NCBI GenBank assembly: GCA_024698685.1
Contig: JAILQZ010000056.1
Coordinates: 1-34,250 of the forward strand
Direction of reading: 5' to 3'
DNA length: 34,250 nucleotides
DNA from: a bacterium
Lineage (GTDB): Bacteria > Actinomycetota > Coriobacteriia > Coriobacteriales > CADBOM01
A program made the position numbers and the translations under genes. A model generated the notes under the pieces. The model was given only the letters and a program-made list of their open reading frames with translations, did no database searches and was not told the DNA's origin. Each line of letters begins with the position of its first letter. Positions within the stretch are counted from its first letter, which is position 1. Shown piece by piece: positions 1-34,250 of this stretch.

Positions 1-165
1 GGCAAAGCGGGCCTTATCGGCATTCGCCTCGGCAAACGCCTCGAAAGTTGGGTGGTAGACCTTGCAAGGGCCGCACCAGGTTGCGCTGAAATCGACGAAG
101 ACGGGCTTGTCCGAGTTCAATACTACGCTCTGGAAGTTTTCTGCGGTGATCTTCTGAATTGCCAT
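1..165 (-). CDS. Thioredoxin, N-terminal part (cut by left edge)
   Basis: The minus strand encodes the first 55 residues of a thioredoxin-fold protein; the rest lies outside the window. The redox motif WCGPC follows a beta strand reading PVFVDFSATWCGPC, the classic thioredoxin arrangement, and no signal peptide precedes it, so it is probably cytosolic. The start ATG (codon at 165-163) has an AAGGAG ribosome site a few bases upstream (176-171), which fixes the start. A TATACT-like -10 element is visible at 206-201 with no clear -35. By family knowledge it would serve as a general disulfide reductant for enzymes such as ribonucleotide reductase. Because only the N-terminus is visible, a thioredoxin-domain fusion cannot be excluded. 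Confidence 0.88.
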   Translation of the reverse strand, partial: MAIQKITAENFQSVVLNSDKPVFVDFSATWCGPCKVYHPTFEAFAEANADKARFA

Positions 166-303
166 TTTCACTCCTTGGTCTGAATCGGTTTGCAGTGAAA
201 AGTATAGCGCTTGGCATGCGCATTCGGATGATGATTTATGATATGTAGAGGCGCTCGCGTAAGGGTGTAGAGGTTGCGTGCGCTCAAGCGGGAGAGGTTT
301 CCA

Positions 304-849
304 TTGGCGCGCAAGGCAAGCGGCAGGCAGGGCTCTGCGATATCGGATACCCAGAAGATGATCCTGACGGAGAAGGCGGTTCGTGCGCAGCGGGCCGCGC
401 TCGATCCCTATCGGGATTGCCTTGCCGGAGACGACTTCGCTATAGTCGTGGCGATTTGCGCCGACGAGGCGGCCAACCCCGCCCCGATGGCCGAGCGCTC
501 CGACATCGACGCGCTTCGAAAGGCGCTCGAGGCGATGGGCTACCTGCCCGATTCGCTTGCCCTCGTCGATCTCGCTGCTAGGCGGCTTTCCCCTGGCGAG
601 CTGCGCATTCTCATCGAGCAGATCGACCCGGTGGCCATCGTGGCGCTCGACTCGATGGCCTCGGCGGAGCTCTATGCGAGCTTCGGCTCGGCGGTGCGCG
701 ACTGCGTCGACATCCGCGAGGGCGTGAAGGTCCTCATGGGCCGAAAGGTTGTCTCGATCGATGGCTTCTCGGCCTCCCTCGATGACCCCGAGAGCAAGCG
801 CGAGGCGTGGCAGCGCCTCAAGGAACTGGCTCACTGGCGCTCCCGGTAG
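304..849 (+). CDS. Divergent uracil-DNA-glycosylase-superfamily-like protein
   Basis: A protein of about 181 residues with no clear assignment. Two in-frame TTG starts are possible: 274 (weak AAGGG upstream) and 304, which has GGGAGAGG at 290-297 with six-base spacing; I prefer 304. By eye the order of elements follows family 4/5 uracil-DNA glycosylases: a strand (DFAIVVAICADEAA) where those enzymes have their GEAPG strand, a helix ending in a strand-like LALVDL, a helix-strand LSPGELRILIEQIDPVAIVAL, then GRKVVSIDGF and DDPESKREAWQRLK, which resembles the segment around and after the HPS motif. The HPS residues and the N-terminal iron-sulfur cysteines are not present, so glycosylase activity is doubtful. 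It stands alone between a divergent thioredoxin and a convergent ferredoxin. The fold assignment is inference from pattern only. Confidence 0.5.
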   Translation: MARKASGRQGSAISDTQKMILTEKAVRAQRAALDPYRDCLAGDDFAIVVAICADEAANPAPMAERSDIDALRKALEAMGYLPDSLALVDLAARRLSPGELRILIEQIDPVAIVALDSMASAELYASFGSAVRDCVDIREGVKVLMGRKVVSIDGFSASLDDPESKREAWQRLKELAHWRSR

Positions 850-859
850 CACCGGGTTT
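842..859 (+). terminator. Weak hairpin at the end of the UDG-like gene
   Basis: CCCGGT (842-847) and ACCGGG (851-856) form a six-base GC-rich stem with an AGC loop, followed by only three T. The hairpin overlaps the stop codon. It could terminate the plus-strand gene, but the short T tract makes this uncertain. Confidence 0.35.
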
Positions 860-864
860 CGTGC

Positions 865-901
865 AAAAAATAACACCGCTGCACCCTTGCGAGCGCAGCG
901 G
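865..901 (-). terminator. Rho-independent terminator of the ferredoxin gene
   Basis: Read on the minus strand, CCGCTGC (901-895) pairs with GCAGCGG (882-876), and after five bases comes a run of six T (870-865). It lies about 30 bases beyond the ferredoxin stop codon. Confidence 0.6.
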
Positions 902-929
902 CGAACTTTCCATTCGGATGAGCTCGGAG

Positions 930-1118
930 CTAGTCCTCCTCGATATCCTCGATCGCACCCATCGGGCACTCCTCGATGCATGTGCCACATGCAACGCAGG
1001 ACTCCTCGTTGACGACGGTTGCAACCTCCCTGACGATGTCGAGGACACCGGCGGGGCAGACATCGACACAGCTTCCGCAAGCGGAGCACTCATCCGTGTT
1101 GATGATCGGTCTGGACAT
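930..1118 (-). CDS. 2[4Fe-4S] ferredoxin, 62 aa
   Basis: A small bacterial-type ferredoxin with two clostridial-style cluster motifs: C11-x2-C14-x2-C17-x3-C21-P and C41-x2-C44-x2-C47-x3-C51-P. Each cluster takes three cysteines from its own motif and the fourth from the other. Length and acidic C-terminus match soluble low-potential electron carriers of anaerobes. The start is supported by GGGAGG shortly before the ATG. It is monocistronic, with its own promoter (1175-1202) and terminator (865-901), and diverges from the rpsB operon. Partners cannot be told from context; pyruvate:ferredoxin oxidoreductase, hydrogenases and reductive flavoenzymes such as those later in this window are general possibilities. 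Confidence 0.93.
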   Translation of the reverse strand: MSRPIINTDECSACGSCVDVCPAGVLDIVREVATVVNEESCVACGTCIEECPMGAIEDIEED

Positions 1119-1174
1119 TTCCTACCTCCCATTGATTCCAAATCTTACGAAGATTTGTATCTCCTAAGGGTCGC

Positions 1175-1202
1175 AATATAGCACTATCTGGGCATAAAAC
1201 AA
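1175..1202 (-). promoter_or_regulatory. Likely promoter of the ferredoxin gene
   Basis: On the minus strand TTGTTT (1202-1197) and TATATT (1180-1175) are separated by 16 bases and lie about 57 bases upstream of the ferredoxin start. The fit to a sigma70-type promoter is good; it is not experimentally supported. Confidence 0.5.
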
Positions 1203-1250
1203 GATGTAATTCGCAATATTCCAAAAAAGACTTGAAAGCAGACGCTGGCG

Positions 1251-1285
1251 GTTCGGGCCCTTGGGGCTGGGCCAAACCCCCGAAC
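1251..1285. other. Inverted repeat in the ferredoxin-rpsB intergenic region
   Basis: The 364-base gap between the ferredoxin and rpsB starts holds no convincing gene. Its centre carries GTTCGGG (1251-1257) pairing with CCCGAAC (1279-1285), with an inner TTGG/CCAA pair (1261-1264 / 1272-1275). No T tract follows directly on either strand, so it does not look like a normal terminator. It lies upstream of both divergent promoters. Its role is unknown. Confidence 0.4.
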
Positions 1286-1361
1286 ATCCGCTAAAATGCG
1301 CGCTCAGGCGGCCATTTGCAGTTTTTGCGACATGCTCGCCGCGTTAGACGCGCACGTTTGA

Positions 1362-1367
1362 TACAAT
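1362..1367 (+). promoter_or_regulatory. Candidate -10 box for rpsB-tsf-pyrH
   Basis: TACAAT preceded by TTGA lies about 115 bases before the rpsB start. No good -35 at 16-18 bases is visible. If used, it gives a leader of about 110 bases that could fold and take part in ribosomal-protein feedback, as is known for S2 in other bacteria; no specific leader structure was recognised. Confidence 0.35.
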
Positions 1368-1482
1368 TCTCAAGTTCGTTTTAATCAAGCATGCACGGGG
1401 ACCTTGCCCGCGTGTGGCCCGGAGAAAAGGGTTGCGGCGCAGGGGATGAACCGGGCAGAAGAGTAACAAATGGAGGTATGAA

Positions 1483-2271
1483 ATGGAACCCATTACCATC
1501 AAGTCGCTTCTTGATGCTGGTGTTCACTTCGGACATCAGACCCGCCGTTGGAATCCGAAGATGGCCCCGTACATCTTCACTGACCGCAACGGAATCTACA
1601 TTCTCGATCTCAAGAAGACCATCATCGCAATGGACGAGGCCTACTCCTTCGTCTCCAGCGTCGCTGCCAAGGGCGGCACCGTCCTCTTCGTCGGCACGAA
1701 GAAGCAGGCGCAGGATGCCATCAAGACCCAGGCCGAGCGCTGCGGCATGCCCTACGTGACCAATCGCTGGCTCGGCGGCATGCTCACCAACTTCTCGACC
1801 ATCAAGGAGCGCATCCGCCGCATGGAGCAGCTCGAGGCCATGGACAATGATGGCCGCATGGCCGCTCTGCCCAAGAAGGAGCAGATCAAGCTGCACAAGG
1901 AGCTCGCAAAGCTTCAGCACAACCTCGATGGAATCAGGAGCATGCAGGGCGCTCCCGACGCGGTCTTCGTAGTCGATACCAAGCGCGAGGAGATTGCGAT
2001 CAAGGAGGCCACCAAGCTCGGAATCCCCGTAATCGGAATGCTCGACACCAACTCCGATCCCGATGAGGTCGAGTTCGGCATTCCCGCCAACGACGACGCG
2101 ATCCGCTCGATCTCGATCTGCGCAGAGCTCGTCGCCGAGGCGGTTCTCGCAAACATCGGACAGCCCGATGTCCAGGAGGGCGAGTTCGCAGCCGAGGCTC
2201 CTGCCGAGGCTCCCGCAGAGGCTGCCGCTGAGGCACCGGCCGAGGCACCTGCCGAGGCTCCCGCAGAGTAA
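1483..2271 (+). CDS. rpsB: 30S ribosomal protein S2
   Basis: Ribosomal protein S2 (262 aa), a late-assembling component of the small subunit. The N-terminus ([21 protein letters not shown]) and segments such as [32 protein letters not shown] and [15 protein letters not shown] are diagnostic. GGAGG sits just upstream of the ATG. Residues up to about 234 form the conserved S2 body. The last 28 or so residues are an added low-complexity tail of Ala, Glu and Pro (repeats of APAE). It begins the plus-strand run with tsf 48 bases downstream, the usual bacterial rpsB-tsf pair. Confidence 0.98.
2191..2268 (+). repeat. Imperfect repeats encoding the APAE tail of S2
   Basis: Imperfect repeats built from GCCGAGGCTCCT-like and CCCGCAGAG-like units encode the Ala/Pro/Glu tail. 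They are in frame, so slippage would change tail length without breaking the gene. Confidence 0.7.
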
Positions 2272-2319
2272 CCCCTGTCCCACAGTCCGCAACACCTGAC
2301 ATTCGAAAGAGGTATCGAT

Positions 2320-3198
2320 ATGGCAAACGTAACCGCTGCAATGGTTAAAGAGCTTCGCGAGATGACCGGCGCCGGCATGATGGAGTGCAAGAAGGCGCTC
2401 GTCGAGGCTGACGGCGACATCCAGGCTGCTGTCGACGTGCTCCGCAAGCGCGGACTCGCCGCTGCCGCCAAGAAGGCCGGACGCGCCACCAACGAGGGCG
2501 TCATCGTGACCAAGGTCTCCGCTGACGGCAAGTGCGCCGCTGCAGTCGAGGTCAACTGCGAGACCGACTTCGTCGCTCGCACCGACAACTTCATCGCATT
2601 CGCTGGCAAGATCGCACAGGCCGTCCTCGAGAACGACCCTGCAGATGTCGAGGCCCTCAAGGCTTGCGAGGTCGAGGGCGAGACCGTCGACGCCGCGTTG
2701 ATCGAGGCCATCCACACCATCGGCGAGAACATGAACATCTCCCGCTTCGTCCGCGTCACCGCAGAGGACGGCTGCATTGCAGATTACGTCCACATGGGCG
2801 GCAAGATCGGCGTCCTCGTCGCCTTCAAGCTCAGCGACGATGCAATCGCCGCCAAGGACGAGTTCAAGACCTTTGCGAACGACGTCGCGCTGCAGGTTTG
2901 CGCGATGAGGCCGGTTGCGGTGAGCCGCAACAGCGTCGCTCCCGAGATCGTCGCCCATGAGATGGAGATCTACAAGGCGCAGGCTGCCGAGTCCGGTAAG
3001 CCCGAGGCCATCCAGGAGAAGATCGCCACCGGTCGCATGGAGAAGTACTACAAGGAGTTCTGCCTTACCGAGCAGGTCTTCTTCAAGGATGACAGCATGA
3101 CCGTCGGCAAGCTTTGCGCGAAGGTCGCCAAGGACTGCGGCGGCGAGATCGAGATCGCCTCCTTCAGCCGCATCGAGCTCGGAGAGACCGCCGAGTAA
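2320..3198 (+). CDS. tsf: Elongation factor Ts
   Basis: EF-Ts (292 aa) is the guanine nucleotide exchange factor that recycles EF-Tu-GDP. The N-terminal UBA-like domain (MVKELREMTGAGMMECKKAL) and the NCETDFVARTD signature that contacts EF-Tu (residues about 78-88) are clear. A C-terminal repeat with KIATGRMEKYYKEFCLTEQ and FFKDDSMTVG is complete. Length is normal for the family. An AAAGAGGT ribosome site precedes the ATG. It lies between rpsB and pyrH in a conserved order, with 15 bases to pyrH, and is very probably co-transcribed with both. Confidence 0.98.
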   Translation: MANVTAAMVKELREMTGAGMMECKKALVEADGDIQAAVDVLRKRGLAAAAKKAGRATNEGVIVTKVSADGKCAAAVEVNCETDFVARTDNFIAFAGKIAQAVLENDPADVEALKACEVEGETVDAALIEAIHTIGENMNISRFVRVTAEDGCIADYVHMGGKIGVLVAFKLSDDAIAAKDEFKTFANDVALQVCAMRPVAVSRNSVAPEIVAHEMEIYKAQAAESGKPEAIQEKIATGRMEKYYKEFCLTEQVFFKDDSMTVGKLCAKVAKDCGGEIEIASFSRIELGETAE

Positions 3199-3213
3199 CC
3201 TTAAGGAGCGAGC

Positions 3214-3927
3214 ATGAGCGAGTTCATCTTCGATAGGGTTCTTCTCAAGCTTTCAGGCGAGGCGCTCGTCGGCGAGGTCGGCTTCGGTATCGATCCGAAG
3301 GTCCTCGGCGAGGTTGCCGCCGAGATCAAGGAGCTCGTCGATGGCGGGATCCAGCTTGCCATCGTAGTCGGCGGAGGCAACATCTTCCGCGGCATGGCTG
3401 CCAGCTCCGAGGGCATGGATCGCGCACAAGCCGATAACATCGGAATGCTCGCCACCGTCATGAACGCGCTCGCCCTCCAAGAGGCGCTCGAGCGCATCGG
3501 CGTTCCCACCAGGGTGCAGTCCGCCATCGCGATGTCGCAGGTCGCGGAGCCCTACATCCGCCGCCGTGCGGAGCGCCATCTCGAAAAGGGCCGCGTCGTG
3601 ATCTTCGCCGCAGGCACCGGCAACCCCTACTTCACTACCGACACCGCCGCGGCGTTGCGCGCATGCGAGATCGGCGCCCAGGCGATGCTCAAGGCAACCA
3701 AGGTCGACGGCGTCTACGACAAGGATCCCAAGGTCTATCCGGATGCCCAGAAGTTCGACCACATCTCCTACATCGATGTTCTCACCAAGGACATCCACGT
3801 GATGGACTCCACGGCGACTTCGCTGTGCATGGACAACAACATGACGATTCTCGTATTCAACCTCGGCGTGAAGGGCAATATGTACCGCGCGCTCAAGGGC
3901 GAGCCCATCGGTACCGTGGTCGACTAG
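3214..3927 (+). CDS. pyrH: Uridylate kinase (UMP kinase)
   Basis: Bacterial UMP kinase (237 aa), an amino-acid-kinase-fold enzyme that phosphorylates UMP to UDP in pyrimidine nucleotide synthesis. The N-terminal LLKLSGEAL, the glycine-rich [11 protein letters not shown], and [20 protein letters not shown] followed by [12 protein letters not shown] are the family markers. AAGGAGCG precedes the ATG. The enzyme is normally hexameric, activated by GTP and inhibited by UTP; nothing in the sequence suggests otherwise. carAB later in the window feeds the same pathway. Confidence 0.98.
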
Positions 3928-3958
3928 CTGTCAATCGCATATACATGCTGCAAATCGG

Positions 3959-3996
3959 CGGTGTTTTCCCATATAATGGGAAGCACCGTCGATATT
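3959..3996 (+). terminator. pyrH-frr intergenic hairpin containing a TATAAT box
   Basis: CGGTG (3959-3963) and TTCCCAT (3966-3972) pair with ATGGGAA (3976-3982) and CACCG (3984-3988) around an ATA loop, leaving a small bulge. A run of five T follows after about six bases (TCGATATTTTT). As RNA this resembles an intrinsic terminator after pyrH. As DNA, its centre contains a perfect TATAAT (3972-3977) that could be the -10 of a promoter for frr, with only a poor -35. Which reading applies, or both, cannot be decided from sequence. Confidence 0.5.
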
Positions 3997-4040
3997 TTTA
4001 TGGCAGAAGGCGTACGGACGCAAGTAGATAGGAACAAGCC

Positions 4041-4598
4041 ATGGTAGATGAGATTATCTTTAACGCCGAAGAGGCTATGGAGAGCAGGATCGATTCGCTC
4101 GCCCATGATTTCGACAACATTCGCACTGGACGCGCTTCGGCCAAGAACATCGAGAAGATCACGGTTGAGTACTATGGCGTGCAGACCCCCATCACCCAGG
4201 TTGCCTCGGTCAAGGTTCCCGAGGCGCATATGCTTCTGATCGAGCCATGGGACAAGGGGCTCGTCAACCCGATCTGCAAGGCGATCCAGGCGAGCGACCT
4301 CGGCATCACTCCGAGCAACGACGGCCACTCGATCAGGCTGCCCTTCCCGCAGCCCACGGAGGAGCGTCGCCGCGAGCTGGTCAAGCAGTGCGGCAAGTAC
4401 GCCGAGGAGGCCAAGATCTCGATTCGCAACGCCCGTCGCGATGCCAACAGCAAGCTCGAGAAGGCGCGCAAGGCCTCCGATATCACCGAGGACGATGAGC
4501 GCAGGGCGCAAAACGACGTCCAGAAGCTGACGGACAAGTACGTGGCAAAGATCGATGAGCTCCTCTCCGCAAAAGAAGCAGAGGTCATGGAGGTCTAA
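4041..4598 (+). CDS. frr: Ribosome recycling factor
   Basis: RRF (185 aa) splits the post-termination ribosome together with EF-G. The length is exactly typical. Family segments include FDNIRTGRASAKNIEKITVEYYG near the N-terminus, then LLIEPWDKGLVNPICKAI, and RRELVKQCGKYAEEAKISIRN. The start ATG has AGGAACA upstream at good spacing. It opens the second block of the run after a 113-base gap from pyrH. Its 3' end carries the GGAGG ribosome site of uppS. Confidence 0.98.
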   Translation: MVDEIIFNAEEAMESRIDSLAHDFDNIRTGRASAKNIEKITVEYYGVQTPITQVASVKVPEAHMLLIEPWDKGLVNPICKAIQASDLGITPSNDGHSIRLPFPQPTEERRRELVKQCGKYAEEAKISIRNARRDANSKLEKARKASDITEDDERRAQNDVQKLTDKYVAKIDELLSAKEAEVMEV

Positions 4599-4599
4599 G

Positions 4600-5376
4600 T
4601 TGGGCATGACGCTCGAAGAGCTCCGAGAGTACTTCGGTGACCTTCCCGAGGACATCGACGTATCGGACTACGACCCCAACAAGGTTCCGCACCACATAGC
4701 GATAATCATGGATGGCAACGGCCGATGGGCCAAGAGCCGCGGTCTCTCGCGCAGCGATGGGCACTTCGCTGGCATCGAGGGCGTTCGCGCGGCCATTCGC
4801 ACATGCTCCGACATCGGGGTGCGCTATCTCACGATCTACTCGTTCTCGACCGAGAACTGGAATCGCCCTAAGGACGAGGTCGACATCCTGATGACGCTCT
4901 TCGCCGAGACGATGTGCGCCGAGGTCGACGGTCTCGACGAGGAGAACGTGCGCGTGCGCTTGATCGGCGACATGAGCGAGCTTCCCGAGGAGACGCGAGA
5001 GTCCTTCGAGTCGGCAATCGAGCAGACCGCTGGCAACACCGGGATGACGCTCGAGATAGCGGTCAACTACGGCGGCAGGGCGGAGATCGTAAACGCGGTG
5101 CGCAAGATCGCAGCCGATGCGCGCGACGGCAGGGTCGATCCGAGCGAGATCGACGAGTCGCTGATCGCCAGCAACCTCTACGATCCGCTGCTGCCCGATC
5201 CGGATCTGCTCATCCGCACGAGCGGCGAATTCAGGATCTCGAACTTCCTGCTCTGGCAGCTTGCCTATTCCGAGTTCTACGTGACAGATGTGCTTTGGCC
5301 GGATTTCGACAAGTACGAGCTGTTGCGTGCCATAATGTCTTATCAATCGCGCAATAGGAGATTTGGAGCCGTATAG
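4600..5376 (+). CDS. uppS: Isoprenyl (undecaprenyl) diphosphate synthase
   Basis: A cis-prenyltransferase (258 aa) that extends farnesyl-PP with isopentenyl-PP to the lipid carrier for cell-wall synthesis. The catalytic HIAIIMDGNGRWAK (residues about 29-42) and the C-terminal RTSGEFRISNFLLWQLAYSEFYV are diagnostic. I chose the TTG at 4600 because GGAGG at 4589-4593 is six bases away; the ATG at 4606 would be 12 bases away. The TTG begins one base after the frr stop, suggesting translational coupling. The frame is open further upstream but that part overlaps frr. A trans-acting short-chain product cannot be excluded, but the cell-wall role fits the neighbours. Confidence 0.95.
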   Translation: MGMTLEELREYFGDLPEDIDVSDYDPNKVPHHIAIIMDGNGRWAKSRGLSRSDGHFAGIEGVRAAIRTCSDIGVRYLTIYSFSTENWNRPKDEVDILMTLFAETMCAEVDGLDEENVRVRLIGDMSELPEETRESFESAIEQTAGNTGMTLEIAVNYGGRAEIVNAVRKIAADARDGRVDPSEIDESLIASNLYDPLLPDPDLLIRTSGEFRISNFLLWQLAYSEFYVTDVLWPDFDKYELLRAIMSYQSRNRRFGAV

Positions 5377-6263
5377 TGTCAGTCGATGAGGCCAGCAAGG
5401 TGGCGGAACCTGCCCCGAAAGCGCAGGAATCGGCGTCCGAGAAGGGCGCTCACAGGAAGAGTTCGGCGAGGGTCCTCCCAGGCCTGATCTTCGCCGTCAT
5501 CGTCATAGGGTGCACTCTTGCGCCCGCCTACATCACCGCCGGAGTGGTCCTGATCCTCTCCGTATTCTGCGCTTGGGAGCTCTTCACGATGCTGCGCGAC
5601 GATGCCAAGCATCCCAACGCCATCATCGGCACCGTCGCCGCGGCGCTCTTTCCCTACGCCTACTTCTTCTTCGGCTTCGCGGGAATGGGGCTCGTTGCCG
5701 CGGTGCTGCTGCTCGCAGCGATGTGCTGGTACATCTTCAGCCCGCGCACGCATTTCAGCGACGTCGCCATCACCGTATTCGGCGCGCTCTACACGGGCGC
5801 GCTCCTCAGCTCGATCGTGGTGATCAGGGCCTCGGTACCCGGCTTCTGGGGTGGGGTTCTGGCGGCTGCCGTCATCATCGCGATCTGGGCGAACGATGTC
5901 ATGGCGTTCGTCTGGGGCTCGCGCCTCGGGCGCAACAAGCTCGCACCGCAGATCTCGCCCAACAAGTCTTGGGAGGGCTTCGTCGCCGGTCTTGCCGGCT
6001 CGATCGTGATCTGGTGCGCCATGGCCTTCATTCCAACCATCGACATGCCGATCTACCAGGCCATCATCGGAGGGCTCGTCTCCGGGATGTTCTCCGTTCT
6101 CGGCGATCTCGCGGAGTCCAAGATCAAGCGCGCTACGGGGTATAAGGATTCCGGGACCATCATGCGCGGCCATGGCGGAATACTCGATAGATGCGATGCT
6201 ATGCTCACCGGATGCACGGCATCCGTAGCGATACTCTGCCTGTTCAGGATAGTGGTCCTCTAG
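5376..6263 (+). CDS. cdsA: Phosphatidate cytidylyltransferase (CDP-diglyceride synthase)
   Basis: An integral membrane enzyme (295 aa) that makes CDP-diacylglycerol from phosphatidate and CTP. After a charged, Ala/Glu-rich cytosolic N-terminus of about 35 residues come several hydrophobic helices. The C-terminal signature is present as ESKIKRATGYKDSGTIMRGHGGILDRCDAM; the usual Pro before GHGG is Arg here. SPNKSWEGFVAGLAGS is also typical. The GTG start overlaps the uppS stop by one base (TAGTG), showing tight coupling. Order uppS-cdsA-dxr is common in bacteria. Confidence 0.95.
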   Translation: MSVDEASKVAEPAPKAQESASEKGAHRKSSARVLPGLIFAVIVIGCTLAPAYITAGVVLILSVFCAWELFTMLRDDAKHPNAIIGTVAAALFPYAYFFFGFAGMGLVAAVLLLAAMCWYIFSPRTHFSDVAITVFGALYTGALLSSIVVIRASVPGFWGGVLAAAVIIAIWANDVMAFVWGSRLGRNKLAPQISPNKSWEGFVAGLAGSIVIWCAMAFIPTIDMPIYQAIIGGLVSGMFSVLGDLAESKIKRATGYKDSGTIMRGHGGILDRCDAMLTGCTASVAILCLFRIVVL

Positions 6264-6272
6264 GAGATCGCC

Positions 6273-7469
6273 ATGGGCAATCTTGACTATTCGATCGAAA
6301 GGCCAGTCGACCTGGCCGTTCTCGGCTCTACAGGCTCGATCGGACGGCAGACGCTCGATATCGCCGCCAAGAATCGCGAGCTGGTCAACGTCAGCGCCCT
6401 CAGCACCAATTCCTCGGTCGACCTGCTCGTCAGACAGGCGCTCGAATTCGATGTGGGCACTGTCGCCATCGCCGACGAATCGCAGCGAGGACACGTTGCC
6501 CTAGCCGAGCTTCCAAGCAGCTGCAAGGTGCTTTGGGGCGCCAGCGGCATCGAGGAGATCGCCGCTACGCACGAGGCTCGCGAGGGCAATCTCGGGGTCG
6601 TCCTCGACTCCATCGTCGGAATCGCGGGCCTTCGCGTCAGCCATGCGACGCTCTCGGGCGATTCGCGACTCGCGCTGGCCAACAAGGAATCGCTCGTCGT
6701 AGGTGGCGAGCTGCTGATGCCCATGGTCTCCCCAGGCCAGCTGATCCCTGTGGATTCCGAGCACTCCGCGATATTCCAATGCTTCGAGGGGGAGCGCCCT
6801 TCGGAGATGAGCCGCATCTGGATCACCGCTTCCGGTGGACCGTTCCGCGGCTGGACGCGTGCTCAGCTCGCCGAGGTCACCGTCGATCAGGCTCTCGCGC
6901 ATCCGACGTGGAACATGGGCGCGAAGATCACGATCGATTCCTCGACGCTGATGAACAAGGGCTTCGAGGTGATCGAAGCGCATCACCTGTTCAACTGCGA
7001 CTACGATCGCGTCTCCGTTGTTGTGCATCCGCAGAGCTGCATTCATTCGATGGTCGAGTTCGCCGACGGATCGGTCAAGGCGCACCTCGGCGTCACCGAC
7101 ATGCGCATACCCATCCAATACGCGCTCAGCTATCCCGCGCGCTGGAAGGGCGTGCTCGAGCCGCTCGACTTCACCAAGCTCGGCTCGCTGACCTTCGAGG
7201 CGCCTGACCTCGAGACCTTCGGCTGCCTGCGCCTGGCTATCGCCGCGGGGCGCGAAGGCGGCACCGCAACTACCGTTCTCAACGCCGCGAGCGAGGTCGC
7301 CGTGGCGGCATTCCTTGCACAGCGCTGCGGATTCCTCGACATCGAGGCCGCGGTTGAGGATGCGCTCGGCTCCCACGCAAGCGAGCGCATCGAATCGCTC
7401 GATCACATCGAGGCCGTCGACGACTGGGCGCGCGCCCATGTGCGCGGCTTCCTGGGTCTGGATGAATAG
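6273..7469 (+). CDS. dxr: 1-deoxy-D-xylulose 5-phosphate reductoisomerase
   Basis: The second enzyme of the MEP isoprenoid pathway (398 aa): NADPH-dependent conversion of DXP to MEP. The NADPH-binding LGSTGSIGRQTLDIA is at the N-terminus. The metal and substrate region reads LANKESLVVGGELL, with ASGGPFRG and HPTWNMGAKITIDSSTLMNKGFEVIEAHHLF following, all diagnostic. AGGAGA precedes the ATG. Length is normal. It is paired in the same transcript with ispG, so two MEP pathway steps are co-expressed with uppS, which uses the product. Confidence 0.98.
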   Translation: MGNLDYSIERPVDLAVLGSTGSIGRQTLDIAAKNRELVNVSALSTNSSVDLLVRQALEFDVGTVAIADESQRGHVALAELPSSCKVLWGASGIEEIAATHEAREGNLGVVLDSIVGIAGLRVSHATLSGDSRLALANKESLVVGGELLMPMVSPGQLIPVDSEHSAIFQCFEGERPSEMSRIWITASGGPFRGWTRAQLAEVTVDQALAHPTWNMGAKITIDSSTLMNKGFEVIEAHHLFNCDYDRVSVVVHPQSCIHSMVEFADGSVKAHLGVTDMRIPIQYALSYPARWKGVLEPLDFTKLGSLTFEAPDLETFGCLRLAIAAGREGGTATTVLNAASEVAVAAFLAQRCGFLDIEAAVEDALGSHASERIESLDHIEAVDDWARAHVRGFLGLDE

Positions 7470-7472
7470 GCC

Positions 7473-8771
7473 ATGACCGCGCTCTCAACGATCTTCTGGG
7501 GCATCGTCATCCTCGGGCTGATCGTCTTCATCCATGAAGGCGGCCATTATCTGACTGCGCGTGCGTTCAAGGTGCGCGTCACTGAGTTCATGCTTGGCCT
7601 GCCTGGCCCCAGCATCGGGTTCAAGCCGAAGGGGAGCGAGACGCGCTTCGGCGTGACCGTCGTGCCGCTGGGAGGCTATGCGCGCATCGCGGGCATGGAC
7701 GAGACGTGCGATGAGACCAACCTGCCCACCACCGTCGAGATCCTCTACGCACAGGGGCGGATAGGCTACGAGACAGCCGACTTGCTCTCCGAGAACCTGG
7801 GCTACGATTTCGGCGCGTCGCTAGAGACTCTCTACGATTGGGGTTGCGCCAAGCGCATAAAGAAGGGTCGCGGGATCTTCGAGTACGTGGCGCCGGAGTG
7901 CGATGGCTTCGCCCTGGCCGAGCCGCGCGAGCTCGCCGATCCCGTCGGATTCATCGCTTCCGAGCGCAAGAAGACCTACATCTCGCTTCCGTGGTGGAAG
8001 CGCATGATCATCCTCTTCGGAGGCGCGGGGGCCAACCTGCTGTTCGCGATCATCGTGATCACAGGCATCCTGATGTTCGCAGGCACCGCCAACCCATCGC
8101 TGACCATCTCCGAAGCCTCGCAGGGAATGCCTGCATACGAGGCCGGCATACGAGCGGGGGACACGCTCCTGGCGGTCGATGGCGTTGCTGTCGACGAATG
8201 GATGGAGTTCAGCGAGATCATCTCAGGCCATGAGGTCGGCGACGTCGTCGAGATCGCCTACGAGCGCGATGGCGATCGCTTCGTCGCTACGATCGAGCTT
8301 GCCGAATCCGCCGATGGACGCCCCGTTATCGGCGTGATGTCCGGAACCGAGATCGTCAAGCACGGCTTCTTTGACGCCCTCGGAACATCGTTTTCCTACA
8401 TCGGGCTCGTCACCGAGGCGATCCTCAAGCTGATAAACCCGATGACCACCGCCGAGATAATCAGCGAATCGTCATCGATCATCGGCATCTCGGTCGCCGC
8501 GCGCGAGGCCGCCAGCGCCGGGTGGATCAGCTTCATCTACCTCACAGCCGCGATATCCATCTCGATCGGCCTGATGAACCTGTTGCCGCTCATGCCGCTC
8601 GATGGCGGGCGCATGATCGTCGAGACGGTCCAGCGCATAACGCGCAAGAAGGCATCTACCAGGGTTCTCAACTGGTATTCTATGATTGGAATCGCGCTCG
8701 TCCTCGTCCTTTTCGTCATCGCGATGAAGCAGGACATCACATCGCTGATAACCGGCGTTTGGCCATGGTAG
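7473..8771 (+). CDS. rseP: RseP-like site-2 intramembrane metalloprotease with inserted segment
   Basis: An M50 zinc protease (432 aa) that cuts membrane-embedded substrates, typically anti-sigma factors or signal-peptide remnants. TM1 holds the HExxH motif as H21-E22-G-G-H25. A PDZ domain lies at roughly residues 215-290 (GMPAYEAGIRAGDTLLAVDGVAVDEW). The third zinc ligand motif MPLDGGR and a final TM helix are present. Between IAGMDE (about 77) and the WWKRM helix (about 174) is an extra segment of nearly 90 residues, rich in helix-forming and charged residues, where most RseP proteins have a short linker. The gene starts three bases after dxr. Protease assignment is secure; the substrate is unknown. 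Confidence 0.93.
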   Translation: MTALSTIFWGIVILGLIVFIHEGGHYLTARAFKVRVTEFMLGLPGPSIGFKPKGSETRFGVTVVPLGGYARIAGMDETCDETNLPTTVEILYAQGRIGYETADLLSENLGYDFGASLETLYDWGCAKRIKKGRGIFEYVAPECDGFALAEPRELADPVGFIASERKKTYISLPWWKRMIILFGGAGANLLFAIIVITGILMFAGTANPSLTISEASQGMPAYEAGIRAGDTLLAVDGVAVDEWMEFSEIISGHEVGDVVEIAYERDGDRFVATIELAESADGRPVIGVMSGTEIVKHGFFDALGTSFSYIGLVTEAILKLINPMTTAEIISESSSIIGISVAAREAASAGWISFIYLTAAISISIGLMNLLPLMPLDGGRMIVETVQRITRKKASTRVLNWYSMIGIALVLVLFVIAMKQDITSLITGVWPW

Positions 8772-8783
8772 GAGGTTCGCAAG

Positions 8784-9845
8784 ATGGGTGAGCTGCCAAG
8801 GAATCTGACGCACCGCGTGATGGTGGGGAGCGTGCCAGTAGGGGGAGGGGCCCCCGTCTCCGTGCAGACGATGCTGTCTACGCCGACCTCCGATGTGGAG
8901 CTGGCGCTCAGCGAGATCGCGCGCGTGGTCGACCTCGGCTGCGAGATCGTGCGCTTGGCCATTCCCAGCGAAGCTGAGCTCGAGCCCTTCGGGCGCATCT
9001 GCGAGGCATCGCCTCTGCCCGTGGTCGCCGACATCCACTTCGACTACAAGCTTGCGATCGGCGCCGCAAAGCGCGGAGCCTCAAAGCTGCGCATCAACCC
9101 CGGCAACATCGGCGGCACCGACCGCGTCGATGCGGTGCTCGATGCGGCTGGCGAGGCGGGCATTCCGATCCGCATCGGCGTCAACGGCGGCTCGCTGGAG
9201 CAGCGTCTCCGCGATGCCGAGGGGATGAGCCTGCCAGAGAAGCTCGCTGCGAGCGTCGAGGGCTTCGTCGAGCACTTCGAGAGCCGTGGCTTCGGCGACA
9301 TCGTCGTCTCCGCCAAGGCGCACGACGTGCCGACCACCGTAGAAACGTACAGAATGCTCTCTAAGCGCCTTCCGGGCGTTCCCCTGCACATAGGCGTAAC
9401 CGAGGCCGGAACGCTGCGACAGGGCACTGTGAAGGCTTCTGTGGGCCTTGGAATCCTGCTGGCTGAGGGAATCGGCGACACGCTGCGCGTTTCGCTGACG
9501 GGCAGCATCGACGACGAGGTGCTCGTAGGCTGGGAGATCCTGCAGGCCTGCGGGCTGCGCAGGCGCACGCCCGAGCTCGTGAGCTGTCCGACGTGCGGGC
9601 GTACGCAGATCGACCTCATCCCGATAGCGGAGGAGGTCGCCGCGAGGCTCGCGCGCATCTCCAAGCCGATCAAGGTCGCGGTGATGGGCTGCGTGGTCAA
9701 CGGGCCCGGCGAGGCGGCCGACGCCGACATAGGCATCGCCGGGGGCAAGGGCGAGGGCCTGATCTTCGCGCACGGCGAGGTTTTGCGCAAGGTGCCCGAG
9801 CCCGAGATCGTCGAGGCGCTCTTCGATGAGATAGGCAAGCTCTAG
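8784..9845 (+). CDS. ispG: 4-hydroxy-3-methylbut-2-en-1-yl diphosphate synthase
   Basis: IspG/GcpE (353 aa), the [4Fe-4S] enzyme that converts MEcPP to HMBPP. The TIM-barrel part contains SVQTMLSTPTSDVE, VADIHFDYKLA, LRINPGNIGG and VNGGSLEQR. The cluster ligands are C268 and C271 (SCPTCGRTQID) and C303 (MGCVVNGPGEAADADIGIAGG), the expected three-cysteine pattern. It is the short bacterial form. It follows rseP by 12 bases and closes the block. Electrons probably come from ferredoxin or flavodoxin. Confidence 0.98.
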   Translation: MGELPRNLTHRVMVGSVPVGGGAPVSVQTMLSTPTSDVELALSEIARVVDLGCEIVRLAIPSEAELEPFGRICEASPLPVVADIHFDYKLAIGAAKRGASKLRINPGNIGGTDRVDAVLDAAGEAGIPIRIGVNGGSLEQRLRDAEGMSLPEKLAASVEGFVEHFESRGFGDIVVSAKAHDVPTTVETYRMLSKRLPGVPLHIGVTEAGTLRQGTVKASVGLGILLAEGIGDTLRVSLTGSIDDEVLVGWEILQACGLRRRTPELVSCPTCGRTQIDLIPIAEEVAARLARISKPIKVAVMGCVVNGPGEAADADIGIAGGKGEGLIFAHGEVLRKVPEPEIVEALFDEIGKL

Positions 9846-9856
9846 GCCCAGCTTCC

Positions 9857-9869
9857 GCGGCGGTGCCGC
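9857..9869 (+). terminator. Short hairpin after ispG
   Basis: GCGGC (9857-9861) and GCCGC (9865-9869) form a small stem with a GGT loop in the 148-base gap before proS. No T tract follows, so termination is weakly supported. The gap also holds TGCAT/ATGCA (9919-9930) and a TAGAAT (9952-9957) that could be a -10 for proS. Confidence 0.25.
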
Positions 9870-9993
9870 TTCCTCGCGCATCGTGCGCTGGTTCCCAATC
9901 CGAACTTCCCCCATTTGCTGCATGAATGCATCTGGTGTCCCGCGCATGCAGTAGAATTGTCATACTGTCGCAAAACCGTTTGAGAGGTGCACC

Positions 9994-11721
9994 GTGCTGA
10001 ACCAGATTATGAGAATGAGCAAGATCTACGCGCCGACGCTTAAGGAGGATCCGGTCGATGCCGAGATCGCCTCGCACAAGCTGCTGCTTCGCGCCGCGAT
10101 GATCCGCAAGGTCGCTGCAGGCGTCTACAACTTCTTGCCGCTGGGCTTCGCGGTCCTGCAGAGGGTCGAGGACATCATCCGCGAGGAGATGCAGGCCATC
10201 GGCTCCCAGGAGATCCGCATGTCCGCGCTGCAGCCCGCCGAGCTTTGGCACGAGTCGGGCCGCTGGAACGACTACGGCCCCGAGCTCATGCGCTTGGTCG
10301 ACCGCAACCAGCACGGCTTCTGCCTCGGCCCAACCCACGAGGAGCTCATCACCTCGCTTGTGCGCGACGAGCTGCGCAGCTACAAGGAGCTGCCCAAGTC
10401 GCTCTTCCAGATACAGGTTAAGTTCCGCGATGAGATCCGCCCGCGCTTCGGCCTCCTTCGCGCCAAGGAGTTCGTCATGAAGGACGCCTACAGCTTCCAT
10501 CCCGATCAGGCGTCGCTGCAGGAGCACTACGACGAGATGGGGCGCGCATACGGGCGCATCTGCGATCGCACCGGGCTCGACTATCGCCCCGTAGCGGCGG
10601 ATTCGGGCCAGATCGGCGGCAAGACCTCCGTCGAGTACATGGCGCTGGCCGAGGCTGGCGAGGCAGCGATCGTCTTCTGCGAGTGCGGATACGCCGCCGA
10701 CGTCGAGGCTGCCACTGCGACGATCAAGCCGCTTGTTCACGACGTTCCCGAAATCGATAAGATCTCGACCCCGGGAGTGGGCTCGATCGCCTCGCTTTCG
10801 GAGTTCCTCGGCATCCCCGAGGCCGCCACGGTGAAGGCGTTGATAGGCAAGGGCGCCGACGAGCAGATCGTCGCTATCTTCGTTCCCGGTGACCACGACC
10901 TAAACAACATCAAGATCTGCCACCTCATCCCGGGCTTCGACTTCCTCACCGACGACGAACTCGTCGAGGCTGGCCTTCACAAGGGATCGATCGGGCCTGT
11001 TGGCCTGCCCGAGGGCATCAAGGTGCTCGCGGACGAGTCGCTCAAGAGCGTCGCCAAATGGGTTTGCGGCGCCAACGAGGACGGCTTCCACTATGTGGGC
11101 GCCAAGCTCGGCGCCGACTTCCAGGTTGACGAGTGGGCCGACCTCTGCAACGTCTTCGCCGGCGACTTCTGTCCCGAGTGCGGCAAGCCGCTCGACGAGG
11201 CGCGCGGCATCGAGGTCAGCCAGATCTTCCAGCTCGGCACCAAGTACTCCGACTCGATGGGCGCGACTTACATGGATGAGGATGGCGTGGAGCGCCCGTT
11301 CGTCATGGGTTGCTACGGCGTCGGCGTGACGCGCACTCTCGCGGCCGTCGTCGAGCAGCACAACGACGAGCATGGCATCATCTGGCCGGTCTCGGTCGCC
11401 CCGGCAGAGGTCTGCGTGGTTCCGCTGGCCGCTGGCGACGACATCGTATCCCCGGTGGCCGAGCAGATCGCAACCGAGCTCAACGCAGCTGGGCTCCGCG
11501 TGGCGATCGATGATCGCAACGAGCGCGCCGGCGTGAAGTTCAACGATGCCGACCTCATCGGCTGGCCCTACCAGATCGTCGTCGGCAAGCGCGGCGTGAA
11601 TGAGGGGATCGTAGAGATCAAGGAGCGCGCGACGGGTGAGAAGAGCTCTATCGCGATCTCCGAAGTGGTTGCCAAGATGGTCGAGATCGTCGAGGCTGAG
11701 CGCGAGAAGTACGCATTCTAG
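9994..11721 (+). CDS. proS: Prolyl-tRNA synthetase, bacterial type
   Basis: A class II aminoacyl-tRNA synthetase (575 aa) charging tRNA-Pro. Motif 2 reads FRDEIRPRFGLLRAKEFVMKDAYSFH, and motif 3 lies in VMGCYGVGVTRTLAAVVEQ. Between motifs 2 and 3, residues about 225-400, sits the editing (INS/YbaK-like) domain typical of the bacterial form, with VKALIGKGADEQIVAIFVPGDHDLN. The anticodon-binding domain is C-terminal (residues about 470-575). The GTG at 9994 has GAGAGG six bases upstream; ATG codons at 10009 and 10015 are less well placed. Its terminator follows directly. Confidence 0.97.
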   Translation: MLNQIMRMSKIYAPTLKEDPVDAEIASHKLLLRAAMIRKVAAGVYNFLPLGFAVLQRVEDIIREEMQAIGSQEIRMSALQPAELWHESGRWNDYGPELMRLVDRNQHGFCLGPTHEELITSLVRDELRSYKELPKSLFQIQVKFRDEIRPRFGLLRAKEFVMKDAYSFHPDQASLQEHYDEMGRAYGRICDRTGLDYRPVAADSGQIGGKTSVEYMALAEAGEAAIVFCECGYAADVEAATATIKPLVHDVPEIDKISTPGVGSIASLSEFLGIPEAATVKALIGKGADEQIVAIFVPGDHDLNNIKICHLIPGFDFLTDDELVEAGLHKGSIGPVGLPEGIKVLADESLKSVAKWVCGANEDGFHYVGAKLGADFQVDEWADLCNVFAGDFCPECGKPLDEARGIEVSQIFQLGTKYSDSMGATYMDEDGVERPFVMGCYGVGVTRTLAAVVEQHNDEHGIIWPVSVAPAEVCVVPLAAGDDIVSPVAEQIATELNAAGLRVAIDDRNERAGVKFNDADLIGWPYQIVVGKRGVNEGIVEIKERATGEKSSIAISEVVAKMVEIVEAEREKYAF

Positions 11722-11749
11722 CCGCTAGAGCGCCATATTTGCAAAGGGA

Positions 11750-11783
11750 AGCGCCGCACCCCTGACGGGATACGGCGCTTTTT
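11750..11783 (+). terminator. Rho-independent terminator of proS
   Basis: AGCGCCG (11750-11756) pairs with CGGCGCT (11773-11779), followed by five T (11779-11783), 28 bases after the proS stop. On the minus strand the same stem lies beyond the amidase gene but with a poor T tract. Confidence 0.85.
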
Positions 11784-11814
11784 CGCTCTTGCGAGCGGGC
11801 GTCTTGAAGGCTCG

Positions 11815-13578
11815 CTACATCTTGTAGATGCCCTCGGCCAGCTTCTCGACGATGATATCCTTTCGGCTCTCATACTGCTTCATATCGCTCTTGTTCGAGA
11901 CGAAGCAGACCTCGAGCAGGCATGCTGGCAATTCTCCAGACAGGATCGCGAACTCATCTTTGAGCTTGCCGCGATCCTTCAGCCCAGTGCCCTCGACCAG
12001 GTAGTTGTGCACGGTTGAGCGCATCTTCGATGACCACTTGCTCGCGTTCGTGGAATGGATGTACGACTCCGTGCCAGATGGGCTCGAAGATTCCGAAGAG
12101 TTGAAGTGGATCGATACGATTGCATTGCAGTCGAGCGCGACAGCCTCGGAGTGGCGAAGGTAGTACGGACCGCCGTCATCGTTGACGAATACCTCGATGC
12201 CGTAGGTCGAGCGCAGCTGCTTGGCTACGAGGTTCGCCAGCTCCTTGGTTAGCCTGTACTCCTGATAGCCGTTCTTGCATGCGCCGGGGTCGTTCACGTT
12301 GTTGCCGCGGTTGTTCCAGCCGTGTCCAGCATCGAGGTAGAGCTTGAACCCCTCGATGTCGGTGAGCTTGAAGCCAAGCGTGTAGGCGATCGAGTTGCGC
12401 GTCGACGGGCGCACCGCGGCCTTTCCGCCGAGCACGAAGACCTGCTCGGTGCCGGACTTGGGGATGTAGCTCAGAGTCTTCTCGTTGCTCTTCGAGATCA
12501 GCAGCAGCGTTGCGCCGCGCTTGCCTTGCAGAGGTCCGCCGGAGAGTGCATCCGGCGCGGCGGTGCCAGAGGCGAATGCCGAGTTGTTCCACGTTAGGTA
12601 GCCCTGCTCTACAGCCCATTTCGCAATCTCGCCAGAGGTGACGTAGCGGTTGGCGCCGTAGAGGCGCACGATGTCAGCGCTGCCGGTATTGGCCTCGAGC
12701 CTGTCGGTGAGGTCGTCGTAGATGGCCTTGGAGACAGCCGCTTCGCCGCCGACGACTATCGCCTTGCTGAATGCGGTATCGGCATCGAGCAGGCTCGTCT
12801 GCACCTCATCGAGGATTCCGCTCTTCGGAGTCAGGATGATCGGGATGACCTCCTTGAAGGCGACGGGGGAGATGGAGAGCGCGTCGGCAAAGCCGCCACC
12901 AGATGCGAAGATGATCTGCGAACCATCCCAAAAGCCCTGCTCAAGGCCATATTCGTAGATGGCGGCGCAGGTCTCGTAGCGCGTCTCTCCGCAAAGGCGC
13001 GTCACCGTGATCGAACTCTCCTCCATCTCTGTCACGACATCTTCGCTGACGGCAACCTCGCCACCTACGATGATGACGCTCTCTATGCCGAGCGCTTCGA
13101 GAGCGGAGATGGTATAGGCGGAGAGGTTGGCGGTTGGGGTGAGGAGGATCGGACAATCGATCGCACCGGCGAGCGTGCTTGCGCTGAGGGCATCTGCCCA
13201 TGCGTCACCACCTGCCAGGATAGCGGTCTTGCTGGCCACGCCATCGGGGAACGCTGCTCTGGCGATCTGAGCGGAGGTGTCGTAGCGGGTCTTGCCGGAG
13301 TATGTTGCCACCTTGTAGGTCGCGGCGCTCTTGGTGGCCCTCTTCATTGGAGCGGCTTCGGAGCCGCTGACCTCGTTGGCCAGGGTGTCGGATATCTCCG
13401 GCATGCCCTCGACGCCGTTGGCGAGTGCGTACTCTATCTCAGCATCGGTTGCGATGTAGGTCTCGTCAACGGGATCGATTTCGGTGGTTTCCGCCCCGTC
13501 CGCGAAGGCGATTGCGGAGGCGAGTGCCAGTGCCAGCGACAGGCACAGGAGGAAGGGGAGGGTGCGTTTGAATGCCAT
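11815..13578 (-). CDS. Secreted N-acetylmuramoyl-L-alanine amidase with three CWB2 repeats
   Basis: An exported cell-wall hydrolase (587 aa). A Sec signal peptide covers residues 1-26 (KR followed by a Leu/Ala core and AFA cleavage site). After a linker of about 60 residues, three cell-wall-binding type 2 repeats (about residues 90-390) each show R-Y-(D/E/V)-T, a LAGG/ASG-like strand and a VVGG/VLGG strand; by family knowledge these bind anionic wall polymers non-covalently. The C-terminal 190 residues are an Amidase_3 domain with zinc ligands H (DAGHGW), E (GYQEYRLT) and H (SIHFNSS) and the catalytic E (LLEVCFVSN). The start was chosen at MAFKRT because GGAAAGG precedes it; longer in-frame starts lack a ribosome site and would spoil the signal peptide. 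Confidence 0.93.
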   Translation of the reverse strand: MAFKRTLPFLLCLSLALALASAIAFADGAETTEIDPVDETYIATDAEIEYALANGVEGMPEISDTLANEVSGSEAAPMKRATKSAATYKVATYSGKTRYDTSAQIARAAFPDGVASKTAILAGGDAWADALSASTLAGAIDCPILLTPTANLSAYTISALEALGIESVIIVGGEVAVSEDVVTEMEESSITVTRLCGETRYETCAAIYEYGLEQGFWDGSQIIFASGGGFADALSISPVAFKEVIPIILTPKSGILDEVQTSLLDADTAFSKAIVVGGEAAVSKAIYDDLTDRLEANTGSADIVRLYGANRYVTSGEIAKWAVEQGYLTWNNSAFASGTAAPDALSGGPLQGKRGATLLLISKSNEKTLSYIPKSGTEQVFVLGGKAAVRPSTRNSIAYTLGFKLTDIEGFKLYLDAGHGWNNRGNNVNDPGACKNGYQEYRLTKELANLVAKQLRSTYGIEVFVNDDGGPYYLRHSEAVALDCNAIVSIHFNSSESSSPSGTESYIHSTNASKWSSKMRSTVHNYLVEGTGLKDRGKLKDEFAILSGELPACLLEVCFVSNKSDMKQYESRKDIIVEKLAEGIYKM

Positions 13579-13609
13579 GGTTTCCTTTCCGTTGCGATAT
13601 GCTTCCCCA

Positions 13610-13615
13610 ATTATA
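13610..13615 (-). promoter_or_regulatory. -10 box of the CWB2 amidase gene
   Basis: A perfect TATAAT on the minus strand lies 31 bases upstream of the amidase start. No consensus -35 is seen at the normal distance, so an activator or alternative -35 may be used. Confidence 0.45.
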
Positions 13616-13816
13616 GCGTTCGAACCCCGTTGCGCTCTTAGTCCTAACTTGCGGAAATCTGACAATCTTGCCCAAGGGCTTGCCGACTGGTCGCAAGGGG
13701 CCGATATGGAGAGCTCATGAACCCGTTTGCCCCTCGGCTCGCCCGCCTTTAAGATTGGTTTCAGGTTGTTGAACTAGGCTGAAATTGCCATTGGCAGCAA
13801 GGGGGAGGAGGCCCGT

Positions 13817-14494
13817 ATGGACATATTGGTCGTCGAAGACGAGAAGCGCTTGGCGCAGGCACTGCAGCAGATTCTCACGGAGGCAGGTTACCGCGCCGAT
13901 GCGGTCTACGATGGACGCACTGGATACGAGTACGCCAAGTCCGACTACTACGATGCGATCATCCTCGACGTCATGCTTCCCCTCATGGACGGCTTCGAGG
14001 TCGTCAACAAGCTGCGCCACGACGGCATTTCCACCCCGGTTCTCATGCTCACCGCCCGCTCGCAGCTTGTCGATAAGGTCACCGGTCTCGACAGCGGAGC
14101 CGACGAGTACATGACCAAGCCCTTCGAGCCCGAGGAGCTTCTGGCGCGCTTGCGCGCGCTCACCCGTCGCAAGGGCGAGGTGATCCTCGACGAGCTCAGC
14201 TTCGGCAACCTCACGCTCGACCTCAATACGCGCAACCTTAGCAGCGGAAACAAGTCGGTGCGTCTCTCCTCGCGCGAGTTCGAGGTGCTCAAGCTGCTGA
14301 TGATCAATCCCAAGCAGGCGATCAGCAAGGATCAGATCCTCACGAAGGTTTGGGGAGTGGAATCGGACGTTGTCGACAACTCGGTGGAGGCGTACGTCTC
14401 GTTCCTGCGCAAGAAGCTGAAGTTCCTGAAGGCCGATGTCGCGATCAACACGATCCGTATGGTAGGCTATCGAATGGAAATGCTCTCCGAATAG
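13817..14494 (+). CDS. OmpR/PhoB-family response regulator
   Basis: A two-component response regulator (225 aa). The receiver domain (1-115) has the acidic pair E7-D8, the phosphoacceptor D51 (DAIILDVMLP), T79 and K101 (TKPF). The C-terminal winged helix (about 128-222) shows LSSREFEVLKLLMINPKQAISKDQI and a DNA-contact helix near VVDNSVEAYVSFLRKKL. GGGGGAGGAGG lies just upstream of the ATG. It is followed after 12 bases by its kinase, so the pair is surely one operon. The divergent amidase gene shares the 238-base intergenic region and is an obvious candidate target, but no direct repeat operator was recognised. Confidence 0.96.
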   Translation: MDILVVEDEKRLAQALQQILTEAGYRADAVYDGRTGYEYAKSDYYDAIILDVMLPLMDGFEVVNKLRHDGISTPVLMLTARSQLVDKVTGLDSGADEYMTKPFEPEELLARLRALTRRKGEVILDELSFGNLTLDLNTRNLSSGNKSVRLSSREFEVLKLLMINPKQAISKDQILTKVWGVESDVVDNSVEAYVSFLRKKLKFLKADVAINTIRMVGYRMEMLSE

Positions 14495-14506
14495 GAAAGA
14501 AATCCG

Positions 14507-15856
14507 ATGCTGCGCAAGCTACGCTGGACCTTCATCGGCATCATGATGGCGCTGCTCGCCGTCGTCATGGTCGCCGTCATCATCATCTTCGACATCAGCT
14601 CGTGCAACTCCGAGAAGCGCGAGATAGATGAGGCGCTCGCATCTGCGCTAGAGGCAGGCCCGGAGAGCATGGGACTGCCCTCGATAGGCTACTATGACCT
14701 CGATGATTTCGACGACCTCGATGATTTCGACGATCTCGACGATACCTCTCGCACGCCACCCGAGCCTCCTGAGGGGAAGGGCAACAATGGCAATCGCGGC
14801 GATGGCAGCCGCGGATTCTCAGGTTCGGTTCCGGTCTACTGCGTCAATGTCGATCGCGAAGGCAACATCCTCTTCACGAGCAGCACTGCGCGCATGGACT
14901 CCACAACGCTCAGCGACGGCATAGCGCAGGTGATGGCGCAGCCCAACGCCAAAGGCGAGCTTGCGGAACTCGAGCTGTTCTATGCTTCCGAGAAGACCCC
15001 CAACGGCTATCGCATCGCGTTCGCGGATGCTTCGAAATACCATGACAACGTGCGTCAGACCGTGCTCGTCTCGGTGGGCGTCGGTGCCGGCGCGCTGGCC
15101 ATCCTCTTCATCATCAGCCTTATATTGGCGAAGATCGCAACGCGCCCGGTAGAGGAGGCGTGGAGCAAGCAACAGCGCTTCATCGCCGACGCATCGCATG
15201 AGCTCAAGACCCCGCTGACCGTGATTCTCGCGGACAACGGGATCGTTGCATCGCATCCCGAGTCCACCGTTGCCGAGCAGATGCAGTGGGTCGAGGGGAT
15301 CAACGAGGAGGCCACCAAGATGAAGGGGCTGGTCTCGGACCTTCTGCTGCTTGCTCAGACCGAGCCGGGGGCTATAGCCGAGGACGAGCGGGCTAGCAGG
15401 ATCGAGCGCATCGATCTGTCGACCAGGGTGGAGGAGAGCATCCTCGAGTTCGAGGCCGTGGCCTTCGAGAGCGGCGTGGAGATCGAGGGCAACATCGCGG
15501 AGGGCATCGAGATAGATGGAAGATCGGACGACATCACGCGGCTAGTAGCGATACTTCTCGACAACGCGTGCAAGTACGCTCGCTCGACTATCTGCGTGGA
15601 CCTGCGCAGCGAGGGGGCGCAGGTGGTGCTGACCGTCAACAACGATGGAGATCCGATTGCAAATGAGGATCTGCCGCACCTGTTCGACCGCTTCTACCGC
15701 GCGGACAAGGCGCGCTCGGATGAGAAGCCGGGGTTCGGCCTGGGGCTTTCGATAGCGAAGAACATCGCGGAGGGTCACGGCGGCGAGATCTCGGCGGAGA
15801 GCTCCGAGGCAGTTGGCACCACTTTCACCGTCAAGCTGCCTATTGCGCGCGGATAG
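14507..15856 (+). CDS. Sensor histidine kinase with Asp-rich extracytoplasmic segment
   Basis: A membrane histidine kinase (449 aa). TM1 is at about 9-29 and TM2 at about 186-210; the loop between them is outside the cell. That loop contains DLDD/FDD repeats at about residues 64-79, then a Pro/Gly/Asn/Arg-rich stretch and a short sensor fold. The cytoplasmic part has a HisKA dimerisation domain with H231 (ADASHELKTPLT) and an ATPase domain with N box (LLDNACKYA), G1 (NNDGDPI), F (LFDRFYRAD) and G2 (GFGLGLSIAKNI). The organisation is EnvZ/CpxA-like. The ligand is unknown; metal ions, cationic peptides or wall stress are guesses from the acidic loop. Confidence 0.95.
   Translation: MLRKLRWTFIGIMMALLAVVMVAVIIIFDISSCNSEKREIDEALASALEAGPESMGLPSIGYYDLDDFDDLDDFDDLDDTSRTPPEPPEGKGNNGNRGDGSRGFSGSVPVYCVNVDREGNILFTSSTARMDSTTLSDGIAQVMAQPNAKGELAELELFYASEKTPNGYRIAFADASKYHDNVRQTVLVSVGVGAGALAILFIISLILAKIATRPVEEAWSKQQRFIADASHELKTPLTVILADNGIVASHPESTVAEQMQWVEGINEEATKMKGLVSDLLLLAQTEPGAIAEDERASRIERIDLSTRVEESILEFEAVAFESGVEIEGNIAEGIEIDGRSDDITRLVAILLDNACKYARSTICVDLRSEGAQVVLTVNNDGDPIANEDLPHLFDRFYRADKARSDEKPGFGLGLSIAKNIAEGHGGEISAESSEAVGTTFTVKLPIARG
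14696..14743 (+). repeat. 18-bp tandem repeat in the kinase sensor region
   Basis: Two perfect copies of an 18-base unit (14696-14713 and 14714-14731, GACCTCGATGATTTCGAC) are followed by a 12-base partial copy with two changes. Each encodes D-L-D-D-F-D in frame, so copy number could vary without a frameshift. Confidence 0.85.
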
Positions 15857-15891
15857 CCCGCGAATGCCAAAGGATCGCACCCGCTTTCCCG

Positions 15892-16857
15892 CTAGCGCTC
15901 AACAACCTCGCGTCCGATGCGCACGAGCATCGCGCGGTCGCTGGCGATCGTCGAGCCCGTAGTGGTCAGCATGTTCCCGGTGATCGCCGAGTCCGCCCCG
16001 CTCTCGAAGGCGCCGCGGCCATTCTCGCTCACGAGCTCGCGGCCAGCTGCAAAGCGGATGTTAGCCTCGGGGTTCGCGAACCTGAAGATAGCCATCGTGC
16101 GCAGGATCTCCGGCGCATCCAGGCGCTTGAGCCCCTCGAGCGGCGTTCCGGGAATCGGTATCAGCACGTTGATCGGAATCGAGTCCACACCAAGCTCCGC
16201 CAGCGTCAGTGCCATGTCGATGCGATCCATGAACGTCTCGCCCATGCCGATGATTCCGCCAGAGCACACCTGCAGCCCAGCTGCTCGTGCGTTGTGGATG
16301 GTGGCTATCTTCTCCTCGAAGCTATGCGTCGTGCAGATGCTGGGGAAGAAGCGCCGCGATGTCTCGATGTTGCAGTGGTAGCGCAGCACTCCCGCCTCGC
16401 GCAATTGCACGAACTGCTCGGGGCGGAGCAGTCCCAGCGAGGCGCAAAGCTCGATGCGCAGCTCGTCGCTCATGCGGCGAAACGCCTCGAGGGCCAGCTC
16501 GAATTCGGCATCGGTAAGCGCGCGTCCGGCGGTGACGATCGAGAAGCGGTCGACACCCTCCTCCTGATTCGCGCGCGCTGCCGAAACAATGTCTTCTACC
16601 GGCAGAAACGCATGTTCCTTGATGTGCGTGCAGTGACGGACCGACTGCGCGCAGAACTTGCAGTCCTCGCCGCAGCGACCGGACTTTCCGTTGATGATCG
16701 TGCAGAGGTCGACCTTGTTGCCGCGCAGCTCGCGACGAATGAGATCTGCCGCTTCGCAGAGCTCATCGAGGTCTGAATCGAGCGTCCATTCCAGCTCTGA
16801 GGCGCACGTCAGACGCGCCCCGCCAACGATCATGCGGGCGATTGATTCTGCGTTCAT
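15892..16857 (-). CDS. bioB: Biotin synthase
   Basis: A radical-SAM enzyme (321 aa) that inserts sulfur into dethiobiotin. The radical-SAM cluster motif is C62-x3-C66-x2-C69 (GRCGEDCKFCAQ). The rest follows the BioB pattern: ETSRRFFPSICTTHSFEEKI, LQVCSGGIIGMGET, VLIPIPGTPLEG and RFAAGREL. Compared with E. coli BioB from memory, the cysteine equivalent to Cys97 is Ser106 (DRFSIVTAGR), and the His of the YNHNLD motif is Cys162 (YHCNIET), whereas the equivalents of Cys128 (C138), Cys188 (C198) and Arg260 are present. The auxiliary cluster may therefore differ from the classic [2Fe-2S] form. It lies 18 bases after a FAD reductase and is probably the last gene of that operon. No other biotin gene is nearby. 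Confidence 0.93.
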   Translation of the reverse strand: MNAESIARMIVGGARLTCASELEWTLDSDLDELCEAADLIRRELRGNKVDLCTIINGKSGRCGEDCKFCAQSVRHCTHIKEHAFLPVEDIVSAARANQEEGVDRFSIVTAGRALTDAEFELALEAFRRMSDELRIELCASLGLLRPEQFVQLREAGVLRYHCNIETSRRFFPSICTTHSFEEKIATIHNARAAGLQVCSGGIIGMGETFMDRIDMALTLAELGVDSIPINVLIPIPGTPLEGLKRLDAPEILRTMAIFRFANPEANIRFAAGRELVSENGRGAFESGADSAITGNMLTTTGSTIASDRAMLVRIGREVVER

Positions 16858-16875
16858 TTGCTTGGTGCTTCCTTT

Positions 16876-18402
16876 CTATGCGGACGGCGTTCCGTCCAAG
16901 TTCTCCCCGTGCGCCAGGGCGCAGCCAACCAGGCGTCCGAAGCACACGCTTCTACCATGGCTGCTTCCAGGGCATGTGACTGGGTAGGAGTTGGCCCAGT
17001 AGTCGCCCTGCACGTTGCCAACGGCATAGAGGCCGGCGATGGGTTCGTCGTCTTCGGTGCAAACCTGGGAGTTGTCATCGACGTGCAGGCCATAGGGGAG
17101 CGTGAGCAGCCATGCGCTGATCTTGGTAGCGTAGAACGGCCCGCGCCTGCAAGGGGAGAGGAAGCGTTCGGGCACTCCGAAGTCCACATCCTCGCCCGCA
17201 TCGACGAGCTCGTTGTAGCGCGCCACGGTCGCCTCGAGGTTACCCGCTGGGACTCCTATCGCCTCTGCCAGCTCGGCAAGCGAACCCGCGCGCACGTATT
17301 CGCCGCTTTCCACGCACGTCTCGACTTGCTCGGCTACGTTATCTGGCAGGGCGGAGAACTTGTCCGGCTCCTGCTTGCGGAAGTGCTCGAGGTAGTCTGC
17401 GTCCCAGATTGTCCAAGCGATGTTGCCGGGCGCGTTGAGACGCGCGTTGGTCACCATCGGCTCGAAGGCGGTCTCGTTCATGAAACGCCTTCCGTAGCGG
17501 TCGACGATCAGCCAGCTCGAAGCCATTCCAGGGCCGAGCACGCTGAGGTTGACTGGGTGGATGATCGGCGCCGGATAGCAGCGCGAGAAGGCTGCGTCAA
17601 CCCATTTGCCCATCACCAGTCCGTCGCCCATGTTGCCGCCCTTGGGGAAGTTCTCGACCTTGTCGACGCGCAGCGAGATGGGGCAGAAGCACTCCTTCAT
17701 CTCGTCATTGTCGGTGATTCCGCCAGTTGCGAGGATCACGCCACGTCGCGCGTTTATGCGGATGAAGCCGTCCTCTCCGCGAGCGATAACCCCCGTTATA
17801 CGACCATTTTCCTTGATGAGCTGCTCGGCTGGGGTATTGAAGAGGAACCTCGCTCCGCGCTCCAGCGCATCTGCGAAGACCACGTCCACAAGATAGGCTG
17901 CACCCCAGCGCTGGGGAGGCAGGTCGGAACCCTCGGGAATGTCGAAGAGGTGGGCCGTGCGGAACATGCGGTACTTCTCCTCGAGATCGTACCAATCGGC
18001 GCGCGCGGTGAGCCGCGAGTTTATCCTAACCGTGTATCCGCGGGCCTCCGCCATGCGCACGTAGTGCGAAAGCACCTCGCCGCTGCGGTCGGCCCAGATG
18101 CGGATGAGGTTGTAGTTGGCCTGTTGCTGGCTCCAGCCGTAGATGAGTCGCGCGGCCTCGAGCGGGTCGATGTGCACGCCCTCTCGCTTCTGGACGATAG
18201 AGTTGATCGCGCCGACGTCGGAGCCGTGCGCGGTGGGCTTGCCGAACTTCTCGATGCAGATGACGCTAGCTCCCGACTCCACCGCCGATTGCGTGGCGAC
18301 GCAGCCCGCGATGCCCGCTCCAACCACTACGATGTCGACGGTTTCCTCGGCAGCGAACTCGGTTATCGGTTCGGGTTGCTGCTGCCAGATATGCACTCCC
18401 AT
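16876..18402 (-). CDS. FAD-dependent reductase, fumarate-reductase-flavoprotein-like (paralogue 1)
   Basis: A soluble flavoprotein (508 aa) of the FAD_binding_2 superfamily that includes fumarate, urocanate and steroid reductases/dehydrogenases. The dinucleotide-binding motif VVVGAGIAGCVATQSAVESGASVICIEK is near residue 30; GVILATGGI and the C-terminal GLYAVGNVQGDYWANSYPV with SSHGRSVCFGRLVG complete the FAD fold. There is no Tat or Sec signal and no heme or FMN-binding domain, unlike many Eggerthellaceae reductases. The start was set at MGVHIWQ because AAAGGAAACGC precedes it; an upstream in-frame ATG would overlap the neighbouring gene. It is roughly two-thirds identical by eye to the next gene upstream, from which it is separated by 28 bases. 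The substrate is unknown. Confidence 0.9.
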   Translation of the reverse strand: MGVHIWQQQPEPITEFAAEETVDIVVVGAGIAGCVATQSAVESGASVICIEKFGKPTAHGSDVGAINSIVQKREGVHIDPLEAARLIYGWSQQQANYNLIRIWADRSGEVLSHYVRMAEARGYTVRINSRLTARADWYDLEEKYRMFRTAHLFDIPEGSDLPPQRWGAAYLVDVVFADALERGARFLFNTPAEQLIKENGRITGVIARGEDGFIRINARRGVILATGGITDNDEMKECFCPISLRVDKVENFPKGGNMGDGLVMGKWVDAAFSRCYPAPIIHPVNLSVLGPGMASSWLIVDRYGRRFMNETAFEPMVTNARLNAPGNIAWTIWDADYLEHFRKQEPDKFSALPDNVAEQVETCVESGEYVRAGSLAELAEAIGVPAGNLEATVARYNELVDAGEDVDFGVPERFLSPCRRGPFYATKISAWLLTLPYGLHVDDNSQVCTEDDEPIAGLYAVGNVQGDYWANSYPVTCPGSSHGRSVCFGRLVGCALAHGENLDGTPSA

Positions 18403-18430
18403 GCGTTTCCTTTCAGTGGCTGGCGGCGCG

Positions 18431-19963
18431 CTATGCCGCCGGGGTTCCATCGATGTTCTCGCCCTTGGCGAGCGCCAGTCCAACCAGGCGTCCGAAGCAA
18501 AGCGCGCGACCGTGGTCGGCGCCAGGCATCGTCACCGGGTATGAGTTGGCGAAGAAGTCGCCCTGCACCGCTCCGACCGCATAGAGTCCGGGAATCGGGT
18601 CGTCGTTGGCGTCGCAGACCTGCGAATTGTCATCGACGCGCATGCCGTACAGCAGCGAGAGCATGACAGCGCTGATCTTCGAAGCATAGAACGGTCCGCG
18701 CTTGCAGGGGGAGAGGAAGCGCTCGGGAACGCCGAAGTCCTCGTCAACGCCGGAGTCGACGAGCTCGTTGTAGCGCGCTACGGTCGCCACGAGGTTGCCC
18801 GCGGGAACTCCGATCGCCTCAGCCAGCTCCTCGATGCTATCCGCGCGCTTGTATCTGCCCTTGGCCACGTTCTCTTCGACCTCTTCCAAGATGTCATCGG
18901 GCAGCGCGGCGTACTTGATGGGCTCCATTCTCTTGTAGTGCTCGAGGTAGTCGGAGTCCCAAATCGACCAGGCGACGTTGCCCGGGGCGCTGATGCGCGC
19001 GTTGGTGACGATGGGTTCCCACGCGGTCTCGTTGCAGAAGCGCTTGCCGTTGCGGTTGACCGCAAGCCAGCTCGAGTCCATGCCAGGCTTGAGCGCCGTG
19101 AAGCTCACAGGGTGGATCAGCGGGGCGGGAAAGCAGCGCGAGAAGGCCGCGCCCGCCCATGCGCACATAATGTGCCCGTCGCCGGCATTGCCTCCAACCG
19201 GGGTGTATGCGTTGCCGTCGGCGTACAGGGCCATCGGGCAGAAGCACTCGATCATCTCCTTGTTGTTGGTGATTCCGCCCGTGGCCATTATCACGCCATT
19301 GCGACCGGTTATGCGCTTGTAGCCGCCCTCGCCGTCGGAGACCGCCACGCCGACGACGCGCCCGTCCTCCTTGATCAGCTGTTCGGCAGGGGTGTTGAAG
19401 TAGAATTTCGCGCCGTGGGCGAGCGCGCTCTCGTAGATCACGCGCACTGCGTACACGACGTTGCGCAGCGGGCCATCGCTCTCGGGGGCGTTGGGATCGT
19501 TGAACACGTGCGCGGTGCGGAACATGCGGAAGCGGTCATCGAGAGTGTCCCAGTCGGCCCGCGCTGTGTGCTCGGTGTTCAGATGCACCGTGTACCCAGC
19601 TTCGCGCGCGATCTGCACGTAATGGCTCATAACCTCGCCCGAGCGCTCGGTGAAGGTGCGGATGAGCTGGTAGTTCGCCTGCTGCTGGCTCCACGCGTAG
19701 ATGAGGCGAGCGGCTTCGACGGGACTGATTTCGATGCCGGCCTCGCGTTGGAGGATCGAATCGATCGCGCCGATGTCCACGCCGTGGGCCGATGGCTGGT
19801 CGAACTTCTCGATGCAGATGACGCTCGCGCCCGATTCGGAGACCGACTGCGCAGCCGTGCAGCCTGCGATTCCAGCCCCGACGACCACTACGTCGGCGAC
19901 CTCCTCGCCGTTGAATTCGGTGATGGGCTCGGGTTTGCGCTGCCAAATGTGAACTTGGGACAT
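18431..19963 (-). CDS. FAD-dependent reductase, fumarate-reductase-flavoprotein-like (paralogue 2)
   Basis: A soluble FAD_binding_2 protein (510 aa), tandem paralogue of the gene downstream. It shares the unusual N-terminus VHIWQ-x2-PEPITEF, the Rossmann motif VVVGAGIAGCTAAQSVSESGASVICIEK, GVIMATGGI, ERFLSPC(K/R)RGPFYA and the end GENIDGTPAA. Differences cluster at about residues 150-180 (NDPNAPESDGPLRN versus IPEGSDLPPQRWG) and 255-275 in the substrate domain, suggesting different substrates or partners. GTAGGAGGAATA before the ATG fixes the start at MSQVHIW; the longer reading frame has no good ribosome site. It follows the VOC gene by 53 bases and is probably co-transcribed with it. The absence of export signals points to a cytosolic reaction. 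Confidence 0.9.
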   Translation of the reverse strand: MSQVHIWQRKPEPITEFNGEEVADVVVVGAGIAGCTAAQSVSESGASVICIEKFDQPSAHGVDIGAIDSILQREAGIEISPVEAARLIYAWSQQQANYQLIRTFTERSGEVMSHYVQIAREAGYTVHLNTEHTARADWDTLDDRFRMFRTAHVFNDPNAPESDGPLRNVVYAVRVIYESALAHGAKFYFNTPAEQLIKEDGRVVGVAVSDGEGGYKRITGRNGVIMATGGITNNKEMIECFCPMALYADGNAYTPVGGNAGDGHIMCAWAGAAFSRCFPAPLIHPVSFTALKPGMDSSWLAVNRNGKRFCNETAWEPIVTNARISAPGNVAWSIWDSDYLEHYKRMEPIKYAALPDDILEEVEENVAKGRYKRADSIEELAEAIGVPAGNLVATVARYNELVDSGVDEDFGVPERFLSPCKRGPFYASKISAVMLSLLYGMRVDDNSQVCDANDDPIPGLYAVGAVQGDFFANSYPVTMPGADHGRALCFGRLVGLALAKGENIDGTPAA

Positions 19964-20016
19964 TATTCCTCCTACGCTGGGGTTTATTGCTTGATCGCTG
20001 CGCTGTGGAGTGCGGT

Positions 20017-20391
20017 TCAGCTCTGTTTGGGAGGCAGGATCTCGATCCACGTCTTGTCGGGATCCTCGATGAAGTAGAGGCCCATGTCGTGGTTCTCGAA
20101 CGCTATGCAGCCCATCTCCTCATGGAGCGCGTGGAATGCTTCGAAGTCATCGACCTCGAACGCGATATGCGTATCATCGCTGCCGTTGTCGTAGGGCTCG
20201 GTGCGCCCGCGGTTCCATGTGAGCTCGATTTCGAAGGGCGTCTCGTCGTTGAGCATGAAGGTGAGGCTCCACGAGGCATCCTCGGGTATGATCTCCCTCA
20301 CGACGCGGAATCCCAACGCCTTCTCGTAGAACGCGATCGAGGCCTCCTTGTCGAGGACATGGATGCAACGATGGATGAACTTCGCCTTCAT
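20017..20391 (-). CDS. VOC-family (glyoxalase/lactoylglutathione-lyase-like) metalloprotein
   Basis: A small vicinal-oxygen-chelate protein (124 aa) with two beta-alpha-beta-beta-beta modules. The first starts with FIHRCIHVLDKEASIAFYEKALGF and includes FEIELTWN; the second has DDTHIAFEVDDFEAFHALHEEMG and IEDPDKTWIEILPP. H8 or H11, E64, H83 and E119 (counted from MKAKF) are in the places where glyoxalase I type enzymes have metal ligands. The start at MKAKF has GAAAGGGG upstream; the longer frame runs through the promoter region. It is the first gene of the likely VOC-FAD-FAD-bioB operon. Whether it is a methylglyoxal lyase, an epimerase, or acts on the substrate of the reductases cannot be told. 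Confidence 0.88.
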   Translation of the reverse strand: MKAKFIHRCIHVLDKEASIAFYEKALGFRVVREIIPEDASWSLTFMLNDETPFEIELTWNRGRTEPYDNGSDDTHIAFEVDDFEAFHALHEEMGCIAFENHDMGLYFIEDPDKTWIEILPPKQS

Positions 20392-20465
20392 GGTGCGCCC
20401 CTTTCTCGTAATGCGGTCGAGGGGCGCGCAGGTCGCACGTCCCGTGAATCTTCCTATCCTTCTTG

Positions 20466-20471
20466 ATTGTA
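20466..20471 (-). promoter_or_regulatory. Candidate -10 box for the VOC-FAD-FAD operon
   Basis: TACAAT (in TTTACAAT) on the minus strand lies about 75 bases upstream of the VOC start. No clear -35 is seen. Confidence 0.3.
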
Positions 20472-20519
20472 AACCATGAGCGCTTGGCCTGAGCCGCTGC
20501 AGCATCCCGCTGTACAATC

Positions 20520-20554
20520 GAGGACGCCGCACCAAACGTGGGTGCAGCGTCCTC
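20520..20554. terminator. Long hairpin between trpB2 and the VOC operon
   Basis: GAGGACGCCGCACC (20520-20533) pairs with GGTGCAGCGTCCTC (20541-20554): 14 positions with one mismatch and a seven-base loop. It lies just beyond the trpB2 stop on the minus strand. No proper U tract follows, so it may be a U-less terminator or an mRNA 3'-end stabiliser. It also separates trpB2 transcription from the VOC promoter. Confidence 0.6.
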
Positions 20555-20604
20555 TCAAGTTTGGCCTATGTTGTGCTTCTGGCAGTCGCCGAGCTTCTCG
20601 GAGC

Positions 20605-22014
20605 CTACTCCAGCGGCAGGCCTCCAGCAGCCTGGACTCCCGGAACTGCGGGAATCGTCGCAAAGCCGATCTCCAGCTCCTCGTCGGTGGGGATGTGGTT
20701 GATCATCGTGCCATCCTTGTGCGCCTCGTAGGCGGCCATGTCGAAGTATCCGGTGCCGGTCAGTCCGAAGAGGATGACCTTCTCCTCGCCGGTCTCCGCG
20801 CACTTCTTCGCTTCCTCCATGGCCACATAGATCGCATGCGCCGACTCGGGAGCGGGCAGAATCGTCTCGAGCTTAGCGAACTCCTCCGCCGCATCGAAGA
20901 CATCGGTTTGCCTGACCGCGACGGCCTCGAGGAACCCGTCGTGCTTGAGTTGCGAGATGATCGGGCTCATGCCGTGGTAGCGCAGCCCGCCTGCGTGGTC
21001 GGGGGAGGGAAGGAAGCCGTTTCCGAGCGTGTACATCTTGCACAGCGGGCAGGTCTGGCCGGTGTCTGCGAAGTCGTAGGCGAAGCGGCCGCGCGTGAGG
21101 CTCGGGCAGCTCGCGGGCTCAACCGCGATGAACTGCGTGTCGGGTTTGGTGCCGTTGAGCTTGTCGCGCATGAATGGGCTGATCAGCCCGCCGAGGTTGG
21201 AGCCTCCGCCAGCGCAGCCGATGACGATGTCGGGATACTCGCCGAGCTGCTCGAGCGCGGTGTAGGACTCGAGGCCGATCACCGACTGGTGCAGCAGCAC
21301 CTGATTGAGAACCGAACCGAGCTGATAGCGGCCCTTGTTATCGGGGACGTTGAGCGCGCGCTCGACTGCTTCCGAGATCGCGGTGCCGAGCGAACCAGAC
21401 GAATCCGGGTTCTCGGCAAGCATCTTCTTGCCGATCTCGGTGGTGTCCGAAGGCGATGGCGTGACGGTCGATCCGAAGGTCTGCATGATCGAGCGGCGGA
21501 ACGGCTTCTGCTCATAGGAGCACTTCACCATGAACACGTCGCACTCGAGGCCGAAGTGCGCGGCAGCCTCGGAGAGCGCGGTGCCCCACTGACCGGCTCC
21601 AGTCTCGGTGGTGATCGTCGTCAGGCCCTGCTCGGCGCCGTAATAGGCCTGCGCGAGCGCGGAATTGAGCTTGTGCGAGCCGGAGGTGTTGTTGCCCTCG
21701 AACTTGTAGTAGATCTTTGCAGGGGTACCGAGCGCCTTCTCGAGGTTGTACGCGCGGCAAAGCGGGGAGGGGCGATAGACCTTGTACATCTCGCGGACGC
21801 CATCGGGGATGTCGAAATACGCGGTGTCGTCGTCAAGCTCCTGGCGAACGAGCTCATCGCAGAACACCGGGGTTATATGCTCGAATTCGGCTACTACGCC
21901 ATTCGGGAGCCTCATCGGTGCGGGCTTCACGGGCATATCGGCGCGAACGTTATACCATTGCGTAGGAATCTGGTCTTCGTTCAGATAGATACGATACGGT
22001 TGCTTCTCTGCCAT
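20605..22014 (-). CDS. trpB2: TrpB2-type tryptophan synthase beta-like protein
   Basis: A fold-type II PLP enzyme (469 aa) of the TrpB2 group, which joins indole and serine (or phosphoserine in some) to make tryptophan without needing TrpA. RPSPLCRAYNLEKAL, then NNTSGSHKLNSALAQAYY with the PLP lysine K115, ITTETGAGQWGTALSEAAAHFG, YEQKPFRRSIMQTFG and VLNQVLLHQSVIGLE are TrpB2 signatures; GCAGGGSNLGG binds the PLP phosphate. It is longer than TrpB1, as expected. No trpA or other trp gene is adjacent. The long leader carries a T-box (22107-22380), so expression should rise when tRNA-Trp is uncharged. Indole salvage is the likely role, by inference. Confidence 0.93.
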   Translation of the reverse strand: MAEKQPYRIYLNEDQIPTQWYNVRADMPVKPAPMRLPNGVVAEFEHITPVFCDELVRQELDDDTAYFDIPDGVREMYKVYRPSPLCRAYNLEKALGTPAKIYYKFEGNNTSGSHKLNSALAQAYYGAEQGLTTITTETGAGQWGTALSEAAAHFGLECDVFMVKCSYEQKPFRRSIMQTFGSTVTPSPSDTTEIGKKMLAENPDSSGSLGTAISEAVERALNVPDNKGRYQLGSVLNQVLLHQSVIGLESYTALEQLGEYPDIVIGCAGGGSNLGGLISPFMRDKLNGTKPDTQFIAVEPASCPSLTRGRFAYDFADTGQTCPLCKMYTLGNGFLPSPDHAGGLRYHGMSPIISQLKHDGFLEAVAVRQTDVFDAAEEFAKLETILPAPESAHAIYVAMEEAKKCAETGEEKVILFGLTGTGYFDMAAYEAHKDGTMINHIPTDEELEIGFATIPAVPGVQAAGGLPLE

Positions 22015-22106
22015 TGTCCTAACCTTTCATCTATTCGCAGATGCCCTTGCATCCACTTAGCCAGACGTTCCTATGCCTGACTCGAACCCAATCTTTGGTC
22101 AGGAAC

Positions 22107-22144
22107 AAAAAAGCCGTCCCTGACTTCTTGTCAAGGACGGGCTT
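22107..22144 (-). terminator. Regulated terminator of the T-box leader
   Basis: On the minus strand AAGCCCGTCC-TTGAC pairs with GTCA-GGGACGGCTT, closing on an AAGAA loop, and runs into six T. It lies about 90 bases before the trpB2 start and competes with the T-box antiterminator just upstream. Confidence 0.9.
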
Positions 22145-22380
22145 CAGAAAGCTCGCGGTGCCACCTTGATTCGCAGCCTTGCTGCGCACTTTGAGGATGC
22201 CATCACATCCCGAGCAACTGACGTGTGCCCTTACGTCGCGGATAATTAGCTCTCGCTGTTCCCCACGCCCTCCGCGGCCCATTTGATGGCTTGCGTTCTG
22301 CCAGGCTCCCAGCTACCCCGGCTCTCTGTGAGTGCACGACCACCGTTACTTCCGCTTCAACGGTTTGGCTTATTCGGTTG
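22107..22380 (-). ncRNA. T-box leader (riboswitch), probable Trp specifier
   Basis: On the minus strand the leader of trpB2 contains, in order, an AGTA-type motif (GGAAGTAACGG), the distal AGAGAGCCGGGG region of stem I, a candidate specifier TGG at 22281-22279 in CAAATGGGCC, and the highly conserved T-box GGTGGCACCGCG near 22165-22154. This is followed by an intrinsic terminator. The T-box pairs with the NCCA end of uncharged tRNA to form the antiterminator. A UGG (Trp) specifier fits the downstream gene. The T-box and terminator are clear; the specifier position is inferred by eye. Confidence 0.9.
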
Positions 22381-22385
22381 CGGTT

Positions 22386-22414
22386 ATGTTATTCCTGTTT
22401 TCCCTCAAGCGCAA
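22386..22414 (-). promoter_or_regulatory. Candidate promoter of the T-box/trpB2 transcript
   Basis: TTGCGC (22414-22409) and TAACAT (22391-22386) on the minus strand are 17 bases apart and placed just before the first T-box element. The hexamers match consensus only partly. Confidence 0.35.
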
Positions 22415-22600
22415 CAAGAAAATAATGAACGGTCAAAAAGTTTTTGGGGATAATCTTTCGCTTAAGAGGCATTTGAAGGGGAATTTACGCCCTTAGCGGC
22501 GGGTTTGTTGGCTACACTAGCAATAGGGAATTCGTACCGCTCGCCCTTGGTGAACGGTTTTCAACCTTGTGAACGATCTCCAAAAAACAGGAGGAATGCC

Positions 22601-24580
22601 ATGAAGTACAAGGCCTTGTTCGAACCTGTGAAGTTCGGGAAGCTCGAGCTGCCCAACCGCTTCGCGATGTGCGCAATGGGACCAATCGGCCTCGGTGACG
22701 CACAGGGAGGATTCAACCAGCGCGGTGTCGACTACTACGTCGAGCGCGCCAAGGGAGGCACTGGCCTGATCATCACCGGCGTCAACCATGCGGACAACGA
22801 GTTCGAGCACCACGAGGTGCCGTCGACTCCGTCTCCGACGATCAACCCGCCGTACTTCATCCGCACGACGCGCGAGATGACCGAGCGCATCCATGCCTAC
22901 GGTTCCCTGATCTTCCTGCAGATATCCGCGGGATTCGGCCGCGTGTTCGCCGAGTTCCCCGAAGGCGACCTTCCGGTTTCGGCCTCGCCGACGATGAACC
23001 GATTCTTCGACGTGCGCTGCCGTCCGCTCGAGCGCCACGAGATCCACAGCATCGTGCGCAAGATGGGCGAGGCTGCGGCAACCGCCAAGAAGGCCGGCTT
23101 CGATGGTGTCCAGATCCATGCGGTCCACGAGGGCTACCTGCTCGACCAGTTCGCGATTTCCTTTTTCAACCAGCGCACCGACGAATATGGCGGCTCGCTC
23201 GAGAATCGCCTGCGCTTCGCGCGCGAAGTGGTCGAGGAGATCAAGCGGGTCTGCGGGCAGGATTACCATGTTTCGCTGCGCTACTCGCCTAAGAGCTTCA
23301 TCAAGGATTGGCGCGTCGGCGGTCTGCCGGGCGAGGAGTTCGAGGAGAAGGGCCGCGATGTCGAGGAAGGCGTCGAGGCGGCCAAGCTGCTGGCGAGCTA
23401 TGGCTACGACAGCCTCGATGTCGACGTCGGCTGCTACGACGCGTGGTATTGGAACCATCCGCCGATGTACCAGGAGAAGGGCCTCTACCGCAAGTACGCG
23501 AAGTTGATCAAGGACGCAGTCGACGTGCCCGTTATCTGCGCTGGGCGCATGGATGACCCCGACATGGCGCTCGAGGCGATCGAGAACGGCACCTGCGACG
23601 TAATCGGGCTCGCCCGCCCGCTCCTCGCCGACCCGGACTACGTCAACAAGCTGCGCGCCGACGATGTCGAGGGGATCCGCCCGTGCCTGAGCTGCCATGA
23701 GGGCTGCCTCGGCCGCATGGTCCACTACAAGCGCATCAACTGCGCGGTCAACCCCACGTGCGCACGCGAGCGCTACACGCGCCTCGTGCCCACCTGCACC
23801 CCCAAGCGCGTGCTGATCGCCGGCGGTGGCCCTGCTGGCATGGAGGCTGCTCGCGTCCTCAAGATCCGTGGCCACGAGCCTGTTCTATGCGAGGCGTCCG
23901 GCAAGCTCGGAGGCAATCTCATTCCCGGTGGCGTGCCCGATTTCAAGGAAGACGACCATCATCTGATCAGGTGGTACGAGGGCCAGCTGAGGCGCCTTGG
24001 CGTTGAGGTTCGCCTGAACACCAAGGTCGATGCGTCGATGGCCGAGGGCTTCGATAACGTGATCGTCGCGACGGGCTCGAGGCCGAAGCGCTTCCCGCTC
24101 GGAGACGCGCAGGTCAGCGTTGCCGAGGAGGTCCTCAACGGGCAGGTCGAGCTTGGCAGCGACGTCTCGATCATCGGCGGCGGTCTCGTCGGCTGCGAGC
24201 TCGCGCTGTGGCTGGCCAACGAGGGCAAGGGCGTCACGATCGTCGAGCAGCTCGAAGATATCCTCGCGCTCAATGGCCCGCTATGCCCCGCCAATTTCGA
24301 GATGCTGCGAGCGCTGCTCGACTTCAAGGGCGTGCGCATCATCTGCAGCGCGACGGCCAAAGGCTACGAGGGCGGTTCGCTGATCGTCGGAACCGCCGAT
24401 GGCGACATCGAGGTCAAGGCGGACAACGTCGTCGAATGCGTCGGCTACACGTCGAACAGCGAGCTCTATGAGGAGCTGCGCTACGGCAAGGCGAAGGTGA
24501 ACAAGATCGGCGATTCGCGCGGCGTCGCGAACATCATGAACGCGATCTGGGACGCATACGAGCTGGCGAGCACGATCTAG
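22601..24580 (+). CDS. OYE-family FMN/FAD/[4Fe-4S] reductase (2,4-dienoyl-CoA reductase / BaiCD / daidzein-reductase type)
   Basis: A large NADH-dependent ene-reductase (659 aa). The N-terminal old-yellow-enzyme barrel (1-350) binds FMN and carries the variant active-site stretch IHAVHEGYLLDQF (H173, H176, Y179), followed by RTDEYGGSLENRLRF. A [4Fe-4S] site is C362-x2-C365-x3-C369-x11-C381. The C-terminal half has two Rossmann motifs: FAD (LIAGGGPAGMEAARVL, about 408) and NAD(P)H (SIIGGGLVGCELALWL, about 526). This layout is shared by FadH, BaiCD/BaiH and the coriobacterial daidzein reductase. The VHEG form of the active site is, from memory, the bile-acid/steroid/isoflavone-reductase-like branch. 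AGGAGGAATGCC fixes the start at 22601; an upstream in-frame start at 22505 lacks this. It stands alone, divergent from trpB2. The substrate is unknown. Confidence 0.92.
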   Translation: MKYKALFEPVKFGKLELPNRFAMCAMGPIGLGDAQGGFNQRGVDYYVERAKGGTGLIITGVNHADNEFEHHEVPSTPSPTINPPYFIRTTREMTERIHAYGSLIFLQISAGFGRVFAEFPEGDLPVSASPTMNRFFDVRCRPLERHEIHSIVRKMGEAAATAKKAGFDGVQIHAVHEGYLLDQFAISFFNQRTDEYGGSLENRLRFAREVVEEIKRVCGQDYHVSLRYSPKSFIKDWRVGGLPGEEFEEKGRDVEEGVEAAKLLASYGYDSLDVDVGCYDAWYWNHPPMYQEKGLYRKYAKLIKDAVDVPVICAGRMDDPDMALEAIENGTCDVIGLARPLLADPDYVNKLRADDVEGIRPCLSCHEGCLGRMVHYKRINCAVNPTCARERYTRLVPTCTPKRVLIAGGGPAGMEAARVLKIRGHEPVLCEASGKLGGNLIPGGVPDFKEDDHHLIRWYEGQLRRLGVEVRLNTKVDASMAEGFDNVIVATGSRPKRFPLGDAQVSVAEEVLNGQVELGSDVSIIGGGLVGCELALWLANEGKGVTIVEQLEDILALNGPLCPANFEMLRALLDFKGVRIICSATAKGYEGGSLIVGTADGDIEVKADNVVECVGYTSNSELYEELRYGKAKVNKIGDSRGVANIMNAIWDAYELASTI

Positions 24581-24608
24581 CTGCCGAGGGCGAATAGCGT
24601 GTTCGATG

Positions 24609-24638
24609 TCGGGCGTTGGCTCAGGCCGACGCCCGATT
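24609..24638. terminator. Hairpin between the OYE reductase and carB (convergent)
   Basis: TCGGGCGT (24609-24616) and ACGCCCGA (24629-24636) form an eight-base stem, with GGC/GCC able to pair inside. It sits between the convergent stop codons and probably serves both strands, although the T tracts are short. Confidence 0.6.
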
Positions 24639-24650
24639 CATATGCCGCGC

Positions 24651-27600
24651 TCACTCGGAGTCGATCGTCGAGACCCCTATCGTCAGCTCTTCGAGAACGT
24701 CGAGGACCATCCGCACCGTGTCGAGCGAGGTGAGCATCGTGGTGCCATTCTGTGCGGCGCAGCGGCGGATGGCCACGCCGTCTCCGTAGTGCACGCCGCT
24801 CAGGATCGCGCGCGTGTTGATAACGTAGCTCACGTATCCGGCGCGTATCGAATCGAGCACCTCCTCGCTGTTCTCGCTTGGCTTGTGCCGTATGCGCGTG
24901 CGGATCCCGTGCTCCCTCAGCACCTCTCCCGTTAGCGACGTGGCCTCGATGTTGAATCCCATGTTGTAGAATCTCCTGACCAGCGGGACTGTCTCCTCCT
25001 TGTCCTCATCGGCCACGCTGACCAGCACCGTGCCGTAGTTGGGCAGCGAGAGCCCGGCGGCGATCATCGCCTTGTAGGCCGCCCTGTGCAGCTTCCTGTC
25101 GTAGCCGATCGCCTCGCCAGTCGACTTCATCTCCGGCGACAGGTAGGCATCCATGCCCTGCAGCTTGGAGAACGAGAACGCGGGTACCTTCACGTAGTAG
25201 CGATTCTTCTCGGCGGGGTAGCGCACGGCGATGCCCTGCTCCTCCAAGGAGATGCCGAGCATGGCCAGCGTACCGATATCGGCAAGCGAGTAGCCGGTCG
25301 CCTTGGAGAGGAAGGGCACCGTGCGCGAGGAGCGGGGATTGACCTCGATTACGTAGACCCTCTCCTCGCTGTCGACTATGAATTGGATGTTGAGGAGGCC
25401 GACGATCCCGATGCCCAGTCCGAGCCTCTCGGTGTAGTCGAGCACCGTCCGCTTGACCTTCTCGGAGAGGCTGTACGGGGGATATACGCTGATCGAGTCA
25501 CCCGAATGGATGCCCGTCCTCTCGACGAGTTCCATGATTCCAGGCACGAAGACGCGTTGCCCGTCGCAGACCGCATCGACCTCCACCTCCTTGCCGCGGA
25601 TGTATTTGTCGACCAGAACGGGTTTGTCCTCATCGACCGCAACCGCGGTCTTGAGGTAGTCCCACATCGACTCCTCCTTGGCCACTATCTGCATAGCGCG
25701 GCCGCCCAGCACGAAGCTCGGGCGGACGAGCACTGGGTAGCCGATCCTACCAGCGGCCTCGATGCCCGCCTCCACGCTCGTGACCGCCTCGCCCCGAGGC
25801 TGCGGGATTCCGAGCTCGAGCAGCAGCTTCTCGAAGGAATCGCGGTTCTCGGCGCGGTCGATCGCCTCGCAGTCCGTTCCGATGATCCTCACCCCGCGCT
25901 TCTTGAGCGGCTCTGCCAGGTTGATCGCCGTCTGCCCGCCAAGCGTCACGATCACGCCCTCGGGCTGCTCCAGATCGATGATGTTCATCACGTCCTCGGG
26001 GTACAGCGGCTCGAAGTAGAGCTTGTCGGAGCAGGTGTAGTCGGTCGATACCGTCTCTGGGTTGTTGTTGATCAGGATCGCCTCGTAGCCTGAGCGCTGG
26101 ATTGTCTGGATCGCGTGGACCGTCGAGTAGTCGAACTCCACGCCCTGGCCGATGCGGATCGGGCCGGAACCGAGGACGATGATCTTTCGCTTGTCGGAGA
26201 CGATCGATTCGTTGTCATCCTCGTAGGTGGAGTAGAAGTAGGGGATGTAGCTGTCGAACTCGGAGGCACAGGAGTCGATCATCTTGTAGACGGGGATGAT
26301 CCCGCTCTCCTTGCGGAAGGCGGTGACTTCCAGCTCCTCGGTCTTCCACAGCAGCGCGACCTCCCTGTCCGAGAAGCCGAGCCTTTTGGCCTCCCTCAGC
26401 GCATCGGGGTCGAACGGGCGCGCCTTGACCTCCTCCTCCGCCTGCGTGATACGCCGGATTCCTCGTAGGAAGAAGCGGTCGATCCCGGTTATCTCGGCGA
26501 CTGCGTCTACGTCGCAGCCGCGCCAGAAGAGCTCCGAAATGGCGAAGATGCGGTCGTCGGTGCCGATCTTCACGTAGTCGATCAGCTCTTGCGTTCCCAT
26601 CTCGTCGAATTTAGTCATGTAGATGTGGAATGTGCCGATCTCCAGCGAGCGGATTCCCTTGAGCAGGCTCTCCTCGAATGTTCGCCCGATGCTCATGACC
26701 TCGCCGGTCGCCTTCATCTGCGTGGATAGCGAGTTGTTGGCATCTGCAAACTTGTCGAAGGGGAAGCGCGGCAGCTTGGTGACTACGTAGTCGAGCGCAG
26801 GCTCGAAAGACGCTGGAGTGTTGGCTAGCGGTATCTCGTCGAGCGTCATGCCCACGCCGATCTTCGCGGATACGCGCGCGATGGGGTAGCCGCTCGCTTT
26901 GGATGCCAGCGCCGAGGAGCGGGAGACGCGTGGATTGACCTCGATCAGGTAGTACTGGAGGGAGTTGGGGTCGAGCGCGAATTGCACGTTGCAGCCACCT
27001 TCGATCTTCAGCGCGCGGATGATCTTGAGCGCACTGTCGCGAAGCATGTGGTATTCCTTGTTGGTCAGCGTCTGGGAGGGGCAAACGACGATCGAGTCGC
27101 CCGTGTGGATGCCGACAGGATCGAGGTTCTCCATGTTGCAGACCGTGATCGCTGTGTCGTTGGCATCGCGCATGACCTCGTATTCGATCTCTTTGAAGCC
27201 CTTGACGCTCTTCTCGACGAGCACCTGGCCCACCGGTGAAAGTTCGAGCGCGTTCTTCATCATCGGCACGAGCTCCTCGGGGGTGTCGACGAAGCCTCCG
27301 CCAGTGCCGCCGAGGGTGAACGCGGGGCGCAGCACGACGGGATAGCCTATTCGCTGTGCAACCTCGAGGCCATCTTCGATGGTCGAGGCGATCTCCGAAG
27401 GCAGGATGGGTTCTCCGAGGCTCTCGCAGAGATGCTTGAACTTGTCGCGATCCTCCGCTTGCTCGATCGACTCGCGGCGCGTCCCCAGCAGTTCCACGCG
27501 GCATTCCGCGAGAACGCCCTTCTTCTCCAGCTGAATCGCGAGGTTGAGGCCGATTTGCCCACCGATGTTGGGGAGGATGGCGTCTGGCCGCTCGTAGCGG

Positions 27601-27833
27601 ATGATCTTCGCGACGTACTCGAGGGTCAGCGGCTCCATGTATACCTTGTCTGCAATCGACCCGTCGGTCATGATCGTGGCGGGGTTGGAGTTGCAGAGCA
27701 CCACCTCGTAGCCCTCCTCCTTGAGCGCTAGGCAGGCCTGCGCGCCCGAGTAGTCGAATTCGGCAGCCTGCCCGATAACGATGGGGCCGGAGCCTATCAC
27801 GAGGATCTTGTGGATGTCGGTTCTCTTAGGCAT
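24651..27833 (-). CDS. carB: Carbamoyl-phosphate synthase, large subunit
   Basis: The large subunit (1060 aa) makes carbamoyl phosphate from bicarbonate, ammonia and two ATP, for pyrimidines and arginine. It has the expected internal duplication: the first ATP-grasp half starts with IGSGPIVIGQAAEFDYSGAQA and the second, near residue 550, with VLGSGPIRIGQGVEFDYSTVHA. Each is followed by its NSNPATIMTD / NNNPETVSTD segment. The C-terminal 130 residues are the allosteric MGS-like domain, normally the site of UMP and ornithine control. Length is normal. Its ATG overlaps the end of carA by eight bases (ATGCCTAA), so translation is coupled. Confidence 0.98.
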   Translation of the reverse strand: MPKRTDIHKILVIGSGPIVIGQAAEFDYSGAQACLALKEEGYEVVLCNSNPATIMTDGSIADKVYMEPLTLEYVAKIIRYERPDAILPNIGGQIGLNLAIQLEKKGVLAECRVELLGTRRESIEQAEDRDKFKHLCESLGEPILPSEIASTIEDGLEVAQRIGYPVVLRPAFTLGGTGGGFVDTPEELVPMMKNALELSPVGQVLVEKSVKGFKEIEYEVMRDANDTAITVCNMENLDPVGIHTGDSIVVCPSQTLTNKEYHMLRDSALKIIRALKIEGGCNVQFALDPNSLQYYLIEVNPRVSRSSALASKASGYPIARVSAKIGVGMTLDEIPLANTPASFEPALDYVVTKLPRFPFDKFADANNSLSTQMKATGEVMSIGRTFEESLLKGIRSLEIGTFHIYMTKFDEMGTQELIDYVKIGTDDRIFAISELFWRGCDVDAVAEITGIDRFFLRGIRRITQAEEEVKARPFDPDALREAKRLGFSDREVALLWKTEELEVTAFRKESGIIPVYKMIDSCASEFDSYIPYFYSTYEDDNESIVSDKRKIIVLGSGPIRIGQGVEFDYSTVHAIQTIQRSGYEAILINNNPETVSTDYTCSDKLYFEPLYPEDVMNIIDLEQPEGVIVTLGGQTAINLAEPLKKRGVRIIGTDCEAIDRAENRDSFEKLLLELGIPQPRGEAVTSVEAGIEAAGRIGYPVLVRPSFVLGGRAMQIVAKEESMWDYLKTAVAVDEDKPVLVDKYIRGKEVEVDAVCDGQRVFVPGIMELVERTGIHSGDSISVYPPYSLSEKVKRTVLDYTERLGLGIGIVGLLNIQFIVDSEERVYVIEVNPRSSRTVPFLSKATGYSLADIGTLAMLGISLEEQGIAVRYPAEKNRYYVKVPAFSFSKLQGMDAYLSPEMKSTGEAIGYDRKLHRAAYKAMIAAGLSLPNYGTVLVSVADEDKEETVPLVRRFYNMGFNIEATSLTGEVLREHGIRTRIRHKPSENSEEVLDSIRAGYVSYVINTRAILSGVHYGDGVAIRRCAAQNGTTMLTSLDTVRMVLDVLEELTIGVSTIDSE

Positions 27834-28929
27834 GGACCCGCACCTCCTCCATCAGGCGGATGAAGCGATCGAAGAGGTGCCCGCTATCCTGCGGGCCAGG
27901 GGAACTCTCCGGGTGGTATTGCACGCTGAACACCCTGTCGCACTCGCATTTCATGCCCTCGATGGTCCCGTCGAGCAGGTTGCGATGAGTCACCACAAGC
28001 GGAGTCTTCTCCATGCTCTTCTCGTCCACTGCATAGGAATGGTTTTGCGAGGTGATCTCGATGCGTCCGGTGTCCAGATCCTTCACGGGATGGTTGCCAC
28101 CGCGGTGGCCGAACTTCAGCTTGTATGTCTGCGCCCCGTAGGCCAGCGAGAGAATCTGGTGGCCAAGGCAGATTCCGAAGATCGGGCGGTAGCCCAGCAG
28201 GGAGCGGATCGCCTCGATCGTCTCGGGCACGTCCTGCGGGTCGCCTGGACCGTTGGAGATGAAAATGCCATCGGGCTCGAGCGCTCGGATAGCGTCGGCC
28301 GTGGTGTTCCATGGGACGATAGTCACGCGACAGTCGCGCTTTGCGAGCGAGCGGACGATGTTGAGTTTGATGCCGCAGTCGATCGCGACAACGTGAAAGC
28401 CGTCGTTGCCCTGCCCGGCCTCCCAGGGCTCGCGACAGCTGACGCGGGACACCGAATCCGTTGGCAGCGTGAACTCGCGCAGCCTCCGCAGGCACGCTTC
28501 CATCGGTGTATTCACGCTGGTCAGCAGCGCAATCCGGCTTCCGTGGTCGCGAATCGAGCGGGCGAGCTTGCGCGTGTCGATGCCGCTGATCCCGGAGATG
28601 CCGTACTGCTCCATCACCTCGCCGAGCGACTTCTCGGCGCGGAAGTTCGAAGGCTCCTCGGTGTATTCGCGGACGATGAGCGCGCCGATCGACGGGATTT
28701 CCGTCTCGTAGTCGTCCGCCGCCATGCCGTAGTTGCCGATCAAGGGGTAGGTCATGACCACGGCCTGGTCGGTATAGGATGGGTCGGAGAGGATTTCCTG
28801 ATAGCCCACCATCGAGGTGTTGAAGACAAGCTCGAGGATCTTGTCGTCCTCGAAGCCGAAGGAGTGGCCGCGATACTCCTGCCCGTCTTCCAACACTATC
28901 TTTCGATTTGGACGACCCATCATTTCCAT
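27826..28929 (-). CDS. carA: Carbamoyl-phosphate synthase, small (glutaminase) subunit
   Basis: The glutamine amidotransferase subunit (367 aa) that supplies ammonia to CarB through a tunnel. The N-terminal domain reads KIVLEDGQEYRGHSFG with FNTSMVGYQEILSDPSY. The class I glutaminase domain has the nucleophile in PIFGICLGHQILSLAYG, and the catalytic His-x-Glu in VQYHPESSPGPQD. Three in-frame ATGs lie close together (28929, 28923, 28920); AGAAAGG at 28940-28934 is four bases from the first and ten from the second, so the exact start is uncertain by a few residues. A longer reading frame upstream lacks a ribosome site and crosses the promoter. Confidence 0.96.
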   Translation of the reverse strand: MEMMGRPNRKIVLEDGQEYRGHSFGFEDDKILELVFNTSMVGYQEILSDPSYTDQAVVMTYPLIGNYGMAADDYETEIPSIGALIVREYTEEPSNFRAEKSLGEVMEQYGISGISGIDTRKLARSIRDHGSRIALLTSVNTPMEACLRRLREFTLPTDSVSRVSCREPWEAGQGNDGFHVVAIDCGIKLNIVRSLAKRDCRVTIVPWNTTADAIRALEPDGIFISNGPGDPQDVPETIEAIRSLLGYRPIFGICLGHQILSLAYGAQTYKLKFGHRGGNHPVKDLDTGRIEITSQNHSYAVDEKSMEKTPLVVTHRNLLDGTIEGMKCECDRVFSVQYHPESSPGPQDSGHLFDRFIRLMEEVRVHA

Positions 28930-28950
28930 TCGGCCTTTCTCCGCATAAAA

Positions 28951-28982
28951 TGAAAAGCGCTCCAGTGGGCGCAGATCGCCCA
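28951..28982 (-). promoter_or_regulatory. Overlapping hairpins in the carA leader
   Basis: Read on the minus strand, TGGGCG (28982-28977) can pair with CGCCCA (28971-28966). The alternative GCGC (28972-28969) can pair with GCGC (28960-28957), which is followed by TTTTC. The two share bases, so they exclude each other. This could be a small attenuator, but the stems are short and no PyrR-type consensus was found. Confidence 0.25.
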
Positions 28983-29008
28983 GCTGAAACGCCTTTGCTT
29001 CTGAATCG

Positions 29009-29039
29009 ATTATAGCACCGCATTCAGTTGGCCAGTCAA
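29009..29039 (-). promoter_or_regulatory. Promoter of carAB
   Basis: A perfect TATAAT (29014-29009) and TTGACT (29039-29034) on the minus strand are 19 bases apart, about 80 bases before carA. The spacing is long but both boxes are good. Confidence 0.55.
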
Positions 29040-29123
29040 TTCCATATGCGCGGTTGAAGGCTGAGAAAGCCAAACGTTTACAAGAGTTTTACAAGGGCGC
29101 GCACCTTGCGTCAGGAGGACACG

Positions 29124-30593
29124 ATGAGCGAGAACACGGTGACGATTTCCTGCGACGTTGCGGTTGCGGGGCTTGGAGCATCTGGTCTCATGGCAGCCTA
29201 CGGTGCCGCAAAGGCAGGCGCGCGTGTTGTGGCGATAGATGCCGCGCCTTCGATGGCCGGAACCACCAACATGCGCACGAGCGCGGCATTCGCGGTAGGA
29301 TCGTCGCTGCAGCAGGCCTCCTCGGAGCCTCTCGGCATAGAAGAGTACATGGCGTGGATCAACAAGGGGACCAACTACCAATCGAACCAGAAGGCAATGC
29401 GCGCGATCATCGAGGCTTCCGGTCGCGCCATCGATGCATTCGTCGAGGCTGGGATGCCCTTCGACGTCGATTTCGAGCACACAGATTCGAGCACTCCGAT
29501 GATGGTGCGCGGCGGGCACCTCTACGGCCTCAATGGTCCAGATCGAGCCGAGGTCTTCTCGCGCCTTGTCGAGAGCGTTGGCGTGCAGTGCGTCTTCAAC
29601 ACCGCGCTCACAGGGCTTATCTATGATGAAAACGGCATCATGGCAGGGATTATGTGCGCTGGCGAGGTTGCACGGATCGAAGCCAGGGCCGTCATCATCG
29701 CCACCGGCGGCTTTCTTGGCAGCCCCGAAGAGGTTGCGAAGCGCTTCGCCGGCGCGAGCATCGTCTGTGGCGGCAACCAGCTTTGCAGGGGCGCCGGCAT
29801 CAATGCAGCTATCGAGGCCGGTGCGCAGATCGGCAAGTGCTTCAGCATCTCGATGAACGAGTACGGCGGTGCGAATCCCAAGGCATCGCCTAGCTACTCC
29901 TACAGGCCCGGCTACAACACCAACGAGGCGCTGCGCCTCCCGATCTTCGGCGGGCTTCTCGTCGATGCGCAGGGCGAGCGCTTCGTCGACGAGGGCGTGA
30001 TGTGCGAGCGCACGATGTTCTGTTGCGAGCCGATGCTGCGCAGCAGCTGCAGCTACGCCATCTGCGACGAGGCGTTCATGCGCCGCTGGGAGAGCGAGCC
30101 CATCGCTCGCTTCATGGGCGACGCTCGCATGCAGGGAATGTTCGCGGAGTTCTTCGCGCCTGACATGCGCGTGCAGTTCGCCAAGGCTATCGAGGAGGGA
30201 TGGGCCTTCTCGGCTGGCTCGATCGAGGAGATCGCCGAGCGCTTCGAGCTGCCGAGCCTGTCCCAGACAGTTGCCGAATACAACGAGTGCTGCGCGGTTG
30301 GCTGCGACACTCTCTTCTTCAAGGATGCCAAGTACCTCGCGGCAGTATCCGAGCCGCCTTTCTATTGCGTTCAGAGCTCGCCCTGCGGTTGGCTTTCGCT
30401 CGGCGGGATCCGTTGCAACGGCAGCATGCAGGCGCTCGACCCCAGCGGCAAGCCGATCGATGCGCTCTTCGTCGCAGGCGCCGATGCGGACATCTTCACC
30501 TCGCCATACTATGCGCCTGGATCAGCCAACGGATTCGCCATCGGATCTGGCCTCATAGCAGGGGAAACGGCTGCTAAGAGCGCGTTGGGCTAG
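29124..30593 (+). CDS. FAD-dependent oxidoreductase, fumarate-reductase-flavoprotein-like (third type)
   Basis: A soluble FAD_binding_2 flavoprotein (489 aa), only distantly related to the tandem pair at 16.9-20.0 kb. The Rossmann motif VAVAGLGASGLMAAYGAAKAGARVVAIDAA is at the N-terminus, VIIATGGFLG in the middle, and ALFVAGADADIFTSPYYAPGSANGFAIGSGLIAGE at the C-terminus. Many cysteines are scattered in the substrate domain (for example MCERTMFCCEP and ECCAVGCD). No signal peptide, heme or FMN domain is present. AGGAGG five bases before the ATG at 29124 gives the start; an upstream in-frame ATG at 29106 has none. It diverges from carA and is followed by a lipoprotein gene with its own -10 box. 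The substrate is unknown. Confidence 0.9.
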   Translation: MSENTVTISCDVAVAGLGASGLMAAYGAAKAGARVVAIDAAPSMAGTTNMRTSAAFAVGSSLQQASSEPLGIEEYMAWINKGTNYQSNQKAMRAIIEASGRAIDAFVEAGMPFDVDFEHTDSSTPMMVRGGHLYGLNGPDRAEVFSRLVESVGVQCVFNTALTGLIYDENGIMAGIMCAGEVARIEARAVIIATGGFLGSPEEVAKRFAGASIVCGGNQLCRGAGINAAIEAGAQIGKCFSISMNEYGGANPKASPSYSYRPGYNTNEALRLPIFGGLLVDAQGERFVDEGVMCERTMFCCEPMLRSSCSYAICDEAFMRRWESEPIARFMGDARMQGMFAEFFAPDMRVQFAKAIEEGWAFSAGSIEEIAERFELPSLSQTVAEYNECCAVGCDTLFFKDAKYLAAVSEPPFYCVQSSPCGWLSLGGIRCNGSMQALDPSGKPIDALFVAGADADIFTSPYYAPGSANGFAIGSGLIAGETAAKSALG

Positions 30594-30605
30594 CACGGTT
30601 GGAGC

Positions 30606-30611
30606 TATAAT
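30606..30611 (+). promoter_or_regulatory. -10 box of the lipoprotein gene
   Basis: A perfect TATAAT lies 42 bases before the lipoprotein start; upstream GTTG-containing sequence at 30584-30589 is a poor -35. The gene probably has its own promoter despite the short gap to the flavoprotein gene. Confidence 0.45.
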
Positions 30612-30653
30612 CGAGCTGCGAAGCGAAGCGGTTGCCGATAGAAGGGAAGCACT

Positions 30654-31250
30654 ATGAAGACGCTCTGGAAATCTCTTGTCGTATGCATGCTGGCAGCGCT
30701 CACGGCCCTTGCATTGGCTGCCTGCGGCTCCTCTGGCAGCGGTGGAGGAAGTGGCAGCGGCGGCAACGGGGGAGGTTCCGCGCCCGCTGGCAACTCGCCT
30801 AACGAGCAGACGCAGACGATCGGCAACTCCGACGTAGGGCACGTGACGATTCCCGCAAGCTGGGTTGAGTTCGACGATGTCGACGTCGATGATGATGCTG
30901 GCATAATCCAGTACTGCGGCGATCCCAGCACCATCATCACGCTGAGCGCCGGGCCCGCGAGCAATGCCGGAGACCTCACCGGATTCAACTCGGCCTCCGA
31001 GAAGATCGCCAACGTCATCTATGCCGACATGGTGGACGAGGTTGGCGAGGAGAACGTCGAGGGCGCTTCGGTGACGCTCGCAGGGCAGCAGGCCTACCAG
31101 GTCTACGGCGCCTATCCCGATGGCACGTTCCTCGTGAACTGGGTGCTCGAGGACAGCGCGGGCAACGTGCACTTCGTCAGCGCCGAGGGAACTGCGGATA
31201 CGATCGAAGAGGCCGTTGGCTACGTGGAGGGTTCATACACTTTCAATTAG
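30654..31250 (+). CDS. Small secreted lipoprotein of unknown function
   Basis: A 198-residue lipoprotein. The signal peptide has a KTLWK start, a hydrophobic core and the lipobox LAAC with the lipid-anchored C24. A Gly/Ser/Asn-rich linker of about 25 residues follows, then an acidic globular domain of about 140 residues with a VTIPASWVEFDDVDVDDD start and repeated beta-strand-like segments ending in IEEAVGYVEGSYTFN. GAAGGGAAGC precedes the ATG. The domain recalls small lipoproteins of gut Actinobacteria and Firmicutes that begin with an IPxxW strand, but no function is known to me. It would be anchored outside the membrane. No partner gene is obvious. Confidence 0.85.
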   Translation: MKTLWKSLVVCMLAALTALALAACGSSGSGGGSGSGGNGGGSAPAGNSPNEQTQTIGNSDVGHVTIPASWVEFDDVDVDDDAGIIQYCGDPSTIITLSAGPASNAGDLTGFNSASEKIANVIYADMVDEVGEENVEGASVTLAGQQAYQVYGAYPDGTFLVNWVLEDSAGNVHFVSAEGTADTIEEAVGYVEGSYTFN

Positions 31251-31362
31251 CGTCAGATGATCCGACAAGCCCCTGAAACGCCCTCAGAGGCCCGCTTTCT
31301 CCAAAAACGTCTTCTTACTCGGATTGAAGCGAATTTAGCTCCATAGGGCGCTCAGAGCCGTT

Positions 31363-31425
31363 TGAGGGCACCCTCATCCACCCAAATGCAAGCAAATGGC
31401 CCGCGTCGATGCGATGCGGGCCATT
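31363..31425. terminator. Intergenic hairpins between the lipoprotein and transketolase operon
   Basis: The main element is a perfect ten-base stem, AATGGCCCGC (31395-31404) with GCGGGCCATT (31416-31425), in the gap between convergent stop codons. A second small dyad, TGAGG/CCTCA, lies at 31363-31376. Neither has a strong T tract, but the position suggests a two-way terminator. Confidence 0.6.
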
Positions 31426-31451
31426 GTCATTGCCGTCTTGCAGCGGAAGCG

Positions 31452-32417
31452 CTATGCGAGAAGTTCGAGAGCCTTCTTCGCGATGCCCTCCGCGTCGATC
31501 TCGTAGTGCCTGTAGACATCGGGGAGCGAGCCGAGCAGCGCGAACTCGTCGGGGATGCCGATCCTGGCGAACTTGCCATCGTAGCCGCGCTCCGCGAGAT
31601 ACTCTGCCACCGCGCTGCCGAGACCGCCATTGATCGAGGCCTCCTCGGCCGCGATGATGACGCCGACCTCGCTGGCGCACTTCTCGATCATGTCGTAGTC
31701 GAGTGGCTTGATGGTGTGCATGTCGATGACGCGCGCGCTGATGCCCTTCTCCTTGAGGATTCTCGCCGCCATGAGCGCCTCGTAGACCTCGGAGCCGCAG
31801 GAGATGATCGCCAGGTCGGTGCCTGGATAGGTCTCGATCGCCTTGCCGAACTCGAGCTCGTAGTCGTCGCTGGCGTAGACGTTGGGGGAGCCGCCGCGGT
31901 TGATGCGGATGATCATCGGGCCCTGGAAGTCGTAGGCTGCGCGGATGCCCTTGATGCACTGGCCGGCGTCCGCAGGGACGAAGACGGTGAGGTTTGGTAT
32001 CGCGCGATAGAGCGCGAGATCCGCGATATCGTTATGGGTCGGGCCGCCACCGGCGGTGACGCCGGCGTGCGTTCCGATCAGTCGGACGTTGACGTCGTTG
32101 TAGGCGATGTCGGTGTGGATCTGGTCTGCCGCGCGCAGGGGCAGGAACGGGCCGAATACCTGCGAATACACGACGTTGCCGGCGAGAGCGAGGCCTGCGG
32201 ATGCGCCAACCTGGTCGGGCTCGGCGATGCCGAAGTTGAAGCATCTCTCCGGGTACTTCTGGGTGAACTTTCCGGTGGAGGAGGAGAGGGCGACGTTGTC
32301 CGAATAGGTGAAGACGAAGTCGAGGCCGTCATCAGCCATCCTCATGAGCTCCTCGCCAAACGCCTCGCGGGCGTTGGAGAGCATCTGATCGAAATCGAAG
32401 GTGGTTTCAATAGCCAT
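31452..32417 (-). CDS. Transketolase, C-terminal subunit
   Basis: The C-terminal half (321 aa) of a split transketolase: the pyrimidine-binding domain of the thiamine diphosphate enzyme plus the C-terminal domain. FNFGIAEPDQVGASAGLALAG carries the glutamate (E) that activates the cofactor; THAGVTAGGGPTHNDIADLALYRAIPN and PMIIRINRGGSP are typical. The start overlaps the stop of the N-terminal subunit gene by one base (TAATG), giving coupled translation of the two halves. Together with the N-terminal subunit it transfers two-carbon ketol units between sugar phosphates. Split transketolases are common in anaerobes; DXP-synthase activity is unlikely given the halves. Confidence 0.95.
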   Translation of the reverse strand: MAIETTFDFDQMLSNAREAFGEELMRMADDGLDFVFTYSDNVALSSSTGKFTQKYPERCFNFGIAEPDQVGASAGLALAGNVVYSQVFGPFLPLRAADQIHTDIAYNDVNVRLIGTHAGVTAGGGPTHNDIADLALYRAIPNLTVFVPADAGQCIKGIRAAYDFQGPMIIRINRGGSPNVYASDDYELEFGKAIETYPGTDLAIISCGSEVYEALMAARILKEKGISARVIDMHTIKPLDYDMIEKCASEVGVIIAAEEASINGGLGSAVAEYLAERGYDGKFARIGIPDEFALLGSLPDVYRHYEIDAEGIAKKALELLA

Positions 32418-33292
32418 TAGATCTCACTCCTTTTCCTGTCCAGGGACGCGAGCGCCTCTTCGAGCTGCTCCTTGGCCAGTCCGCCGCCGTGCCAGTTCCA
32501 CTTGTCTTCCATGAAGTCGACGCCGAAGCCCTTGACCGTGTTCGAGATGATGGCTGTGGGAGCGCGCTTGATGGCGCAATCCGGCTCGGGCAACTGGTCG
32601 AGCGCCTCGCAGACGCACTTCATGTCGTTGCCGTTCTCGCAGTTGATGACGTTGAATCCGAACGCCTCGAGCTTCTTGTCGAGCGGGTCGATGTTCATGA
32701 CGTCCTTGGTGTAGCCGGTCATCGAGAGCTTGTTCTTGTCGATGATGAGGACAAGGTTGCCGAGCTGATAGTGTGCGGCCGCCATCATGGCCTCCCAGTT
32801 GGTGCCCTCGCAGAGCTCGCCGTCGCCGACCATGACGATGACGCGGTAGTTCTCGTTGCGATACCTCGCGCCGAGGGCGTAGCCGGTTGCGATCGGGAGT
32901 CCATGGCCGAGCGAGCCCGCGGAGATCTCGATGTATGGGACGTACTTGCGGTTCGAGTGCTGTCCGAACTGCGCGGTCTCCAGCGTCTCGAAGTGCTCGA
33001 CGATGTAGTCCATCGTGTAGACGCCCTTGTCCTGCAAGATCATGTAGAGCACCTCGGAGCAATGACCCTTGGAGAGGATGAACCTGTCGCGCTCGGGCCA
33101 CTTAGGGTTGCTGAAGTCGTACTTCATGTAGCGGTAGTAGAGAGCCACTGCCATCTCCATCATGGACAGCTCGCCGCCGAGGTGGCTCATGTTGATCTGC
33201 GTGGAGAACGTGAGCAGGTCGCGACGCAGCTTGAACGCCTTGTCGGTCAGCTCTTCGTAGATTGCGGCATCTGCGATCTTGTCGATTGCCAT
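32417..33292 (-). CDS. Transketolase, N-terminal subunit
   Basis: The N-terminal half (291 aa), which binds the thiamine diphosphate pyrophosphate through magnesium. HLGGELSMMEMAVALYYRYM, DRFILSKGHCSEVLYMIL, GSLGHGLPIATGYALGAR and the metal-binding VMVGDGELCEGTNWEAMMAAAHYQLGNLVLIIDKNKLSMTG are diagnostic. The gene lies between the zinc dehydrogenase (21 bases upstream) and the C-terminal subunit, all in one direction. GAAAGGAAGGG precedes the ATG. A dedicated sugar or polyol route feeding the pentose phosphate pool is the likely setting. Confidence 0.95.
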   Translation of the reverse strand: MAIDKIADAAIYEELTDKAFKLRRDLLTFSTQINMSHLGGELSMMEMAVALYYRYMKYDFSNPKWPERDRFILSKGHCSEVLYMILQDKGVYTMDYIVEHFETLETAQFGQHSNRKYVPYIEISAGSLGHGLPIATGYALGARYRNENYRVIVMVGDGELCEGTNWEAMMAAAHYQLGNLVLIIDKNKLSMTGYTKDVMNIDPLDKKLEAFGFNVINCENGNDMKCVCEALDQLPEPDCAIKRAPTAIISNTVKGFGVDFMEDKWNWHGGGLAKEQLEEALASLDRKRSEI

Positions 33293-33313
33293 CTTCGCGA
33301 TCCCTTCCTTTCT

Positions 33314-34250
33314 CTATAGGTCGGCGATATCTTCGTTGCAGCAGATGATCACCTTGAGGTTGTTCATCTTGAAGTACTCTTCGAATGCCTCCACCGCGTT
33401 GTCCAGCGGGAATACCGCGCCGGTGAAGTCCTCGAGCTGCATGCGCTTGAGCATCTGCAGAGCACGCGGGAAGCAGTAGGGAGCGACCTTGGTGCCGGTG
33501 ATCGTGACGTTGCGCGTGTAGAGCACGTCCTGGATGTTGAGTGGCATCTCGTATTCGCTGTTGTACATGCCAAGGTAGAGTATCGTGCCGCCCTCGGCGA
33601 CGATCTGCAGCGGAACCTCGGTGCACTTGCTGTTGCCGGTGACCTCGACAACGACGTCGAATCCGAGGCCACCTGTGATCTTCATAGACTCCTCGACCAC
33701 GTCGGAGTTGAACGGGTCGATCTCGTAGTCCGCGCCGAACTTCTTGGCGAGCTCGCGGCGCTTCTCGATGGGTTCGATGATCGTGAGGCTCGTGGCTCCG
33801 CGCATCTTGAGCACCTGCAGCGTGAGCTGGCCGATGGGGCCACCGCCCTGAACGGCCACGCGGTTGCCCACCATCACGTTGCACTTGTCGACGGCGCGAA
33901 CCGCGATCGAGGTGGGCTCGAGCATGCATGCGGTGCGCAGCGTGATGTCATCGGGAATCTTCCAAACCTGGCTCTCATCCCATACGACGTACTGCGCATA
34001 GCCTGGAGCGGTGCCCTCATCGATGAAATGCTTGCAGAACTCGGGATGGCCGTTCTGGCAGTGGTAGCACCTGCCGCAGGGGCGTAGGAAATTGCCGGCG
34101 ACCCTGTCCCCGATCTTGAGGCCCTTCGTCTTGACCTCGGGGCCCATGTCGACGATGATGCCCGAGATCTCGTGGCCCATGCCATAGGGGACTTCGCGGT
34201 TGAAGCAGTTCATCGCGACGTGCGGATCGGATGCGCAGATAGCGCAGTAT
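33314..34250 (-). CDS. Zinc-dependent medium-chain alcohol/polyol dehydrogenase (5' end outside window)
   Basis: An MDR-family dehydrogenase, 311 residues visible with the N-terminus beyond the right edge. The visible part begins YCAICASDPHVA, matching the catalytic-zinc motif (C-A-S-D-x-H for the usual C-G-S/T-D-x-H), then YGMGHEISG with the zinc-ligand region GHE. The structural zinc loop has four cysteines in CGRCYHCQNGHPEFC. The cofactor Rossmann segment is VAVQGGGPIGQLTLQVLKMRG followed by an acidic residue in IIEP, which suggests NAD over NADP. An in-frame ATG at 34213 is internal, not the start. It is first of the visible genes in an operon with the split transketolase, fitting oxidation of a sugar alcohol to a ketose. 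Confidence 0.92.
   Translation of the reverse strand, partial: YCAICASDPHVAMNCFNREVPYGMGHEISGIIVDMGPEVKTKGLKIGDRVAGNFLRPCGRCYHCQNGHPEFCKHFIDEGTAPGYAQYVVWDESQVWKIPDDITLRTACMLEPTSIAVRAVDKCNVMVGNRVAVQGGGPIGQLTLQVLKMRGATSLTIIEPIEKRRELAKKFGADYEIDPFNSDVVEESMKITGGLGFDVVVEVTGNSKCTEVPLQIVAEGGTILYLGMYNSEYEMPLNIQDVLYTRNVTITGTKVAPYCFPRALQMLKRMQLEDFTGAVFPLDNAVEAFEEYFKMNNLKVIICCNEDIADL

Follow-up and report, generated by a model that had tools for sequence, protein, structure and literature searches.

The reductase locus

The DNA analysed here (the window; 34,250 nucleotides from a member of the Coriobacteriales) carries a gene for a 659-residue flavoprotein on its forward strand. The upstream neighbour, encoding a PLP-dependent enzyme (20605-22014), is divergent, and the downstream neighbour, carB (24651-27833), is convergent. 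The reductase gene is thus a single-gene unit, which bears out an earlier description as monocistronic that was made from the letters of the DNA (the sequence-only reading). A scan for promoters and terminators gives nothing convincing at the gene, and Rfam and tRNA searches return no matches. The features of the locus, all on the forward strand, are as follows.

22601..24580, +: coding sequence of the FldZ-type 2-enoate reductase, ATG start, 659 amino acids (open reading frame, ribosome binding site and FldZ clade)
22590..22595, +: ribosome binding site GGAGGA (direct reading)
22616..23656, +: FMN-binding TIM barrel, Oxidored_FMN, residues 6-352 (Pfam, 6e-62; fold matches 1ps9 and 6qkg)
23114..23152, +: active-site strand IHAVHEGYLLDQF, residues 172-184 (alignment)
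23282..23338, +: residues 228-246, a loop of 19 residues (other families have 5-6)
23435..23464, +: YDAWYWNHPP, residues 279-288, replacing the His252 region of FadH (alignment)
23684..23743, +: [4Fe-4S] ligands C362, C365, C369 and C381 (sequence; spacing as in FadH and FldZ)
23807..23920, +: FAD-binding motif region, residues 403-440 (Pfam Pyr_redox_2 / NAD_binding_8)
24161..24250, +: NAD(H)-binding motif region, residues 521-550, ending in VTIVEQ (Pfam Pyr_redox / DAO)

The nearest metagenome-assembled genome, RGIG5709 from sheep duodenum, is syntenic with the window and shares 88% DNA identity over 7.8 kb. Over codons 1-464 the two reductase genes differ by 109 synonymous and 6 nonsynonymous changes (dN/dS 0.013). 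This ratio reflects very strong purifying selection on that part of the gene and, together with the Pfam E-value of the barrel, places the reality of the gene far beyond chance. The sheep copy (L016, 825-2787) is broken by a frameshift near codon 465, which is either an assembly error or decay. The host of the window is a gut bacterium, probably of ruminant origin.

Domain architecture and structure model

Pfam matches and motifs confirm the earlier assignment to the OYE-type Fe-S ene-reductases, with FMN, 4Fe-4S and FAD-NAD modules in one chain. The strand IHAVHEGYLLDQF, the four cysteines (C-x2-C-x3-C-x11-C) and the two dinucleotide-binding motifs (GGGPAG and GGGLVG) all lie where that reading had placed them, and the Pyr_redox_2 match extends over residues 403-626 (2e-25). 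In alignments, Y179 corresponds to Tyr166 of FadH, which is a catalytic residue (PMC12238238), and Y279 corresponds to FadH His252. The acidic residue in VTIVEQ suggests that NADH may be the cofactor.

An AlphaFold model of the protein (mean pLDDT 75, pTM 0.76) is poor in the active-site loops. It matches 2-naphthoyl-CoA reductase (NCR) and FadH over the full length with TM scores of 0.81-0.84. By both sequence score and fold E-value, the nearest solved structure is NCR (6qkg). However, NCR is only 27% identical to the window protein, acts on an aryl-CoA rather than a free acid, and lacks in alignment the clade signatures described below. No 2-enoate reductase is among the solved-structure matches listed.

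Relationship to characterized reductases

The reference set for phylogeny consists of E. coli FadH, FldZ, daidzein reductases from equol clusters, and two proteins that exceed the NCBIfam cut-off for BaiCD. One of these two (L203) stands alone; the other (L202) adjoins SDR-like genes and a second OYE gene, and is possibly not a true BaiCD but a steroid reductase. Daidzein reductases were found with a published degenerate primer (PMC9164157) and confirmed by the racemase, ETF, THDR and DHDR genes of equol clusters. These equol-type clusters occur in six Coriobacteriia genomes (L204-L208, L210), where a small membrane-like protein is encoded between DHDR and DZNR. A match on a Lactococcus garvieae plasmid was dropped as a daidzein reductase, as it lies near optrA and erm(A) without equol genes. 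This full-length Fe-S OYE-type gene (L170, 8995-10965) is two genes away from optrA.

FldZ of the type described from Clostridium sporogenes (GenBank AMQ78444; PMC5882074) was located in three genomes with the published forward primer PM003 (PMC5882074), once exactly and twice with one mismatch. The FldZ-like open reading frame downstream of each site is exactly 665 amino acids long, which is the published length. The reverse primer PM008 has no match in the stretches around the PM003 hits, so the identification of FldZ rests on PM003, on the length of 665 and on an upstream MerR-like gene.

FldZ and the clostridial enoate reductases share their domain order and Fe-S spacing with the window protein. 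Between that protein and FldZ, identity is 55% over the whole length and rises to 64% in the FMN barrel. It falls to 42% around the Fe-S cluster region, and the gene neighbourhood is different. Identities to other families are lower: 33-35% to BaiCD, 31-34% to daidzein reductase, 28% to FadH and at most 34% to the OYE paralogues recovered from the same genome. FldZ itself is about 34-39% identical to BaiCD-type proteins.

In a 77-row mixture-model tree, the window protein and FldZ fall in a clade of 36 rows (SH-aLRT 100). This clade contains a 21-row subclade (SH-aLRT 98) and is apart from FadH, BaiCD, DZNR and the paralogues of the window's own genome. A 31-row tree recovers a 15-row clade of FldZ and the window protein with UFBoot/SH-aLRT values of 100/100. 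The BaiH-like neighbour at L202:8473-10536, which is not a characterized BaiH, has a long branch and is not part of the FldZ clade.

FadH, the 2,4-dienoyl-CoA reductase of fatty-acid metabolism, acts on a CoA ester and has the same domain order, Fe-S spacing, catalytic tyrosine and fold as the window protein (TM 0.84 to 1ps9). A role of this kind is nonetheless extremely improbable: identity is low, His252 is replaced by Tyr279, and an AU test rejects a clade of the window subclade with FadH (p-AU 5e-79). The earlier view that the protein is not FadH therefore holds.

The same reading had drawn the protein nearer to the bile-acid, steroid and isoflavone reductases. BaiCD / steroid 5beta-reductase (NF041087) indeed has the same three-domain architecture and is the best curated NCBIfam match. 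Daidzein reductases (DZNR/dzr) share the architecture as well, and they occur in the same bacterial order as the host. Yet the BaiCD match reaches 391 bits where the profile requires 825, and a function taken from this top match was dropped for that reason. Profiles for the bilirubin reductase BilR also fall short (NF045592, 181 bits, cut-off 425; NF045599, 371 bits, cut-off 750). AU tests reject joint clades of the window protein with BaiCD (p-AU 2e-6) and with BaiCD plus DZNR (p-AU 8e-63), and the phylogeny groups it with FldZ instead. Neighbours typical of the bai operon are absent beside the PLP enzyme and carB, and an equol cluster is absent from the window. Reduction of a bile-acid, steroid or isoflavone enone is thus very improbable, and the proposed kinship does not stand.

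A single-chain architecture of about 665 residues, monophyly with FldZ, and shared derived features are all found, as expected for FldZ-type 2-enoate reductases (EC 1.3.1.31). The window protein is almost certainly a member of this family. It is a new and otherwise ordinary member that resides in an unusual host.

Signatures of the FldZ clade

Three signatures, defined in the present analysis rather than taken from the literature, distinguish the FldZ clade, and the window protein carries all of them. An extra residue, E177, creates an HEGY insertion in the active-site strand of 36 of 36 clade members and of none of the 41 other proteins. The loop that follows the RYS strand has 19 residues in all 36 members, compared to 5-6 in all 41 others, and is a candidate site for binding the substrate carboxylate. 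The motif Y-D-x-W-x-W-x-H-P-P occurs in 34 of 36 members and 0 of 41 others. FldZ displays the insertion, the long loop and the tryptophan-containing motif, whereas BaiCD-family proteins have a short loop and a strand that reads HAGHGY or HMAHNY, and the daidzein reductases have HAACGVL.

VHEG had previously been taken as a mark of bile-acid, steroid and isoflavone kinship. Because HEGY with its extra residue is exclusive to the FldZ clade, the inference is reversed, and the motif marks 2-enoate reductases. These signatures separate 2-enoate reductases from the bile-acid and isoflavone reductases, which a best-match reading (BaiCD) would confuse. Within the barrel, the window subclade has about 50 fixed positions at which FldZ carries a different residue.

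Expected substrate and reaction

Since the window protein belongs to the FldZ clade and carries HEGY, its expected substrate is a cinnamate-like alpha,beta-unsaturated carboxylate. It had been suggested that the enzyme could reduce a diet- or host-derived enone. A diet-derived substrate is still probable, but the tree and the motif point to an unsaturated carboxylate in place of a steroid or isoflavone enone. A cinnamate-type substrate is reasonably likely. With somewhat similar confidence, we favour a cytoplasmic, NADH-dependent FldZ-family 2-enoate reductase that converts free cinnamate-type acids to phenylpropionates and acts as an electron sink together with demethylases and dehydroxylases. 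The enzyme is probably sensitive to oxygen.

The side-chain double bond of p-coumarate, ferulate or caffeate would be hydrogenated in this reaction. By analogy with FadH and FldZ, electrons would pass from NADH to FAD, to the [4Fe-4S] cluster and then to FMN. Hydride transfer from the reduced FMN would occur at the beta carbon, and the alpha carbon would be protonated by Tyr179. Physiologically, the enzyme may provide a plant-phenolic electron sink that operates alongside corrinoid O-demethylases and Mo-dependent dehydroxylases.

FldZ supplied with NADH reduces cinnamate (100%), p-coumarate (43%) and caffeate (0.8%), does not reduce aliphatic enoates, and also reduces nitroalkenes (PMC5882074). 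This last activity, the isolated position of the gene and the many OYE paralogues would suit a broad-specificity ene- or nitro-reductase that detoxifies compounds or balances redox without a dedicated metabolic substrate. Such a role is improbable given the low dN/dS over codons 1-464, the finding of a sole FldZ-type copy in the genome, and the ties of related genes to specific catabolic cassettes.

Gene contexts of orthologues

Orthologues are patchily distributed, with at least 16 among 400 Coriobacteriia genomes and at least 27 among 399 Bacillota genomes. These counts are lower bounds, as few candidates per genome were scored. The most informative contexts are found at three loci, L073-L075 (genomes G168, G181 and G219, the last being Adlercreutzia faecimuris), which represent two genera and encode proteins 71-73% identical to the window protein. 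Here the orthologue is grouped with URO-D methyltransferase genes and a gene for a B12-binding corrinoid protein; G168 additionally encodes a RACo activase at this locus. The orthologues adjoin a soluble-type Mo oxidoreductase and an Fe-S protein, and a membrane-LuxR-like regulator is encoded nearby. This Mo enzyme has no TAT signal and has a small 4Fe-4S partner, and in both respects it is similar to the soluble catechol dehydroxylases of Gordonibacter (PMC7028382).

In G328, a congener of G168, the Mo locus is present but the cassette is absent, which is consistent with joint gain and loss of the reductase and demethylase genes. The demethylase/dehydroxylase context is restricted to 3 of the 16 Coriobacteriia orthologue loci, and in three genomes the dehydroxylase is present where the orthologue was not detected. 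Both findings count against the favoured reading, as does the isolated position of the gene in the window genome. The nearest homologue, in G234, has transporter-like genes as its context instead. Transporter-like genes are found at L072, and a Bacillota locus (L092) carries TetR-like and then MFS-like genes.

Other members of the FldZ clade have different neighbours, which were named by reading their sequences. In Ca. Dichloromethanomonas (L088), Thermoanaerobacter and another Bacillota (L087, L098), the clade genes adjoin aconitase-X-like genes. The L088 locus also includes urocanate-hydratase-like, LarA-like, cyclodeaminase-like and glutamate-mutase-like genes. A cluster in Flavonifractor sp. 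AGMB03687 (L086) encodes oxopentenoate-hydratase-like, tautomerase-like, HpaI-aldolase-like and CoA-transferase-like proteins, which is odd for an anaerobe.

The contexts at L087, L088 and L098 suggest other 2-enoate substrates. The window protein might reduce a free 2-enoate other than a plant phenylpropanoid, such as an aliphatic enoate, one of the urocanate or indoleacrylate type, or a dicarboxylic enoate derived from amino-acid or ring-cleavage metabolism. The variety of clade contexts, L086 included, and the broader substrate range of 2-enoate reductases from non-proteolytic clostridia (PMC5882074) are consistent with this proposal. It is unlikely, however, in that the members at L086-L088 and L098 are 47-54% identical to the window protein and fall outside its subclade, and the nearest orthologues with informative context point to methoxylated and hydroxylated aromatics.

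A possible route from ferulate to 3-hydroxyphenylpropionate

Hydroxycinnamates are abundant plant phenolics that are quickly hydrogenated by gut and rumen communities. Human faecal communities convert ferulate to 3-hydroxyphenylpropionate by hydrogenation, demethylation and dehydroxylation, and the converters are, according to the authors, largely distinct from the bran degraders (PMC4949515). Rumen phenolic acids likewise undergo reduction and dehydroxylation (PMC12828550). No Coriobacteriia enzyme for hydroxycinnamate hydrogenation was found in the literature searched.

The gene set of the A. faecimuris-like loci fits the three activities of the ferulate route one to one. The FldZ placement and the neighbours of the orthologues define a concrete, testable set of genes for this three-step route. 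Given that FldZ hardly reduces caffeate, activity on ferulate or caffeate would imply a putative shift in specificity; the roughly 50 barrel differences also imply that substrates may differ from those of FldZ. We tentatively propose, at somewhat less than even odds, that the Coriobacteriia subclade consists of hydroxycinnamate reductases whose specificity has shifted from that of FldZ towards ring-substituted substrates (ferulate, caffeate). Adlercreutzia-like bacteria would then encode the whole conversion of ferulate to 3-hydroxyphenylpropionate in a single cluster, consisting of the reductase, a corrinoid/URO-D O-demethylase cassette and an adjacent Mo dehydroxylase, while the related parts would be scattered in the window bacterium. 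The ferulate pathway as such is possible but similarly doubtful.

Related enzymes in the same genome

In the genome of the window bacterium (1.78 Mb, 94% complete), Oxidored_FMN accounts for 28 matched stretches, or about 26 genes; molybdopterin oxidoreductases give 22 matches and URO-D proteins 8. This expansion of reductive enzymes is strong for such a small genome. Contig 87 encodes an 85% orthologue of the Mo oxidoreductase that adjoins the cassette orthologues, and the same second Mo gene lies next to it. A search of approximately 264 kb of stretches from this genome (overlaps included), which represent part of the whole, returned no relative of the corrinoid protein encoded in the cassette.

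On its reverse strand, the window encodes at 16876-19963 a pair of adjacent fumarate-reductase-like flavoproteins (FAD_binding_2; 508 and 510 amino acids) with similar N-terminal sequences. A gene for a 124-residue glyoxalase-fold protein lies upstream of the pair. An equol-type interpretation of these VOC and FAD_binding_2 proteins (16876-20391) was set aside, since they lack the order of an equol cluster and lie on the other strand. Elsewhere in the window, a histidine-kinase gene contains an 18-bp tandem repeat (14696-14743) that encodes an acidic DLDDFDD repeat.
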